Origin: Lentilactobacillus kefiri
GTDB taxonomy: Bacteria; Bacillota; Bacilli; Lactobacillales; Lactobacillaceae
Assembly: GCF_007989105.1 (NCBI RefSeq)
Contig: NZ_BJVK01000004.1
Location: forward strand, 1-64,000
Direction of reading: 5' to 3'
DNA length: 64,000 nucleotides
Below, one piece after another: positions 1-64,000 of this stretch. The translations under genes and the position numbers were made by a program. Numbering within the stretch: the first letter of the stretch is position 1; the number at the start of each line of letters is the position of its first letter. Below the pieces are notes generated by a model. It did no database searches, was not told the origin of the DNA, and saw only the letters and a list, made by a program, of their open reading frames with translations.

Positions 1-3
1 TTT

Positions 4-19
4 AACGAAACGTTTCGTT
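4..19. promoter_or_regulatory. LacI-family-type operator palindrome
   Basis: This is a perfect 16-base palindrome, AACGAAAC followed by GTTTCGTT. Its centre resembles the AAACGTTT core bound by many LacI-family sugar regulators. A second inverted repeat, ACCGAA-TT-TTCGGT, lies at 53-66. The ltaS gene ends at 195 pointing left, so the region probably belongs to a gene left of the window on the minus strand. The regulator and target cannot be seen here. Confidence 0.45.
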
Positions 20-151
20 GTGTCACTCGTTCAAATCAGCATATATAAATATACCGAATTTTCGGTGATCCGTCAATAGTTGATTTCAAATTAGTTTCAT
101 TTTTTGGCCGCGAGGTTTCAATTGGTACATTTGGATTAGCATCAAGGTAAA

Positions 152-180
152 TAAAAAGCAGGACTCAACGGAGTCCTGCT
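152..180 (-). terminator. Rho-independent terminator of the ltaS operon
   Basis: A perfect 10-bp stem (157-166 with 171-180, loop AACG) is followed on the minus strand by a T-rich tract. It lies 15 bases past the ltaS stop and closes the four-gene operon. Confidence 0.85.
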
Positions 181-194
181 CAGTACATAAATGT

Positions 195-2258
195 CTATTT
201 CAGTTCTGGTGCATCGGTCTTGTACAAGTTCATTGTTGACTTACCATCGTTCTTAGCTTCGATGCTGGTTGGTTTTTCCTTCTGGGCTTTCTTCAAATTA
301 TCGAGGGCTTTCGTGTATTGATAAGTAAAGTCTTTCCGATTAACTTTCTTAAAGCCTTTAGGGGTATAGAATCGCAACAAGTCACCCCAAATGACCCGAT
401 CAGACAACGACAGTTCAGTCGTGACGTGGTTTTGAATACTTGCAAGCTGACGTTTCTGTTTGGCGTTTGGCTTAATTTGCTTCCCTGTCTTGGTCAAGTA
501 AACATCGCCACCTGCCTTGGTATATTCTGGCGTGACAAAGTCACCATCTCTAAACGCAACTCTTTGGTCATGCTGTTTGGATAATAAATCAGTTCCAAAC
601 TGAATCGTATTGTTGTTCTTGTCCCCTAGCAGATGAAGAATCGTTGGCAATACGTCAATCTCACCACCATAAGTATGGTTAACGCCACCTTTAAGACGAG
701 GCGAATGAATCATAAACGGAACCTTCTGGAATTGAGCAAGATCATAGTTGTTAATGGACTTTTTATGAAGTAGTTGGGCAATCGCAGGTCGATGGTTGTT
801 GGAAATACCATAGTGATCACCATAAACCACGATCATACTATTTTTGCTCAACCCGGTACGTTTAAGATAATTCATAAATTCAGCAAATGCCTGGTCGAGA
901 TAATGGGCAGTTTGCACATAAGGATCAACAGTTTGGTCCCCTGTCTTTGTGGCAGGGAAATCAGTGTTTTGCTTATCCAGCAAATATGGATAATGGTTGG
1001 TTAAAGTAATGAGCTTTGCATAGAATGGCTGCGGCAACTGCTGAATATAGTTGGCTGCGTCCTTGAAAAATATCTTGTCTTTTAATCCGTAGCCGACACT
1101 ATATGACGGCTTGGTCTTATAGTATTCGGAACTGAAGAAATAATCGTATCCCCATGACTTATAAGTACTGTCACGGTTCCAAAAGCTTGGAACATCCCCA
1201 TGGAAAGCGGCAGTTGTATATCCGCGTTGATCCAAGATAGCCGGTGCCGCCTGATAAGTATTTTGAGCACCATATGTGACCATTGCGGAGCCCTGTGGTA
1301 ATCCATAAAGTGAATTTTCAAGCATCATTTCGGCATCAGACGTTTTCCCTTGGGCCACCTGATGATAGAAATTATCGAAACCAATGGTGTGGCGGTTATG
1401 GAAGAATGCATTCAAATGAGGGGTGACTTCTCGCCCGTCGACTTTATAATCAATCAAAAATTGCTGGAAACTCTCTAGATGAATAATAAAGACATTCTCA
1501 CCCTTTGTCTTGCCAAAATAAACCGGATTGGCTTTGGCACGACTATGATCAAGGTATTTCAAAATACTATCCATATCGCTGGCTTTGGCCTTTGACTGAG
1601 TGGCCGACTCTTTTTGAGTCTGATAGATATTAAATGCCGCATATTCATTAAGGCCAAGATATTTAACAATATAATTATTATCAAACGTTCTGGTTAACAA
1701 TCCCGAGCGATCCATGTTGGCCAGGCCGTACTCACCGCCCATCAAGAGAAACGAAATAGCCGTAATCAATAGCGCATAACGTTTCTTAAAGGGCTCGGCA
1801 TCAATTTTGATAATATGAAATGCCAACAAAATAACCAGAATCACAATATCCAGGAAAATGAAGAAGTCACTAAAATGAATGATCTCAGCTAAACTCTTAC
1901 CAAGGTTATTTTGAACATTGCCACTTCCCTTGATGATCCCCAAAGATAGGAAATCGGAGAACTCACGGTAATAGACAATGTTAGCAAATGCCCAGATACT
2001 CTCCAGGGTATCGATAATCATCATCAGCCAATATGACAATCGGCCACTGAAATAAAGCGCAATTCCAAAAGTCAGAAGTGCGGCCGGAATTGGATTGATC
2101 GCCAAAAGGAATTCCTGCATACCTCCTTTGACACCCAAAGTAAATTTGGTCTGATATGCAATGTAAGTCTTAATACAAAACAAAATGACAATCAGCAAGA
2201 AAAAGCCAATTCTTGTGTTTATAAGATTTGAAAAACGATATTTCTTATCCGTTAACAT
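195..2258 (-). CDS. ltaS: Lipoteichoic acid synthase LtaS (sulfatase-fold glycerophosphate transferase)
   Basis: The protein extends the polyglycerolphosphate chain of lipoteichoic acid, moving glycerol-phosphate from phosphatidylglycerol onto a glycolipid anchor on the outer membrane face. About five membrane segments lie in residues 17-178, followed by an extracellular sulfatase-fold domain. The motif GKTSDAE holds the nucleophile Thr306; Glu262 (LES) and the later YGDHYG motif fit metal binding. The frame opens at 2318, but the ATG at 2258 has an ideal GGAGG seven bases upstream, giving 687 aa, normal for the family. It is last in an operon with two glycolipid glycosyltransferases and a membrane protein, which supports an LTA role over a generic sulfatase. 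Which LtaS paralogue it is cannot be told. Confidence 0.93.
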   Translation of the reverse strand: MLTDKKYRFSNLINTRIGFFLLIVILFCIKTYIAYQTKFTLGVKGGMQEFLLAINPIPAALLTFGIALYFSGRLSYWLMMIIDTLESIWAFANIVYYREFSDFLSLGIIKGSGNVQNNLGKSLAEIIHFSDFFIFLDIVILVILLAFHIIKIDAEPFKKRYALLITAISFLLMGGEYGLANMDRSGLLTRTFDNNYIVKYLGLNEYAAFNIYQTQKESATQSKAKASDMDSILKYLDHSRAKANPVYFGKTKGENVFIIHLESFQQFLIDYKVDGREVTPHLNAFFHNRHTIGFDNFYHQVAQGKTSDAEMMLENSLYGLPQGSAMVTYGAQNTYQAAPAILDQRGYTTAAFHGDVPSFWNRDSTYKSWGYDYFFSSEYYKTKPSYSVGYGLKDKIFFKDAANYIQQLPQPFYAKLITLTNHYPYLLDKQNTDFPATKTGDQTVDPYVQTAHYLDQAFAEFMNYLKRTGLSKNSMIVVYGDHYGISNNHRPAIAQLLHKKSINNYDLAQFQKVPFMIHSPRLKGGVNHTYGGEIDVLPTILHLLGDKNNNTIQFGTDLLSKQHDQRVAFRDGDFVTPEYTKAGGDVYLTKTGKQIKPNAKQKRQLASIQNHVTTELSLSDRVIWGDLLRFYTPKGFKKVNRKDFTYQYTKALDNLKKAQKEKPTSIEAKNDGKSTMNLYKTDAPELK

Positions 2259-2289
2259 TCCTGTTCCTCCAAATTTTTCCAATAGTCGT

Positions 2290-3321
2290 TTACTTGATCC
2301 GATTATCGGAATCATCAACTTTATCTGGTTTGATTAATAAAGCACCGGCCCCAGCAGCCATTCCAAAGTAATACGTTAAAATTCTCCAAATAATCATTGC
2401 CAATACTAATTTACTGTTGCTTGAAATAAAACTGTGAAACAGTGATTCAAAGCTAAACTCAGCTCCACCGGAACCACCAGGAATTGGGAACAGTGAAATA
2501 ATCATAACGATCATGATATGTAAACTGGTAACCATAATCACATTCACACCGGTATATCCCAAGGACAGCATAATGAAGTATGGAATTAAGTAATAAAATA
2601 AAAGTTGGAAGAATGTAAGGGCAACAACCTTTAACAACAACTTAGGCTGTCGACCGATCCTGACACTCTCTTCAAAAAGATTGTCAATCTTCGAATACAT
2701 CGTTTCGCGCATTGAATAGAACTTTTCGTCCTTTACAAACCATTTTACAGGATGAAAAAGCAATGTGGCCAACTTTTTTGTAAAAGAAGGCCAATACATA
2801 ATCATCAATAGCCCAACGATAACGAAGAAGTGAATCAAAAAGCCAAAGATGACAAACAATGCCAGAAAATGTAATTTACTGGCAACAAAATGAAATCCAA
2901 TGATTAAACTAATAAAAAAATTGACCACAATCATGGCCTGATAAACCACAAATTTCATCAATAAAGCCGAGCTGGCACGACCGCCATCAACCCCAGTCTG
3001 GAGCATGACGATTAATTGACCGGGCTGGCCACCGGATGAAAATGGTGTGATCCCGTTAAACAATTGCTCTACCAGCGGCACACGAATCGCATCTTTAAAA
3101 GTAAAATGTTCAACTCTATTGGAGACCAATACCTTGGTAATGACTCCTTCGATCAATAAGTATGCACAAATACAGAAGAAAGCGACTAAGATCCACCAGG
3201 GATTTAAAGTAAACAAGTCATGGATTAACACGCTTAGTTTAACGTCCCGCATTGAGTATGCAATAATTGCAATCCCAATGATCACCATCGCTAAGAGGGT
3301 AATTTTATTATTTCGTGACAT
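2290..3321 (-). CDS. Flippase-like integral membrane protein (UPF0104 / LPG synthase transmembrane family)
   Basis: This 343-aa protein is almost entirely hydrophobic, with about eight membrane helices, and contains the family-typical segments GGQPGQ (about residues 97-102) and PGGSGGAEF (about 281-289). The family includes the flippase part of MprF, but the soluble lysyl-transferase domain is absent, so lipid lysinylation is not supported. It starts 2 bases after the upstream glycosyltransferase stop, and its GGAAGG site overlaps that stop, implying tight co-translation. The setting between glycolipid synthases and ltaS suggests that it moves or exposes the LTA glycolipid anchor. That role is inference from context; the family call comes from residue patterns. 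Confidence 0.8.
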   Translation of the reverse strand: MSRNNKITLLAMVIIGIAIIAYSMRDVKLSVLIHDLFTLNPWWILVAFFCICAYLLIEGVITKVLVSNRVEHFTFKDAIRVPLVEQLFNGITPFSSGGQPGQLIVMLQTGVDGGRASSALLMKFVVYQAMIVVNFFISLIIGFHFVASKLHFLALFVIFGFLIHFFVIVGLLMIMYWPSFTKKLATLLFHPVKWFVKDEKFYSMRETMYSKIDNLFEESVRIGRQPKLLLKVVALTFFQLLFYYLIPYFIMLSLGYTGVNVIMVTSLHIMIVMIISLFPIPGGSGGAEFSFESLFHSFISSNSKLVLAMIIWRILTYYFGMAAGAGALLIKPDKVDDSDNRIK

Positions 3322-3323
3322 TA

Positions 3324-4346
3324 TTAACCTTCCTTGGACTGTTGATTATAAAAATCATACCAAACCTTTGCCAGATGGTCTTCAGAATAACGCTCACTGG
3401 CAATCGTGGTCTGCTTCTTTAAATCTGCCAATTTGTCAGGGTTCAAAAGGAGCTCATGAAGTTGATCATTCATCACACCTTCGTCGGCAGCTGCAAGATA
3501 ATACCCGTTAATGATAGATTTGTAGAGGTCCAAATCCCGCAGCATGACTGGGGTGTTGGTTGAAAATGCCTCCAGGACAGACATTGGAAACAACTCATTA
3601 AAGGATGGCAGTAAAAACAAGTCAGCCATATTGTAATATTGAACCATTTTTGAACGGTCAATAATTCCCGGGAATGCTAAATTACTGGGAGGATCCTTAA
3701 CGATCTTTTCCAGATCAGCATAGCCTTCGGTAATTTTTCCAAATGAGAAGCCACCCGTCCAGATAAATTGAACATCAGGGTTTTGCTTTGCCAGTTTGAC
3801 GAAATCCAAGACGCCCTTTCGCGTTTGGATTTGTCCGCTGCCAAGAACGGTAAACCGATCCGGATCGTATCCGTGCTTGATGCGCAAAGTCCGTTTTGTC
3901 CGGTCATCAACATCATAGAATTCATCCTTGCTGACAAAGTTTGGAATATAGGTAATTCGCTCTTTAGGAATTCCATAACGTTCGAGCTTTGGAATAAACG
4001 ATGGATTAACCACAACGATATGGTCCATCCGTTTGTAAAAAGCAATCACATACCTGTAAAAGATTGATTTGAATGGTTGAGGGATTTTGAGACTGCCCTC
4101 CAAAGTTTCAGGAATGAAATGGACGTACCCGATTTTTCGACCGCGCTTCTTGGAAAATGTTGAAAGATAAAAGCTGGGATTGATCGTATGGTAATGGCTA
4201 ATATCCGCAGGGGCATAACTATTAATTTTAATGATAAAGTCATTGGGAAAATGTTCTTTCAACATCCTGACCAGCTCTAAATATGCACTGCCGACTCCCT
4301 GACCTTTTACCTTGTCTGCTGTTGAGAACATATTAATCTTTAACAT
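3324..4346 (-). CDS. lafB: Glycosyltransferase family 4, probable second glycolipid-anchor synthase (LafB/BgsA-like)
   Basis: A GT-B fold retaining glycosyltransferase of 340 aa. The C-terminal half carries the donor site pattern, with FNELFPMSVLEAF holding the EX7E-type signature and GSGQIQTRKGVLDF beginning the second Rossmann domain. No signal peptide or membrane span is seen. It follows a second glycosyltransferase and precedes the flippase-like gene and ltaS. In Listeria, enterococci and streptococci such pairs build the mono- and dihexosyl-diacylglycerol anchor of LTA. By order and length this would add the second sugar; donor and linkage are not readable from sequence. Start ATG is set by AAGGAG five bases upstream. 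Confidence 0.75.
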   Translation of the reverse strand: MLKINMFSTADKVKGQGVGSAYLELVRMLKEHFPNDFIIKINSYAPADISHYHTINPSFYLSTFSKKRGRKIGYVHFIPETLEGSLKIPQPFKSIFYRYVIAFYKRMDHIVVVNPSFIPKLERYGIPKERITYIPNFVSKDEFYDVDDRTKRTLRIKHGYDPDRFTVLGSGQIQTRKGVLDFVKLAKQNPDVQFIWTGGFSFGKITEGYADLEKIVKDPPSNLAFPGIIDRSKMVQYYNMADLFLLPSFNELFPMSVLEAFSTNTPVMLRDLDLYKSIINGYYLAAADEGVMNDQLHELLLNPDKLADLKKQTTIASERYSEDHLAKVWYDFYNQQSKEG

Positions 4347-4367
4347 ACAAACTCCTTATGGAAAATT

Positions 4368-5552
4368 CTACTCGATGTTGGTTGTTGCATCGTCCTGCAG
4401 TTCTTGGGCAACGACGACCGAACGATAAAAATCAATTACCCGATTGCCAAATGTTTCTGCAGAAATAGCGGTTAGCTTTTTCTGTAAGATCTGTTTGGCT
4501 TTTGGTGTTTGGGTATTCACTTCGTGTTTCAGGTAATGGGCAACGATCCCCACAAAGTCATCATCTTGATCAAAAGTCTGACCAAGCGTTTCCGAGCTCA
4601 GTAAGCTGTTCGTATAATCACTTGCCGAAACAACGACCGGAAGCCCGGCTGCCATGGCTTCAATATATGTGAGTCCTTGTGACTCGGACTTGGAGGTCGA
4701 TACAAAGACGTCACATGCCCGATAAAATGCATTGACGTGGTCATTTTCAACTTCTCCAGTGAAAATAACGTGATCATCCAACTGCAATGCGTGAACTTGA
4801 CTCATTAAATCATCTTTGGCGGGACCATCCCCAACAATCATCAAGATGGCATTGGGAATTTCGTCCAGTATTTTCGGTAAATAATCAATGATTTCAGAGA
4901 TGTTTTTCTCATACGCCAATCGGCTGATTGAAAGCATCAACGGTGTATCTTTTGGAATATGATACTCTTTTCGAATATCAGTCTTAATTTCTTTGGCGTA
5001 CATATTAATATCAATTCCGGTTGGGATAATCCGCATTTCACTTTTAACACCGTAATCCGTGAGCTTATCCAGCACTCGATCGCTTGGAGCAATTACTCCG
5101 GACAAGTGATAACAAAATGCCAAGGTTCCCTCTTTCACATGAACCGGCTTGAGAAGCTTACCATTAGCGACATAATGCAAATAATCCTCATACATCGTGT
5201 GATAGGTATGGATGCAGGGAATGTTCAAATTCTTAGCTACAAACTTACCAATCATCCCCATCGAAAATTCAGTTTGGGTATGAACGATATCAAGATTGAG
5301 TTCTTTTGCAATTTCATAAGCTTGAAACAGGCCCCGAACAGCAATCCGACGGTCCGTAAATGAAATGAAGGGAATACTTGAGAAGCGGAAAATATTTCGT
5401 TCATAAGTATCCTTATCAACATGGGGGTCGGTGGTGGTAAAAATATAGACTTGGTTGCCCTGACGTTCAAGCTCGTTTTTAAGTGTTTTAATCGAGGTTG
5501 CAACACCGCTTACCTGTGGAAAATATGTATCTGTAAAAATTCCGATATTCAC
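4368..5552 (-). CDS. lafA: Alpha-monoglucosyldiacylglycerol synthase-like glycosyltransferase (LafA/BgsB-like)
   Basis: A GT4 family glycosyltransferase. The N-terminus (GIFTDTYFPQVSGVATS) is typical of diacylglycerol glucosyltransferases that begin LTA glycolipid anchor synthesis. The C-terminal donor site includes SKSESQGLTYIEAMAAGLP, with the EX7E-type residues. The frame can open at a GTG at 5561, but AAAGGGG sits eight bases before a second GTG at 5552, so 5552 (394 aa) is preferred. It is the first gene of the operon, behind a strong promoter at 5651-5679. The product should sit on the cytoplasmic membrane surface. The sugar is probably glucose by family analogy. Confidence 0.82.
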   Translation of the reverse strand: MNIGIFTDTYFPQVSGVATSIKTLKNELERQGNQVYIFTTTDPHVDKDTYERNIFRFSSIPFISFTDRRIAVRGLFQAYEIAKELNLDIVHTQTEFSMGMIGKFVAKNLNIPCIHTYHTMYEDYLHYVANGKLLKPVHVKEGTLAFCYHLSGVIAPSDRVLDKLTDYGVKSEMRIIPTGIDINMYAKEIKTDIRKEYHIPKDTPLMLSISRLAYEKNISEIIDYLPKILDEIPNAILMIVGDGPAKDDLMSQVHALQLDDHVIFTGEVENDHVNAFYRACDVFVSTSKSESQGLTYIEAMAAGLPVVVSASDYTNSLLSSETLGQTFDQDDDFVGIVAHYLKHEVNTQTPKAKQILQKKLTAISAETFGNRVIDFYRSVVVAQELQDDATTNIE

Positions 5553-5650
5553 GGCTGACACCCCTTTCTACCAAAATCGGTTTTCCCGCGATTTTAAATG
5601 CACAATCACGTTGCTAAACCGTGTGGACACGTAGTCCCACAATCATTGTA

Positions 5651-5679
5651 ATTATATTTGTTTAGTTCTGGTATTGCAA
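5651..5679 (-). promoter_or_regulatory. Promoter of the glycolipid/LTA operon
   Basis: On the minus strand TTGCAA (5674-5679), a 17-base spacer and a perfect TATAAT (5651-5656) form a near-consensus sigma-A promoter. It leaves a leader of about 90 bases before the GTG at 5552. The leader contains a short hairpin (GTGGGAC/GTCCAC, 5618-5643 region) of unknown meaning. Confidence 0.75.
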
Positions 5680-5685
5680 ACCGCC

Positions 5686-5743
5686 AAAATAAAAAGAACA
5701 AGCCGGTAATAGACGGTCTAACGCCCTTAGCAGCTTGTTCTTT
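5686..5743 (-). terminator. Terminator of ptsHI
   Basis: Eleven-base arms AAAGAACAAGC (5693-5703) and GCTTGTTCTTT (5733-5743) pair perfectly. On the minus strand the 3' arm runs into a T-rich stretch. The loop is long (about 29 bases) and may contain a second small fold. Confidence 0.75.
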
Positions 5744-5758
5744 AAGTTATTTATAAAT

Positions 5759-7483
5759 CTATTGTTGACTGTTAGTGGCTTGGTGAATAAATGCAGTAAC
5801 TTCTTCAGTGGTGCTGGCCATGGTAACGGCTTTATTAGCCAACGTAACCATCTCTCTGGAATCAAGGTGTTTAATCAACGCTCTTGATTTGAGGATTGAC
5901 GAAGCACTCATTGAAAATTCATTCAACCCCATTCCGACCAAAATCGGAATGGCCATTTGATCGCCAGCCATTTCCCCACACATGTATGCGGGTAAATTGT
6001 TATCATGGCAGGCATCAATGATGTGTTTTACCAACCGTAAAACCGCTGGGTTATATGGTTGGTATAGATATGAAACCATGCGGTTGCCGCGATCGGCTGC
6101 CATGATGTACTGGATCAAATCATTGGTCCCAATACTCATGAAGTCAACTTCATTGGCAAATTGATCCGCCAATATGGCAGCAGCCGGAACTTCAACCATA
6201 ATCCCAATTCTAATGGGTTTAACCCGAACTTTTTCACGAATCAATTTGATTCGTTCCTGGTCAAGGATGCTCTTGGCCTTTTTCAACTCATTAATCGTGG
6301 TAATCATTGGAAACATGATTGACAGGTTGCCAAAAGCCGATGCCCTTAATAACGCCCGTAATTGAGTTCTAAAGATCTCAGGTTTGTCCAGACTCATCCT
6401 AATGGCACGGTAACCCAAAAATGGATTAGCCTCCTTAGGAACATCCAAATAAGGCAGATCCTTGTCGCCACCAATATCGGCCGTTCGAATAATCACCGGC
6501 TTGTGGTCCATCTTCTCTAAAACAGTTTTGTAAACATTGAATTGTTCGTCTTCAGTTGGCAGATGGTTGGAATCCATATATAAAAACTCAGTTCTAAATA
6601 AACCGATTCCTTCAGCACCATTTTCAATTGCGCCGTCAAGATCGTCTAAAGTCCCAATGTTGGCAGCGATAATTGGATGCTTACCATCGGAAGAACTGGT
6701 TGTTTCATTCTTGAAATTGGCCAGCTGACTTCTTCTCTTACGATAATCAACCTGCTTTTGGGTAAACTCATCCTTTTGAGCTTCAGTCGGATTTACAATG
6801 ATATTACCGGTTGACCCATCCACAATGACTGTGTCACCATTTTTGATTTCGGAAAGATCGCCTTTGAAACCAACGACTGCCGGAATCTCCAAAGATCGTG
6901 ACATAATTGCCGAATGAGAAGTCCGGCCTCCCATATCAGAGACAATGCCCTTAACGTACGTTGGAACAAACTGGGCAGTGTTGCTGGGAGTCAAATCGTG
7001 AGCAATAATAATGACTTTATGATGAATTAGAGCGGGATCAACTAAGGGAACCCCCAGCAAATGACTTAATACCCGCTTGGTAACATCACGAATATCAGTT
7101 GAACGCTGCCGAATGTACTCGTTATCTGTCATTGAATTGAAGATTTTGATGTACCCGTCGGAGACTTTGTTCATTGCATACTCGGCGTTTACCTTTTCTT
7201 TTTCAATGGTGGATTTAACCCGATTAAGCATCTCGGGATCAGATAAAATCGTTACATGAGCTTTAAAGACCCCAGCTTCATTGCTGCCGAGGTCTTCGAG
7301 GGTTCTTTGTTGAATTGTTAAAAGCTCGTCTTTTGAGACATCAATAGCCGCATAAAGCCGCTTAATTTCATCAGAGGCATTCGTAATGCTCCGCTTCTTG
7401 AAGCTAAGATCAGGTTCAGTTAACCGAAATGCAGATGCAATGGCAACGCCATCACTTGCGGCAATCCCCTTAAACTCTTTCAT
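5759..7483 (-). CDS. ptsI: PTS enzyme I (phosphoenolpyruvate-protein phosphotransferase)
   Basis: This cytoplasmic enzyme takes phosphate from phosphoenolpyruvate onto an active-site histidine and passes it to HPr, feeding all PTS sugar transport. The phosphohistidine motif GGRTSHSAIMSR places the active His at 190. The C-terminal PEP-binding barrel shows GLFRTEFLYMD and YMCGEMAGD, the latter with the catalytic Cys. The length of 574 aa matches the family. It lies 4 bases behind ptsH and shares its promoter and terminator. Nothing is missing from the known motifs. Confidence 0.97.
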   Translation of the reverse strand: MKEFKGIAASDGVAIASAFRLTEPDLSFKKRSITNASDEIKRLYAAIDVSKDELLTIQQRTLEDLGSNEAGVFKAHVTILSDPEMLNRVKSTIEKEKVNAEYAMNKVSDGYIKIFNSMTDNEYIRQRSTDIRDVTKRVLSHLLGVPLVDPALIHHKVIIIAHDLTPSNTAQFVPTYVKGIVSDMGGRTSHSAIMSRSLEIPAVVGFKGDLSEIKNGDTVIVDGSTGNIIVNPTEAQKDEFTQKQVDYRKRRSQLANFKNETTSSSDGKHPIIAANIGTLDDLDGAIENGAEGIGLFRTEFLYMDSNHLPTEDEQFNVYKTVLEKMDHKPVIIRTADIGGDKDLPYLDVPKEANPFLGYRAIRMSLDKPEIFRTQLRALLRASAFGNLSIMFPMITTINELKKAKSILDQERIKLIREKVRVKPIRIGIMVEVPAAAILADQFANEVDFMSIGTNDLIQYIMAADRGNRMVSYLYQPYNPAVLRLVKHIIDACHDNNLPAYMCGEMAGDQMAIPILVGMGLNEFSMSASSILKSRALIKHLDSREMVTLANKAVTMASTTEEVTAFIHQATNSQQ

Positions 7484-7487
7484 GAAA

Positions 7488-7754
7488 TTATTCAGTCAGT
7501 CCTTCTGCTTTCATTGTTTCACTAATTGCATCAATTGCTTCTTTTTCGTCATCGCCATCTGCAGTAATTGTGACTGCAGCACTTTGGCCAACACCAAGAG
7601 ACATAACTCCCATAATTGACTTCAAGTTAACTGACTTTTCTTGATACTCAAGTGTAATGTCTGAGTTAAACTTGCTTGCTGTTTGAACCAACAGTGTTGC
7701 TGGACGTGCATGAATTCCTGTTTCTGCAATGATATTGTATTGACGTTTTTCCAT
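7488..7754 (-). CDS. ptsH: Phosphocarrier protein HPr
   Basis: HPr is the small cytoplasmic carrier that shuttles phosphate from enzyme I (His15, in GIHARPA) to sugar-specific EIIA domains. Ser46 ([10 protein letters not shown]) is the HPr kinase site, which when phosphorylated makes HPr a corepressor of CcpA in Firmicutes. That fits the cre motifs elsewhere in this window. The length is 88 aa, normal for the family. It is first gene of ptsHI with a promoter at 7833-7861 and a GGAG-type site before its ATG. Confidence 0.97.
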
Positions 7755-7832
7755 TATTAATCAATCTCCTCTGATAAGATTATAAAATTTGATGATGTTG
7801 CTCAAAATGTAAATTAGTTCTTTACTTAATTA

Positions 7833-7861
7833 AGAATAGCAATATATAGGCGAAAATACAA
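7833..7861 (-). promoter_or_regulatory. Promoter of ptsHI
   Basis: On the minus strand TTGTAT (7856-7861), a 17-base spacer and TATTCT (7833-7838) give a plausible sigma-A promoter, with a leader of about 75 bases before the ptsH ATG. Confidence 0.55.
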
Positions 7862-7888
7862 GTTTAAACTTAACCGCTTACAGGGTTT

Positions 7889-8107
7889 TTAAGAAGTTTT
7901 TTTCTTATCGTCATGCTCATAGACATAAGTAATTAAACCACCCTCGGTTGCTGAACCGATTACCCGCTTTCGATGGTCAAAATTCATGTACGCTGTTTGA
8001 AACTGCATAAAGGTTTCAGGCTTGACTTCAAGCTTGTCAATCTCACCGGATTCAAGCTTTTCCAATAGTTGGGCATAATCAATCTTTTCTTCTGCGATAA
8101 CACTCAT
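7889..8107 (-). CDS. Small hypothetical protein, divergent from clpE
   Basis: A 72-aa soluble protein rich in acidic residues and lysine, ending in DDKKKTS, without signal peptide or membrane helix. I do not recognise a named domain. The composition is coding-like and small genes of this kind are common beside clpE in lactobacilli. It is divergent from clpE; its ATG lies 53 bases from the clpE -10 region. GAGAGGAG touches the ATG with no spacer, an unusual layout that makes the exact start uncertain. A role in stress response is only suggested by position. Confidence 0.65.
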   Translation of the reverse strand: MSVIAEEKIDYAQLLEKLESGEIDKLEVKPETFMQFQTAYMNFDHRKRVIGSATEGGLITYVYEHDDKKKTS

Positions 8108-8137
8108 CTCCTCTCAAATTCACTGAAGTTCAATTAC

Positions 8138-8165
8138 TTGATTACAAATAATCATGTTGTATAAT
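8138..8165 (+). promoter_or_regulatory. clpE promoter
   Basis: TTGATT (8138-8143), a 16-base spacer and perfect TATAAT (8160-8165) precede clpE. The CtsR box starts 10 bases downstream of the -10 element, so a bound repressor would cover the transcription start. Confidence 0.75.
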
Positions 8166-8175
8166 TTAAATCAAA

Positions 8176-8192
8176 GGTCAAAGTTGGTCAGT
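8176..8192 (+). promoter_or_regulatory. CtsR operator in front of clpE
   Basis: The sequence GGTCAAA-GTT-GGTCAGT is a tandem heptad repeat. It matches the known CtsR consensus (A/G)GTCAAANAN(A/G)GTCAAA except in the spacer's middle base and near the end of the second heptad. CtsR represses clp genes until heat stress. The ctsR gene itself is not in the window. Confidence 0.75.
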
Positions 8193-8246
8193 AACTTTAG
8201 ATTCTCCTTGTCCTTTTATTTCTATATTAAAGGAGGAAAGCAATTA

Positions 8247-10508
8247 ATGCTATGTCAAAATTGCCATAAGAACCCAGCAACGATTCACTTATACACGAAT
8301 GTGAATGGGCAAAAGCAAACCATTAACCTTTGCCAAAATTGCTATCAACTCCTATCCAATAAACAACGTAATACAGGAGGTGCTCAAAATATGGCTCAAG
8401 ATCCATTCGGTTTTGGTGGATTGGATGACATTTTACGTGCTATGCAAGGCGGAAACGTTGACCCTACCAATGGTCAACAAGTGCCACCAACCCAACCAAT
8501 GGGACCAAACAATGGCGGTCCCAACAGACCTCGGACAGGCGGTCAAGGAGGCAATTCCCTTCTTGGTCAATACGGAATTAACCTGACTCAACTCGCCAGA
8601 GATGGCAAAGTTGACCCTGTCATTGGTCGTGACAATGAAATTCAACGTGTCATTGAAATTCTGAACCGCCGGACAAAGAACAACCCCGTTTTAATTGGGG
8701 AAGCCGGTGTTGGTAAAACTGCTGTTGTTGAAGGTTTAGCCCAAGAAATTGTTTCGGGCAACGTTCCTTCCAAACTTCAAAATAAACAGATTATCCGTCT
8801 TGACGTGGTTTCACTTGTTCAAGGAACAGGAATCCGTGGTCAATTTGAACAAAGAATGCAGCAATTAATCAAAGAAGTCCAAGACAATCCAGACATCATC
8901 CTATTCATTGATGAAATTCATGAAATTGTTGGTGCCGGAAACGCTGAAGGCGGCATGGATGCCGGAAATGTTCTCAAACCAGCATTGGCTCGTGGAGAAT
9001 TCCAACTGATCGGTGCTACCACATTAAAAGAATACCGTGATATCGAAAAGGATTCAGCTCTGGCTCGTCGTTTACAACCCGTTACGGTTGATGAACCAAG
9101 TCCAGAAGAAGCCGTTAAGATTTTAAAGGGTATTCAAAAACGTTACGAAGATTATCACCACGTTAAGTACACCGATGACGCCATTCAAGCAGCCGTTAAG
9201 CTGTCTGACCGTTATATTCAGGATCGTTTCCTTCCTGATAAAGCCATCGATTTACTTGATGAAGCCGGTTCACGAAAGAATTTGACCATCAATGCCGTTG
9301 ATCCTCATACGGTTGATGAAAAAATTCAAAACGCTGAAAAGCAAAAGCAGGCCGCTCTTAAGAGTGAAGATTATGAAAAAGCCGCCTACTACCGTGATCA
9401 GGTTACCAAGCTTGAAAAAGCCAAGACAAACGACACCGTTGATTCAGCAGATACCCCAAAGGTAACTGCCAAAGATATGGAAAAGATTGTTGAAGAGAAG
9501 ACTGAAATTCCAGTTGGCGAATTACAGACCAAGGAACAACAACAACTTCGTAATTTGGCCCCTAACCTTGAAAAACACGTTATCGGTCAAAATGAAGCTG
9601 TCGAAAAGGTTGCTCGGGCAATCCGTCGTAACCGGGTTGGTTTCAACGGAACCGGCCGTCCAATCGGTTCATTCCTGTTTGTCGGCCCTACTGGTGTTGG
9701 TAAAACAGAAATGGCCAAGCAGCTAGCTTATGAACTGTTTGGTTCAAAGGATGCCATGATTCGGTTTGACATGTCTGAGTACATGGAGCCACATTCAGTG
9801 GCTAAGCTGATCGGTTCGCCTCCTGGCTATGTTGGGTACGAAGAAGCTGGTCAGTTAACTGAACAAGTTCGTCGCCACCCATACTCATTGATTTTGCTTG
9901 ATGAAGTTGAAAAGGCTCATCCTGATGTTCTTCATATGTTCCTGCAGATTCTTGACGATGGTCGTTTGACCGATAGTCAGGGACGAACAGTTTCATTTAA
10001 GGATACCATTATTATCATGACTAGTAACGCCGGTCAGGGTAATGCCGAAGCCAACGTTGGTTTTGGTGCAGCTGCAAGCGGAAAGACTCATTCAATTATT
10101 GATAAATTGACTGATTACTTCAAGCCTGAGCTGTTGAACCGTTTTGACGATATCGTTGAGTTCCATTCACTTTCAAAGGACAATTTGATGAAGATTGTTT
10201 CTCTGATGATTGATGACGTCAACGGGATGCTCAAACAACAAGGATTGCAAATCAACGTCACTGATAAAGCAAAAGCCAAATTAGTTGATTTGGGTTACAA
10301 CCCTGCAATGGGTGCCCGTCCACTTCGAAGAGTGATTCAAGAACAAATCGAAGATAAAATTGCCGACTACTATTTGGATCACGAAACTGCTGCAACATTG
10401 ACAGCCGATGTCGATAGTAAAGGTAACATCGTTATCAAGAACGAAGCGAAGGCAAAAGCAAAACCTTCAACCGACACAAAACCTGATAAAAAAGATTCAG
10501 ACAAATAA
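8247..10508 (+). CDS. clpE: ATP-dependent Clp protease ATP-binding subunit ClpE
   Basis: ClpE is an HSP100/Clp AAA+ unfoldase of low-GC Gram-positives that works with ClpP on misfolded proteins. The N-terminal zinc finger has two CxxC pairs (Cys3, Cys6, Cys29, Cys32), which separates ClpE from ClpC. Two AAA+ modules follow, with Walker A motifs GEAGVGKT and GPTGVGKT, separated by a short coiled linker rich in Lys/Glu. The C-terminal tail is Lys-rich. The frame opens at 8154, but AAAGGAGG precedes the ATG at 8247, where the zinc finger begins; this gives 753 aa. Regulation by CtsR is supported by the box at 8176-8192. It is monocistronic with its own terminator. Confidence 0.96.
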
Positions 10509-10517
10509 TCATTAACC

Positions 10518-10552
10518 AAAACGACCAGGGATTTCGATCCTTGGTCGTTTTG
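10518..10552 (+). terminator. clpE terminator
   Basis: A 15-bp stem with one wobble (10518-10532 with 10537-10551) and a tetraloop; the 3' arm ends in TTTT. Confidence 0.85.
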
Positions 10553-10607
10553 TAATACATAAGGAAATATAAATTAAGCGGAATTTGGCTTGAGCCCATG
10601 CGCTTTA

Positions 10608-10616
10608 TGCTATAAT
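10608..10616 (+). promoter_or_regulatory. Extended -10 promoter of the MucBP/SH3 gene
   Basis: TGC-TATAAT is an extended -10 element. Candidate -35 hexamers are TTGGCT (10585-10590) or TTGAGC (10590-10595), neither with ideal spacing. It lies 36 bases upstream of the ATG. Confidence 0.55.
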
Positions 10617-10651
10617 TTTTATTAGAAGATTCTAGATGGGAGTATAAATCG

Positions 10652-11791
10652 ATGAAGTTTGTGGATTGGCTGAAACAAAAATTAAATACGTTTGTGTCAC
10701 CACAATCGCCTGCGCATGCAACGAGACGAAACCGGCGTCGAGACTACCATCAACGAAAGCGTTGGCATATGCGTGAGGCTGAACCGGAAAATGACCAGAC
10801 TTCTGAAATGGCCAGTGAGTCAAATAATGACGAACGGGACGAACAAATCGAAAAACCGGATGTGGTGATTGATGCCGAACCCATCGATTCAGCCCCCACT
10901 GAACCTGCTCCGGCACTGAATTCAAACGTCACCTTCTTTTATGTTGATGAAGATGGCCAGCCAATCAAAGAACCTGACATTCTTAACGGATGCAGCGGTC
11001 AACGGGTATCAATTCAGCTGCCAAGTTTTAAAAAGTATTATTTGGTTTCAATCGAGGACTTCTCCAGTTATTTCGAAGACTTCGATCAACAAGTGACTTT
11101 AAAATACGCTTTAAAGGAAGGCCTGCCGGTTCTAATCTATTACCTGGATATTGATACCGGAAAAGTCCTTCACCGCGTTAAAATCATCTCCGATAAGCTT
11201 GGTAAAGCCTATGATATTCACGCCGAAGCCATCAACGACTATCGGGTGATCAATAACACTGGCCAAACGTATGGCTATTTTGATGAACGAACTCACGGGG
11301 TTATTTTTTATTATCGCCGGGTTGATTGGAAAACGGTCCAGCGGGTTGAATATTATGTTCGACTAAAAGCCGCCCACAAAGTATTTAACGAACCGAATGG
11401 GAAAGTTTTGAAGACCGGTTTGCCGGCAAATGTCATCACCCAAATTTTTGCCCGGATCGATACCACCGACAATCAGAGCTGGTTAAACATTGGCGGCTTC
11501 GAGTGGATCAAAAATGCTGAACTCGAGCCTAGTGATCCGCCAACCAACCATCTGATTCCCCCAATTACCAAAACATCCAGAAACCCCGTGATGTTGTTTG
11601 GAACAATTGACTTTGTACCCGGACGGTCAGTCGAAGTATTCGACGAACCCTACGGAAACAGTGTCGGAGCTCTTGAAAACGGCAGCCGGATTTCTATCAA
11701 AGCCCGGATTGTGGATGATCAGGGATTGATCTGGTACGAGTTGGCTGATCAATCAATCATCTTTAATGAATATGTCCGTGTTGATGAATAA
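10652..11791 (+). CDS. MucBP- and SH3-like-domain protein without a visible secretion signal
   Basis: A 379-aa protein with a modular surface-protein look but cytoplasmic features. Residues 1-15 could form an amphipathic helix and 25-40 are very Arg-rich. Residues 41-90 are acidic and Pro/Glu-rich, a flexible linker. Two MucBP-like repeats follow (about 92-152 and 158-222, with FFYVDEDG and IYYLDIDTG starts). Two SH3b-like repeats end the protein (about 232-300 and 305-378). MucBP domains normally occur in sortase-anchored adhesins, but there is no signal peptide, membrane helix or LPXTG. Start ATG follows GGGAG. It is monocistronic between two terminators. The function is unknown; a lost or unconventional export signal is possible. 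Confidence 0.8.
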   Translation: MKFVDWLKQKLNTFVSPQSPAHATRRNRRRDYHQRKRWHMREAEPENDQTSEMASESNNDERDEQIEKPDVVIDAEPIDSAPTEPAPALNSNVTFFYVDEDGQPIKEPDILNGCSGQRVSIQLPSFKKYYLVSIEDFSSYFEDFDQQVTLKYALKEGLPVLIYYLDIDTGKVLHRVKIISDKLGKAYDIHAEAINDYRVINNTGQTYGYFDERTHGVIFYYRRVDWKTVQRVEYYVRLKAAHKVFNEPNGKVLKTGLPANVITQIFARIDTTDNQSWLNIGGFEWIKNAELEPSDPPTNHLIPPITKTSRNPVMLFGTIDFVPGRSVEVFDEPYGNSVGALENGSRISIKARIVDDQGLIWYELADQSIIFNEYVRVDE

Positions 11792-11798
11792 ATGAATT

Positions 11799-11842
11799 AA
11801 AAAGTGGCTGGAATCCTTATATTGGATTCCAGCCACTTTTTA
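11799..11842. terminator. Bidirectional terminator between the MucBP gene and pepD
   Basis: Perfect 18-bp arms, starting AAAAAGTGGCTGGAATCC at 11799-11816 and ending at 11841, with a 7-base loop. A runs on one side and T runs on the other let it serve both convergent genes. Confidence 0.88.
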
Positions 11843-11906
11843 ATTTTGTTTCATTTGATCAGAAACTGCATTAGGATGCGTCAATCCTTCAGCATCTCAT
11901 TAACTT

Positions 11907-13337
11907 CTACAGGTTCTTATCCATATTAAATGTCAGCTTGGACAATGTCAGTCCCTTTTCAATCAATTGATGACTGAAGTGCTCAGTGGCAAGCCGCATC
12001 ATTTTAACAACTTCATGGTTTTGTTCAGTGAGATAGCTTGTCAATTCGTCACCTTTCAAACCTTTGCTCTCATCAATCGTGTTTTGAACGTGACGACGCA
12101 ACTTTTCTTTGGCGTCGGTTAAGAAATCAACATCGTCTTGAATAAATTCAGAATAATGTGATTCAACCAGCATTGAAAGCTTTCGATACATCCAGTATGC
12201 ACTGACATCATCGCAATGGACCGGTGTCTTGGAATAAGTATCATCAGTATCGGTTGCGTTGGCAAAGAACGGAACGTATGGTGAAAATGCCGGTACACCG
12301 AAGCATAACCACATGATCGCATTGCTATTGTTCTTAACGTCATTTCGAATCTGCAAAACATGTGAGTTTTGGGTCCGATTCATTGAAATTGGACGGAACA
12401 AAGTCTTGGTATCTTCGTGACCTCTGCTAAATGGATCATAAGGGGTTTCGTTGTAATGTGAGCTCAAAATATACTCAACATCTTCGACACTGATCTTATG
12501 GTCAGTATGGCAGATGAATGGCAGGTCGGAAGAAGTTGGTGACTGTTCGATTTCTGGATTCAGATACTTTTGACCGAACCAAACACGTGGGGTGTTATAG
12601 TGACGGTCTTTTTCGTTATCGGTTCCAAAAATATGACGGAAGTTAAAGCCCTTCTTATCAGTATTTAAGTGATACTTTTCAACGAATTTCTGAATTCCAT
12701 CAGAATACATAAAGTTATCCGGATCATCAAAATCAACTTGTTGAATCGCAACCTGGTTGGCAGCAATGGCATAAGCATTATCAGGAATTCGTTGAGCAAC
12801 CCAGTGATGACCAGTCACAATTTCCATGTACCAAACTTCATTGTTATCACTGAATAACACACCGTTACCTTCAGGTGAGCCATATTTTTTGATCAGTGCG
12901 CCGAGGTATTTAACCCCATCACGAGCTGAGTCAATGTATGGTAAAACCATTGATTGCAAAGAATCTTCTGCTAATCCGTCTTCAACCAATGGATCAAAGG
13001 CAAGAGCCCGTTCATTGCCATAAACACTTTCAGTGGCACTCATCGCAACGTTCTTTTCGTTAAAACCACTTTCAGCATAGACGCCTTCCTTATCAACCTC
13101 GACGTTGGGTGTTAATGAATAACGATAAGCTTTCTTTGGGAGTGGTGCCTTGAAACCATTTTGGTTTGAAGCCCATTCGCCTTTTTGATCATTAACGGCT
13201 GGTTCAACGTAGAATCGTTGAGGAGTTAACGGCAAGAATGTATCGTCATTTCTGGCGATCATTGTTGAACCGTCGATTGAAGCTTTCTTACCTACAAGAA
13301 CTGTTGTACATGCTGATAAATGTTTGGAAACCATCAT
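11907..13337 (-). CDS. pepD: C69 family dipeptidase
   Basis: A 476-aa cytoplasmic dipeptidase of the Ntn-hydrolase fold, releasing amino acids from dipeptides as in proteolytic lactobacilli. The segment ACTTVLVGKKASIDGST carries the nucleophilic Cys (residue 10), which in this family becomes N-terminal after processing; the motif ARNDD follows. The start is either of two adjacent ATG codons (13337 or 13334); AGAAGAG fits the second slightly better. It lies 21 bases behind prfC and is probably co-transcribed with it. Lactobacilli usually hold several C69 paralogues, so the exact paralogue letter cannot be assigned. Confidence 0.92.
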   Translation of the reverse strand: MMVSKHLSACTTVLVGKKASIDGSTMIARNDDTFLPLTPQRFYVEPAVNDQKGEWASNQNGFKAPLPKKAYRYSLTPNVEVDKEGVYAESGFNEKNVAMSATESVYGNERALAFDPLVEDGLAEDSLQSMVLPYIDSARDGVKYLGALIKKYGSPEGNGVLFSDNNEVWYMEIVTGHHWVAQRIPDNAYAIAANQVAIQQVDFDDPDNFMYSDGIQKFVEKYHLNTDKKGFNFRHIFGTDNEKDRHYNTPRVWFGQKYLNPEIEQSPTSSDLPFICHTDHKISVEDVEYILSSHYNETPYDPFSRGHEDTKTLFRPISMNRTQNSHVLQIRNDVKNNSNAIMWLCFGVPAFSPYVPFFANATDTDDTYSKTPVHCDDVSAYWMYRKLSMLVESHYSEFIQDDVDFLTDAKEKLRRHVQNTIDESKGLKGDELTSYLTEQNHEVVKMMRLATEHFSHQLIEKGLTLSKLTFNMDKNL

Positions 13338-13358
13338 ATCTCTTCTTTCAAAGTTTAA

Positions 13359-14942
13359 TTATAGTTTAGCAGTTAATTTAACATCCGGATACTTATCTTT
13401 GAACCAACGCAGTGCAAATTCGTTTTCAAATAAGAACAACGGATTGCCGGCGCGATCCTTAACCAGCAGGTTCCGAGATGATGACATCTTTTCATCCAGC
13501 TGATCAGGATCAATCCAACGGGCAATTTTATGACCCATTGGTTCCATGTTAACTTCAGAATTATATTCGTTCTTCATTCTGAATTGGAACACTTCAAACT
13601 GCAGTTGGCCAACGGCTCCCAAAATGTAGTCGTTAGTGGTGTAAGACTGATAAAGCTGAACGGCCCCCTCTTGAACCAGTTGGTCAATTCCTTTATGGAA
13701 TGACTTTTGCTTCATCACGTTCTTTGCAGAAACTCTGACAAACAACTCTGGGGTAAATTGAGGCAGCTTTTCAAATTCAACTTTCTTCTTACCCGTATAA
13801 ATGGTGTCGCCAATCTGGAAGTTTCCGGTGTCGTACAGGCCGATAATATCGCCGGCAACGGCAGTTTGAACGTTCTCACGGGTATTGGCCATGAATTCGG
13901 TCACGTTAGACAGTCTGAGCTTCTTTTGGGTACGATAGAGGTTAACGTCCATCCCCTTCTCAAACTCGCCTGAGCAGACCCGTACGAAGGCAATTCTGTC
14001 CCGGTGATTAGGGTTCATGTTGGCTTGAATTTTGAATACAAAACCGGAGAATGTATCGTCATCGGGTTCAATCACTTCACCGCCCTCAGTCTTGTGGGCA
14101 CTTGGAGCCGGTGCGTACTTCAAATAGGCGTCAAAAAACGTCTTGACTCCGAAGTTGACCAAAGCTGAGCCAAAGAATACCGGTGTCATATCACCTGTGG
14201 CAATTTTGGCTTCATCAAATTGATTTCCGGCCATATCCAAGAGTTCAATGGCATCCTTGGCATCTTGAAATTGTTCATCTTCGGCCAGCTTATCATTATC
14301 AATTGGATCATTCTGATCATCCAAATCAACAATTTGAGTCGGCTTATTATCTTTATCATGATTATAAAGTTCAACGTTATGGTTATAACGGTCAAAAATT
14401 CCGGTCAGGGTCTTCCCCATTCCGATTGGCCAGTTCATTGGATATGCTTCAATTCCCAAAACATTTTCCAATTCATCAACCAAGTCCATTGGGTCACGGC
14501 CATCACGATCAAGTTTGTTCATAAAAGTGAAGATCGGAATACCACGCATTTTACAAATTTGGAATAATTTCTTGGTCTGAGGTTCAATACCCTTGGCAGA
14601 GTCAATGACCATGACGGCTGAATCAACGGCCATCAAAGTCCGATAAGTATCTTCAGAGAAATCCTCATGTCCAGGAGTATCCAAAATATTAATTCGCTTA
14701 CCACCATAATCAAACTGCATGACTGAACTGGTAACGGAAATTCCACGTTTTTGTTCAATTTCCATCCAGTCTGATTTGGCAAAGTTACCAGTCTTTCGAG
14801 CCTTAACGGTTCCGGCTGAACGGACAACGCCTCCGAACAAGAGCAATTGCTCAGTGATGGTCGTTTTACCGGCATCAGGGTGAGAAATAATCGCAAATGT
14901 GCGACGGGTGCTGTCTTCCTTATCTAATTGTTGGGTATTCAT
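13359..14942 (-). CDS. prfC: Peptide chain release factor 3
   Basis: RF3 is a translational GTPase that recycles RF1/RF2 from the ribosome after termination. The G1 motif ([10 protein letters not shown], residues 19-28), switch region ([11 protein letters not shown]), G3 ([12 protein letters not shown]) and G4 ([10 protein letters not shown]) are all intact. The RF3-specific C-terminal segment includes [11 protein letters not shown]. The length of 527 aa is typical. The start has GAAAGGAAG upstream of ATG. pepD follows after 21 bases with no terminator, so the two probably share a transcript. Confidence 0.96.
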
Positions 14943-15021
14943 GTTTACTTCCTTTCAGACGAGTCAATAACTAATTAATTTTAACACGTTTCAGCCAACT
15001 CTCCTAGAACCATCCACGAAT

Positions 15022-15067
15022 TCAAAAAATAGGGCCAGTGTGAAAGATCACTTTCACGACTGGTCCT
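15022..15067 (-). terminator. Terminator of the tag operon
   Basis: The minus-strand hairpin (arms about 15031-15045 and 15051-15067, reading AGGACCAGTCGTGAAAG) is followed by TATTTTTTG. It lies 8 bases past the stop of the 674-aa polymerase gene. Confidence 0.8.
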
Positions 15068-15074
15068 ACGAAGA

Positions 15075-17099
15075 CTACATGCCACTTTCAATTTGGTGCA
15101 TGACATAATTAACAACTTTTAATGAACTCAAGCCATCGTTGATTGCACAGAAACGATTGTAGAAATTCATAAATTTCTGGTTGGCGGACATATCCGGATG
15201 AGCCAGGGCGTGATTGATTTCTTCCAAAAGCTGTTTGGAATTTTTCGCAATTTTACCTGGGAGATCCTTCTCGTAGTTTAAGTAGAAGCCCCGCAGTTCT
15301 TCCTTGTACAGATGGTAATCGTAAGGATAAAACAGAATTGGCCGCTTCAGGTAAGCATAATCAAAGAAGACTGACGAATAGTCGGTAATCAGCAAATCAG
15401 ACACTAAGTACAAATCACTGATGTTTGGATAGTTTGAATAGTCATAAACAAAGTCTGAGTAGTCAGAAATGTCCAAAGCGTTGGAAATCAAATAATGCAT
15501 CCGTAAGATTAATACCGTGTCGTCACCAAATGATTTTCTAAAGTCGTCCAAATCAAATGGCAACTCAAAGGTATACTTCCCTTTTTCAGCAAACTGATTA
15601 TCACGGTACGTTGGCGCATACATGACAACCTTCTTGTCCAAAGGAATCCCAAGCTGCTCCTTAATGGCATCGATGTCTTGAGGTTGAGTATTAATTAATT
15701 CGTCATTCCGAGGATACCCAATCTTTAGGATTTGGTTATTAAATCCAAATGCGGAACGGAAAATCTGGGTGGAATAATCATTGGGTGAAACCAATGCATC
15801 CCAACGGTTGGCTTCACGAACAAAGTTTTTGTGATACTTTGCCGTCGTGGTACCAGGCATTGAAACATTTTCAATATCCAATCCAAGATTTTTAAGCGGT
15901 GTTCCGTGCCAAGTCTGAATATAAGTTACGTAGTTCGGCTTCTTAACCCAACTTGGGAACCGGGCATTGCTAATCCAAAACTGAGATTTCTCCAGTACCC
16001 GAACCCATTTGTTCGTTCGACGGACAACGTAGGCAATCTGATTTTCCTTACAGAACTTCTTCTGTGAGCGGTCAATTGACCAAATCATATTGATCCCTGG
16101 ATATAAAGTCTTGAAAACTTTATAAATTGCGTATGGACTGTCACTGACCTGACGGCCGCCAAAACTTTCAAAGATAATGGTGGTATTGTCGTATGGTGAA
16201 TGACCCGACTTGAATAAGAACCGCATCCGAACCAGGTTAAGCTTGTCTTGAACCATTCTGATAACATCAAGCACTGTTGAAGCTTTGCCGCCGGCTGCAC
16301 CGACTTTTTGAATCAGTGAGGCACCTGGGAATTCTTTAACCAGAATGCCGTTGTCAAACCGTTTCTCCAAAGTAATTTCACGATTTCCCGGCAATCGAAT
16401 GTCGGTTGATTGACCAGCCAATGACTTGGAGATGATCAAACGCTGCTTAATCTCTTTGCCGTTCAATTCGTATTCAATAAATAATTCACCGACTGAATTT
16501 TGTGGAATATCGGTTAACGGAATCGAGACAGTGAACATCCCTTCAAACAACTTTTTGCTGACTGGATATTCCAATTTGCCATTGGTTGAATGATTCTTGA
16601 GAATAATTCGTTGGTTTTTAATCAGCGTGCCGTTAATTTTGTTGTATCCGGTAATCTCCAGGTCAACATCGGTTAAGTTGACTGAATTGATCATGAACTC
16701 TTCGTCTGATTGACGGGTCCGAATATTAAACAGCGCCATTCCTTGGGCGTCACTGTTAAATTGGTAATAGCTGGTAAGTTCCAATTGGTGACGATCACTC
16801 AAATACTCACTTTCAACCTGAATGACGTTTTTGTTGGTCAAACTGTTGTTAATGAGAAAAATTTGCCATTCAAATTCTGTTTGATCTTCAGATGGAAAAT
16901 GAAAATCTTGAGCATCTATGTTAACCCGAATAATATTATGAGTCAGAACTTTACTGATCGGCTTCATAATCGATGCCAAACTATTTTTTTCGACAAACAA
17001 AACGTACGCAGTCTCTAAGGGAACTGTCACGTCCAAAAGTTCAAATTCCAGAACCTGTTTGCCCTTCTTTTGATGTACTCCTGATAATATCGCTCGCAC
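15075..17099 (-). CDS. tagF: CDP-glycerol:poly(glycerophosphate) glycerophosphotransferase (TagF-like)
   Basis: A membrane-associated wall teichoic acid polymerase or primase. The C-terminal half (about 300-660) is the Glyphos_transf domain: IQTWHGTPLKNLG with His398, LRMHYLIS with His535, and TDYSSVFFDYAYL. The two histidines match the catalytic pair of TagF. Residues 1-260 are beta-rich with no recognised motif, an N-terminal extension found in lactobacillar TagF-type proteins. Start GTG has AAGGGGA upstream. It is 12 bases behind a 285-aa gene and downstream of tagD, resembling, as I recall it, the tagD1-tagF1-tagF2 order of Lactiplantibacillus plantarum. Polymerase versus primase role is not decidable from sequence. 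Confidence 0.88.
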   Translation of the reverse strand: MRAILSGVHQKKGKQVLEFELLDVTVPLETAYVLFVEKNSLASIMKPISKVLTHNIIRVNIDAQDFHFPSEDQTEFEWQIFLINNSLTNKNVIQVESEYLSDRHQLELTSYYQFNSDAQGMALFNIRTRQSDEEFMINSVNLTDVDLEITGYNKINGTLIKNQRIILKNHSTNGKLEYPVSKKLFEGMFTVSIPLTDIPQNSVGELFIEYELNGKEIKQRLIISKSLAGQSTDIRLPGNREITLEKRFDNGILVKEFPGASLIQKVGAAGGKASTVLDVIRMVQDKLNLVRMRFLFKSGHSPYDNTTIIFESFGGRQVSDSPYAIYKVFKTLYPGINMIWSIDRSQKKFCKENQIAYVVRRTNKWVRVLEKSQFWISNARFPSWVKKPNYVTYIQTWHGTPLKNLGLDIENVSMPGTTTAKYHKNFVREANRWDALVSPNDYSTQIFRSAFGFNNQILKIGYPRNDELINTQPQDIDAIKEQLGIPLDKKVVMYAPTYRDNQFAEKGKYTFELPFDLDDFRKSFGDDTVLILRMHYLISNALDISDYSDFVYDYSNYPNISDLYLVSDLLITDYSSVFFDYAYLKRPILFYPYDYHLYKEELRGFYLNYEKDLPGKIAKNSKQLLEEINHALAHPDMSANQKFMNFYNRFCAINDGLSSLKVVNYVMHQIESGM

Positions 17100-17111
17100 T
17101 ATAATTTCCCC

Positions 17112-17969
17112 TTAATAATTAAAGATTCGTTTGCTTGGAAGATACTTTGAAGCATCAACAATGTTGTCAATATCGATATATGTTCGGGCATCCTCGATAT
17201 TCATATTCAGCAAAACCTGGTGATAAAAGGCATTGATATCGTCATAACGATGATAATCGCTATAGGAAATGGCCTTGGTAAAGATTTCCTTCCCCTGTCC
17301 TTCATAAGTTTTGAGCGCCTCATCGTTGGACTTCGTATTGGTATCTTGAATCTCAGTCAGGTCCTGCGGTGCAGAAATGGTTGAATTTGCTGTAACGTTG
17401 TAACTGACTTTTTGATTCTTGATGTAATTGGTAAAGCGATAGACTAATTGTCCTTTGGCATTTAACAGCAGACTTTCATCCAACGTATCATTCACATATT
17501 CGCCAATTCCAAACAACCGATCCTGATCATCGTAACTATTGATTTGAATAATTCGACTATTATTATCGAAATACAGTGTATGTAAACGAACCGCACCTTC
17601 GCCAAATAAGGTTTCGGCAACAATGTTGCCATCTTTGTCGATATAGCGGGAAACCGGCATTTTGCCCTGATGTGAATCGTATTCTTGAAGCTTCGATAAA
17701 TCCGGATCAACGAAATCATCTGCTTTAAGACTCACACCATCATGATCGGCGTATATATCGGCCAGTGAAATCAACCGGACACTGGGGGTGTCAACCGGTA
17801 AATCAATTTTGTTAAACTCACGCTTGGCCTGCCAGATTTCATCAAAATCAGTCATTGCAAGCATCACGACAACTTGAAAATCATTATTGACCAATGATAT
17901 GAGTTGCCGCCTAAAAGTTGCTTTGCGAATTCCTTGAATCGTCGTTGCCAAAAAGATCGCTCGTCCCAT
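17112..17969 (-). CDS. Teichoic-acid cluster protein resembling an N-terminal domain of TagE/TagF-type enzymes
   Basis: A 285-aa soluble protein without signal peptide. The first 60 residues (start MGRAIFLATTIQGIRKATFRR) look like the opening Rossmann unit of a GT-B enzyme. Residues 110-190 contain short YD-like repeats (RYIDKDGNIVAET, LLLNAKGQLVYRF) of the sort seen before the catalytic part of poly(glycerol-phosphate) glycosyltransferases. No catalytic half follows in any frame, so it is a stand-alone domain or the remainder of a former larger enzyme. It lies between tagD and tagF-like genes, 12 bases before the latter, in the position of tagF1 in L. plantarum as I recall it. A partner or priming role is inference. 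Confidence 0.6.
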   Translation of the reverse strand: MGRAIFLATTIQGIRKATFRRQLISLVNNDFQVVVMLAMTDFDEIWQAKREFNKIDLPVDTPSVRLISLADIYADHDGVSLKADDFVDPDLSKLQEYDSHQGKMPVSRYIDKDGNIVAETLFGEGAVRLHTLYFDNNSRIIQINSYDDQDRLFGIGEYVNDTLDESLLLNAKGQLVYRFTNYIKNQKVSYNVTANSTISAPQDLTEIQDTNTKSNDEALKTYEGQGKEIFTKAISYSDYHRYDDINAFYHQVLLNMNIEDARTYIDIDNIVDASKYLPSKRIFNY

Positions 17970-17982
17970 AATTCTCCTCCTG

Positions 17983-18029
17983 AATAAAAACGAGGCTGAG
18001 ACAAAACATGTAGTCTTGTCCTCAGCCTC
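17983..18029 (-). terminator. Terminator hairpin directly abutting the ribosome binding site of the 285-aa gene
   Basis: Arms GAGGCTGAG (17992-18000) and CTCAGCCTC (18021-18029) pair perfectly, with further pairing inside (ACAAAA with TCTTGT). On the minus strand TTTTTATT follows at 17983-17990, and GGAGGAG of the next gene begins at 17980. It terminates tagD or attenuates the downstream pair; there is no room for a promoter between it and the next gene. Confidence 0.8.
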
Positions 18030-18160
18030 ATTCGAATCTCATATATACTACACGCGTTTATATGTTACATAGCTGAAGTATGCGACAACCACCTAAAAGT
18101 CTGCTTATTTCGGGATAACTCCCACTAAACCAACTTAGATGCGGTCTGGCACGCTGCTTT

Positions 18161-18571
18161 TTACGCTTTCCAATCTTCAGTATCAGTCAGACCGAGGTCT
18201 TCCTTGATCTTAGTGGTTGAAATTCCTTCCGTTCTAGGCAGATAGACAACTTCACAATAATCCTTTAAAAAGTCGAACTTGCCCTTCCAATCGTCACCCA
18301 TGACAAAAACATCGATGTTTCGATCTTGAACGTCATGAATCTTTTGATCCCAATTGGTTTCAGGAATCACTTCATCAACATATTTAATTGCTTCAAGAAT
18401 ATATTTTCGATCTTCGTATGACGTATATGCCTTTTTACCCTTTTCAGCATTAAACTCATCTGATGACAAGCAAACTGTTAAGTGGTCACCAAGTGCCTTG
18501 GCCCGCTTTAATAAACGAACATGGCCCTTGTGCAGCAAATCAAACGTTCCATACGTAATTACTTTTTTCAT
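18161..18571 (-). CDS. tagD: Glycerol-3-phosphate cytidylyltransferase
   Basis: TagD makes CDP-glycerol from glycerol-3-phosphate and CTP, the activated precursor used by TagB/TagF to build poly(glycerophosphate) wall teichoic acid. The nucleotidyltransferase signature HKGH sits at residues 14-17 and the second motif RTEGISTT at 113-120. The length of 136 aa is slightly above the 129-132 aa usual for TagD. It has its own promoter (18619-18647) and is followed by a 130-base gap ending in a terminator hairpin before the two polymerase-type genes that use its product. Confidence 0.95.
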   Translation of the reverse strand: MKKVITYGTFDLLHKGHVRLLKRAKALGDHLTVCLSSDEFNAEKGKKAYTSYEDRKYILEAIKYVDEVIPETNWDQKIHDVQDRNIDVFVMGDDWKGKFDFLKDYCEVVYLPRTEGISTTKIKEDLGLTDTEDWKA

Positions 18572-18618
18572 AGAATCTCCTACTTAATCATTACTTAGAA
18601 TGTGAATAAAACAAACAC

Positions 18619-18647
18619 ATCTTAAATAGTAGCATAATCACCGTCAA
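18619..18647 (-). promoter_or_regulatory. tagD promoter
   Basis: On the minus strand TTGACG (18642-18647), a 17-base spacer and TAAGAT (18619-18624) form a good sigma-A promoter, starting transcription about 40 bases before the tagD ATG. Confidence 0.65.
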
Positions 18648-18683
18648 CGTCAATATTTATTATGGATTATTAACGTTTTTGTC

Positions 18684-19793
18684 TTATTCCAACTGATAAA
18701 TGGTGTACATGTGAATCACAACAACCTTAACGACAGCGTATAGTGGGACCGCTAAAATCATCCCCATTAAGCCGGCAATATTTCCAGCTGCCAGCAAAAT
18801 AATAATAATTGTCAATGGATGAATTTCAAGTGATTTCCCGATGACGTTTGGATAAACCAGATTTCCATCAATCTGTTGGACAATCAACACAACAATGACG
18901 TTGTAGATAACGCCCCAAACACCGCCGTGTGAAAATGACACAAACAGCGCCGGCGCAATTCCAATATAGGGCCCCAAGTAAGGAATAATGTTGCAGATCC
19001 CGGCAATCACACCCAACAACAATGCATATGGGATACCAATAATCACATAGCCAATTGCCGTAAACGTTCCAACAAACAAACATTCAATCATTTGACCGGA
19101 AATATACTTGGAAATGGTGCGGCTCATCTTGGCAAGCAGCTCCATTGTCTGTTCACGATGACGGGCCGGCAAAAAGCCTTTAATCGTTGGTGCCAATCGG
19201 TAGCCGTCCTTTAACATATAAAACAGCACAACCGGAACGGTCACCGCAATAATAACAGCATTGGCAGCCGCTGAGATAAATCCGCCCAGTCCATTTGTAA
19301 CACCGTTAAATATTGTTTCAGCATACTTGTTAACGTTGCTGGAGAGCTTATCTGTCAAAGAGGTAAAGTCAATTTGTTTTAACAAACGTTGCGAATTCAA
19401 ATCTTTAAAAATCTTATCAACCAGCTTTTGCCCTTGACTAGCTGCATCCGGAATCTGATTAGCCAGCGTAACCAGCTGATTCAAGATTTTAGGAATAAAC
19501 ACCGTTGCTGCCAAAGCAATCAGCCCAATGAGCAGCAGGAACACCAGCGTTGTGGCCCAGGTTCTTGTGACCCGATGCTTGCCGATCCTGATCTTGGTAA
19601 TCAAATTGACGACTGGATTGAGCATATAAAATAAAATTCCGGCCACTAAGATTGGAACAAAAACCGTTGAAAAGAAGATGGCAACTGGGGAAAAGACAAA
19701 GTTAATCTTGGTGCAGACCCAAATGATTGCCACCACAATCAAAATTTCCAATGACCAAAACATAAGTGATGAATTTTTTAATCGTTCCAGCAT
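18684..19793 (-). CDS. AI-2E family transporter (UPF0118 membrane protein)
   Basis: A 369-aa integral membrane protein with about seven to eight helices. It starts with two helices (about 12-30 and 38-60), has a soluble helical stretch (about 95-150), then NKYAETIFNGVTNGLGGF and the family-typical C-terminal segment GICNIIPYLGPYIGIAPAL followed by QQIDGNLVYPNVIGKSLEIHP (first 20 residues of which are diagnostic). Some family members export autoinducer-2 or exchange Na+/H+; the substrate here is unknown. It is monocistronic and convergent with nothing obvious. The start ATG is preceded by AAAGGAGCC. Confidence 0.88.
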   Translation of the reverse strand: MLERLKNSSLMFWSLEILIVVAIIWVCTKINFVFSPVAIFFSTVFVPILVAGILFYMLNPVVNLITKIRIGKHRVTRTWATTLVFLLLIGLIALAATVFIPKILNQLVTLANQIPDAASQGQKLVDKIFKDLNSQRLLKQIDFTSLTDKLSSNVNKYAETIFNGVTNGLGGFISAAANAVIIAVTVPVVLFYMLKDGYRLAPTIKGFLPARHREQTMELLAKMSRTISKYISGQMIECLFVGTFTAIGYVIIGIPYALLLGVIAGICNIIPYLGPYIGIAPALFVSFSHGGVWGVIYNVIVVLIVQQIDGNLVYPNVIGKSLEIHPLTIIIILLAAGNIAGLMGMILAVPLYAVVKVVVIHMYTIYQLE

Positions 19794-19857
19794 TCGTAGG
19801 CTCCTTTGCTTTTAAATAAATCACGTCATTTGTTTATAAGGACAATTGTAGCATAAA

Positions 19858-19892
19858 TAAAAAATGGCCGATGCAATAAATTGCACCAGTCA
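19858..19892 (-). terminator. Terminator of the DUF402 gene
   Basis: An imperfect 13-bp stem (19865-19877 with 19880-19892, mostly paired with wobble) is followed on the minus strand by TTTTTTATTT. Confidence 0.7.
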
Positions 19893-19910
19893 TCCCTGAG
19901 AAGTTAATTG

Positions 19911-20459
19911 TTAATTGTGACGTGACAGTTCCAAATATCGTTGGTACCAAATGGCAATAAATTCCTTTGAAAAAGGTCCCTTTTCGTTTTCAATCCAGTC
20001 CACCAAGATGCGCACATTGCGTTTTAAAATGTGATCAATCTCCGGGCCGTAATTCCAACGCTTACTGAATGTTAAGTATTCATCGGCATCCAGTAATTTG
20101 CGGGAACCGTCTGGGAAAACTTTAACGTCCAAATCGTAGTCAATGTATTTTAAAGCTTCCTTATCCAAAACGTAAGGTGATGCCAGATTGCAATAATAGG
20201 CAATTCCGTCATCCCTGAGCATCGCCACCACGTTAAACCAGTAATGTTTATGAAAATAAACCAGAGCCGGTTCACGGGTTACCCAATGCCTGCCATCATC
20301 CTCCGTTACCAAAGTATGATTATTACAACCTATCAGTGAATTTTCGCTTGTCTTTAGTACCATGGTGTCTCGCCAAATTCGATGTAAGCTGCCATCGTGC
20401 TTGTAGCTTTGAATCGCAATAAAGTCTCCTTCTCCAGGTAATTTTTGAAGTCGTGGCAT
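19911..20459 (-). CDS. DUF402 family nucleoside di/triphosphatase-like protein
   Basis: A 182-aa soluble protein. The sequence matches the DUF402 (FomD-like barrel) family: [17 protein letters not shown] near the start, the central [12 protein letters not shown] and [19 protein letters not shown] metal-binding region with conserved Asp residues, and the C-terminal [13 protein letters not shown] helix. The Staphylococcus homologue Ntdp hydrolyses nucleoside tri- and diphosphates with divalent metal. It follows recX in the same direction with an 88-base gap, an arrangement I recall in other lactobacilli. Physiological substrate is unproven. Confidence 0.85.
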
Positions 20460-20547
20460 GTATGGTACCCACTTTCTGACTCAGCTAACAGCTTCGATTG
20501 TTGCCAATCCAATTGTCATTATATCAGAGTGGGGAATATTTTCGAAA

Positions 20548-21348
20548 TTATTTATTTTCCAGCTTTGCCATGGCAATCGTAATATCGTCCATTAAGAAAC
20601 CTTTCCGATAAAGCGCCTGTTTAATTTTTTGATTTCGCTTATACGGTTCAAGCCGTGAATACTGCCGGAAATACTTTTCAGCGACCTTATCGATCACTTC
20701 ATGATCCTGTTCTGCCATTTCCGAAGTATCCGTTTGGTTCATAATTTCTTCAATGTCTCCATATGGAAATCCACGGCGCATCAAAAGTTCCTTTGTTTTA
20801 TTCACAGCCATCTTGGCAGAATCGCGCTTGTATTTCTTGAGCTGCTTTTTGGCAACTTCAACCCCAATTTCAAGCACATCCTGCTCCGGATAATAGTGGT
20901 CGAGTGAATTTTCAACATAATTCGCTTCAACCCGCTTATCCTTTAAGTGACGACGAATCCAATCGGGGCCGTTTTTACGTTCTCTAACCACCGTGCGAAC
21001 ATAACTATCGGCATACCTTTGATCATCAATCAAAGTCTGATCGGCTAAAATATCGATAACTTTGTCAATCGCATCTTCATCCTCGGTAATATCTGCCAGC
21101 TTCTCGCGCACCTCATACTCAGTTCGCAGATTATGGGCCAGATAATTCAATGCCCGACTATGTATCTTTGAAATGTTGTCGGCATTTTTCAGCGTGTCAA
21201 TCAGCTTGTCGTCAACTTCCATTCCTTTAAACACACGGTATTTAATAAATACCTCTTCACTAATTGGAAATGCATATTGACCGTCAACGTAAACGTTAAA
21301 ACGGCCCTTTCGTTTTTGAGCTTCAATTTTAGTGATTGTTTGAGTCAT
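20548..21348 (-). CDS. recX: Regulatory protein RecX
   Basis: RecX binds RecA filaments and limits their extension, damping recombination and SOS. The protein is all helical with the three-repeat RecX arrangement; DDQRYADSYVRTVV and GPDWIRRHLKDKRV are the recognisable segments, and the C-terminal repeat ends in ALYRKGFLMDDITIAM. The frame reaches 21366 at a GTG, but GGAAAGGA precedes the ATG at 21348, giving 266 aa, the usual size in lactobacilli. It is divergent from the flavodoxin gene. Confidence 0.9.
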   Translation of the reverse strand: MTQTITKIEAQKRKGRFNVYVDGQYAFPISEEVFIKYRVFKGMEVDDKLIDTLKNADNISKIHSRALNYLAHNLRTEYEVREKLADITEDEDAIDKVIDILADQTLIDDQRYADSYVRTVVRERKNGPDWIRRHLKDKRVEANYVENSLDHYYPEQDVLEIGVEVAKKQLKKYKRDSAKMAVNKTKELLMRRGFPYGDIEEIMNQTDTSEMAEQDHEVIDKVAEKYFRQYSRLEPYKRNQKIKQALYRKGFLMDDITIAMAKLENK

Positions 21349-21378
21349 GAAAATCCTTTCCTTCACGCGTTATTGAAA

Positions 21379-21407
21379 TTCACTTTAAGTTTTCAATTTG
21401 GTATACT
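21379..21407 (+). promoter_or_regulatory. Promoter of the flavodoxin gene
   Basis: TTCACT (21379-21384), a 17-base spacer and TATACT (21402-21407), the latter with an upstream TGG forming an extended -10 element. Confidence 0.6.
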
Positions 21408-21437
21408 AAAACCAATTTAAGATAGAGGATGAAAAAT

Positions 21438-21887
21438 ATGATTACTGCTCACGTAGTTTACGCAACAATTACAGGAAACAACGAAGATATCGCTGATATT
21501 GTAACCGAGGCGCTTGAAGACGCTGATGTTCAAGTCGAGGAAACCGAGATTTCTCAAACCGATCCGTCAGTATTTGAAAATGTCGACATTTGTGTGGTTT
21601 GTCCATACACTTACGACGAAGGCGCCCTTCCCGAAGAAGGAATGGACTTCTATGACGACCTCAGTGAACTTGACCTTAAGGGAAAAATCTTTGGGGTTGC
21701 CGGATCCGGTGATGTCTTCTACGAAGAATTCTACAATACTTCAGTCGACAAATTCGAAGAAGCCTTTGAAAAAACTGGTGCCACCAAGGGTTCCGAGAGC
21801 ATCAAGATCAATTTGGAACCAGATGAAAAAGACATCGAAAAATTGGATCACTTCACATCTGAACTGGTTGCCAAAGCAGGCAAATAG
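21438..21887 (+). CDS. Flavodoxin
   Basis: A small acidic FMN-binding electron carrier of 149 aa. The phosphate-binding loop is TITGNNED (about residues 10-17), a slight variant of the usual T-x-T-G-N-T. CPYTYDEGALPEEGMDFYDDL and GVAGSGDVFYEEFYN match the isoalloxazine-binding loops. The first ATG (21429) directly touches AGAGG, so the second ATG (21438), nine bases downstream of it, is preferred. Redox partners are not encoded nearby. It is monocistronic. Confidence 0.9.
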   Translation: MITAHVVYATITGNNEDIADIVTEALEDADVQVEETEISQTDPSVFENVDICVVCPYTYDEGALPEEGMDFYDDLSELDLKGKIFGVAGSGDVFYEEFYNTSVDKFEEAFEKTGATKGSESIKINLEPDEKDIEKLDHFTSELVAKAGK

Positions 21888-21910
21888 TTCCGTCAATCAT
21901 TCATATACGA

Positions 21911-21948
21911 TAAAAGCCCGGGCAAATTTTTATTTTGTTCGAGCTTTT
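21911..21948. terminator. Shared terminator between flavodoxin gene and YihY gene
   Basis: Arms AAAAGCCCG (21911-21919) and CGAGCTTTT (21940-21948) pair with one mismatch and a long loop. The hairpin overlaps the last codons of the minus-strand gene. The fold is weak, so confidence is modest. Confidence 0.5.
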
Positions 21949-22862
21949 TTCTTTTTGCGCTGCTCTCGGCGATGCTTCCTCAAAGCCTTTTTCCAGACAG
22001 TTTCAAGGGCATCCTGCTGTTCCTGAATTTTTCCCTGACGAATTTCTTGAATGGTTGCGTTAATCACACCGCCAAACAACATGATAATGCCGGAGAAATC
22101 CAACCAGAACATTAATACAATAAACGTTCCAATTGTCTTATAAGCATCAATTCGTCGCGAGAAGAATCTCAAATAGAAAGTAAATCCCTGTGCCAGAATC
22201 ATCAGTCCCAGCGTGGCAATCAAAGCACCAAACCAAACATACCGAAACTTCACTTTGGCAGTGGGAACGATGTAAAACAACAGGCTTAACAGCAGCCAGG
22301 CAACGACAATGGTCCCGGGCCACTTAACCGTGCCGATCAAGTTCAAAATCCAATGAGGCACATTCAAGATTGGATTCAGCCATTCGAAGAACATCTGACT
22401 GAATGCAAAGACAAACATCAAGACAACGACTGCCATGACTAGAACCAGCATCCAAACAAATGAAATTAACCGATTAGAGATTGCGTTTTGATTCTCGGCA
22501 ACTTCATAGGTCTTGTTGATACTTCGCTGAAAGGCCGCAATTGCTCGGCTGGCAGACCAGATCGTCACAATTAAACCAACTGACAACTGACTGGCACCAC
22601 CACTTTGAAGTGTTGAATTAATGATCGGTTCCAACATACTGTAAATTCGTTCCGGAAACAGTGGCTTGATATAAACTTCAACTTCACTCAGGTGAATATG
22701 AAATAAATTCAGGACACTTCCAATGATGAAGAAAATTGGAAAAATCGACAGTAAAGTATAGAAGGCCAATACTGCCGCCGAATCAGAAACGTTCCCTGCT
22801 GAATAACGTTTGATGACTATTTGAATAAAATTTTTAGTGGATTCGTATAAATGCTTCATCAC
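21930..22862 (-). CDS. YihY/virulence factor BrkB family membrane protein
   Basis: A 310-aa membrane protein with six helices in the YihY pattern; GNVSDSAAVLAFYTLLSIFP near the N-terminus and FGGVINATIQEI near the last helix are family hallmarks. The C-terminal tail (about 285-310) is very basic (RKHRREQRKKKKARTK) and cytoplasmic, possibly a phospholipid or nucleic-acid contact. The family was once called ribonuclease BN by mistake; transport or lipid roles are suspected but unproven. It starts 17 bases after wecB and is probably co-transcribed. Two adjacent ATGs (22862, 22859) are possible starts; the ribosome site is weak. Confidence 0.85.
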   Translation of the reverse strand: MMKHLYESTKNFIQIVIKRYSAGNVSDSAAVLAFYTLLSIFPIFFIIGSVLNLFHIHLSEVEVYIKPLFPERIYSMLEPIINSTLQSGGASQLSVGLIVTIWSASRAIAAFQRSINKTYEVAENQNAISNRLISFVWMLVLVMAVVVLMFVFAFSQMFFEWLNPILNVPHWILNLIGTVKWPGTIVVAWLLLSLLFYIVPTAKVKFRYVWFGALIATLGLMILAQGFTFYLRFFSRRIDAYKTIGTFIVLMFWLDFSGIIMLFGGVINATIQEIRQGKIQEQQDALETVWKKALRKHRREQRKKKKARTK

Positions 22863-22879
22863 TGATCGTCTTTCTCAAA

Positions 22880-23995
22880 TTATTGATTAAATTGTTCCTT
22901 AATCGCATTAAGGATTCTGGTCGATGCGTGGCCATCTCCGTAAGGATTCTTGGCTTCTGCCATCTTTTCATATTCTTTGGGATCATCCAATAAACGTTCC
23001 ATTTCACGTTTGACAACTTTGGGGTCGGTTCCCACAAGTCGAAGAGTGCCGGCCTTAATGCCTTCCGGCCGCTCAGTCGTATCACGCAAAACCAATACCG
23101 GCTTTTTCAATGATGGTGCTTCTTCTTGAACACCACCGGAATCAGTCATGATAAAGAAGCTTCGGGCTGACATGTTGTGGAAGTCCAAAACATCCAGCGG
23201 TTCGATCAAGTGAACGGCTTTAACACCATCAAAGACTTCGTGGGCAACTTTCTGAACTGCCGGGCTCAGATGAACCGGGTAGACAACTTCCACATCGGGA
23301 TGGCTGGCAAGAACTTCCTTAATCGCCTGGAACGTCCGTCGCATCGGTTCACCCTGATTTTCACGACGATGCATTGTCAACAGAATCATCTTGGAGTTTT
23401 CTTTTAATTCATCGAAAACAGAATGCTGATAATTCTCAGTAACGGTTTGTTTTAACGCATCAATCGCGGTGTTGCCAGTCACATAAATGTTTTTATCAGG
23501 ATGGTTTTCTTTAAGTAGATTATCCCTGCTTAACGATGTTGGGGCAAAATATAAGTCTGCCAAGACATCGGTTAACTGACGGTTCATTTCTTCAGGGTAT
23601 GGTGACATTTTGTTCCAAGTTCGCAGGCCGGCTTCAACATGGCCGATTTTAATCTGGTGGTAAAATGCACTGATACTGGCAGCAAATGTTGTTGTCGTAT
23701 CACCATGAACCAGAATAATATCCGGGTTGGCTTTCTCAATAATTGGATCCAGTTCGCTAATCACCCGAGTTGTAATATCACTGAGTGTTTGGCCCTTTTT
23801 CATGATATTTAAATCATAATCAGGCTTGATATGAAAAACATCCAGGACCTGGTCAAGCATTTCCCGATGTTGGGCAGTTACAACCGTAATTGGCTGAAAT
23901 TCATCCAAATGCTGCTGCATAAGTAAAATAATTGGTGCCATTTTAATTGCTTCGGGACGAGTCCCAAAAATGGTCATCACTTTAATAGTTTTCAA
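22880..23995 (-). CDS. wecB: UDP-N-acetylglucosamine 2-epimerase (non-hydrolysing)
   Basis: This cytoplasmic enzyme (also called MnaA) interconverts UDP-GlcNAc and UDP-ManNAc, the latter needed for the wall teichoic acid linkage unit. The N-terminal FGTRPEAIKMAPI and C-terminal TDSGGVQEEAPSLKKPVLVL motifs of GT-B-fold epimerases are present, as is VHGDTTTTFA with the UDP-binding residues. The length of 371 aa is normal. It is divergent from the gtrB/gtrA genes and probably leads a two-gene operon with the YihY protein. Linkage-unit supply fits the tag genes at 15-18.6 kb. Confidence 0.95.
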   Translation of the reverse strand: MKTIKVMTIFGTRPEAIKMAPIILLMQQHLDEFQPITVVTAQHREMLDQVLDVFHIKPDYDLNIMKKGQTLSDITTRVISELDPIIEKANPDIILVHGDTTTTFAASISAFYHQIKIGHVEAGLRTWNKMSPYPEEMNRQLTDVLADLYFAPTSLSRDNLLKENHPDKNIYVTGNTAIDALKQTVTENYQHSVFDELKENSKMILLTMHRRENQGEPMRRTFQAIKEVLASHPDVEVVYPVHLSPAVQKVAHEVFDGVKAVHLIEPLDVLDFHNMSARSFFIMTDSGGVQEEAPSLKKPVLVLRDTTERPEGIKAGTLRLVGTDPKVVKREMERLLDDPKEYEKMAEAKNPYGDGHASTRILNAIKEQFNQ

Positions 23996-24080
23996 TAGTT
24001 CAATCCCCCTTGTATGTGATTAATTATATCAAATATGACGAGAAACTTAATACCTACTTAACTTTGCAAAAATTAGGATA

Positions 24081-24089
24081 TGGTATAAT
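24081..24089 (+). promoter_or_regulatory. Extended -10 promoter of the gtrB operon
   Basis: TGG-TATAAT (TATAAT at 24084-24089) is an extended -10 element; TTGCAA lies at 24064-24069 but only 14 bases away. The predicted leader is about 140 bases long. Confidence 0.6.
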
Positions 24090-24118
24090 CTGTTAGATGT
24101 TCATTTTTTTACATAGAC

Positions 24119-24142
24119 TAACTGGGGGAAATCTCTCAGTTA
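24119..24142 (+). other. Leader hairpin upstream of the GtrB-like glycosyltransferase
   Basis: TAACTGGGGG (24119-24128) pairs over 10 positions (two G-T wobbles) with CTCTCAGTTA (24133-24142) around an AAAT loop. No T run follows, so it is not a terminator. It begins about 24 bases into the predicted transcript and could stabilise the RNA or be part of a regulatory leader. Confidence 0.45.
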
Positions 24143-24234
24143 CTCATTAAGCAGAATGGGTCCAAGCGGATTCAAGCTTACCAATAATAGATTGCAAAAG
24201 CAAAGTCATAAACAAAAGTACTGGAGGAAATATT

Positions 24235-25182
24235 TTGAAAACGATCAGTCTAATTGTTCCTTGTTATAATGAGGAACCAACGGTTGAACTTTTCTATAAC
24301 ACGACAGAAAAAGTATTCGATAAATTAAACGCATCCCATGAAGAACATTATCAGCCAGACTACCTGTTCATTAACGATGGCTCGGCAGATAAGACATTGG
24401 ATGTCATGAGGAAACTCAACTCCCAGCATCCAGACGAAGTCCATTATATTTCATTTTCAAGAAACTTCGGTAAGGAATCGGCGTTTGCTGCCGGCCTTTC
24501 CAACGCCCATGGTGATTATGTTGCGGTAATGGATGTTGACCTTCAGGATCCACCTGAGTTACTGCTCCAAATGGTTGATATTCTTGAAGACCCTAAACAG
24601 GATTATGACGTTGTCGGCTGTGTTCAAACCAGTCGGAAGCAAAATCCAATCCGGGCTTTTCTTTCAGCAAGCTTCTATAAAGTCATTAACAAGATGTCAA
24701 AGGTTCAGATGAAGCAAAATGTCCGTGATTATCGTCTGATGAGCAGACAATACGTTGACGCCATTTTGAAACTGCCTGAATATAATCGTTTCAGTAAAGG
24801 CCTCTTTTCATGGGTTGGATTTAAAACCAAATACTTGGAGTATGAAGGGGTTCCCCGGGCAGCCGGTGAAACTTCATGGTCACTCTTCCAGTTGTTTGAA
24901 TATTCCATGGAAGCAATCGTCGATTTCTCTGACGTCCCATTAAAAATGGCAACGTTTGTTGGAATCCTAACCTTTATTTTATCGATTATCGGCCTTTTTT
25001 TCGTTGTCATCCGGGCAATGTTCTTCGGCGGATCGGTTAACGGCTGGGCCTCAATGGTTTCAATCATCTTACTATTAAGTGGTGTCCAACTCTTCAGTTT
25101 GGGAATTTTGGGAACCTACATTGGAAAAATTTATTTGGAAACCAAACACCGTCCAAAATTTGTGATTGCGGAGAAACGTTAA
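24235..25182 (+). CDS. GtrB/DPM1-like polyprenyl-phosphate glycosyltransferase
   Basis: A family 2 glycosyltransferase of 315 aa that moves a sugar from a nucleotide donor to undecaprenyl phosphate at the inner membrane face. N-terminal PCYNEEPTVELFY, the metal-binding region MDVDLQDPPELL, and SKGLFSWVGFKT are hallmarks. Two C-terminal helices (about 234-258 and 268-292) anchor it. The start is a TTG with GGAGG seven bases upstream. It is immediately followed by a gtrA-like gene, the usual pair of a three-component glycosylation system for teichoic or lipoteichoic acid; the outer-face GT-C transferase is not in this window. The sugar cannot be told. Confidence 0.9.
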   Translation: MKTISLIVPCYNEEPTVELFYNTTEKVFDKLNASHEEHYQPDYLFINDGSADKTLDVMRKLNSQHPDEVHYISFSRNFGKESAFAAGLSNAHGDYVAVMDVDLQDPPELLLQMVDILEDPKQDYDVVGCVQTSRKQNPIRAFLSASFYKVINKMSKVQMKQNVRDYRLMSRQYVDAILKLPEYNRFSKGLFSWVGFKTKYLEYEGVPRAAGETSWSLFQLFEYSMEAIVDFSDVPLKMATFVGILTFILSIIGLFFVVIRAMFFGGSVNGWASMVSIILLLSGVQLFSLGILGTYIGKIYLETKHRPKFVIAEKR

Positions 25183-25183
25183 T

Positions 25184-25612
25184 ATGATTAGTCAAATGAA
25201 GAAGCTGTATGATAAATATCAGGAACTAATTGCTTATGCATTTTGGGGTGTTGCAACGACAATCGTGAATGTTGCTGTCTTTGCAGCGCTTCATTTATGT
25301 ACCAGTTGGAATTATATTATAAATGCCTCTATTGCCTGGTTTCTGAGTGTCTTGTTCTCTTACCTGACAAATAAAGCATATGTTTTTCACTCCCCTTCGA
25401 AGTCGTTAAGAAGTGATTTTATCGAAATGGTTTCTTTCTTTGGTGGAAGAATTGCAACTTTGCTACTTGAATTTGTTATGCTGTGGATTGGAATTACACT
25501 AATGCACCAAAATCAAATATTAGTAAAAATTCTCGAAAATTTAGTTGTGATCGCCATTAACTATTTCTGGTCAAAATTATTAGTTTTCAATCATAAAAAG
25601 CAAGCCAAGTAA
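25184..25612 (+). CDS. GtrA family membrane protein
   Basis: A 142-aa membrane protein with four helices, of the GtrA/GtcA family thought to flip undecaprenyl-phosphate sugars. Family residues include the AYAFWGVATTIVNVAVF first helix and SYLTNKAYVFHS loop between helices two and three. The frame opens at 25166 inside gtrB, but GGAG at 25170-25173 points to the ATG at 25184, one base after the gtrB stop region. It forms an operon with the GtrB-like enzyme and the small membrane protein after it. Confidence 0.88.
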   Translation: MISQMKKLYDKYQELIAYAFWGVATTIVNVAVFAALHLCTSWNYIINASIAWFLSVLFSYLTNKAYVFHSPSKSLRSDFIEMVSFFGGRIATLLLEFVMLWIGITLMHQNQILVKILENLVVIAINYFWSKLLVFNHKKQAK

Positions 25613-25614
25613 GG

Positions 25615-25773
25615 ATGGTGAACAAATTGTCAAAATTAAACAGACAAACCCTCAGAGAAAAGCGCCAAGAATTTCCAAAAGGCTATTACACCAAAGCTGA
25701 TGGATTTAAATTATTGGCAATCGCAGTTGTCATGGTTGCCGTTCTAGTAGTCATCGCAGAATATTTAATGTAA
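25615..25773 (+). CDS. Small single-span membrane protein in the gtr operon
   Basis: A 52-codon frame starts 2 bases after the gtrA-like stop and ends 13 bases before the operon terminator. The N-terminal 32 residues are basic (KLNRQTLREKRQEFPKG), then a hydrophobic helix (about 33-51, LLAIAVVMVAVLVVIAEYL). The start may be ATG 25615 or, better fitted to AAGGATGG, the in-frame TTG at 25627 (48 aa). Tight spacing and membrane topology argue that it is real and works with the GtrB/GtrA pair, but I know no named family. Confidence 0.65.
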   Translation: MVNKLSKLNRQTLREKRQEFPKGYYTKADGFKLLAIAVVMVAVLVVIAEYLM

Positions 25774-25785
25774 TCAAACCAATAT

Positions 25786-25828
25786 AAAAGGACCGGTAAA
25801 ATCGTTTTGATTTTTACCGGTCCTTTTT
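25786..25828. terminator. Bidirectional terminator after the gtr operon
   Basis: AAAAGGACCGGTAAA (25786-25800) pairs perfectly with the arm at 25812-25826, followed by a T run. It separates the gtr operon from the convergent ABC permease gene. Confidence 0.88.
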
Positions 25829-25837
25829 TGATATGCG

Positions 25838-26503
25838 CTAGTTTGCTAATGCCCGTTCCAGTTGCGTTTGCCCAACGGTCATCAACCAGCAGAAGAAACA
25901 ATAAATGACGGCGATCGTAATATAAATTGTCATGTAATCCTGGTTTGCCCCGGCAACAATCTGGGCATCCATGAACATTTCACTGACGGTAATCATTGCC
26001 GCCAACGAAGTCCCCTTGAATAAATCCAACAAGATATTGCCAAGCGCGGGAATGGCAATCTGGAAAGCCTGTGGAAAAACGATTTTCGAGATCACCTTCC
26101 GGTATGGCAGGCCAAGCGAATACGCTGCTTCCCATTGACCGTGGTCCACCGCGCTAAACGATGACCGGTAAACCTCCGAGACAAAGGCACTACAGTTGAT
26201 CGTAAAAGCAATCACCGCCGCAGGAAGAGCATCAGCCCGAAAACCAAAGTAAATGATAAAGAGTAATACCAGCATCGGAACTCCCCGCATAAACGAAATA
26301 AACGCCCGTGCCGGATAATGCAGCATCTTGTGATGGCTTAGCTGGGCCAATGTCAAAAACAGGCCTAATATCAGCGACAAAACAAAACTAATCGCCGTTA
26401 ATGCAATTGACATTGGAAAGCCAGCCAAGATTCTCGGAATGGAACGAAATGCCAGTGGTGCATTAAAGAAATTTGGAATCGACAAATACTTAATTATATC
26501 CAA
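25838..26503 (-). CDS. Amino-acid ABC transporter permease
   Basis: A 221-aa membrane permease of the polar amino acid (HisM/GlnP) family with about five helices. The cytoplasmic EAA loop is visible as EAAYSLGLPYRKVISKIVFP, which docks the ATPase. The start is a TTG nine bases behind AAGGTGG. It lies 14 bases after the substrate-binding lipoprotein gene. No ATP-binding subunit is encoded next to the pair, which is unusual because these systems normally have it in the operon; a shared ATPase elsewhere is likely. Confidence 0.9.
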   Translation of the reverse strand: MDIIKYLSIPNFFNAPLAFRSIPRILAGFPMSIALTAISFVLSLILGLFLTLAQLSHHKMLHYPARAFISFMRGVPMLVLLFIIYFGFRADALPAAVIAFTINCSAFVSEVYRSSFSAVDHGQWEAAYSLGLPYRKVISKIVFPQAFQIAIPALGNILLDLFKGTSLAAMITVSEMFMDAQIVAGANQDYMTIYITIAVIYCFFCWLMTVGQTQLERALAN

Positions 26504-26517
26504 TATCCACGCCCACC

Positions 26518-27357
26518 TTACTTAATCGTAAAGGTCTTGGAAATATGAACATGTGGCTGTTTAGTTACATCTGCATGATAATACTTCTCTGAAAGTTTCT
26601 TTAAAGTACCGTTTTTCTTAAGTGTTTTAAGGGCATTATCAACCTGTTTTTGAAGCTTGGTGTCACCCTTCTTCATCAAAATGCCAACACCTTTACCATC
26701 CTCATTGGTTCTAAAGTACATATTTGGCAGGATCTTCAAAGTATTGTTTGGAACGGCAGCTAAAGCTAATTTTTGCAGATAATAATCGTTCATGATCAGA
26801 TCGGTCTTACCGCTTTCAACATCTTTCAAATAAATATCATTTGAAACGTTGTTGTAGTTAACGGTTTTTGCGCCCAGTTGTTTTGCTAAACGCTGGTAAC
26901 CGGTTCCGGCTTCCCCGGCTGCTTTTTTACCTTTAATATCAGCCCAGGAATGAATTCCCGAATCACCCTTTTTTCGAACAACAATGCTATTAAATGAATG
27001 TTTGTAAGGTGTCGATACCGCAAACTCTTTGGCTCGCTGTGGTGAAACAGCAAAATCATTTGCGGCCATGCCTGCTTTACCGGTCTTAACAGCAGTTTCC
27101 TGGCCATCAACATTCATTTCTTTAAAAACAACTTTTCTCCCCAACTTCTTGGCAACAGCACGGACAACTTCGACGTCAAAGCCAGTCAACTTATTGGTCT
27201 TTTGATCATGGAACGATGTGGGATACAACGTACCGGATGTTGCAACAGTGAGTGGCCCTTTATCAGCCGATTTCTTTTGACCACAGCCGGTAACGATCAA
27301 GCCCAGAACAGCAAACAATCCAAGTAACATTAACCAACGAAATTTAATTCTGCGCAT
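26518..27357 (-). CDS. Amino-acid ABC transporter substrate-binding lipoprotein
   Basis: A 279-aa extracellular binding protein, anchored as lipoprotein: residues 1-24 form the signal, with lipobox VTGC. The SBP_bac_3 fold is seen in GPLTVATSGTLYPTSFHD, KLTGFDVEVVRAVAKKLG and AANDFAVSPQRAKEFAVSTPY. The pattern is closest to cystine/polar amino-acid receptors, but the ligand is not decidable. Its promoter contains a perfect CcpA cre, so expression should fall on preferred sugars. The ATG follows AGGAGG at good distance. Confidence 0.9.
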   Translation of the reverse strand: MRRIKFRWLMLLGLFAVLGLIVTGCGQKKSADKGPLTVATSGTLYPTSFHDQKTNKLTGFDVEVVRAVAKKLGRKVVFKEMNVDGQETAVKTGKAGMAANDFAVSPQRAKEFAVSTPYKHSFNSIVVRKKGDSGIHSWADIKGKKAAGEAGTGYQRLAKQLGAKTVNYNNVSNDIYLKDVESGKTDLIMNDYYLQKLALAAVPNNTLKILPNMYFRTNEDGKGVGILMKKGDTKLQKQVDNALKTLKKNGTLKKLSEKYYHADVTKQPHVHISKTFTIK

Positions 27358-27393
27358 AAATTGTCAACCTCCTAAAGTTTTTGAACCATCATC

Positions 27394-27422
27394 ATTATAG
27401 GCATGTGAAAGCGATTTCACAA
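27394..27422 (-). promoter_or_regulatory. Promoter of the amino-acid ABC operon
   Basis: On the minus strand TTGTGA (27417-27422), a 17-base spacer and perfect TATAAT (27394-27399). Confidence 0.75.
27406..27419. promoter_or_regulatory. CcpA cre site inside the ABC operon promoter
   Basis: TGAAAGCGATTTCA fits the cre consensus TGWNANCGNTNWCA at every position. It lies in the promoter spacer and overlaps the -35 hexamer, so CcpA with Ser-phosphorylated HPr should block RNA polymerase there. Confidence 0.8.
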
Positions 27423-27432
27423 GCATTAGCAT

Positions 27433-27567
27433 TTACTTGTGTAATATTATAAATATGACTAACATTTTAATAAAAATACAGTTAACAGGAAGCCCGATGA
27501 ATCTTTTTATGCTTGCTTGAATTGCCGTAATATCAGCCCTTATAGCACTTACTATTTTATCTCCCAT
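27433..27567 (-). CDS. Candidate small peptide gene upstream of the ABC operon
   Basis: A 44-codon frame starts at ATG 27567 with AAGGGGG six to seven bases upstream, one of the better ribosome sites in this region. The peptide begins MGDKIVSAIRADITAIQ and ends in a hydrophobic stretch (about residues 30-42, FIKMLVIFIIL) before HK. It ends 14 bases before the cre/promoter of the binding-protein gene. I recognise no family; a small membrane-active peptide is possible. The call rests only on frame and ribosome site. Confidence 0.35.
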   Translation of the reverse strand: MGDKIVSAIRADITAIQASIKRFIGLPVNCIFIKMLVIFIILHK

Positions 27568-27666
27568 TAATAACCCCCTTGAACCATGCTCATATCAGCA
27601 TATAATAAATATATTTGGAAATGCCGTTAATCACTCGTGAAAAACAACCGAAATGGAGGACTATTG

Positions 27667-29037
27667 ATGGATTTAAAAGAGAATCAGGCACAAGCTAATG
27701 CAAAACTGCCAACTCTGGAAAAGATCAGTTATTCGTTTACCGATATGGCCGGAAATCTGCTGTACGTCAGCATGTCTAGCTACATCCTTTACTTTTATAC
27801 GGATGTTTTTGATATTCCAGTATCGGCTGCCGGAATGATCATTTTGATTGCCTGTATTGTTGACGCGATCAGTGCAATCTTTTGGGGATCGATCGTTGAC
27901 CATACCCATACAAAATGGGGTCAAAGTCGGCCGTACTTCTTATGGCTGGCAATTCCATTTGCGCTGAGTACATTTTTGGCCTTCACCGCGCCTAATCTGC
28001 ACGGTGTCGTCAAACTTTTGTACGCCGGGATTACATATGTCTTAGCTGCCGGGGTTATCTATACCGGTATTCAGACCACCATTTCAGCCATCCTGCCAAA
28101 TTTGACCCTCAACCCCACCGAACGAATTGGCGCCAATTCTTACCGGATGGTTGGAAGTTTGATCGGATCATTTATCACTAGTACCTTCACATTGCCCCTG
28201 GTCGCCTTCTTTGGCCACGGAAATGATAAACAAGGCTTCATGATTGTCATTGCCATATTCGGCGTGGCAGCAATTTGTCTATTGATCACGGCCTTCAAAA
28301 ATATGCGCGAAAGAGTGCCGGTCAGTCAAAAGTCACTCCCCTTTAAGCTAAGTCTGAAGGCCACCGTTGGAAATGCTCCCTGGTATTTACTGGTCATTTC
28401 CTTTGCCACCTTCTGGATTGCCCAGGCGGACCGAAACAGTTTTTCAACTTATTATGCCAAATACAATCTGGGAAACGCGGAACTAGCAGCCGTGTTCAAT
28501 GGCCTGCAGGTTCTCGGAATCATCTCCAGTATTTCCGTTCCCTTCATCGTCAAGATTACCAACAAAACGGCTACCATGCTGATCGGCTTGGCAATTGGTG
28601 CTATTGGGCAGGCAATGATGGCATTTGTTGGCGGCAACTTCATTCTCGTCATTATCGCTTGGTCAGTTGGGGTTCTTGGATCCGCATTGGCAATGGCCAT
28701 GCCATTCGCAATGCTCGCTGATACCGTTGATTTTGGCGAATGGAAAAGCGGCATTCGAGCTTCAGGATTCCTCACGGCCGTTGGAAGTGCCTTTTGTATT
28801 CAACTTGGATCAGGCTTCGGTAGCTTTATTCCTTCCAAAATATTGAATGTTGCAGGATTTGTTGCCAATAAGACACAAACTCATCAAGCATCGTCAGCCA
28901 TCAGTTTTTGTTTTATCTGGTTGCCGGTCATTATTTACGGAATCGTCGCATGCATCATGATCTTTTACCGAAAATATGAAAAAATGGAGCCACAAATCAA
29001 AGCTGATTTAATGGCCCGTGCTGAAAAACGAAACTAA
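27667..29037 (+). CDS. GPH family sugar:cation symporter (MFS)
   Basis: A 456-aa membrane transporter with twelve helices of the glycoside-pentoside-hexuronide:cation symporter family (related to MelB, XylP, UidB). KISYSFTDMAGNLLYVSMSS at the N-terminus and WGSIVDHTHTKWGQSRPYFL between helices two and three (the family signature) are clear. There is no C-terminal EIIA domain, so it is not the LacS type. The frame opens at 27637, but GGAGG before the ATG at 27667 sets the start. No glycosidase or kinase neighbours it, so the sugar is unknown. Confidence 0.9.
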   Translation: MDLKENQAQANAKLPTLEKISYSFTDMAGNLLYVSMSSYILYFYTDVFDIPVSAAGMIILIACIVDAISAIFWGSIVDHTHTKWGQSRPYFLWLAIPFALSTFLAFTAPNLHGVVKLLYAGITYVLAAGVIYTGIQTTISAILPNLTLNPTERIGANSYRMVGSLIGSFITSTFTLPLVAFFGHGNDKQGFMIVIAIFGVAAICLLITAFKNMRERVPVSQKSLPFKLSLKATVGNAPWYLLVISFATFWIAQADRNSFSTYYAKYNLGNAELAAVFNGLQVLGIISSISVPFIVKITNKTATMLIGLAIGAIGQAMMAFVGGNFILVIIAWSVGVLGSALAMAMPFAMLADTVDFGEWKSGIRASGFLTAVGSAFCIQLGSGFGSFIPSKILNVAGFVANKTQTHQASSAISFCFIWLPVIIYGIVACIMIFYRKYEKMEPQIKADLMARAEKRN

Positions 29038-29050
29038 TTGTGCTTAATAT

Positions 29051-29104
29051 AAAAGCAGAACCAGAATGATCATCTCAACGATGACTTCTGGTTCTGCTTT
29101 TTTT
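29051..29104. terminator. Bidirectional terminator between the GPH gene and tRNA-Arg
   Basis: Sixteen-base arms (29051-29066 and 29086-29101) pair perfectly and are followed by T runs on both strands, serving the symporter and the convergent tRNA gene. Confidence 0.88.
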
Positions 29105-29131
29105 ACTTATGAATCCCCACATTCTTGATAA

Positions 29132-29204
29132 TGACCCCACCCGGACTCGAACCGGGATCAACCGCTTAGGAGGCGGGTGCCCTATCCAGTTGTGCTATGG
29201 GGCC
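29132..29204 (-). tRNA. tRNA-Arg (anticodon CCT)
   Basis: The 73-base cloverleaf starts GGCCCCA and closes with TGGGGTC plus discriminator A; G2-U71 is a wobble. The T arm CCCGG-TTCGAGT-CCGGG is perfect. The anticodon loop CTCCTAA gives CCT, reading the rare AGG codon. Base pair 27-43 is a C-T mismatch at the top of the anticodon stem. CCA is not encoded. It lies downstream of a DEAD-box gene. Confidence 0.93.
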
Positions 29205-29257
29205 AAAAACACCTGCACTACAATTTTCTCATTTATCCACAATGCTGTAAAGAGAAA

Positions 29258-30550
29258 TTATCCTTTGGTTCGCTTGTAGTGCATCCCCTTACGCTTGGAA
29301 TGCTTATGTTTCTTTTTACCCTTTGGCTTTGGAGCAGCAGGTCTTTTCGCAGGCTTCTTCTTGGCATCAAACTTCTTTTCTACCGCACCGTTGGACTTGG
29401 ATTCAGACGCTTTTTCTTCTTCATCCAAATTAACCGGCGTTGTTGGTCGCGTGTCAGACAGTTGATTACCGTCAAAAAAGATATTTTTCAACTGATATCC
29501 GTATGGTTTAACCAACTTCTTGATATCTCTCAGGTCATGATCGTCACCCATGTTGATGACCATCCCATCTTGATGCATGCGGCCGGTTCTGCCGACCCGA
29601 TGAATATAGGTTTTCGGATCAGACGGTAAGTCAAAGTTGACGACGACCGGTAACTTTTCGATGTCCATTCCCCGAGCGGCAACGTCGGTTGTCAGTAACA
29701 GCCGAATCTTACCATCCCGAAAATCTCGTAACGCCTTTTGACGGGAAGTTTGGCGCTGCTCACTGGTTAAAGTGGCGGCTTCTTTAATGTGTCGATGCAT
29801 CAAAAAGCCGGCGACCTTTTGGAGTGTATCCAGTTGATCAAAGAACACCAGTGCTTTGAAATCCTTCATGTGAAGAAATCTCAACAGCATCTGCTCTTTT
29901 TTACGATTGGAAACTTCCAAAAGGGTGTGCTTTACTTCCCCTCTGGTATCGTCAATGTCGGAAACATCGTACGTTTGAATGTCTTGAATAAACCAGCGAT
30001 TGATGTGTTCCAGAAGGTCATTTTTAGTCGCTGAAAAGAATCCGAGGGAAACATCATCCGGAGCCAAATCAACCAGTGACCTGATTGAAGCCAGCGTATC
30101 CTCACTCAACAAATTGTCAGCTTCATCAATGACAATGGCTTTAAGCGAATCCAATTTTAATTTACCCAGATCGATCAAATTCATAATTCGACCGGTCGTC
30201 CCGACAATCACGTTGGGATGCTCTTTAAGCTTGTCCTCTTGCCGGTTGATATTGGCACCACCGATGATGCCTTGAACGGACAAGCCAATCAGCTTTCCCC
30301 ATTCCAACAGCACTTTTTGCGTCTGCATGGCCAACTCGGCAGATGGTTCGATGACTAATAATGCCAAACCATCTTCAGGCTGAATATTTTCAAGTAACGG
30401 GAGCGCAAACGCAACCGTCTTGCCGGATCCGGTTGGGGCTAATCCCAAGACACTTTTACCATCCTTTAACGGCTGATAAACAGCTTTTTGGATGGCTGTC
30501 GGTTTTTTGTAGCCTAACTTGGCTGCATGTTCTTTAAATTCTTCTATCAC
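29258..30550 (-). CDS. DEAD-box ATP-dependent RNA helicase
   Basis: A 430-aa RNA helicase with all core motifs: Q motif (YKKPTAIQ), Walker A (APTGSGKT, about residues 38-45), DEAD (VIDEADNLL), SAT (FFSATK), and the second domain with TDVAARGMDIEKLPVVVNFD and HRVGRTGR. The C-terminal 60 residues are Lys/Arg-rich (KKKHKHSKRKGMHYKRTKG) and should bind RNA. It resembles the shorter CshB/YfmL-type helicases of Firmicutes rather than CshA. The start is GTG with GGAG upstream. It lies 24 bases after a Gfo/Idh gene. Confidence 0.93.
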   Translation of the reverse strand: MIEEFKEHAAKLGYKKPTAIQKAVYQPLKDGKSVLGLAPTGSGKTVAFALPLLENIQPEDGLALLVIEPSAELAMQTQKVLLEWGKLIGLSVQGIIGGANINRQEDKLKEHPNVIVGTTGRIMNLIDLGKLKLDSLKAIVIDEADNLLSEDTLASIRSLVDLAPDDVSLGFFSATKNDLLEHINRWFIQDIQTYDVSDIDDTRGEVKHTLLEVSNRKKEQMLLRFLHMKDFKALVFFDQLDTLQKVAGFLMHRHIKEAATLTSEQRQTSRQKALRDFRDGKIRLLLTTDVAARGMDIEKLPVVVNFDLPSDPKTYIHRVGRTGRMHQDGMVINMGDDHDLRDIKKLVKPYGYQLKNIFFDGNQLSDTRPTTPVNLDEEEKASESKSNGAVEKKFDAKKKPAKRPAAPKPKGKKKHKHSKRKGMHYKRTKG

Positions 30551-30574
30551 AATGGGTCTCCATTTTCTATTGAT

Positions 30575-31576
30575 TTACTTGTGTTCACCCACAAATGAAA
30601 TATGGGCGTCTTGTCGAAGGTTATAAATCACTTTATTGACATAAACACTCAGTTGACGCCAATAGTCATAATCCTTCTTATTTTGTGGAATCTTGGGATC
30701 GTTAATCACTCTGGCAAAATCTTCTACTTCTGGAAGCATGGGATTTTCGTCGATAGTGTTGCCAATCACCTGTTTATTATTGTCATCATCGATATAAATG
30801 ACCGTGTTAAGCTCACCAGCATCATCAATCTCAATTAAATCCTTCAGACCATATATTTCTGAGGTCATATGCGAATTGGTGATCTTGGAGAAGTTTAAAG
30901 TCACATTATACTCCGGATAACGTAAAATTGCTGTACCCTTTCCGTCAACACCGGTTCTAATCAGCTGTGGGAAATAAGCAGTTTCTTCAGGCATCCCAAA
31001 TAGGGCAACAGCATCGTAAACCGTGTACACACCCAAATCCTGCAGGGCACCTCCGGCATACTTCAGTGAAAAGACATTTGGCTCCTGGCCTTTAAGAACC
31101 AGATCATACCGGGAAGAATATTTCGAGTATGTAAACTCGGCGCCCTGAACTGTCTTAAAATCACCCAACTTCTCTTCAATCGAGTGGAAGTTTTCCGTGT
31201 GAATATTTCTGGCAGCTTCAAAATACAAAACGTTGGGATTGTGAATCAGCAGCTCTTGAATTGTGGCCATTTGCTTTTGCGTGCTAAATGCCGGCTTTTC
31301 AACAATCACATTTTTACCATTTTGAATGGCTTTTTGTGCCTGCTCGAAATGCAAACTGTTTGGCGATGCAATATAAACCGTGTCAAAATCACCCTGAGTG
31401 AAAAATGAATCTAAATCCGTAAAGGTTTCTTTAGCACTGTTTTTATCCGCAAAAGCTTTGGCTGTCTCTTCATGTCGGGAATAAACAGTCGTTAACTCAA
31501 ACTTCTGTGACAATTTGATTGCGTCAATAAATTGCTGGGTAATCCAGTTAGTTCCAATTATACCTAACTTAATCAA
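30575..31576 (-). CDS. Gfo/Idh/MocA family NAD(P)-dependent oxidoreductase
   Basis: A 333-aa dehydrogenase with an N-terminal Rossmann fold (LGIIGTNWITQQFIDA) and the family motif VIVEKPAFST, in which the Lys of EKP contacts cofactor and substrate. The C-terminal alpha/beta domain has GGALQDLGVYTVYDA, containing the usual active-site Asp. Substrate is unknown; sugars or inositols are typical. The frame starts with GTG at 31588, but GGGTGG eight bases before the TTG at 31576 favours the latter, placing MIKLGIIG at the N-terminus. Confidence 0.9.
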   Translation of the reverse strand: MIKLGIIGTNWITQQFIDAIKLSQKFELTTVYSRHEETAKAFADKNSAKETFTDLDSFFTQGDFDTVYIASPNSLHFEQAQKAIQNGKNVIVEKPAFSTQKQMATIQELLIHNPNVLYFEAARNIHTENFHSIEEKLGDFKTVQGAEFTYSKYSSRYDLVLKGQEPNVFSLKYAGGALQDLGVYTVYDAVALFGMPEETAYFPQLIRTGVDGKGTAILRYPEYNVTLNFSKITNSHMTSEIYGLKDLIEIDDAGELNTVIYIDDDNNKQVIGNTIDENPMLPEVEDFARVINDPKIPQNKKDYDYWRQLSVYVNKVIYNLRQDAHISFVGEHK

Positions 31577-31719
31577 TGTGATAACCACCCTTCTTTAATT
31601 AAATTGTAACAAGCTTTTAACCCAATGAAAACGAAATCAGACACTCTCTGTTATATTTATCAAGTATACTTAGTGTCTAATATGCTTAGGGGGATGATTT
31701 TTTGCGCAAATGAAGTTTA

Positions 31720-32070
31720 TTGATTTTTATGGTGTCCTTTTTAATTAGTCTTTTTCATACGAAAAAAGCACCTAAGAATCAGCCAGATCCTGCAGATCCA
31801 CTGTTTTTCGTAGGTACCTGGCAATTTAAGGATCACCGTAACCGAATCCATCGGTTGGAAATTGGTCCGGATTTGAAATTATTAATCGATGGCAAAGATA
31901 TGTCAGCCAAGGTTTCATTGTTAACCAGATATGAGTTATCATACATTGATAAATTTGGTTACAAATTGGAAATTCGTGGAAACGAATCTCAACCAATCAA
32001 ATTCTATGACGAATCCGAAAATTACACCTATGATTTGCATTCAGCAAACGACTCAAAGATTGCTGATTAA
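31720..32070 (+). CDS. DUF4828-like small protein
   Basis: A 116-aa protein, basic near the N-terminus with a short hydrophobic start (MVSFLISLF), then a beta-rich domain (FVGTWQFKDHRNRIHRLEIG) like the DUF4828 family of lactobacilli. The frame can only begin with TTG 31720 or ATG 31729, neither with a proper ribosome site. AGGGGG at 31688-31693 instead points to short overlapping frames (ATG 31694, ATG 31710) that stop early. The start may therefore be disrupted or coupled to an upstream leader frame. An AGACACT/AGTGTCT inverted repeat lies at 31639-31678 in the promoter region. Confidence 0.6.
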   Translation: MIFMVSFLISLFHTKKAPKNQPDPADPLFFVGTWQFKDHRNRIHRLEIGPDLKLLIDGKDMSAKVSLLTRYELSYIDKFGYKLEIRGNESQPIKFYDESENYTYDLHSANDSKIAD

Positions 32071-32075
32071 CGAGA

Positions 32076-32099
32076 CCTGACATTCGTTAGGCCTTTTTT
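32076..32099 (+). terminator. Terminator of the DUF4828-like gene
   Basis: CCTGAC (32076-32081), loop ATTC, GTTAGG (32086-32091), then CCTTTTTT. The stem is short but the T run is clear. Confidence 0.6.
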
Positions 32100-32113
32100 G
32101 TTTGCTCAAATCC

Positions 32114-32872
32114 CTAGTCAACATATCGATGCCACTCTGAGCGATTACCGTTGAAAACAGACATTGGCAAAAAGACCAGCTGTCTGTCCAACCTGAAGTC
32201 TTTCTTGCTGTCCGCTTGAATAAAGGTCGCGTCGGCATTTGGTTTACCGATCCGACCGTTTGTCAGCCAGAATTGCGTCTTCGAGTTGGCCGTCAACTTA
32301 AGGCTCTTGATAATTTGCTTGGTAGCAGAAATCACCACCGGCCGTTTATAGTAGTTTCGCAATAACGCTGAAAGGTAGCGAACTTCTTTGCTCGCTTTTT
32401 TCCAGTGAATCGACGATTGATTAAAGCTCCCATAATATTGAATTTGGATACAGATTGGCAGACTCCCGGTATTGTATTTAACCTGACGGACAAAGTTTTT
32501 GAACTGCGCAGTCGGTGAACTTGTAAAACTGAAATAATGGTAAACACCGATTGGCAGCTGGGAACCCTGGCTGCGTTGGAAATTACTCGTAAAGCTGTCG
32601 TCCGTGTATGCTGCTCCCTGAGTGGCTTTCAGATAGACAAAGCTGATCCCTTTGTTCTTCAAACTTTCGAAATCAATGTACCCGTTATTTTGGTTGATTG
32701 TGACCCCACGGATTGGGTACTTTTTAAGCTGTTCATTTTCATGCCAACGAATTAACAGAAATCCTGAGATAATCACCAGGATCACCAAAAAAATGCCGAG
32801 ACCTACCCTTCGAGTGCGCTTTCGGCGCTGGTAAGTTTCAGCATATATTGGTTGAATGTCTCTTCGCTTCAT
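32114..32872 (-). CDS. Membrane-anchored GH25 lysozyme-like protein lacking catalytic acids
   Basis: A 252-aa protein with a basic N-terminus, one membrane helix (about 23-42) and an extracellular GH25-type domain (about 54-252). Family landmarks remain: GISFVYLKATQG (residues 75-86) and PIGVYHYFSFT (107-117). Yet the usual catalytic D-x-E, expected after LPICI, is Q-x-Q (Gln143, Gln145), and the first-strand Asp of G-[IV]-D is Thr58. All three acidic residues that build the active site are thus replaced, so muramidase action is unlikely. The frame is intact and not decayed, which suggests a retained binding role on peptidoglycan. It lies 35 bases behind the RpiR gene. Confidence 0.8.
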   Translation of the reverse strand: MKRRDIQPIYAETYQRRKRTRRVGLGIFLVILVIISGFLLIRWHENEQLKKYPIRGVTINQNNGYIDFESLKNKGISFVYLKATQGAAYTDDSFTSNFQRSQGSQLPIGVYHYFSFTSSPTAQFKNFVRQVKYNTGSLPICIQIQYYGSFNQSSIHWKKASKEVRYLSALLRNYYKRPVVISATKQIIKSLKLTANSKTQFWLTNGRIGKPNADATFIQADSKKDFRLDRQLVFLPMSVFNGNRSEWHRYVD

Positions 32873-32907
32873 ATAAAAGTCATCTCAGTTACCCGACAGC
32901 TAACAAA

Positions 32908-33753
32908 TTAGCTGCGAGTGCTCTCAATAATATTTTGAACGTTGCGAATCGTATCTTCAGTTGCCGGTCCCATTCGAACCGTTGCCATCATAAATAACGT
33001 GTCCACAATGGCCAACTGGGCAAGAAGCGAATACATTCCTTCTGAACGGTAATTTGATTCATCACTGGATGAAATAAATGTAATGTCACTGTGAGCGGCA
33101 AGTGGTGAATCCGGATAACTGGTAATTCCAATTACCGGTACCTTCCGCTTCTTTAACGTTTCTGCCACCTTCAGGGTTTGTCGGTTCTTCCCTGAATGTG
33201 AAACGACGATTGCGCAATCTTCCTCACCTAATTTTACAGCTTGCATCAACTGTACGTCAAAGTCAGGATAATAGAAACACTCAATCGAGGTTCGGAGAAA
33301 TTTGTGGTAACCATCCAACGCAGCGACTGACGAACCGCCAAGGCCGAATAGCCCCAGACGACGGCAGTGAATAATTCTTAATACTGCGCGAGCAAATTCG
33401 TCTTCATCAATGCCGGTGCGGGTATCTTGAATTGCCCGTTGACTGCTGTTGAAAATCTTGTCAGCAATTGTCCCCAAAGAATCATTTGCATCAATATCTT
33501 TAAAGATCGGCAAATTCTGCGGCCGTAACTGCGTATATGCCAAAGCTAACGTGAACTCACGAAAATTACCATAACCCAATGTCTTCACTAATCGAGACAC
33601 TGAAGCTGTCGAAGTTTCGGTGACGGCTGCTAAATCTTCAATGTTTGCTTCAGATGCTGCTTGAGGGTTTTCCATCACGTACTTGGCAATTTTCTTGTTG
33701 GTTCTGCTTAACTCATAAAATGACTGTTTTAATAATTGAACTGGCGAGCTCAT
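32908..33753 (-). CDS. MurR/RpiR family transcriptional regulator
   Basis: A 281-aa regulator: N-terminal HTH_6 domain (about 1-77, with NIEDLAAVTETSTASVSRLVKTLG) and a C-terminal SIS sugar-phosphate-binding domain (about 120-260, GLFGLGGSSVAALDGYHKFL). AAAGG eight bases upstream favours the ATG at 33753 over the GTG at 33762. It is divergent from gntK-gntP, so it probably senses 6-phosphogluconate and controls gluconate use. That role is inferred from context. Its likely operators are the inverted repeats in the intergenic region. Confidence 0.9.
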   Translation of the reverse strand: MSSPVQLLKQSFYELSRTNKKIAKYVMENPQAASEANIEDLAAVTETSTASVSRLVKTLGYGNFREFTLALAYTQLRPQNLPIFKDIDANDSLGTIADKIFNSSQRAIQDTRTGIDEDEFARAVLRIIHCRRLGLFGLGGSSVAALDGYHKFLRTSIECFYYPDFDVQLMQAVKLGEEDCAIVVSHSGKNRQTLKVAETLKKRKVPVIGITSYPDSPLAAHSDITFISSSDESNYRSEGMYSLLAQLAIVDTLFMMATVRMGPATEDTIRNVQNIIESTRS

Positions 33754-33820
33754 AATGATCACCTTTCATGTTGTGTAAGTGTCTTATTTTCATCAATGTA
33801 AATATTTTACAACAAAATCC

Positions 33821-33849
33821 TTGCATTGTGAAATTGTTTTTCATATAAT
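33821..33849 (+). promoter_or_regulatory. gntKP promoter
   Basis: TTGCAT (33821-33826), a 17-base spacer and perfect TATAAT (33844-33849). The spacer holds a perfect inverted repeat TGAAA-N5-TTTCA (33829-33843). The leader to gntK is about 195 bases. Confidence 0.75.
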
Positions 33850-33871
33850 TGTGTTTGCGTTTACAAAGACA
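33850..33871. promoter_or_regulatory. Candidate RpiR operator at the gntK start point
   Basis: TGTGTTTG (33850-33857) and CAAAGACA (33864-33871) form an inverted repeat, TGTNTTTG-N6-CAAANACA, directly behind the -10 element and over the predicted +1. This is where a repressor would act. Assignment to the neighbouring RpiR regulator is inference. Confidence 0.5.
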
Positions 33872-34000
33872 GGAAATTCAAGGGTCAAAATGTTTGAAGT
33901 CTCCTGCTTATAATGATATTTTTAGTTAGAAGCGGTACCGAGCCAATTCTTCGTCAACAGACATTTGGTTAACGATGCAGCTATATTTTTTGCAATTATT

Positions 34001-34014
34001 TGAAAGCGCTTCGG
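34001..34014. promoter_or_regulatory. Imperfect cre-like motif before gntK
   Basis: TGAAAGCGCTTCGG keeps the left half and centre of the cre consensus but not the final CA. It lies in the long gntK leader, about 37 bases before the ATG, where a roadblock by CcpA is possible. Confidence 0.4.
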
Positions 34015-34050
34015 CCGTTGCTTAACTAATACAGAAGGGAAGTTATTTAC

Positions 34051-35613
34051 ATGGATTATACGCTAGGTGTTGATATTGGAACAACCAGTGTTAAAACCGT
34101 GCTCTACGATGTTAAGGGTAAGGTTCATGGATACTCCAACAATGGATATCCACTATACCAGGACACCCCTGATATGGCCGAGGAAGACCCCGAAGAAATC
34201 TTTTCAGCAATGTTTGACGGCATTACTGAACTGGTTCGGAAGGCCAATATGAAAAAAGGTGAGCTCAAAGGAATTGCATTTTCATGTGCCATGCACAGTT
34301 TGATTCTTTTGGATGACGACCATAAGCCACTCACCCGAGCAATTACTTGGGGCGACAACCGGGCCGTCAACTATGCCGACAAGCTGAAAGCAAGTCCTGA
34401 AGGCATGGAAATTTACAAACATACCGGAACACCGATTCACCCAATGACACCTCTTACCAAATTAATTTGGCTGAGAAACGATAAACCGGACTTGTTCAAA
34501 AAGGCTCGTTGGTTTGTTGGAATTAAGGAATACATCCTTTATAAATTATTTGGTGTCTTAAAGGAAGACTATTCAATCGCCAACGCAACCGGCATGTTCA
34601 ACATCTACAATATGGACTGGGATGACCAGGCATTGAAGATCGCCGGCGTTACCCGTGACCAATTACCTGAGTTGGTAGATACAACCTACCAGTTAAAGGG
34701 AATGCATGAAGAATACGCCAAAGTTTTGGGAATCGATATTAATACCCCATTTATCATTGGTGCATCAGACGGTCCCCTTGCCAACCTTGGTGTCAATGCC
34801 ATCAAACCCGGTGTTGTCGCCGTTACAATTGGAACTTCAGGTGCTGTTCGGGTTGTCACCGACAAGCCTCATACCGATCCAAAAGCCCGGGTATTCTGTT
34901 ATTACCTTGCTAAAAACATGTGGGTGATTGGTGGACCTGTTAACAACGGTGGCGTTGTCTTCCGTTGGGTCCGTGATCAACTTTGCGCACCTGAAAAAGT
35001 AACCGCTGAACAAATGCATATTGATCCATATGACTTATTGACAGAAATTGCTGCCAAAGTTCCTGCTGGATCAAATGGCTTGCTGTTCTTCCCATTCTTA
35101 GGCGGCGAACGGGCACCAATTTGGGATGCCAACGCGCGTGGCTCATTCTTCGGATTGAACCGGACCCATACCCGTGCGGATATGATTCGTGCCGTTTTGG
35201 AAGGAATTGTTTACAACCTGTACACCGTTGCATTAGCCCTTGAAGAAGTTGTCGGCCGCCCTACCAGCATTCAAGCAAACGGTGGGTTTGCCCGTTCTGC
35301 TCTTTGGCGTCAAATGCTGACCGATATTTTCGAACAGGATGTTGCCATCCCTGAGAGTTTCGAAAGTACCGCCCTTGGTGCAGCCACTCTTGGCATGTAC
35401 AGCTTAGGTTTAATTGACAGTCTTTCCGACGTTTCCAATTTTGTCGGAACCACGGTTGTCCACCATCCAAATCCAAAGAACTTCCAGTCATACCGGGAAC
35501 TCATTCCAATTTATATTCGTTTGAGCCGTTCATTACAGCCAGAATATAAGAATATTGCCGAGTATCAACGCCGTCATGAGCACGATGATGAAGACGCCAA
35601 AAAATCTGATTAA
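34051..35613 (+). CDS. gntK: Gluconokinase (FGGY family)
   Basis: A 520-aa kinase that phosphorylates gluconate to 6-phosphogluconate, the entry to the pentose phosphate/phosphoketolase route. The N-terminal phosphate-1 motif (GVDIGTTSVKTVLYD) and the ATPase-fold motifs (IGASDGPLANLGVNA, GTSGAVR, and NGGFARSALWRQM near the C-terminus) are intact. The family is the FGGY type used by Gram-positives, not the small GntK of enterics. gntP follows after 33 bases in one operon. AAGGGAAG precedes the ATG. Substrate assignment rests on the gntP neighbour and overall similarity. Confidence 0.93.
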   Translation: MDYTLGVDIGTTSVKTVLYDVKGKVHGYSNNGYPLYQDTPDMAEEDPEEIFSAMFDGITELVRKANMKKGELKGIAFSCAMHSLILLDDDHKPLTRAITWGDNRAVNYADKLKASPEGMEIYKHTGTPIHPMTPLTKLIWLRNDKPDLFKKARWFVGIKEYILYKLFGVLKEDYSIANATGMFNIYNMDWDDQALKIAGVTRDQLPELVDTTYQLKGMHEEYAKVLGIDINTPFIIGASDGPLANLGVNAIKPGVVAVTIGTSGAVRVVTDKPHTDPKARVFCYYLAKNMWVIGGPVNNGGVVFRWVRDQLCAPEKVTAEQMHIDPYDLLTEIAAKVPAGSNGLLFFPFLGGERAPIWDANARGSFFGLNRTHTRADMIRAVLEGIVYNLYTVALALEEVVGRPTSIQANGGFARSALWRQMLTDIFEQDVAIPESFESTALGAATLGMYSLGLIDSLSDVSNFVGTTVVHHPNPKNFQSYRELIPIYIRLSRSLQPEYKNIAEYQRRHEHDDEDAKKSD

Positions 35614-35646
35614 CGTTACGTTTTTGCATTACGAAAGGGGAAAACT

Positions 35647-37008
35647 ATGATATTAAAGCTGCTTGCTTTGTTAATCGGAATCATCTTCTTACTGGTTCTG
35701 ATTATCAAATTCAAAATTAATACCTTCGTTTCATTGGTATTAACTGCTGTTGTTACTGCGGTCATGCTGCAAATGCCTTTAGGCACGATCGCTGATTCTG
35801 TTTCAAATGGTATTGGAAGTCAACTTGGGGAATTATCCATGGTCTTTGGCTTTGGTGCCATGTTAGGGCGACTGGTTTCCGATTCCGGTGGTGCTTATAT
35901 GATCGCCGAAACGCTTATCAAACGATTTGGTAAACAGCGTCTCCAGATCGCCGTTATGCTTGCTTCATTTATTTTAGGAATTGCATTGTTCTTCGAAGTT
36001 GGAATGGTTTTACTTGTTCCAATCGTATTTGCAATCGCCGTTGAAGCCGGTGTGCCAATTCTTTATTTGGGAATTCCAATGGCCGCTGCCTTGTCAGTTA
36101 CCCACGGATTCCTGCCACCCCATCCAGCACCAGTTGCCATTGCGCAAGTATTGGGTGCCAACGATGGTAAAGTTCTCTTGTTCGGTTTTGTCATTGCAAT
36201 TATTGCCGCTTATATTGCCGGACCACTGTTCTCAAAGATGGCTAAAAAGTATGCACCAGCTGCCTTCGAACGTAAAGGTAACCTTTCTTCAATTGGTGAA
36301 GTTAAACAATTTACACCAGAAGAATCACCATCCTTTGGCCTTTCAGTATTAACCGCCCTCTTCCCAGTTATCTTACTGGCGATTTCAACCATCTATAAGA
36401 TGACTGTTAACGGTGGGGTTGAACCTAAGAACCCAACCACGATTGATTCAATTGTGGAATTCATCGGTTCACCAAGTATCGCAATGTTAATCTCATTGTT
36501 CTTTGCAATGTATACAATGGGCTGGGGTCGTAAACGAAGCACTGCTCAAATTATGGAATCACTTGAAAATGCCGTTAAATCAATTGCCATGCTGCTCTTG
36601 GTTATTGGTGGTGGTGGTGCCTTCAAGCAGGTCCTGATTGACGGTGGTGTTGGTAAAGCCGTTGCTCAACTGTTTATTGGTTCACCAATCTCACCATTAA
36701 TCTTAGGCTGGTTGGTTGCCGTTGTTCTCCGAATCGCTTTGGGTTCCGCAACTGTTTCGTCATTAACTGCCGCAGGAATTGTTGCCCCACTGATGTCACA
36801 AGCCGGAGTTGACCCGGCACTAATGGTTCTGGCTATTGGAGCCGGTTCACTTGCCGCATCTCATGTTAACGATGCCGGCTTCTGGATGTTCAGAGAATAT
36901 TTCGATTTGACTGTTAAACAAACATTACAGACATGGACCGTTCTGGAATCGATCATTTCAGTTGTCGGAATTGTAATGGTAATGGGATTGAATCTGTTGT
37001 TCCATTAA
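35647..37008 (+). CDS. gntP: Gluconate permease, GntP family
   Basis: A 453-aa membrane protein with 12-14 helices of the gluconate:H+ symporter family. GFGAMLGRLVSDSGGAYMIA, HGFLPPHPAPVAIA and GAGSLAASHVNDAGFW are family signatures. It is second in the operon with gntK, so the pair should import and phosphorylate gluconate. The ATG is preceded by AAAGGGG. A strong terminator follows. Confidence 0.94.
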   Translation: MILKLLALLIGIIFLLVLIIKFKINTFVSLVLTAVVTAVMLQMPLGTIADSVSNGIGSQLGELSMVFGFGAMLGRLVSDSGGAYMIAETLIKRFGKQRLQIAVMLASFILGIALFFEVGMVLLVPIVFAIAVEAGVPILYLGIPMAAALSVTHGFLPPHPAPVAIAQVLGANDGKVLLFGFVIAIIAAYIAGPLFSKMAKKYAPAAFERKGNLSSIGEVKQFTPEESPSFGLSVLTALFPVILLAISTIYKMTVNGGVEPKNPTTIDSIVEFIGSPSIAMLISLFFAMYTMGWGRKRSTAQIMESLENAVKSIAMLLLVIGGGGAFKQVLIDGGVGKAVAQLFIGSPISPLILGWLVAVVLRIALGSATVSSLTAAGIVAPLMSQAGVDPALMVLAIGAGSLAASHVNDAGFWMFREYFDLTVKQTLQTWTVLESIISVVGIVMVMGLNLLFH

Positions 37009-37025
37009 AAAGTATGTATGATCTT

Positions 37026-37068
37026 AAAAAAGGCTGGAGCAAAGTCAAAACTTTGCTCCAGCCTTTTT
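37026..37068 (+). terminator. Terminator of gntKP (also facing bioY)
   Basis: Perfect 18-base arms (37026-37043 and 37051-37068) with A and T runs at the ends, so it can act in both directions between convergent gntP and bioY. Confidence 0.9.
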
Positions 37069-37100
37069 CGTGTCCTTGGCCGACTTTTTATATCTACCCG

Positions 37101-37643
37101 TTAATCCTGGGAAACAACGCGATTGAGCATCTTCATTCGAACAGCGACCAAATACACCGCGACGGCTTTGATCGTGTCACCAGGGATAAATAAAAGCCCC
37201 GAGCCAAGTGCGCCGACTAACGAAATTGGCGTCACCATCCACAGCCAGACCTCTCCAATGACGTTTACAATCAATACTCCCGGCACCCAAATGCCAATCA
37301 GCTGTCCCCATGAGTGGCTCATAAATGGCCGTGACAGGCTATAACTAATCATGAGAGGAGTTATTAGCCAACCCAGCAAATAGCCTGCTGTGGGCCCAAT
37401 AAAGACTGCTGGGCCTGCTTGACCGCCACTAAGGACCGGGAAACCCAGAAATGCCAATAATAAGAATCCACCAACCGCAATGGTTCCTTTGCGAGATCCC
37501 AAAACAATTCCAGCCAGCATAATCCCCAAATTCTGCATCACGATTGGAACGGGAATCACGCCAAGGGGAATTGGCGGAATTATTCCCAAAACGATGATGA
37601 CCGCCACAATTAGGGACGTTTGAACCAACTCCTTGATCTTCAT
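37101..37643 (-). CDS. bioY: Biotin ECF transporter S component BioY
   Basis: A 180-aa membrane protein with six helices that captures biotin and works with the shared energy-coupling factor EcfAA'T. The BioY pattern is seen in IPVPIVMQNLGIMLAGIVLG and the loop GGQAGPAVFIGPTAGYLLGW. The frame opens with GTG at 37649, but AAAGG nine bases before ATG 37643 fixes the start. It lies behind birA, separated by a terminator-like hairpin that may also carry regulation. Ecf genes are not in this window. Confidence 0.93.
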   Translation of the reverse strand: MKIKELVQTSLIVAVIIVLGIIPPIPLGVIPVPIVMQNLGIMLAGIVLGSRKGTIAVGGFLLLAFLGFPVLSGGQAGPAVFIGPTAGYLLGWLITPLMISYSLSRPFMSHSWGQLIGIWVPGVLIVNVIGEVWLWMVTPISLVGALGSGLLFIPGDTIKAVAVYLVAVRMKMLNRVVSQD

Positions 37644-37656
37644 TGCCACTCACCTT

Positions 37657-37700
37657 TCAAAAAAAAGCGGTTAACCAGGTTTTACGCCTCAATTAACCGC
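37657..37700 (-). terminator. Terminator between birA and bioY, possibly overlapping a biotin operator
   Basis: GCGGTTAA (37667-37674) pairs with TTAACCGC (37693-37700), with extra inner pairs; the minus strand then runs into eight Ts, and the bioY ribosome site GAAAGG follows at once. The arms contain GGTTAA/TTAACC, which resembles the GTTAAC half-sites reported for Firmicute BirA operators. The repressor link is inference. Confidence 0.7.
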
Positions 37701-37714
37701 CAATCCATCATAAA

Positions 37715-38707
37715 TTAACCCTGATAAGAATTACCAGGGAGATAAACTTTTGTCACTTCTCCACTTGAAACTGTCTTCATCTCACCGGTTGCCAGTTTAA
37801 TGACCAAGGCCCCGTCAGATGTAAAGTGATCAGCCAACCCGGTAATGGTTTGATTGCCCATTACGACTTGAATCTTTTTTCCCAGCGTCTCGGATAATTT
37901 CGCGTACTCTGGAAGAAACTGACCACTTGCATAGGTTTGATACATATAGAAGAACTGGTCGATAATCCCAGCCGCAATCCGATTCTTATCAATCGACGTG
38001 CGGTTCACAATTGCACCAGCTTTATGGGCAATCTTCGTTGGAAAATCGGCTGAATCAATGTTCAAGCCAATCCCGACAATCACATTTTCGTGCAGACCGT
38101 CTTCCAAACTGGAAATTGTCTCAGTTAAAATGCCACCGCATTTCTTGTTATGAACCAAGATATCGTTCACCCATTTAACCCGAAAATTATCGTTGGGGAA
38201 GAACTGCTTCAAAGCACGAACGACACTGACCGCTGTCCCAGTAGTGATTAAGCCCGAATGAATTGTTTTGCGATTCTGCAGCGGGATAAGAATGCTCAGG
38301 TAAATGCCACCATCGACGGGTGAGTAGAAATGTCTGCCCAACCGGCCGTGGCCTTTGGTTTGAGTATCGGCGACAAATACCTGAGGACCGTCAAAATCGT
38401 GACTGCTGCTAAACTGTTTTGCATAATCATTGGTTGAGGAAATACTTTTAAAAGTATGGATGGCCACGGGAATTGTCGTGGTTCGATAATGATTAATCAC
38501 CGCAACGTCAAAAGATTGGGACTTTTCATAAGCATACCCCAAGCCCTTCTTAGTCGTAATCAAATGACCGCACTGTTCCAGCTTTTGAATATTTTTATAA
38601 ACGGCCGGTCGGCTAATGGCTAACTTTTTGGCCAGTTCGTTTCCCGACACAAATCGACCGCCTGCATTTAACAGTGCACTTAAAATTTGAGCTTGATGAT
38701 TTACCAT
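37715..38707 (-). CDS. birA: Bifunctional biotin-[acetyl-CoA-carboxylase] ligase and biotin repressor BirA
   Basis: A 330-aa protein with an N-terminal winged helix (about 1-60, NELAKKLAISRPAVYKNIQKL) and a C-terminal biotin ligase domain. The ligase motif GHGRLGRHF (about residues 113-121) matches the biotinyl-AMP loop GRGRRGR with a milder sequence; KWVNDILV follows. It attaches biotin to AccB (Lys120, encoded in the same operon) and may repress biotin uptake genes. It starts 25 bases after fabI with GTGGGGG upstream, so it seems to be the last gene of the fatty-acid operon. Co-expression of ligase and substrate is notable. Confidence 0.94.
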   Translation of the reverse strand: MVNHQAQILSALLNAGGRFVSGNELAKKLAISRPAVYKNIQKLEQCGHLITTKKGLGYAYEKSQSFDVAVINHYRTTTIPVAIHTFKSISSTNDYAKQFSSSHDFDGPQVFVADTQTKGHGRLGRHFYSPVDGGIYLSILIPLQNRKTIHSGLITTGTAVSVVRALKQFFPNDNFRVKWVNDILVHNKKCGGILTETISSLEDGLHENVIVGIGLNIDSADFPTKIAHKAGAIVNRTSIDKNRIAAGIIDQFFYMYQTYASGQFLPEYAKLSETLGKKIQVVMGNQTITGLADHFTSDGALVIKLATGEMKTVSSGEVTKVYLPGNSYQG

Positions 38708-38732
38708 TGTCCATCCCCCACTTCGATTTCCC

Positions 38733-39491
38733 TTAGATCAGATGCACACCTTTATCGACGTATACCACGTCACCAGTCATCCCGGTTGACAGGTCACTCA
38801 TCAAGAATGCCGCAACGTTTCCAATCTCAGCAGTTGTCACACTCTTTTGGTCAACTGTCCGTGATTCGGATTCCTTCAGCAATTCACCATGATGCTTAAT
38901 TCCGGTTACTGCAAGCGTCTTAACGGCCCCTGCAGAAATTGCGTTGACCCGGATACCATCGCTGCCCAAGTCTGAGGCCAAGTAACGAACGTTGGCTTCC
39001 AAGGCTGCTTTAGCAACGCCCATCATATTGTAATTAGGGATTGCCCGAGTTGAACCAAAGTAGGTCAACGTTAAAATGCTGGCCGGATCGTTCAAAACAG
39101 GTTGGGCATAACGGGCAACAGCAATCAGTGAATAAGCACTGATGTTTTGAGCCAAATCGTAGCCGTCTTTGGTTGTATGAACCAAACCAGAAGTCAGGGT
39201 TTCTTTGTCGGCATAGGCAATTGCGTGGATAACCCCGTCAATTTTGCCGTACTTGGTACCAATTTGTTCAAACGCGGTTTTCACGTTTGCATCGTCTGAA
39301 ACATCACATTCAACAAGATCCAAATCATCCGGAACAAAGCGTTCCAAACTCTTTTTAATCCGGTCATTTTGATAAGTCAAAATGACTTTGGCACCTTGAT
39401 CCAAGATTGCTTGGGTACATCCCCATGCAATACTCCGTCTGTTTGCAACCCCCATGATGACGATTGTCTTTCCATCTAAAAAGCCACTCAT
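38733..39491 (-). CDS. fabI: Enoyl-[acyl-carrier-protein] reductase FabI (NADH)
   Basis: FabI performs the last reduction in each elongation cycle, trans-2-enoyl-ACP to acyl-ACP. The SDR fold shows GVANRRSIAWG near the N-terminus and the catalytic Tyr154-x6-Lys161 (YNMMGVAK), with Tyr144 nearby. GGAGG seven bases before ATG 39491 sets the start; the frame opens 27 bases earlier. The length of 252 aa is normal. It follows accA closely in the fab operon. Triclosan sensitivity would be expected from this enzyme type. Confidence 0.95.
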   Translation of the reverse strand: MSGFLDGKTIVIMGVANRRSIAWGCTQAILDQGAKVILTYQNDRIKKSLERFVPDDLDLVECDVSDDANVKTAFEQIGTKYGKIDGVIHAIAYADKETLTSGLVHTTKDGYDLAQNISAYSLIAVARYAQPVLNDPASILTLTYFGSTRAIPNYNMMGVAKAALEANVRYLASDLGSDGIRVNAISAGAVKTLAVTGIKHHGELLKESESRTVDQKSVTTAEIGNVAAFLMSDLSTGMTGDVVYVDKGVHLI

Positions 39492-39518
39492 ATTTGAGCC
39501 TCCAAATCTTTTCTTCAA

Positions 39519-40289
39519 CTAAAAATTCCGATAACGTTGGTTCCTGCGTTCAACCAGTTCGTCAATTGGTAATTTGGCCAGTGTTGAAAATTCCTGGTCA
39601 AGGAAGTCCCGCAATGAACTCAAATCGTCTCCCGGCTTGTACTCATGAATAATTTTATCAATAATGCCATCTTTCAATAATGCTTCGGGAGTTAATTTAA
39701 GTTCTTCAGCAGCTTCCTGAACTTTTGAGGAATCTTTCCACATGATGCTGGCGTATCCTTCAGGCGAAAGGACCGAATAAATACTGTCTTCAAACATGAA
39801 GACCCGGTCGCCGCATGATAATGCCAAAGCACCACCGCTGCCGCCTTCACCAACAATAATGGTAACGTAGGGAACCCGTAATTGCATCCCCTGAATAATA
39901 TTTTGGGCAACCGCCGAACCCTGACCGTGATACTCGGATTCAACATCTGGCCAAGCCCCTGGCGTATTAACCAACGCTAATATTGGCCGGTGAAATTTTT
40001 CTGCCTGCTTCATCAAGCGTAACGCTTTTCGATAACCTTCAGGCGTTGGGCTGCCAAAGTGGCGGGCAATATTTTCATCTGTATCGGTCCCCTTTTGAAT
40101 GCCGACAACCGTAATTGGCTTGTCGTTTAACAACCCGATACCGCCAATAATTGCCTGATCATCAGCTTCCAACCGATCACCGTGCTGCTCAAAGAACTCA
40201 CTGGTTAAACCGTGAATCAGTTGGGCAGTCGTAATCTTGTCCGGTCTTCTGGCAGCTTTAACCCGCTCATATGCTGTTTTATTTGCCAT
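39519..40289 (-). CDS. accA: Acetyl-CoA carboxylase carboxyltransferase subunit alpha
   Basis: AccA pairs with AccD to move carboxyl from biotin on AccB to acetyl-CoA, giving malonyl-CoA. The crotonase-like motif GEGGSGGALAL and the segment SPEGYASIMWKD are typical. At 256 aa it is a short lactobacillar AccA, without the N-terminal extension of the enteric enzyme. Of two ATGs (40295, 40289), the second has AAAGGAG seven bases upstream. It overlaps the end of accD by 11 bases, implying translational coupling. Confidence 0.94.
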   Translation of the reverse strand: MANKTAYERVKAARRPDKITTAQLIHGLTSEFFEQHGDRLEADDQAIIGGIGLLNDKPITVVGIQKGTDTDENIARHFGSPTPEGYRKALRLMKQAEKFHRPILALVNTPGAWPDVESEYHGQGSAVAQNIIQGMQLRVPYVTIIVGEGGSGGALALSCGDRVFMFEDSIYSVLSPEGYASIMWKDSSKVQEAAEELKLTPEALLKDGIIDKIIHEYKPGDDLSSLRDFLDQEFSTLAKLPIDELVERRNQRYRNF

Positions 40290-41124
40290 AGACATTCTCC
40301 TTTGTGTGGAGGGAAATCAGCCGTGTCAAAGTCTGGTTCATTTCCTTGCGCGGAACAATTGCATCAATAAAGCCATGCTTCATGACCGTTTCCGCACTTT
40401 GAAAGTCCTTGGGTGGCTTTTGCATAATCGTCTGTTCAATCACTCGGCGACCGGCAAATCCAACCAATGCGTGAGGTTCAGCCAAGATCACATCCCCCTG
40501 CATGGCAAAACTGGCAGTTACCCCACCGGTCGTTGGATCGCAAAGAACCACAACGTAAAACAAACCGGCACGACTATGTTCTTCAACGGCTCCGGAAACT
40601 TTCGCCATCTGCATCAGGGAATGAATCCCTTCCTGCATGCGAGCACCACCGGAGGCCGTAAACATCACAACTGGCAGCTTTTTACGAGTCGCTTCTTCAA
40701 ACAACCTGGTAATTTTTTCACCGGTTGCACTTCCAAGGCTGCCCATTACGAAGAACGGATCCATGATCCCAACACCAACTTGTTGTTGGCCCAACGTGCC
40801 AATTCCAGTCAGGACACTTTCATTAATGCCGGTGACCTTTTTCGCTTTCTTTACTTTGGCAACGTACTTTTCATCGGTATATTGCTTAGGCACGGTCATT
40901 TGGGCATCAATTTCTTTGAACGAGTCAAAGGTAATCTTTGCCCGCCGTTTGGCTGTAATCCGAAAACCATAGCCACAATTGGGACAAGTTTTACTGCTGC
41001 CTGCTCTCAATGAAAAAAAGGTTGAGTGACAAATCGGACATTCCCGCAATACATGATCGGGAATGGCGTCCATCCGCTTAACCAGTTCTTCATGACTAGG
41101 CATATTAAACCGACTCCGTAACAT
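40279..41124 (-). CDS. accD: Acetyl-CoA carboxylase carboxyltransferase subunit beta
   Basis: AccD is the zinc-containing half of the carboxyltransferase. The N-terminal zinc ribbon (CPICHSTFF and CPNCGYGF, two CxxC pairs) and the core ASGGARMQEG are intact. AAGGAGG six bases before ATG 41124 favours this start (281 aa) over the earlier frame start at 41142. The gene begins 20 bases before the accC stop and ends inside accA, so accC, accD and accA all overlap. Confidence 0.94.
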   Translation of the reverse strand: MLRSRFNMPSHEELVKRMDAIPDHVLRECPICHSTFFSLRAGSSKTCPNCGYGFRITAKRRAKITFDSFKEIDAQMTVPKQYTDEKYVAKVKKAKKVTGINESVLTGIGTLGQQQVGVGIMDPFFVMGSLGSATGEKITRLFEEATRKKLPVVMFTASGGARMQEGIHSLMQMAKVSGAVEEHSRAGLFYVVVLCDPTTGGVTASFAMQGDVILAEPHALVGFAGRRVIEQTIMQKPPKDFQSAETVMKHGFIDAIVPRKEMNQTLTRLISLHTKENVYGK

Positions 41125-42484
41125 GGAATCCCTCCTTGTCACTCAACACTTCATTTTGAATATAACTGGTTGAATAAGTTCCCTGGTGGAATTTATCCGT
41201 GTTAATTAAATAATCCAAGAAATCTTGATTGGTCAGGATTCCTTCAATTTCCAGTTCCCCTAAGATTCGGTTCATCTTTGCGATAACCGTGTCACGGTCA
41301 TTCAAATGAACAATGATTTTGGCAATCATTGAATCATAAAATGGCGAGATAAAGCTTCCCGAAGTAACGCCGGAGTCAATCCGAACGCCCAGCGAACCTG
41401 CCGGGAAGAATAAATGATTAATTTGACCAGGTTGAGGGGCAAAGTTGTGAGCAGGATCTTCGGCGTTTAACCGACACTCCAAGGCATGTCCCTTAACGGC
41501 AGCATCCGCTTGAGTAAATGGTAATTGTTCACCCGCAGCAACTGCGAGTTGTCCCTTAACCAATTCAATTCCGGTCACTTCTTCAGTAATCGTATGTTCC
41601 ACCTGAAGCCGGGTATTCATTTCCATGAAATAAAAGTGATGGTCATGATCCATCAAAAATTCATACGTCCCCGTGTTGGTATACCCAAGCTTCAGGGTTG
41701 CATTGGCGACAATTTTTCCAAGTTGTTTTCGTTCTTCCGGACTAATCAACACGCAGGGACTTTCTTCAATCACCTTTTGATGATTTCTCTGAAGCGAACA
41801 ATCACGTTCCGGTAAATAAACAACGTGACCGAAATTATCAGCAATCACCTGCATCTCAACGTGTTTGGCATCACGAATCAACTTTTCAACGTAAATATCT
41901 TGATCGTCGTAGGAAATCCGGGCTTCCTGCTGAGTCTGCTCAAATGCTGAACGAAGGTCTTCAGGTCGGTCGACCTCGCGGATCCCTTTACCGCCACCAC
42001 CGGCAGCAGACTTCAGTAAAACCGGAAAGCCGATTTTTTCGGCAACCTTTTCGGCTTGAGCGACCGTATTGACAACTCCTTCGCTTCCGGGAATAACCGG
42101 CACACCAGCCTTTTTCATTGCTTCACGAGCATTTGCCTTGTCACCCATCAATGAAATCAACTGATGACTTGGCCCAATAAAGGTAATGTGGCAGGTTTCG
42201 CAAAGCTCCGCAAACTCGGCGTTTTCCGATAAGAACCCGTATCCTGGATGAATGGCTTCGCAGCCCGTCAAATTCGCTGCACTAATGATCTGGGTCATGT
42301 TCAAATAAGACTCACTGGGCTGCGGACCGCCGATACAAATCGCCTCATCGGCTAAATGAACGAACAAGCTGTCTTTGTCGGCACTCGAATAGACTGCGAC
42401 TGCAGTAATTCCCATATCATGAAGGGCCCGAATAATCTGGACAGCAATTTCACCACGATTAGCCACTAACACTTTTTTAAACAT
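41105..42484 (-). CDS. accC: Acetyl-CoA carboxylase, biotin carboxylase subunit
   Basis: AccC carboxylates the biotin on AccB with ATP and bicarbonate. The N-terminal VANRGEIAVQIIRALHDMG, the ATP-grasp loop KSAAGGGGKGIREV and EMNTRLQVEHTITEEVTGI are intact. The frame opens 27 bases upstream, but AGAGGTG before ATG 42484 sets the start at 459 aa. The ribosome site lies in the end of the preceding second fabZ gene. Confidence 0.95.
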   Translation of the reverse strand: MFKKVLVANRGEIAVQIIRALHDMGITAVAVYSSADKDSLFVHLADEAICIGGPQPSESYLNMTQIISAANLTGCEAIHPGYGFLSENAEFAELCETCHITFIGPSHQLISLMGDKANAREAMKKAGVPVIPGSEGVVNTVAQAEKVAEKIGFPVLLKSAAGGGGKGIREVDRPEDLRSAFEQTQQEARISYDDQDIYVEKLIRDAKHVEMQVIADNFGHVVYLPERDCSLQRNHQKVIEESPCVLISPEERKQLGKIVANATLKLGYTNTGTYEFLMDHDHHFYFMEMNTRLQVEHTITEEVTGIELVKGQLAVAAGEQLPFTQADAAVKGHALECRLNAEDPAHNFAPQPGQINHLFFPAGSLGVRIDSGVTSGSFISPFYDSMIAKIIVHLNDRDTVIAKMNRILGELEIEGILTNQDFLDYLINTDKFHQGTYSTSYIQNEVLSDKEGFHVTESV

Positions 42485-42497
42485 CCGCTCACCTCTA

Positions 42498-42914
42498 TTA
42501 CTCAACTGCAAAAATTAGATCTGCTTCACAAATTTGTTGGCCGTCACGGGTAATGGTGCCATGACCAAGGCCAATATTGTGTTTTAACTTCTTCAACTCA
42601 ACTTCAAATACCAATTTGTCGCCAGGTCGGAAATCGTCTTGAAAGACCGCATTCTTAATACCGCCAAAAAAGGCGTTCTTGCCCTTATATTCAGGCATTG
42701 AAAGAATCGCCGCCACACCGGTTTGCGCCATTGATTCGATCATAATCGGCCGTGGAACAACCAAATTCCCCGCTTTTTTATTATCGAAGAACCATTCATT
42801 GATTGAAATCAGCTTAACCGCCGAAGCACTTTCGCCGGGCTTAACATCAATAAATCGATCAATCATTTGAAATGGGTATCGCTGTGGTATCACATCTTGA
42901 ACTTCTGGTTTCAT
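42498..42914 (-). CDS. FabZ-type dehydratase paralogue lacking the catalytic histidine
   Basis: A 138-aa hot-dog-fold protein related to FabZ (hydroxyacyl-ACP dehydratase); QRYPFQMIDR and IMIESMAQTG match the family. The canonical active loop GHFPGNPVMPG is replaced by NKKAGNLVVPR: the catalytic His is Lys46, while the partner acid Glu60 remains. A full FabZ with intact His is made at the head of the same operon, so this protein may be a regulatory or structural partner, an isomerase-like variant, or bind acyl-ACP without dehydration. It sits between accB and accC, where L. plantarum also has a second fabZ. Function beyond fold is open. Confidence 0.85.
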   Translation of the reverse strand: MKPEVQDVIPQRYPFQMIDRFIDVKPGESASAVKLISINEWFFDNKKAGNLVVPRPIMIESMAQTGVAAILSMPEYKGKNAFFGGIKNAVFQDDFRPGDKLVFEVELKKLKHNIGLGHGTITRDGQQICEADLIFAVE

Positions 42915-42918
42915 CTGA

Positions 42919-43389
42919 TTACCCCTTCGTTACTTGGAAAATTGGTTGATCATATTCCACCATGCTGCCGTCTTCAACCAGAATGTTGGAAATCGTTCCG
43001 GTGACGTCACTTTTGACTTCGTTGATCATCTTCATCGCTTCAATCACACAGACCACGTCGCCTTTTTCAACGTGATCACCCTGCTTCTTGAAAGCCGGCT
43101 TATCAGGGCTTGGCGCGAAGTAAACAACACCGACCAGTGGTGCTTTGATTTCAGCAGCGTTTTGATCAACTGCCGGTTCAGATTGTGGAGCTGCCTTAGT
43201 TTCAACGCTTTGTCCATGGCCTGAACTATCAGCGTTGACAGAACCAGCTGCCGCGGAATCTTCTACGACAACATGTTCATCATCACGTTTGCTGAATTTT
43301 AATTTAAAATCGTCTTGTGCCAACTCAAAATTTTTAAGTGACGAGCGATCAAATTTATCTAATAAACGTTCAATTTCTTTTTCGTCCAT
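42919..43389 (-). CDS. accB: Biotin carboxyl carrier protein of acetyl-CoA carboxylase
   Basis: A 156-aa carrier. The N-terminal 35 residues form a helical part; residues 40-80 are a flexible Ala/Ser/Gln-rich linker; the C-terminal biotinyl domain carries VIEAMKMINEV, with biotin on Lys120. It starts 3 bases after fabF and ends 4 bases before the second fabZ gene. BirA, encoded later in the operon, is the expected ligase. Confidence 0.95.
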   Translation of the reverse strand: MDEKEIERLLDKFDRSSLKNFELAQDDFKLKFSKRDDEHVVVEDSAAAGSVNADSSGHGQSVETKAAPQSEPAVDQNAAEIKAPLVGVVYFAPSPDKPAFKKQGDHVEKGDVVCVIEAMKMINEVKSDVTGTISNILVEDGSMVEYDQPIFQVTKG

Positions 43390-43392
43390 GAC

Positions 43393-44622
43393 CTAATCAC
43401 ACCCTTTAAATGCAATCACAGCGTTATGGCCTCCAAAACCAAAGGAGTTGCTGATAGCGTAGTTGACCTCAGCTTTTTTATTGCTTTCGTTAACCAAATC
43501 AACATCACATTCTTCGTCCTGGTTAACCACACCAACGTTGACCGGCATCTGGTTATGCTGAATAGCACCAATTGTTGCAACGGCCTCAATGGCTCCTGCA
43601 GCTCCTAATGCGTGTCCAGTCATTCCTTTAGTGCTGCTGACCTTGACGTGATCGTTATTGGCAAACACTTCACTAATGGCCTTGGCTTCGGCACTGTCGT
43701 TGGCATGGGTGCTGGTTCCGTGGGCGTTAATGTAGTCCACTTGGCTTTCGTCAATGCCGGCTTCTTTAACTGCCTGTTGCATAGCGCGCTTGGCACCCTT
43801 GCCTTCAGGATCCGGAGCGGTCATATGATAAGCGTCACTGGTGGTTCCATAGCCGACAATTTCAGCCAGGATCTTGGCACCACGGGCTTTTGCATGGTCA
43901 TAATCTTCAAGAACCAAAGTTCCTGAACCTTCACCCATGACAAAGCCATTTCGATCTTTATCAAATGGAATTGAAGCTTTCTTAGGATCGGTTGCTTTTG
44001 ACAAAGCAGTCAAAGCAGCGAAACCGGCAATGCCAATTTCGTTAACCGAGGCTTCTGTACCACCGGCAATCATGACTTGCGCCTTGCCCTGTTTGATATA
44101 TTCAAAGGCATTTCCAATCGCATTTGTTCCTGATGAACAAGCAGTAACGATTGCCTGACTGGTATTCTTTGCATTAAAGGCAATTGAGATATTTCCCGCA
44201 GCCATGTTAATGATTGAATCCGGCACAAACAGTGGTGACACCCGTTTTGGACTCTTGTCATGCATTTTAATAACCTGTTGTTCAATGGTCGTCAAACCAC
44301 CAATTCCAGATCCATAAATGACACCAAGTTCTTCGGGATCAACGCCACCATCGGCTAATCCTGCCATCTCCATGGCTTCTTTTGCAGTATACAAAGCGTA
44401 TGTACAAAAGAGGTCGTTTCGTTTGGCAAACTTCTTTTCAACCCGCTTTAGGGGATCAAAGTCTTTAACTTCACCGGCAACGGTAATGCCAGTGGGTTCT
44501 GCATCAAATTTAGTGATTGGGGCAATGCCCACCTTTGACGCAAATAAATTTTTAAGAAAGCTGTCAACATCGTTGCCGATTGGAGTAACGGCTCCCATTC
44601 CTGTAATAACTACTCTGCTCAT
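43393..44622 (-). CDS. fabF: Beta-ketoacyl-[ACP] synthase II
   Basis: FabF condenses malonyl-ACP with growing acyl-ACP. The catalytic triad is present: Cys162 (VTACSSG), His in NAHGTSTHANDS, and His in TGHALGAAGA. The 409-aa length is standard. It follows fabG by 20 bases with AAGGAG before the ATG. As no fabA/fabB is present, FabF probably also performs the elongation steps required for unsaturated chains, as in other lactobacilli; that part is inference. Confidence 0.96.
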   Translation of the reverse strand: MSRVVITGMGAVTPIGNDVDSFLKNLFASKVGIAPITKFDAEPTGITVAGEVKDFDPLKRVEKKFAKRNDLFCTYALYTAKEAMEMAGLADGGVDPEELGVIYGSGIGGLTTIEQQVIKMHDKSPKRVSPLFVPDSIINMAAGNISIAFNAKNTSQAIVTACSSGTNAIGNAFEYIKQGKAQVMIAGGTEASVNEIGIAGFAALTALSKATDPKKASIPFDKDRNGFVMGEGSGTLVLEDYDHAKARGAKILAEIVGYGTTSDAYHMTAPDPEGKGAKRAMQQAVKEAGIDESQVDYINAHGTSTHANDSAEAKAISEVFANNDHVKVSSTKGMTGHALGAAGAIEAVATIGAIQHNQMPVNVGVVNQDEECDVDLVNESNKKAEVNYAISNSFGFGGHNAVIAFKGCD

Positions 44623-44642
44623 TAAATTACTCCTTCAACAAT

Positions 44643-45374
44643 CTAGATTGTCAATCCGCCGTCAACCGTAATTACTTGACCGGTAATGTATTGGTTATGA
44701 ACCAGAAATGCCACAGCATCGGCAATTTCGTCCGGTTCTGCAAATCGTTTCAACGGAATCTGATCCGTAAATTCGTTTTGACGGCGTTCACTCATTTTTT
44801 CTGTCATGTCAGTTTTGACCATGCCGGGAGCGACCGCGTTGGAACGGATTCCACGCAATGCCCCTTCTCTGGCAGCAGTCTTTGTTAAGCCAACCAAGCC
44901 GGCTTTACTTGATGAGTAATTGGCTTGGCCGAGATTTCCATGAAGGCCTGAAATGCTTGAAATATTTACAATTGCGCCCTGACGAGCCTTTTGCATAAAT
45001 TTCATCGTAAATTTGGTCATGTTAAACGCACCAACCAAATTGGTATCCAATACCGCTTTAAAGTCGGCTGTCTTCATTCGGCTCAACAGCTTATCTTTGG
45101 TAATTCCTGCATTGTTGACCAACACATCAATTTGACCATGTTTTTCAACAACGGCATTAACCATCTGTTCGGCATTGGCCTCATCGGCAACGTCGCCAAC
45201 TAAAACGTCGAAATCATAACCAGCATCCGTCAAAGCCTTGGTTTGTTCATCACTTAATTCATGATGGGCATTAATGACAACGGTCATTCCGTCGTCAGCA
45301 AGCCGTTTAGCGATTGACAAGCCAATTCCTTTGGCAGCACCGGTAATAAATGCGACTTTGTTTGTTTCAGTCAT
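44643..45374 (-). CDS. fabG: 3-oxoacyl-[ACP] reductase
   Basis: FabG uses NADPH to reduce 3-oxoacyl-ACP. SDR motifs: GAAKGIGLSIA cofactor loop, NNAG, and catalytic YSSSKAG with the Ser in ISSISG. At 243 aa it has standard length. Its ATG overlaps the fabD stop in TAATG, giving strong translational coupling within the operon. Confidence 0.95.
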   Translation of the reverse strand: MTETNKVAFITGAAKGIGLSIAKRLADDGMTVVINAHHELSDEQTKALTDAGYDFDVLVGDVADEANAEQMVNAVVEKHGQIDVLVNNAGITKDKLLSRMKTADFKAVLDTNLVGAFNMTKFTMKFMQKARQGAIVNISSISGLHGNLGQANYSSSKAGLVGLTKTAAREGALRGIRSNAVAPGMVKTDMTEKMSERRQNEFTDQIPLKRFAEPDEIADAVAFLVHNQYITGQVITVDGGLTI

Positions 45375-46291
45375 TATTTCACCAACTTTTTATTTGATCG
45401 AACTTGATTCAGGGTCTCAACACTATCGACATGAAATTTATCGGCATTGCAGAGAATCGTTTTGGCAAACTTCATCAGCGTGTCACCAGGGCCGATTTCA
45501 ATCAAGACATCGGCGTTTAGGTTCAACAACTCTTTCAAACATTGGTTGAAATGAGTTGGATTAACCAGCTGAGCAACCAAAGTCCGCTTGACGTTAAGAC
45601 GGGTAAACGGCTTAACGATCGTGTTGCTGAAAATCGGAAAGTCGGTTTCCTGAAATGACACATTTTCCAGTCGTTCTTTCAACAGGTCGCTGGCTTCCTG
45701 CATAAATGGGGTATGAGAAGCAACCGTCATTTTCAGCGGAACAACCCGTTTAATCCCATGTTCATGCAGATATTCCGTAGCAGCTTTCAAGCCTGCTTCG
45801 GATCCACCGACAACCGTTTGTGTGTCCGTGTTGTAATTGGCTGCGTATACCGGTCCCTGTTTGGAACCGACTTTACATGCTTCATCCACCACGTTTTTAG
45901 TGGCTTTCAACACGGCGGCCATTTTACCTGGATGATGCTGACCGGCCAGGTCCATGTAATGGTTTCGATCACGGACCAACGGCAGACCATCCTCAAAGCT
46001 CAAGCCGTTAGCCGCAATAATGCCGCTATATTCACCCAAGCTCAATCCGGTGCCGCCAACCGGCTTACCCAAATCATGTTCAAGAATCCGATAAATTCCT
46101 GTACTCAGGGTGACAATTGAAACTTGAGTATTTGCGGGATCATCAAAAATATTCGAATCACTCATGTCTTGCCCAAGTATCTGAGACGCTTCTTCAATTG
46201 TTTGACGGTAAATTGGCTCCTGCTGGTAGAGGTCGTGCCCCATGCCGGCAAACTGCTTGCCCTGACCGCTAAATAAATATCCTAGTTTCAA
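45374..46291 (-). CDS. fabD: Malonyl-CoA:ACP transacylase
   Basis: FabD loads malonyl groups onto ACP. The GLSLGE nucleophile motif places the active Ser at 84; SHTPFM holds the His partner; GQGKQF near the N-terminus is the oxyanion-site motif. The start is a TTG (46291) behind a GGGGTGAG site, 14 bases after acpP. At 305 aa the length is normal. Confidence 0.95.
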   Translation of the reverse strand: MKLGYLFSGQGKQFAGMGHDLYQQEPIYRQTIEEASQILGQDMSDSNIFDDPANTQVSIVTLSTGIYRILEHDLGKPVGGTGLSLGEYSGIIAANGLSFEDGLPLVRDRNHYMDLAGQHHPGKMAAVLKATKNVVDEACKVGSKQGPVYAANYNTDTQTVVGGSEAGLKAATEYLHEHGIKRVVPLKMTVASHTPFMQEASDLLKERLENVSFQETDFPIFSNTIVKPFTRLNVKRTLVAQLVNPTHFNQCLKELLNLNADVLIEIGPGDTLMKFAKTILCNADKFHVDSVETLNQVRSNKKLVK

Positions 46292-46305
46292 TCTCTCACC
46301 CCACT

Positions 46306-46545
46306 TTACTTGCTTTGTTGTTTCAATACGTAATCAACTAATTCTCCAACAGTCTCCATACCTTCGTCGGTGTCAATTTCAATATCGTAAGTGTCTTCAA
46401 TCTTGTCAACAACTTCAAAAATGTCCAAGCTGTCCAAATCAAGATCGTTTTTAAAGTTAGTGTCTTCTTTAACCTTGTCTGCATCTACATCTAATTGGTC
46501 CACGATAATATCTTTTACCTTGTTGAATACTTCTTCTTTAGTCAT
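46306..46545 (-). CDS. acpP: Acyl carrier protein
   Basis: A 79-aa acidic carrier with Ser39 in LDLDSLDIFEVV as site of the phosphopantetheine arm. GGAGG eight bases before ATG 46545 sets the start; the frame opens 15 bases earlier. It lies between fabH and fabD. Confidence 0.96.
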   Translation of the reverse strand: MTKEEVFNKVKDIIVDQLDVDADKVKEDTNFKNDLDLDSLDIFEVVDKIEDTYDIEIDTDEGMETVGELVDYVLKQQSK

Positions 46546-46584
46546 TTTAATTTCCTCCAAATTTTTATGTTTCCAGTTTTATTT

Positions 46585-47565
46585 TTAGTACTTAATAATC
46601 ATTGTTCCAACAGTTAATCCGCCACCAAATCCGGATAGGGCAACAACATCCCCCCTTTTGATGATTTGCTTCTCAACCAACTCGGCAAACAAAATCGGTT
46701 CACTGGCTGCAGAAGTATTGCCGTATTCGTTAATGTTAAGTGGAAACTTTGTCATTGGTGCGCCCAAAGTTTCGGCAATCTTTTCAATAATCCGTTCATT
46801 GGCCTGATGCAAAACAAAATGATCGATATCGTCGACAGACATTTTTGCTTTTGCCAATGCCCGGTTGATAGATGCCGGGACATTCTTGACGGCAAACCCA
46901 TAAACCCGATGACCATTCATTTTGAAGAATGGCGAATACTGCGTATCATCAGCAGCAAACGGTGACTTGACACCCACTTGACCGGCAGTCAGATACTTAC
47001 CCAGATTGCCAAGCGTAGTCAGGTCTTCGGAAATAAACGTTCCGGGTTCCTGCTCATTTGAAATCAACATTCCCGCGGCGCCATCGCCAAACAGCACAGC
47101 AGTTGAACGGTCATGCCAGTCAACCAGCTTACTTAACGTTTCAGCCCCAATCACAATTGCATGCATGTTGTGATCGGCCATCAGCATTTGTCTGGCAACT
47201 TTTAATGCGTACACAAATCCTGAACAGGCGGCATCAATGTCAAACCCAATCGCGTTGGTCGCACCGATATTTCCCTGAACAATTGCACCCACTGAAGGGG
47301 TTAAATAGTCGGGAGACATCGTGGCCACGACAATCAAATCAATGTCGGTGGGCTTTAAGCCGCTTTTTTCAAGCAGCTCTTCAGCAACCTTTGTGGCCAA
47401 TGAACTGGTTGTTTCATCAACGGCCACATGGCGCTGCTTGATTCCGGTCCGTTGGGTAATCCACTCATCTGAGGTATCCATCATCGTTGAAAGTTCATCG
47501 TTATCAACTACCCGATCCGGAACCGAACTGGCGGTGCTGATTATTTTGAAATCTTCAAACTTCAT
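46585..47565 (-). CDS. fabH: Beta-ketoacyl-[ACP] synthase III
   Basis: FabH starts each fatty acid by joining acetyl-CoA to malonyl-ACP. Catalytic Cys114 (DAACSGFVYAL), His in HQANERI and Asn in EYGNTSAAS are intact. At 326 aa it has normal length. The ATG overlaps the fabT stop (ATGA), so it is translationally coupled to the regulator. Confidence 0.96.
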   Translation of the reverse strand: MKFEDFKIISTASSVPDRVVDNDELSTMMDTSDEWITQRTGIKQRHVAVDETTSSLATKVAEELLEKSGLKPTDIDLIVVATMSPDYLTPSVGAIVQGNIGATNAIGFDIDAACSGFVYALKVARQMLMADHNMHAIVIGAETLSKLVDWHDRSTAVLFGDGAAGMLISNEQEPGTFISEDLTTLGNLGKYLTAGQVGVKSPFAADDTQYSPFFKMNGHRVYGFAVKNVPASINRALAKAKMSVDDIDHFVLHQANERIIEKIAETLGAPMTKFPLNINEYGNTSAASEPILFAELVEKQIIKRGDVVALSGFGGGLTVGTMIIKY

Positions 47566-48029
47566 TTTGCCGATACCTCGTCAATAAATTCTTCCAAGTT
47601 AACCATCGCCTGTTTAATCAAATGAATTTCGTCATTATCAAAACCTTTGAGGAAGCGTTGAACCAGCAATTTATGAAAGGCGTCATGGGCACGGTATAAC
47701 AGACGTCCCTTACTGGTCAGCCCCAAATTAATAATCCGATGGTCTTCCTGATTGGCAATCCGCATCACATATCCCTTACGTTCCAAAGTATTCAAATTGG
47801 CGGTTAACGTCCCTTTGCTTAATTTCAGAATGTGGGCAACCTGTGAGGTTGTTTTCCGGTCATGCAGGCCAATGGTATGAACTAGGTGAACTTCCTTCGC
47901 AGTAATGTCCTTAAAACGGCTTCGACGAATTTCACTCTCTTCAATCCGCATGATACTGTCATAAACGTTGATCAGCGACTCGTTGATAAAGTCATAGTCT
48001 TTTTTAATTTCATTACTTTGCGAATTCAT
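47562..48029 (-). CDS. fabT: Fatty-acid biosynthesis repressor FabT (MarR family)
   Basis: A 155-aa winged-helix regulator. The recognition region reads KTTSQVAHILKLSKGTLTANLNTLERKG (residues about 59-86; first part DNA-binding helix), followed by the wing EDHRIINLGLT. In streptococci and enterococci FabT represses the fab operon with acyl-ACP as corepressor. Here it sits as second gene, and two matching palindromes lie upstream of the first gene, so autoregulation is expected. Confidence 0.93.
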   Translation of the reverse strand: MNSQSNEIKKDYDFINESLINVYDSIMRIEESEIRRSRFKDITAKEVHLVHTIGLHDRKTTSQVAHILKLSKGTLTANLNTLERKGYVMRIANQEDHRIINLGLTSKGRLLYRAHDAFHKLLVQRFLKGFDNDEIHLIKQAMVNLEEFIDEVSAK

Positions 48030-48052
48030 TTTTAGCTCTCCTAGAATAATAA

Positions 48053-48499
48053 TTAAATCTTCTTCTTTGGATCAGGAACGATAAATGTTAATTCAGCCGA
48101 GCAGGCAACCTTTTCGTCAACCTTGGCTTCACATTTAACTTTTCCCATGTTCTCACGTTGCTTTTCCATTGTGACGTGGAGCTTTAAGACATCCCCGGGA
48201 CGAACGACCTTCCTGAACTTGGCATTATCAATCGCACCAAGATACGCGGTCTTTCCCTTGTACTTTTCAGTTTTCAAAATCAAGATTGAAGCTGCCTGAG
48301 CCAAAGATTCAATAATCAAAACACCGGGCATAACAGGATTTCCAGGGAAATGGCCTTGGAAAAACTCCTCGTTAATTGTGACGTTCTTTGTAACAACAAT
48401 TGACTCACCAGGATTTAATTCATCAACCTTATCCATAAACAAAATTGGATACCGGTTGGGGATCAAATCCATAATTTCAGATGCATCTAATACACTCAT
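48053..48499 (-). CDS. fabZ: 3-hydroxyacyl-[ACP] dehydratase FabZ
   Basis: A 148-aa dehydratase with the full active site: His50 in FFQGHFPGNPVMPG and Glu64 in LIIESLAQ. The frame opens at 48559, but AAAGGAAG upstream of ATG 48499 sets the start. It is the first gene of the fatty-acid operon, directly behind the FabT-controlled promoters. Contrast this intact enzyme with the His-less paralogue at 42498-42914. Confidence 0.95.
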   Translation of the reverse strand: MSVLDASEIMDLIPNRYPILFMDKVDELNPGESIVVTKNVTINEEFFQGHFPGNPVMPGVLIIESLAQAASILILKTEKYKGKTAYLGAIDNAKFRKVVRPGDVLKLHVTMEKQRENMGKVKCEAKVDEKVACSAELTFIVPDPKKKI

Positions 48500-48545
48500 T
48501 GATTTCTTCCTTTCACTTACAGGGTGGTAAATCATGATTGAAATT

Positions 48546-48562
48546 AGTTCGACTATCAAACT
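48546..48562. promoter_or_regulatory. FabT box 1 (proximal)
   Basis: On the minus strand AGTTTGATAGTCGAACT, an inverted repeat like known FabT sites. It contains TTGATA, which with CATGAT 17 bases on could act as a second promoter close to fabZ. Confidence 0.7.
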
Positions 48563-48623
48563 ATTAGCCTAGAACAAATTTCTAAAAATCACACTTACCC
48601 ATGTTCTTTTCGGAACACACAAC

Positions 48624-48652
48624 ATGATAACCTAATTTAGTTCGAATATCAA
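48624..48652 (-). promoter_or_regulatory. Main fab operon promoter
   Basis: On the minus strand TTGATA (48647-48652), a 17-base spacer and TATCAT (48624-48629). The -35 hexamer lies inside FabT box 2. Confidence 0.7.
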
Positions 48653-48658
48653 ACTAAA
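48636..48658. promoter_or_regulatory. FabT box 2 (distal)
   Basis: A 23-base near-perfect palindrome; on the minus strand the core is AGTTTGATATTCGAACT with TTT/AAA flanks. It covers the -35 element, explaining repression. Confidence 0.8.
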
Positions 48659-48782
48659 TATTGATACTACCTGTTGCTTAGTTGGATTCTACTCATTATC
48701 AACATGTGAGTCAAGAGAGCTCATTTAATAAAACTAGGTATGGTTGGAACGCTGAACAGGCCAATTGATTCGTTTAAAAGAA

Positions 48783-48821
48783 CCCCAAAAAAGCTGTCGG
48801 CAAACATTGACCGACAGCTTT
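48783..48821 (-). terminator. pdp terminator
   Basis: Arms AAAGCTGTCGG (48790-48800) and CCGACAGCTTT (48811-48821) pair perfectly; on the minus strand TTTTTTGG follows. It separates the deo and fab operons. Confidence 0.88.
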
Positions 48822-48836
48822 CTTCTCAATTAAAAT

Positions 48837-50138
48837 CTATTCAATTGTTTCATAAATCAAAGTTGGCTTTTCAGCATGGTCGGAAATTTCAATATTGTTA
48901 TATAGAAGTTTCTTAATGTCGTCAACATTGTCACGGTTGCTGTAAATGGTTAACAACGACTCGCCCAACTTCACTTCGTCACCAATCTTTTTATGAAGCA
49001 TAATGCCGACTGAGTAATCTAATTGATCATCCGCTTTTTGTCGGCCGCCGCCTAACAGCATGCTGGCAACCCCAACTTCGTCAGCAACAATCTTTGAAAC
49101 AACTCCGGCTGATTTGGCAGGCAATTCAATCCGGTATTTGGCTTGTGGAAGAACCTTTTCAGGATCGTCGACAACCGTGGGATCACCACCCTGATCCGCA
49201 ATCATTGCTCTAAAGCGATCCAATGCCTGGCCATTATGAATGACATCTTCACACAACTTTTGGCCTTCTTCGGTTGACTGAGCTTTTCCGCCCATAACAG
49301 CCATATAGCCGCCAATATCAACAATCAATTTTTCAAGATCTGCCGGACCGTTACCTTTCAGCAAATCAATTGATTCTTGAATTTCAAGTGAGTTGCCAAT
49401 GGCGTCACCCAAAGGCTGATTCATGTCGGTAATCATTGCCATGCACTGCATGCCGACGCCTTTGCCGATTCCTACCAGCGCTTTGGCTAAAGCCCGTGAC
49501 TCGTCAAGGGTCTTCATAAATGCACCGGCACCCGTTTTCACATCAATCACGAGTGCATCAGCTCCTGAAGCAATCTTCTTACTCATGATGGAACTGGCGA
49601 TTAGCGGAATCGAATCAACTGTATCGGTCACATCTCTGAGGGCATAGATTTTCTTATCGGCAGGCGCAATATTCCCCGTTGCACCAATGATTGCCAATTG
49701 ATCTTTTTTCACCTGATCGATAAAGTCTTTTTCACTAATTTCAACTTGATAGCCTGGAATTGCTTCCAACTTGTCCAGTGTCCCACCAGTATGACCTAAG
49801 CCACGGCCGGAAATCATCGGTACCGGAATTCCCAGTGCGGCAACGACGGCTGCCAAAGGAATACTGGTTTTATCACCTACCCCACCAGTTGAATGTTTAT
49901 CAACCTTAACACCGGGAATGTCGCTCAAGTCCAGATGGTCACCGGACTTCATCATGGCCATGGTTAACTTCGCCTGTTCCTCACTTGTCATCCCTTGAAA
50001 AAAGATTGCCATCAATAACGCACTGATTTGGTAATCAGGGATTTCTCCGGAAACAACGCCGTCAACGAAAAATTGAATCTGCTCATCTGTTAATTGATTG
50101 CCTGCTCGTTTAGCATGAATCACATCGACCATTCTCAT
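48837..50138 (-). CDS. pdp: Pyrimidine-nucleoside phosphorylase
   Basis: Pdp splits uridine, thymidine and deoxyuridine into base and (deoxy)ribose-1-phosphate. The phosphate-binding KHSTGGVGDKTS (residues about 81-92) and SGRGLGHTGGTLDKLEAIPG signatures are intact. At 433 aa the length is standard. It lies behind the deoR terminator with AAGGGGG before its ATG, so it could depend on read-through or a weak local promoter. Its product feeds DeoB and DeoC. Confidence 0.96.
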   Translation of the reverse strand: MRMVDVIHAKRAGNQLTDEQIQFFVDGVVSGEIPDYQISALLMAIFFQGMTSEEQAKLTMAMMKSGDHLDLSDIPGVKVDKHSTGGVGDKTSIPLAAVVAALGIPVPMISGRGLGHTGGTLDKLEAIPGYQVEISEKDFIDQVKKDQLAIIGATGNIAPADKKIYALRDVTDTVDSIPLIASSIMSKKIASGADALVIDVKTGAGAFMKTLDESRALAKALVGIGKGVGMQCMAMITDMNQPLGDAIGNSLEIQESIDLLKGNGPADLEKLIVDIGGYMAVMGGKAQSTEEGQKLCEDVIHNGQALDRFRAMIADQGGDPTVVDDPEKVLPQAKYRIELPAKSAGVVSKIVADEVGVASMLLGGGRQKADDQLDYSVGIMLHKKIGDEVKLGESLLTIYSNRDNVDDIKKLLYNNIEISDHAEKPTLIYETIE

Positions 50139-50189
50139 TTTGAGTCCCCCTTTAATCGCTTTTGTAAAAATGTTTTCAAATATTTATTT

Positions 50190-50235
50190 AGAAAAGCTCA
50201 ATCCTTCATCAATAAAAGGTGTTGGATTGAGCTTT
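50190..50235 (-). terminator. Terminator between deoR and pdp
   Basis: AAAGCTCAATCC (50193-50204) pairs perfectly with GGATTGAGCTTT (50224-50235). The minus-strand T tract (TTTTC) is short, so partial read-through into pdp is plausible. Confidence 0.7.
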
Positions 50236-50239
50236 GTTG

Positions 50240-51187
50240 TTAATAATCAAGTAAAAGTTGCGCCAGACTTTGATCCAAAATCGCACAGTTGGTGTAGTGG
50301 GCTGTCAATGCAGCGTGAACTGCAGCCACTTTCCGGTTTCCGGTTGCCACCAAAATTGCATGTTTCTTTTTCTTAAGTTCGTCCAACTCAATACCAATCG
50401 TTCGATCATCAATCTCTTTTGAAACAATTTTTCCCTCGGCGTCAACAAACCGCGAAAAGATATCGCCAATTGCCAACTGCTGAATTTCAGCTTTCTCTTG
50501 TTCATTAAAGTAGCCCAGTTGGAAAATCAAGGCCTTTGATCTCACGGTTCCCACCGTGAACAACGCAACGTTGGCTTGGCGGCCAAGGTCAAGAATATGC
50601 TTGATGTGTCGATCACTCTCGACCATATCCTTCGTGACTTTATTATCAAAAATGACTGGGAGTGGCAAGTATTCCGGATGTGTCCGATAGGCCAGCGCCA
50701 ACTCGTTCACACTTTCATACGCCCAGGTCTTCTCCTGGGAGTGGCTCATGCTTCCCTTAAGCTGAACCACCTGCACGCCGGAAACATCCTGTTCTTCCAA
50801 TTGTTTGGTGACTGAATGGATGGTTGCTCCCCAGCCGATTCCGATAATATCCCCGGGCTGAACGGTTGCTGCCAGAAAATCGGCTGTATAACGGCCAACC
50901 CCATTTAAAATGGTGGTTGCCCCACCGTAATTATTCGGCACAACGTGGAATTCAACCCCATACTTATCACCAAGCTGCTGTGACAAAACTTGAGAATCGA
51001 CCAATGGATTAACAATCTGAATTTTTACCAAACCGTTATCTTTTGCGTATTGAAGGAGACGCGATACCGTCGGCCGGGAGACCCCGAGCTTTTTGGCAAT
51101 TTCGATTTGACTTAAATTATCTTGAAAATAGGCTTCGGCCACCCGCAAGCTTTGCTTGAGTTTTGTGACGTCCTTGATTTCATCCAT
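50240..51187 (-). CDS. deoR: Deoxyribonucleoside regulator DeoR (SorC family)
   Basis: A 315-aa SorC-type regulator: helix-turn-helix at about 20-45 (LSQIEIAKKLGVSRPTVSRL) and a C-terminal sugar-phosphate-binding domain (DIIGIGWGATIHSVTKQL region). In Bacillus subtilis DeoR of this type represses dra-nupC-pdp and is relieved by deoxyribose-5-phosphate. Here it is the fourth gene of the operon it likely controls, and the palindrome at 53897-53914 matches the Bacillus operator. Small sugar-phosphate specificity is inferred from context. Confidence 0.92.
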   Translation of the reverse strand: MDEIKDVTKLKQSLRVAEAYFQDNLSQIEIAKKLGVSRPTVSRLLQYAKDNGLVKIQIVNPLVDSQVLSQQLGDKYGVEFHVVPNNYGGATTILNGVGRYTADFLAATVQPGDIIGIGWGATIHSVTKQLEEQDVSGVQVVQLKGSMSHSQEKTWAYESVNELALAYRTHPEYLPLPVIFDNKVTKDMVESDRHIKHILDLGRQANVALFTVGTVRSKALIFQLGYFNEQEKAEIQQLAIGDIFSRFVDAEGKIVSKEIDDRTIGIELDELKKKKHAILVATGNRKVAAVHAALTAHYTNCAILDQSLAQLLLDY

Positions 51188-51208
51188 GTGATCGCTCCAA
51201 TTACTCTT

Positions 51209-51922
51209 TTATTTCATATTGTTAATAGCTGTTTCCAATGACAATCTTGCCATTTCATCAAACGACGTTTCACGCTCTTTGGCTGAGAGGGCCTCACCAT
51301 TTAATAAATGATCGCTCACGGTGAGAATTGTCAATGCTCGAACGTGATACTTGGCTGCCAGCAGGTAAAGTCCGGAAGTTTCCATTTCGGTTGCCAACAC
51401 ACCGTAATCAATCAGTTTGTGAATGTCCAGCTCGTCATTGTAGAATCGGTCAGCGGCAAAGATGTTGCCGACTTTTGTATTAATCCCCATCTTTTCAGCG
51501 GTGTGGTAAGCCGAATCCAGCAATCCAAAATCTGCAATTGGTGAATAATAGATGCCAGGGCCAAAAGTGTTTTGAATGATGGACGAATCGGTTGTTCCTG
51601 ACTGGCCGAGAATAACATCCCGAATTTTAACATCCGGGCTCATGCCACCACATGAACCAACTCGATAGATGGTTTTTACCCCATATTCTTTGATCAGTTC
51701 CGTGGTGTAAATTGCCAACGATGGGATTCCCATTCCTGACCCTTGAACCGAAAGTCGTTTGCCTTTATAGGTTCCGGTGTAGCCAAACATGTTACGGACT
51801 TCGCTATAACGAACCGGATTATCCAAATAGGTTTCCGCAATAAATTTTGCTCTTAGTGGGTCACCAGGCATTAAAACAGTGTCAGCAATTTCACCAGGTT
51901 TTGCGCCAATGTGTGTACTCAT
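51209..51922 (-). CDS. deoD: Purine-nucleoside phosphorylase DeoD
   Basis: A 237-aa hexameric-type PNP that phosphorolyses (deoxy)adenosine, guanosine and inosine. GDPLRAKFIAE near the N-terminus, the phosphate site RVGSCGG, and EMETSGLYLLAA are intact; the catalytic Asp is in TVSDHLL. It lies 14 bases after deoB in the deo operon. Confidence 0.95.
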   Translation of the reverse strand: MSTHIGAKPGEIADTVLMPGDPLRAKFIAETYLDNPVRYSEVRNMFGYTGTYKGKRLSVQGSGMGIPSLAIYTTELIKEYGVKTIYRVGSCGGMSPDVKIRDVILGQSGTTDSSIIQNTFGPGIYYSPIADFGLLDSAYHTAEKMGINTKVGNIFAADRFYNDELDIHKLIDYGVLATEMETSGLYLLAAKYHVRALTILTVSDHLLNGEALSAKERETSFDEMARLSLETAINNMK

Positions 51923-51936
51923 ATGATTGCCTCCGT

Positions 51937-53133
51937 TTATTTCAGATCGGCCAGAAAGCTTGTGCCGACTCCATTTCCTTTAACGTCAAAGTTATCAAGG
52001 ACCGTTGCTCCAAAATCAGCAAAAGTCTTGCGGACCCCCAGGCTGTCACCCGTCTTCATCGATGGTGAGTAAGCCAGAATTGGGACCATTTCTCTGGTGT
52101 GGTCGGTTCCCTTAAAGCCGGGATCATTTCCATGGTCGGCAGTGATCAACAATAAGTCGTCATCCTTAAGGTTCTTTAAAACCGTGCCCAGTCGTTTGTC
52201 GAAGTCCATCAAGGCCTCACCGAAGCCAATTGGATTTCGACGGTGACCATACATTGCATCGAAGTCGACCAGATTGGTAAAGCAAAATCCGGTGAAGTCT
52301 TCTGCCATCACATGATCAACGTGATCCATGCCATCCATATTACTTTCGTTATGGTAGCCTTTGTCGATCCCATGGCCGGAGAAAATATCATTAATCTTGC
52401 CAATACCCACGGTATGAACGCCGGCTTTCTGCAGGTAATCCAAGTCAGTCAGACCAGTTGGTTCCAAAGTAAAATCATGCCGGTTGGCAGTTCGAGTAAA
52501 GTGATCTTTATCCGGGCCAACGTAAGGGCGGGCAATAATCCGACCAACGGTGTATTCCGGGCCATTAACCAAAGTTCTGGCATACTCACAAATCTTATAC
52601 AATTCCTTGAGTGGAATCACATCTTCATGAGCAGCGATTTGGAGAACCGAGTCACCTGAAGTATAGACGATCAGGTCGCCGGTCTTCATTTGTTGTTCAC
52701 CTAATTCAGCAATAATCTTGGTGCCGGATTCAGGACGATTACCAATGATTTTACGTCCCGAAAATTCTTCAAGCTTTTTGAGAATATCTTCAGGAAATCC
52801 GTTTGGAAATGTATTCAGCGGTTTTTGAACCGGCAGCCCCATCATTTCCCAGTGGCCATCCATACTGTCTTTGCCGGCTGAAGTTTCCTGCATTTTGCCA
52901 TAGTAGCCAATCGGAGCGTCAACCTTGTCGACACCCTCGATCGGTGTTTGGCGCAAGTTGGAAATGCCTAATTTCTGCAGATTTGGAATGTTTAATTTTC
53001 CTTTATAAGCCTCGCCAACATGTCCCAGAGTATCTGAGCCAACATCGTCAAACTTGGCTGCGTCCGGTGCTTCCCCAGTACCGACCGAGTCCATTACAAT
53101 TCCAAAGATTCGTTTGTATTTTTCAACTGTCAT
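51937..53133 (-). CDS. deoB: Phosphopentomutase
   Basis: DeoB converts (deoxy)ribose-1-phosphate to the 5-phosphate, using a two-Mn alkaline-phosphatase fold. [12 protein letters not shown] (with the first metal Asp), [15 protein letters not shown] (phospho-accepting Thr/Ser region) and [19 protein letters not shown] are intact. At 398 aa it has standard length. It follows deoC by 27 bases with GGGGAGG before the ATG. Confidence 0.96.
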
Positions 53134-53160
53134 CGAAATACCTCCCCTAAGACTGGTAAC

Positions 53161-53826
53161 CTAAGATAAAATCTTGGTCGTTGCGCTGACTCCCAATCGA
53201 CTTGCACCGGCACCAATCATTGCCAGAGCTTCTTCACGGGAATGAATGCCACCGGATGCTTTAACACCCAGCTTGGAACCAACTGTCTTTCTCATTAATT
53301 CAACGTTATGAAGAGTTGCTCCCTCGGAACTGAACCCGGTTGATGTCTTCACATAATCGGCACCTGCATTTTCTGAAGCATGACATGCTTTAACAATTTG
53401 ATCATCATTCAGGAATGAAGTTTCGAAAATTACTTTTAACATTTTGTTCTTGGCATGAACAGCTTCTGCCACTGCTTGAATGTCGGCAGTTACATAATCA
53501 AGATTGTCACCAATTAACTCACCAACGTTTAAAACCATGTCGATTTCTTCCGCGCCATCATCAATTGCGGTAATGGCTTCATAAACTTTCGTCTCAGTGT
53601 TGGTGGCTCCTAATGGGAAGCCGACAACAGTAATCGGTTTAACCGTCGTGTCCTTCAGAAGCTCTGCAGCTAGAGGAATCCAGTGTGAGTTAATGCAGAC
53701 AGAAGCAGTATTGTACTTGATCGCTTCTTCACAGGTCTGACGAATGCTGGCCTCAGTTGCGTCTGGCTTTAAGTTTGTGTGGTCTAAATATTTCGCTAAT
53801 TGAGCGGTCGTTAGTTGTTTTGTCAT
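53161..53826 (-). CDS. deoC: Deoxyribose-phosphate aldolase
   Basis: DeoC cleaves 2-deoxyribose-5-phosphate to acetaldehyde and glyceraldehyde-3-phosphate, a class I aldolase with Schiff-base Lys160 (YVKTSTGF). The first TIM-barrel motifs DHTNLKPDAT and VVGFPLGA are intact. At 221 aa it has standard length. It leads the deo operon behind the promoter at 53861-53889, so the operon turns deoxynucleosides into glycolytic intermediates. Confidence 0.96.
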   Translation of the reverse strand: MTKQLTTAQLAKYLDHTNLKPDATEASIRQTCEEAIKYNTASVCINSHWIPLAAELLKDTTVKPITVVGFPLGATNTETKVYEAITAIDDGAEEIDMVLNVGELIGDNLDYVTADIQAVAEAVHAKNKMLKVIFETSFLNDDQIVKACHASENAGADYVKTSTGFSSEGATLHNVELMRKTVGSKLGVKASGGIHSREEALAMIGAGASRLGVSATTKILS

Positions 53827-53860
53827 GGTAATGTAACCCCTTTCATTTCTTTATAGGGAT

Positions 53861-53889
53861 AGTTTACAGGAAAGCAGAACATATGTAAA
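53861..53889 (-). promoter_or_regulatory. deo operon promoter
   Basis: On the minus strand TTTACA (53884-53889), a 17-base spacer and TAAACT (53861-53866), giving a start near 53854, about 28 bases before the deoC ATG. Confidence 0.65.
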
Positions 53890-53896
53890 GAGGTTT

Positions 53897-53914
53897 GATG
53901 AAATTTTGTTCTAT
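53897..53914. promoter_or_regulatory. DeoR operator palindrome
   Basis: On the minus strand ATAGAACAAAATTTCATC matches, at 15 of 18 positions, the Bacillus subtilis DeoR operator ATTGAACAAAATTTCAAT as I recall it. It spans about -60 to -43 relative to the predicted start, the position reported in Bacillus. Confidence 0.75.
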
Positions 53915-53934
53915 CCTGTGAAATAGTGATCGTT

Positions 53935-53973
53935 GTATATAAAAGGAACCCCCGATGCCAGTGACATCGGGGG
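53935..53973 (-). terminator. opuA operon terminator
   Basis: CCCCCGATG (53949-53957) and CATCGGGGG (53965-53973) pair perfectly; the minus strand continues into TTCCTTTTAT. Confidence 0.8.
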
Positions 53974-54021
53974 ATAAACAAGAATCAATTTGATATTTTA
54001 TTTGGTCCGAAGATCAATTTT

Positions 54022-54924
54022 TCACTTTAAATCTTCGATTGTATTGATATTCTTCATATAGGTTGGGACGGCAAGACCAACCTTGGCGCCATGGAGATTG
54101 ACACCTAAATCATCAAACTTGCCCTTATAGTCTTTGTAGTAAAGTCCTTGGGTTGTTGGCAACCAAGCGCTGACCATTCCGTCAGCGGCACTTGTGGCAA
54201 TTGAAGCCCACAATGGCTGAACTTCCATTGCTTGGATCTCAACTTTATAACACAGAGAACGGAGCACATTCGCAACAACGTTGGTCGAAGCGATTTCTGA
54301 ATCCCAGGCAACATATGTTAACTTGATCGATTGTCCGTGAACATGTTTGATGCCTTTAGTCCAAGTACCAACCTGCTTTGGGTTTGCCTTAATCCACTCT
54401 TTGGCAGCCTTATGCGGATCTTCACCATTGTTGACTTTAAGCATCACATCAGCCATTTGTTTGGGCTTCCAGTTGAAGCGGTTCAACATTTCGTAAGCCT
54501 CGGGCTTATCTTGTTTCAGGCCTTTTCGAACGATGGTGTGAATATCCTCTACTTTACCATAAACGTTCTTTGGATCCTTCAAGAACTTCAAGTTGTACTT
54601 CGTGAACATCCAGTGCGGTGTCCACCCGGTAACAACAATCGGTTGGTGATTTTTAATTGCTTTGCCCAGGGTACTGGTCATAGCAGCGGTAGAGCTGGTT
54701 TGCAACTGCCATTTATCGTCGTTCAGTCCATAAGCTTTCATGGCTTTTTGGGTACTGGACATGATCCCGGCGCCCGCTTCAATCCCAGTAATCGTGTAGT
54801 TAATCTGTTTGCCAAGGCTCTCATTGGGATTGTACTTGGCCGGCTTACTGCCACAGCCTGACAGGAGAATTATCGAGAAGAACAACGCAACTGTTAAGAG
54901 AAATTTATTGTTGATTTTTCGCAT
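54022..54924 (-). CDS. opuAC: Glycine betaine/proline ABC transporter substrate-binding lipoprotein
   Basis: A 300-aa lipoprotein (signal about 1-23, lipobox LSGC) with the OpuAC fold; it binds compatible solutes outside the cell. INYTITGIEAGAGIMSSTQKAM near the start (first 20 residues are typical) and Trp-bearing segments such as VVTGWTPHWMFTKY fit the aromatic betaine cage. It lies 12 bases after the permease gene. The protein itself looks intact, though the permease in front is interrupted. Confidence 0.92.
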   Translation of the reverse strand: MRKINNKFLLTVALFFSIILLSGCGSKPAKYNPNESLGKQINYTITGIEAGAGIMSSTQKAMKAYGLNDDKWQLQTSSTAAMTSTLGKAIKNHQPIVVTGWTPHWMFTKYNLKFLKDPKNVYGKVEDIHTIVRKGLKQDKPEAYEMLNRFNWKPKQMADVMLKVNNGEDPHKAAKEWIKANPKQVGTWTKGIKHVHGQSIKLTYVAWDSEIASTNVVANVLRSLCYKVEIQAMEVQPLWASIATSAADGMVSAWLPTTQGLYYKDYKGKFDDLGVNLHGAKVGLAVPTYMKNINTIEDLK

Positions 54925-54936
54925 AATAACCCCTTT

Positions 54937-55788
54937 CTATGACTTAGGGACTTTGGTTCGGTTAATCGCTTGGGTAATCCGGTCAAGAATGATGGCAAGG
55001 ATAACAATTGCCAAACCAGCGGCGAATCCACCACCAGCATCATTTCGACCAACCGCAAAGTAGACCTTGTTTCCAAGACCCATTGCACCAATCATTGAGG
55101 CAATAACCACCATCGAAAGTGACAGCATCATGCTTTGATTGACGCCGGCCATCAACGTTGATTTAGCCAGTGGCAGCTGAACTTTAAACAGCTTTTACCA
55201 CCCGGTTGAACCATATGAATCCGCAGCCTCTATCAAATCATTGGGTACTTGACGAATCCCCAAGTTGGTCATTCGAACTGTCGGTGGCATTGCGAAAATC
55301 ACAGAGGCAATGACCCCTGGGACCATTCCGATACCAAAGAATGCAACGGCTGGAATTAAATAAGCAAAGGCTGGCATTGTCTGCATGAAATCCAAAATCG
55401 GCTTATTAATCACCGCAAATACCCTTGATTTAGCCATCCAAATACCAAGTGGTACACCAATCACTAACGCAATCAGGCTGGATGTGAGAACCAACGTCAA
55501 GGTTTGGGTCATGTCACGCCAAAATCCCTGGTTCCAAATGTACAACAGACCAATCGCTTCAAAGATCAATAAAGTCCAGTGCTTGGTGTTTCGATTTAAC
55601 CAGTACGTGGCACCCAGAACAAGTAACATGAACAGCCAGATTGGCAGGACATCAAAGACCCATTGAAAACCACTGATAATGCCACCAATGAAGTTGGTCA
55701 CACCATTGAAGAAGCCTTCGAATCCGGCCAGCCAGTCAACAAACTTATCAATCCAGGATGAAACTGGTAATTGAGGAATGTTATTCAT
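54937..55788 (-). pseudogene. opuAB: Glycine betaine ABC permease OpuAB, interrupted by an in-frame stop
   Basis: The gene should encode about 283 aa with six to seven helices. Codon 198 is TAA (55195-55197), and the frame stays open and homologous on both sides: EAADSYGSTGW before and [17 protein letters not shown] after. In relatives the position holds Gln (CAA), so a single C-to-T change explains the stop. It falls inside the cytoplasmic EAA loop that docks the ATPase, and removes the last 85 residues with two or three helices. The first 197 residues (55195-55788) and the tail ORF (54937-55155) are otherwise undamaged, suggesting a recent event or a sequence error. Uptake by this system should fail if real. 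Confidence 0.85.
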
Positions 55789-56980
55789 CTTCTGTCACCT
55801 CATTTCCTGAAATGGCACCCAACACAGCACCACGGATGATGATTCCCAATAAATGATGGTTCTCGTCAACCACCGCAAAGGGAATCGGGGTCTGAGAGAT
55901 TGTTTCCATGATTTGCGTAATCGGAGTATCCGGTGATGTGGTTGGCACATCAGTTTGGACAACCGACATCAAATCAGGATTTTTCTGTTTAATGAGTCCC
56001 ATCACGTGGTCGGCGTCAGCAACCCCCACAAACTCACGCTTGCTATTCACAACGTAAACAGAAGAAATTTCATTTTCACGCATTCTACGCATGGCAATTC
56101 TTGGACCATCTTTATCAATGTTGACAAAGGTGGGTCGAATCATAACGTTAGCCGCGGTTAAGACCTTGGTCCGGTCAACATCCTCGATGAATTTTTCAAC
56201 ATACGCATCGGCAGGTTGAGTCAGGATCTCTTCAGGGGTTCCTGTCTGAACAATCTCACCGTCTTTCATGATCATAATTCGATCACCAATACGCAAAGCT
56301 TCATTTAAATCGTGAGAAATAAAAACGATGGTCTTATGAAGATTTTCCTGTAAATCCAGTAATTCATCCTGCATATCTTTTCGGTTCAACGGATCAAGGG
56401 CGGAAAAGGCCTCATCCATCAACAGGATTTGCGAATCGTTGGCTAATGCTCTGGCCAAGCCAACCCGCTGCTGCATCCCACCGGATAACTGGGTTGGATA
56501 TTGATCGTCATAGCCATGAAGGCCAACAAGTTCCAACGCATCGTGGGCCTTCTTCAGACGCTCATCTTTATCAACGCCCTTAACTTCCAATCCATAAGCC
56601 GTATTTTCAATGATTGTCCGGTTAGGAAACAGTGCAAAGTTTTGAAAGACCATGCTCATCTTATTGCGACGAACATTCAGCAATTCTTTTTTGCTCAAAT
56701 CTGTTAAATTTTCACCATCAATCAACACTTTACCTGAAGTAGGTTCAATTAAACGGTTGATCATTCGAATCATCGTCGACTTACCACTTCCTGATAACCC
56801 CATGATTACGAAGATTTCACCATCATTGACCTCAAAGTTGGCATCGTTAACACCAACCGTTGCACCGACTGATTTTAAGATTTCAGCCTTTGACTTACCC
56901 TGCTTTAATAATTCTTGAGCCCGTGAAATTCGCCGGCCAAAAATTTTGGTAAGATGTTGCACTTGTAATTTTGCTGTCAT
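55781..56980 (-). CDS. opuAA: Glycine betaine/proline ABC transporter ATP-binding protein with CBS domains
   Basis: A 399-aa ATPase: Walker [10 protein letters not shown] (about residues 60-68), signature [15 protein letters not shown], Walker [13 protein letters not shown]. The C-terminal 130 residues form two CBS domains ([34 protein letters not shown]), which in OpuA sense ionic strength. It leads the opuA operon with AAGGAGG before its ATG, and its stop overlaps the permease start by 8 bases. Confidence 0.94.
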
Positions 56981-57327
56981 GTGCCCCTCCTTATCAATAC
57001 TCGTAATAAATAAAAATCAACCACTCACGGCCACAAGATGTGCGGCTGCAAGTAATTGAACGACATATAAAACCTTAACAAATATTAAGAGTACTTTCAA
57101 ATGATTAGCACAACAGCAAGGATCTACAATTTAAGAGGTGTAACCGATTTGATCCTTGATATGATAAAGAACTAAGCCGTTTGGCGATGGCTCACGCTGA
57201 TTAGTTGCCAGGGTTGCTACTTTTACTTTCACAATGGGATTTCCAGCACGTTTTATAAAATAATTCAACTTTTTTGATTTGAGGCACAAAAAAACGCCAA
57301 AATTCAAGGAATTTTGACGTTCGTCGG
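56981..57327. other. Intergenic region between opuA and rlmD
   Basis: The 347-base gap contains the rlmD terminator (57285-57321) and should contain the opuA promoter, for which no good hexamer pair was found. A minus-strand frame ending at 57132 (IVKVKVATLATNQREPSPNG onward) looks coding-like over about 34-46 codons but has no good ribosome site. Otherwise the region is AT-rich with no gene I can support. Confidence 0.55.
57285..57321 (-). terminator. rlmD terminator
   Basis: AACGCCAAAATTC (57293-57305) and GAATTTTGACGTT (57309-57321) pair with one wobble; the minus strand then reads TTTTTTTG. Confidence 0.85.
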
Positions 57328-58698
57328 TTACTTTTGACGTTCCAAAACGGTAATTGATTCAACGTGCACAGTTTGCGGGAATTGATCGACCGGCTGAATT
57401 GGTTGATTAACCTCATAGCCTTGGTCAGAGAACAATTTGACATCTCGTACCAACGTTGCGGGGTTGCATGAAACGTAAACCACGCGCTTAGGCTGCATCT
57501 TAACCACACTGTCAATCAAGCTGGCGTCAAGGCCCTTACGTGGTGGATCAACAGAAATGACATCAGGCTTTAAGCCATCTTCCTGCCATTTAGCCATCTG
57601 ATCCTCAGCCTTTGCGGCAACAAAATGAACATTGGTTAAATCATTCAGCTTAGCGTTCTTTTTAGCATCTTCAACAGCTTCGGGAACAATTTCAACCCCA
57701 TAAACCTGTTTGGCAATGCGAGCCATTGAAAGAGAAATCGTTCCAATCCCACAATAAGCATCGATCACAACGTCGTCAGCTGATAAATCAGCCTTCTTAG
57801 TTGCCAAATCATAGAGCTTCTCAGTCTGAACGGGATTGACCTGATAAAACGAGCTTGCAGAAATATTAAACTTCAAGCCTAACAGGGTATCTTCAATGGT
57901 ACTCTTTCCGGCCAACACCTTGTTCTTCTTGCCCATCAGAGCATTTGTCTTTTGCGGATTAACGTTTTGAACAATACTCTTTACTTCCGGCAACGACTTC
58001 GTAATCTCGGCGATAATTTCACCACTGCTTGGTAATTTTTCAGTCCGGGTAATTAAAACAATCATCATCTCGTGAGAATAATGGCCACGACGCACCATGA
58101 TGTTTCGAACAACACCCTTGTTAGATTCTTCATCATATGGTTGAACTCGGAATTTACGAAGGATATCACGAACAACGACAATTGCTTCATCAATCTTAGG
58201 ATCTTGAATATAGAAGTCCTCAATTGGTACCAAATCATGAGAATGTTTGCGGTAAAATCCTGTTTGGAGCTTGCCGTTAATCATTCTCACTGGAATTTGA
58301 GCCTTGTTACGGTAATGAGTTGGATCATCCATCCCGATTGTCGGATCCACTTTAACATCCAACTTCATTTTACTGAAGTCAACTTCAATTTGATGTTGCT
58401 TAAACTTCAGCTGAGCATCGTATTTCAAATGCTGCAGAGGGGCAATTCCAGTTTGAGTATAGGCTTTATCCACCAACTCAACCCGGTCCTTGCTCTTCTT
58501 GTTGATTTTGACAACTCGGCCAAAAGCAAAGTTCTTCTTAACCTTGATGACCTTCATTGTCACATTTTCAGTGGGAAGGGCATTCTCAATAAAGATTGGG
58601 AAATCATCAATCTTGGCAACTCCCAAGCCTTGATAGGTCAAATCGCTAATATCAACGTCATAATTCTGGTTTTTTTCTACTGGTACTGATTTTTTCAT
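57328..58698 (-). CDS. rlmD: 23S rRNA (uracil-5-)-methyltransferase RlmD/RlmCD type
   Basis: A 456-aa SAM-dependent methyltransferase making m5U in 23S rRNA. An N-terminal TRAM domain (about 1-65, DLTYQGLGVAKIDDFPIFIENALP region) is followed by the catalytic domain with DAYCGIGTISL, SVDPPRKGLD and VSCNPATLVRD holding the nucleophilic Cys. The Fe-S cysteines normally found before LQHLKY are missing (TQTGIAPLQHLKY). The 456-aa length is normal. It follows dagK by 77 bases containing a terminator. Confidence 0.92.
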   Translation of the reverse strand: MKKSVPVEKNQNYDVDISDLTYQGLGVAKIDDFPIFIENALPTENVTMKVIKVKKNFAFGRVVKINKKSKDRVELVDKAYTQTGIAPLQHLKYDAQLKFKQHQIEVDFSKMKLDVKVDPTIGMDDPTHYRNKAQIPVRMINGKLQTGFYRKHSHDLVPIEDFYIQDPKIDEAIVVVRDILRKFRVQPYDEESNKGVVRNIMVRRGHYSHEMMIVLITRTEKLPSSGEIIAEITKSLPEVKSIVQNVNPQKTNALMGKKNKVLAGKSTIEDTLLGLKFNISASSFYQVNPVQTEKLYDLATKKADLSADDVVIDAYCGIGTISLSMARIAKQVYGVEIVPEAVEDAKKNAKLNDLTNVHFVAAKAEDQMAKWQEDGLKPDVISVDPPRKGLDASLIDSVVKMQPKRVVYVSCNPATLVRDVKLFSDQGYEVNQPIQPVDQFPQTVHVESITVLERQK

Positions 58699-58722
58699 TT
58701 ATTCACCTTTTTAATCTTAGAA

Positions 58723-58758
58723 ACAAAAATTGCGAAACGAAAACTTTCGTAACGCAAT
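58723..58758 (-). terminator. dagK (gat operon) terminator
   Basis: AATTGCG (58729-58735) pairs with CGCAATT (58752-58758), with inner ACGAAA/TTTCGT pairing; the minus strand ends in TTTTTG. Confidence 0.7.
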
Positions 58759-58775
58759 TATAACATCTTATTAAA

Positions 58776-59774
58776 CTATTCTTTATCTGGTAGTTTGTCA
58801 ACGCCTTTGACGAAGTTCTTTTCGACTCTCTTCATCTCGTTGGTTTCATCCGAGTAAGCGTCATCTGGGATTTCATCCGTGTTGGCAAAGAATTCAATGT
58901 GCTGCTTAAGATCAACGAAGGTCATCGGTGCGTCACCGCCATATTCACCATCCAAATTGATCTGCATGCGATCATTGACTGGTTTAGCTGTGACCTTGCG
59001 AACCTTTTTATAAATAATTCTGGGATCATCCACATGGCGACCGCCATTAAGGACTTTCGAAGCCAGATGAAGGATTTCTACCAAGTTACTGGTTTTAACA
59101 ATAATCAAGGTGAACTTTCCATCATCCAAAGAGGCATCCGGCACAATTTGTTCGAAACCACCAACTGAATTGGTCAGCGCCAAGAAGAACATTGATGCTT
59201 TACCTTTAAATTCTTCATCGTCGTATTTCAAATCCATCTCAATTGGCTTAATTCGGGGCAATAGTTCTGCTCCACGAACCAGGTAGGCCAAATAGCCAAA
59301 GAAGGTCTTTAAGTCCGAAGGAACATCATAGGTTAACTCGGTTAACAAGCCACCGGCAGCAATGTTGATAAAGTAATTGTCACCTGCGCGGCCGATATCC
59401 ATTCGAATCGTTTGATCTTTTAAGACAACCTTGGCAGCCTCTACCGGATCTTCTCTTGGAATATGCAATGCACGAGCATAATCATTGGTGGTTCCGGCAG
59501 GAATAATCGCCATCTTGGGGCGTTTCTTTAATGGTGCAATCCCATTAACGACCTCATTAATCGTTCCATCCCCGCCTGCGGCAACTACCAATTCAAATCC
59601 ATCTTCAGCAGCTCGACGCGCTTCGTTTTTGGCAGAGTCTTTGGCAGGAGTTGTTGCATAAGCGCTGGTTTCATAACCAGCCTGCTCAAAAATATTTAAA
59701 ATATCGACTAACTTTTGCTTGAGAAGCTCTCTTCCCGAAGTGGGGTTATAAATAACCCGGGCCCGTTTTCGCAT
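58776..59774 (-). CDS. dagK: Diacylglycerol kinase family lipid kinase
   Basis: A 332-aa DgkB-type soluble lipid kinase. The nucleotide-binding motif AAGGDGTINEVVNG (about 65-78) and the N-terminal YNPTSGRE are intact; INLDGEYGGDAP in the C-terminal beta domain is typical. DgkB recycles diacylglycerol released when LtaS uses phosphatidylglycerol, linking it to the LTA cluster at the window start. It lies 15 bases after gatB. Confidence 0.92.
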   Translation of the reverse strand: MRKRARVIYNPTSGRELLKQKLVDILNIFEQAGYETSAYATTPAKDSAKNEARRAAEDGFELVVAAGGDGTINEVVNGIAPLKKRPKMAIIPAGTTNDYARALHIPREDPVEAAKVVLKDQTIRMDIGRAGDNYFINIAAGGLLTELTYDVPSDLKTFFGYLAYLVRGAELLPRIKPIEMDLKYDDEEFKGKASMFFLALTNSVGGFEQIVPDASLDDGKFTLIIVKTSNLVEILHLASKVLNGGRHVDDPRIIYKKVRKVTAKPVNDRMQINLDGEYGGDAPMTFVDLKQHIEFFANTDEIPDDAYSDETNEMKRVEKNFVKGVDKLPDKE

Positions 59775-59789
59775 ATTTATCCTGACTTT

Positions 59790-61211
59790 CTATTTACTCA
59801 TTGAATCTTTTAGCATTTTGTTAATAACTTGTGGGTTAGCTTTCCCATGGGTCTGTTTCATAATCTGACCAACCAAGTAACCGATAGCACGATCTTTACC
59901 ATTATGGAAATCTTCAACTGATTGAGGGTTGGCAGCAACCACTTCATCAACAATTGGTTGAAGCTTGGCAGGATCTGATAATTGAACCATTCCTTTTTCT
60001 TCAACAAACTTCTTAGGCTCTTCACCTTTGGTAATGGCTTTGAAGACTTTCTTAGCCATCTTTGATGAAATAGTGCCATCAGTAATTAATTTGATCATTG
60101 TTGCCAAATGTTCTGGTGTAATCTTGGTGTCCTGCAATTCAACCTGGTTGTCGTTCATGTAGGCATTGACATCACCTTGCAGGTAGTTGGCAGCCAACTT
60201 GGCAGCCGCACCGGCAGCAATCATCTTATCGAAGAAGTCGGACATTTCCTTGGTCTGGGTGATAACCATTGCATCGTAATCGGTAATTCCCAATTCATTG
60301 ACATAGCGTTCACGACGCTTGGCAGGTGGTTCTGGAAGTTCTTTTGCAATCGAATCGATCCAGTCTTGTGAAATAGTCAATGCTGGTAAATCTGGTTCTG
60401 GGAAGTAACGGTAGTCATCGGAACCTTCCTTAACACGCATCAATTCCGTTTGACCAGTTGTTTCATCAAAACGTCGGGTTTCTTGCTGAATAGTCCCACC
60501 GGACATAATAACTCGTTGTTGACGTTGTTCTTCATATTCAAGACTCTTTTTGACATAGTTGAATGAATTAATGTTTTTCATTTCAACTTTGGTACCAAAT
60601 TCTTTTTGTCCAACTGGTCGAATAGAAATGTTGGTATCAACTCGCATTGATCCCTCTTCCATTTTGACATCGGAAATCCCAGTAAACTGGACAATTTGAC
60701 GTAATTGTTCCAAATAAGCGTATGCTTCATCAGGTGAAGTAATATCTGGTTTTGATACGATTTCAATTAAAGGTGTGCCTTGACGGTTTAAATCAACGAA
60801 TGAATGCTCAGATTCATGAGTGTTCTTTCCGGCATCCTCTTCAATATGCATTTCTGCAATTCCAATTTTCTTCTTTTGGCCGTCAACTTCTACCTCAACC
60901 CAACCATCATGAGCAATTGGTTTCTCAGATTGAGTGATCTGATAAGCTTTTGGATTATCAGGATAGAAATAGTTTTTTCGATCAAAGTGGGGATTTTTTT
61001 CAATTGTGGCATGTAATGCCAAGCCAGCCATAATTCCGTCATGAACAACGCCTTTATTAGTGGTTGGCAAGACACCAGGATATCCCCAATCAATCACGTT
61101 GGTGTTTGAGTTGGGTTCGTCACCAAATTCTACAGGAGAAGGACTAAAGATTTTAGAGTGGGTCTTTAACTCCACGTGCACTTCAAGCCCGATAGTGGTT
61201 TCAAAATTCAT
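59790..61211 (-). CDS. gatB: Aspartyl/glutamyl-tRNA amidotransferase subunit B
   Basis: GatB binds Glu-tRNA(Gln)/Asp-tRNA(Asn) and activates the misacylated residue with ATP for amidation. [20 protein letters not shown] at the start, the [10 protein letters not shown] segment, and the C-terminal YqeY-like tail ([16 protein letters not shown] region) fit a 473-aa GatB. Its ATG overlaps the gatA stop by one base. Confidence 0.96.
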
Positions 61212-62674
61212 TAGTTATTTCCTCCCATCTTGGGTGTTTGCTTACCAAAGTCAGTATTTTGTTCGAATGCATTTCCGGCTTGGTAAATTGTTGATTCGTC
61301 AAATGGTCGGCCAATTAGTTGAACACCTACAGGCAAGCCGTTTGAGAATCCAGCTGGAATTGACATTCCTGGCAGCCCTGCAAGGTTAACAGGAAGTGTC
61401 AATACATCATTCATATACATCGTCATTGGGTCAGAAACATCTTCACCAATACCATAAGCAGGAGTTGGTGCAGTTGGTGCCAAGATCAAATCATAATCTT
61501 TAAATACTTTAGTAAAGTCATTAATCATCAGAGTTCGAACTTGAGCAGCTTTCTTGAAGTATGCGTCATAAAATCCAGCTGAAAGTGAGAATGTTCCTAA
61601 CATAATACGACGTTTTACTTCATCCCCAAACCCTTCGGAACGAGATTTAACGTAAAGGTCATCAAGATTTTTAATATTCTCTGCTCGACGGCCGTAACGG
61701 ATACCATCGAATCGTTGAAGGTTTGATGAAGCTTCAGATGAAGAAATAATGTAATAAGCTGCAACACCGTACTTGGTATGTGGCAACGAAACTTCTTCAA
61801 CAGTTGCACCAAGCTTTTTAAATGTATCAGCGGTATTTAAAACAGTTTGTTTAACATCATCATCAAGCCCTTGGGCCATGAATTCACTTGGAATTCCAAT
61901 CTTTAGTCTTTTTACGCCCTTATCAAGATTACTGGTAAAGTCCGGAACTTCTTTAGTTGATGAGGTTAAGTCGTGCTTATCGTGACCGGCGATGGCATTC
62001 AATACAGTCGCATTGTCGAAAACGTTACGGGTAATCGGTCCGATTTGATCCAAACTTGAACCAAAGGCAATTAATCCCCAACGAGAAACCCGGCCATAAG
62101 TTGGCTTCATTCCAACCACCCCATTAAATGAGGCTGGTTGACGAATAGAGCCACCAGTATCTGATCCCAAGGCTGCTAAGACTTCACCGGCGGCAACAGC
62201 TGCTGCTGAACCACCTGACGAACCACCAGGAACTTTAGTTGTATCCCAAGGATTATGGGTCACTTTAAAAGCTGAATTTTCAGTAGAACCACCCATGGCA
62301 AATTCATCCATGTTTGTTTTACCAACATTGATGGTATCAAGATCCTGTAATTTTTTAACGGCGGTTGCATCAAAAATTGGTTTGAAGTTTTCCAAAATTT
62401 TTGAAGCTGCAGTCGTTTTCAAGCCTTTTGTAACCATATTGTCTTTGATAGCAATCGGCATGCCTGACAATAAGTTGTCGGAATCAATACCTTTTTCATC
62501 AATTTCAGATGCTTTCTTCAAAGCACCCTCGTCGTCAACAGTTAAGAAGGCATTGATGTCACCATCAACCTTTTTAATGTTATCAAGAGTTTGTTGAGTG
62601 AGATCTTTTGCTGAAATTTCTTTATTGACGAGCTTTTCGTGGATACTCTTGAGTGATTGATTAAAATAATTCAT
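61211..62674 (-). CDS. gatA: Aspartyl/glutamyl-tRNA amidotransferase subunit A
   Basis: GatA frees ammonia from glutamine for the amidation on GatB. The amidase signature is complete: catalytic Lys in PIAIKDNM, cis-Ser and nucleophile Ser in [15 protein letters not shown] and [11 protein letters not shown]. At 487 aa the length is normal. Both ends overlap neighbours by one base, as expected for a complex with fixed stoichiometry. Confidence 0.97.
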
Positions 62675-62985
62675 TATTCATTTTCCCCACTTTCATCAAT
62701 AATGGTTGGCACTCTGATGTAGCCATCGGCTGTATCAGGTGCATTATCAAGAAGTGCTTGGCGTTGATGCCAGTCTTCGGCAACATCGTCTCTCATAACG
62801 TTAATTTGGTCAGTTACACTACTTGTGGGTTCAACACCGTCAGTGTCAACCTCACTCAATGTTTCAAACAAACCAATAATTTGATCCAGCTGGGTCGTGA
62901 AATATGGCAGTTGATCATCGGCAATCTTTAATTTTGCCAATTCAGCAACGTGTTTTACTTGATCCTCGGAGATCTTTTCAGTCAT
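62674..62985 (-). CDS. gatC: Aspartyl/glutamyl-tRNA amidotransferase subunit C
   Basis: A 103-aa belt protein that holds GatA and GatB together. [18 protein letters not shown] and the Pro-rich tail ([13 protein letters not shown]) fit GatC. The frame opens at 63042, but AAGGA before ATG 62985 sets the start. It is first gene of gatCAB, behind camS. Confidence 0.94.
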
Positions 62986-63066
62986 TGAAATCCTTCTCTC
63001 TTCTGAATGTCCAAAATTTAATAACAACAATAATTTTACCATAGAAATAATGGCATTTTTTAAAAA

Positions 63067-64000
63067 TTAATAACTATTGAAAATATGAGCCGAGAATTTC
63101 TTCTCATTCTGTTTCCGACTCAAGAAACTTTGAATGCCTTCCGTCGATGAAACAGTGATGTCAATTGGTGCATTTGCCGGCAAGTATCGTTGAGCGGCAT
63201 TTTGAATATATTGGGTAAAACTGATAATTTCAGTCTGGCTATAAAATTGGGTGGTAATACTGATATTCATCCCGCTCAATGAGCCATCCGTGTATTGTGC
63301 CTGAGCAGTTACCCCACTCAAGTTCGGGAAGAAGCCCTGAATTTCGGATTTGAAATTATCAAATGAATCGGCATCATTTTGGCTTGGGCCTTTTTTAGAT
63401 GATTGCAGTGGAAATACATAGTTCTTCTGATTAATCTTATTCCACTTGGCAACTTTGGTTTCACCATCGTCATTTACCGAATAAGCAAAGAAGTTTCCAC
63501 CAACCAGACTGTCATCAGATGCCTGCTTGTACAACGCAATGATAATTGGAATGTTCTTCAAAGATTTGCGCTGTCGCAGCCGTTTGATAACCTGGTTGGC
63601 AATCGCCTTTCCGTGCTTTTTAACTTGAGCATTCGAAATGTTCGTTTGATAAGTAGGACCATAGGCGGTTTTCTTATAGTAATCAACCGAGTTGATTCCC
63701 AAACCAATGGTCATTCCGGATAATCGAAGTGATTTACCGCTTTGGGTCATGAAATCCTGTTCATCAATTTGAGAAAGATAAACCGGGTTTCTGGTATTTG
63801 GACTGGTTGACTTTGATTTAACCGGATTTAAGCCCTTGGGATTGGATTTGGACTTTCTATCCAGCCAATTTTCAACTGTACTGGTTGAAAGATATTGGCC
63901 TTCTTGGAAAACATACTTTTTAGTTGAAAATTCTTTTTTCGAGATATCCAAAAGCCCATTTTCAAATCCTTTGATGTTAAATTGGTTGGACTCTTGTGAA
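63067..64000 (-). CDS. camS: CamS family sex pheromone protein (5' part cut by the window end)
   Basis: The open frame runs to the window edge, so only the C-terminal 311 codons are seen; residues QFNIKGFENGLLDISKKEF continue upstream of the first visible start-like TTG. FSTKKYVFQEGQYLS, GMTIGLGINSVDYY and AQRYLPANAPIDITVSSTEG (20 residues) match CamS, a lipoprotein family whose staphylococcal members release pheromone peptides from the signal. The camS-gatCAB-dagK-rlmD order is standard in lactobacilli. The signal peptide lies outside the window. Confidence 0.9.
   Translation of the reverse strand, partial: SQESNQFNIKGFENGLLDISKKEFSTKKYVFQEGQYLSTSTVENWLDRKSKSNPKGLNPVKSKSTSPNTRNPVYLSQIDEQDFMTQSGKSLRLSGMTIGLGINSVDYYKKTAYGPTYQTNISNAQVKKHGKAIANQVIKRLRQRKSLKNIPIIIALYKQASDDSLVGGNFFAYSVNDDGETKVAKWNKINQKNYVFPLQSSKKGPSQNDADSFDNFKSEIQGFFPNLSGVTAQAQYTDGSLSGMNISITTQFYSQTEIISFTQYIQNAAQRYLPANAPIDITVSSTEGIQSFLSRKQNEKKFSAHIFNSY

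Follow-up and report, generated by a model that had tools for sequence, protein, structure and literature searches.

A GH25-type pseudo-lysozyme of the Lactobacillaceae that has lost its active-site acids

Lentilactobacillus kefiri encodes a homolog of the GH25 lysozymes that has kept the fold of the family and lost its active-site acids. The gene lies in the window, which is the whole stretch of 64,000 nucleotides from contig NZ_BJVK01000004.1 that was analyzed in this study. Its orthologs in the Lactobacillaceae share the loss of the acids, have a single origin, are under constraint and occur in a conserved gene neighborhood. From the missing acids, we infer that the protein would not hydrolyze peptidoglycan in the manner of GH25 enzymes. 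We consider it most likely, at somewhat better than even chances, that this pseudo-lysozyme is a non-enzymatic protein that faces the cell wall and binds glycan or serves as a scaffold.

Architecture and fold of the pseudo-lysozyme

The open reading frame runs from 32872 to 32114 on the minus strand and shows no frame damage. The charge pattern of the N-terminal tail and the helix predicts that the N-terminus is located inside and the barrel outside the cell, as in a type II (single-pass, N-in) membrane protein.

32114..32872 (-): pseudo-GH25 gene, 252 aa, coordinates include the stop codon
32807..32872 (-): positively charged N-tail, residues 1-22, with 9 K/R and 2 D/E, predicted to be cytoplasmic
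32747..32806 (-): single transmembrane helix, residues 23-42, with a hydropathy maximum of 3.04 (window 23-41)
32117..32716 (-): GH25-type barrel, residues 53-252, predicted to be extracellular

The only Pfam domain that scored above its cut-off was Glyco_hydro_25 (PF01183), with an E-value of 3.6e-20 and a score of 73.5 bits, as compared to a cut-off of 27, and the M23/LytM domain was not among the matches above the cut-off. A structure was predicted with AlphaFold2 from the pseudo-GH25 protein and 40 orthologs (pLDDT 91.7, pTM 0.83). The model, which places the membrane helix at residues 10-49, has its best match among solved structures to 2wag, a GH25 protein from Bacillus anthracis (Foldseek E-value 3.5e-17), with a Z-score of 26.1, a TM-score of 0.82 and an rmsd of 2.3 over 203 residues. 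The initial annotation had described a membrane-bound GH25 homolog with an intact fold and frame, and had proposed an overlay of the predicted structure on GH25 enzymes. The Pfam match, the transmembrane helix, the barrel model with its match to 2wag and the undamaged reading frame all bear out this description. A more distant relative is Rv2525c from Mycobacterium tuberculosis (PDB 4pmq), which is also an exported GH25-like barrel (Z-score 13.4), but is Tat-secreted and has an identity of 12%.

The N-terminal tail contains a PIYxxT motif, which is carried by 44 of 70 orthologs. The motif is thus common but not general, being absent from more than a third of the sequences, and it was discarded as a shared cytoplasmic motif; none of the motifs in the tail is invariant among the 70 orthologs. 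Members from genus g29 (L251-L253) have a size of 306-336 aa, contain a Ser/Lys-rich linker between the membrane helix and the barrel, and lack the GVxxxQ motif.

Active-site acids in L. kefiri and its orthologs

Residue equivalences were taken from the alignment to 2wag. The acidic sites listed below are those that we take to be the active-site acids of GH25 enzymes, as established from Chalaropsis lysozyme, Cellosyl and Cpl-1.

32699..32701 (-): codon for Thr58, site of the first-strand catalytic Asp (2wag alignment)
32690..32692 (-): codon for Gln61, invariant across family members, missing from active relatives
32618..32620 (-): codon for Gln85, site of the Glu in KATEG (alignment)
32444..32446 (-): codon for Gln143, site of the Asp in DxE (2wag alignment)
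32438..32440 (-): codon for Gln145, site of the Glu in DxE (2wag alignment)
32165..32167 (-): codon for Pro236, site of the C-terminal active-site Asp in the (V/I)D(L/I)N motif (alignment)

The alignment agrees with the initial annotation in placing Thr58 at the first catalytic Asp and a Gln143-x-Gln145 pair, which is Gln143-Ile-Gln145 in L. kefiri, at the DxE motif. Two further acids that were not listed there are also gone, with Gln85 in place of a Glu and Pro236 in place of an Asp. Three features of active GH25 enzymes are missing, namely the Asp at the end of strand 1, the DxE of strand 4 and the C-terminal active-site Asp.

Each of the 28 other GH25 domains from the order that served as controls, including four (L012-L015) from the L. 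kefiri genome itself, has both the first Asp and the DxE motif, whereas none of the 67 orthologs has either of them, and the loss of the acids is therefore not due to chance. The DxE counts were read from the aligned segments; automatic column counts were shifted by gaps. Positions 58, 85, 143, 145 and 236 are acidic in 92-96% of 26 active relatives, as compared to 6-14% of 35 family members, with position 236 being acidic in 92% and 6%, respectively.

The replacement of the acids by isosteric glutamines had been proposed as a conserved signature. The survey of the orthologs speaks against this proposal, since residues 143 and 145 drift freely. Among the 67 orthologs, the residues at position 143 include Q (28), A (9), S (6), Y (6), T (5), H (3) and D (2), and those at position 145 include Q (20), S (15), T (12), N (5), D (3), E (3) and P (3). 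Five different residues (Q, A, T, L and S) occur at position 143 within Lentilactobacillus alone. Judged from the aligned sequences, the conserved trait is the absence of acids, not glutamine.

Alternative acids that might fill the active site were also looked for in the aligned sequences and rejected. Conservation of acids across the family is limited to D67, D91 and D92, of which the first two are conserved also in active enzymes (D67 in 77% of the 26 active relatives and 97% of the 35 family members, D91 in 100% of both), while D92 is found in about one fifth of the active relatives. These results bear on the explanation that the protein is still an enzyme, with an altered chemistry or another substrate. 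The retained cleft and a few members with single acids at position 143, 145 or 60 are consistent with such an activity, but there is no conserved acid pair specific to the family, and the substitutions at positions 58, 143 and 145 are unconstrained, unlike those of a new catalytic site. We therefore regard a retained enzymatic function as very improbable. In genus g37 (L133, L136-L139), a Glu replaces the first catalytic Asp (GIELDQ), and Gln61 is retained.

Among 32 positions that are conserved in the active relatives, Q63, W68, F113, P140, Y182 and G228 are nearly gone from the family. Residues G56, F78, G86, G109, L138 and P139 are kept, and Y111, H112 and W202 are retained in 71-77% of the members. 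The latter three are all lost in the g37 lineage, and Tyr111 and Trp202 are found in most members elsewhere. Newly fixed in the family are Gln61, Gly136, Ile140 and Asp92. Gln61 is present in 97% of family members but in none (0%) of the active relatives, and it is located directly after strand 1 in the model (residues 55-59), a position that would correspond to the catalytic face, as expected for the strand-1 end of a TIM barrel.

Glycan binding was ranked first among the possible functions on two grounds. The fold persists along with much of the aromatic cleft, and a Glu-to-Gln form of Cpl-1 still allows a ligand complex. This complex is PDB 2ixv, which was recovered among the structure matches and consists of phage Cpl-1 E94Q with a peptidoglycan analog; we take E94Q to replace the Glu of the DxE motif by Gln, in a GH25 enzyme whose ligand nevertheless stays bound. 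The neutral old cleft of the pseudo-lysozyme, with Tyr111, His112 and Trp202 largely kept and Gln61 at the rim, would hold a wall glycan without cutting it. The glycan held in this manner may be a peptidoglycan strand or an attached polymer, and the pseudo-lysozyme would tether the wall, or report it, at the membrane surface. The cleft may not bind glycan everywhere, however, since the six residues named above are nearly gone and the three aromatic-cleft positions are lost in g37. The absence of PIYxxT from more than a third of the sequences was also counted against glycan binding, as was the lack of a phenotype upon deletion of Lys1 in Lactobacillus plantarum (see below), if Lys1 is an ortholog.

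Distribution, origin and constraint

All named Lentilactobacillus matches are orthologs of the same size and architecture, with identities of 62-88%. Orthologs were identified in 25 of 40 sampled Lactobacillaceae genera, with a genus counted as positive if the match had an E-value of up to 1e-12, and were not detected in the remaining 15 of the sampled genera. The weak-match genera g37, g27 and g29 were checked by sequence and were also found to be without the acids. A wider profile search scored ten candidates per genome, and a genome without a match there was not taken to lack the gene. In genome G034 (genus g34; L248, L255), which has a size of 1.6 Mb, the ortholog is split over two frames, possibly a recent loss.

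In a phylogenetic tree that excluded the five catalytic columns, all Lactobacillaceae members form one clade (100/99). Relatives from the Enterococcaceae are placed just outside, as the closest outgroup, and the two groups together form a clade (100/98) that branches within the active GH25 proteins from the Bacilli, including 2wag. The active relatives are mostly proteins of about 240 aa that have an intact site and carry a membrane segment at the N-terminus. Thus, 2wag and the membrane-anchored GH25 proteins of the Bacilli are the nearest relatives in the tree and resemble the pseudo-lysozyme in the barrel and, in many cases, the membrane segment, but differ from it in having the complete set of acids. 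The Enterococcaceae relatives (G316, G329, G390, G404) are intermediate: the KATEG Glu (E85) and the DxE Glu (E145) are kept in all four and the C-terminal Asp (D236) in three, but both of the other Asp residues (D58 and D143) are absent.

These half-degenerate sites, together with the nesting in the tree, suggest a stepwise loss along a single vertical line, which is the simplest history consistent with the sequences. Two acids would already have been missing from a common ancestor with some of the Enterococcaceae, and all five would have been gone in the ancestor of the Lactobacillaceae, after which the barrel would have been retained by purifying selection.

The dN/dS ratio to the orthologs of L. 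otakiensis, L. sunkii and L. parakefiri is 0.040-0.046, a value within the range of 0.023-0.055 obtained for the neighboring oxidoreductase and helicase genes; the ratios are only approximate because dS is 1.8-2.7, near saturation. With the fold intact, the acids gone and the gene retained under selection, the non-catalytic role suggested by the initial annotation is a sensible reading. A decaying gene without function might account for the 15 genera in which no ortholog was detected and for the split frame in the small genome G034, but full-length frames over many genera, a dN/dS of about 0.04 and residues that are invariant despite deep divergence argue for the opposite. We find this explanation hardly credible.

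Gene neighborhood and possible partners

The genes surrounding the pseudo-lysozyme gene in L. kefiri were compared to those at the other loci in a set of 44.

29258..30550 (-): DEAD-box RNA helicase, downstream, in 43 of 44 loci and always on the same strand
30575..31588 (-): Gfo/Idh/MocA oxidoreductase, downstream, in 38 of 44 loci and always on the same strand
31720..32070 (+): DUF4828 gene, opposite strand, a neighbor in 30 of 44 loci
32908..33762 (-): RpiR-type regulator, just upstream with a gap of 35 nt, near the pseudo-GH25 gene in 19 of 44 loci

The RpiR-type regulator adjoins divergent genes for a gluconokinase (TIGR01314) and a gluconate symporter (TIGR00791), and the region 32908-37008 is a plain gluconate utilization locus to which the regulator belongs. 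A link to a MurR-type regulator of the cell wall, as hinted at in the initial annotation, was thus rejected, since the regulator is part of a gluconate gene set and not a constant neighbor.

The stop codon of the pseudo-lysozyme gene and the start codon of the helicase gene overlap as TAATG in two g37 loci (L179, L180). Overlaps of 8 nt were also observed, and overlapping junctions are found in several genera. The conserved operon with genes for a cytosolic oxidoreductase and a helicase suggests that the pseudo-lysozyme is expressed with growth or translation functions rather than with an autolysis set. The helicase neighborhood was absent from the loci of active Bacilli relatives that were read. 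Three of the four Enterococcaceae genomes share parts of the gatB-to-helicase region, with the gene located farther from the helicase gene. The half-degenerate gene adjoins a gene of 279-285 aa in G316, G329 and G390 (L173-L175), and gatB/dgk/rlmD-like genes are located on its other side in G316 and G329.

The neighborhood raises the question of whether the protein is a partner of the helicase, either as an anchor in the membrane or as a sensor of the envelope, and in this way couples the handling of RNA or ribosomes to the membrane or to the state of the wall. The same-strand order in all but one of the loci, the overlapping junctions and the synteny with the three Enterococcaceae genomes are consistent with such a partnership. 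However, apparent helicase orthologs are present in genera g19, g22, g30 and g31, in which the pseudo-lysozyme was not detected; a co-loss of the two genes was thus rejected, and the helicase is not dependent on the pseudo-lysozyme. Moreover, the tail has no invariant motif and unrelated genes often share operons, and we find a helicase partnership quite unlikely. It is likewise unlikely, if a shade less so, that the dead site has been rebuilt around the invariant Gln61 as a receptor for a wall ligand, which would link the state of the wall via the tail and the shared operon to the oxidoreductase and the helicase.

The main rival to glycan binding is that the barrel would be a module that binds proteins and thereby switches or recruits a genuine hydrolase or synthase of the wall, by analogy to EnvC, NlpD and DipM. 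The regulation of hydrolases by catalytically dead proteins with a wall-hydrolase fold is well established (PMC10336132, PMC8416486), and these degenerate LytM proteins act on amidases and transglycosylases. Like the pseudo-lysozyme, they have a wall-hydrolase fold without catalytic residues, and serve a non-enzymatic role (PMC10336132), but they belong to an unrelated fold and family (M23), and the analogy is functional only. A binding module would also be consistent with a surface that drifts while the fold and the loop residues Gln61, Asp92 and Gly136 are fixed, and at least four intact GH25 proteins in the L. kefiri genome are possible clients. On the other hand, no hydrolase gene is a conserved neighbor of the pseudo-GH25 gene in the 44 loci, and a knockout of the presumed ortholog in L. 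plantarum autolysed like the wild type in three media (PMC3533731). Protein binding is in our view possible, and clearly less probable than the binding of glycan or a scaffold role.

The presumed ortholog is Lys1 (lp_1158), a GH25 protein; no differences in growth, morphology or autolysis were reported for its deletion (PMC3533731). In the genomes of genus g38, the pseudo-GH25 gene is accompanied on its strand by a small acm1-like GH73 gene at a distance of 22-29 kb. Four of the seven genomes also have a GH73 gene of the size of acm2 at another location. This spacing matches that of lp_1138 (acm1) to lp_1158 (lys1), and Lys1 is thus probably an ortholog, as judged by gene position and not by sequence comparison. 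Gene positions in genus g15 did not fit and this genus was rejected for the placement of Lys1. A second likely ortholog, by description rather than by sequence comparison, is LCABL_12360 of L. casei, a GH25 protein of 28.0 kDa that has no signal peptide and was not among the peptidoglycan hydrolases detected by proteomics. Inventories of peptidoglycan hydrolases give both proteins as putative muramidases. When the open-access literature was searched for GH25 pseudoenzymes, no papers were returned, which hints only weakly at a family that has not been described before.

Automatic pipelines annotate the pseudo-lysozyme as a GH25 lysozyme, and it is probably entered as a muramidase in inventories of lactobacillus hydrolases, as for Lys1 and LCABL_12360. 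With the whole set of acids lost along one line of descent, represented in 25 of 40 genera, these inventories need to be corrected, and the loss of the acids would explain a knockout without a lytic phenotype. The proteins form a natural series, in which the site is intact in the Bacilli, half lost in the Enterococcaceae and fully lost in the Lactobacillaceae. This series makes it possible to ask how a wall hydrolase turns into a binding protein, in food bacteria that are genetically tractable.
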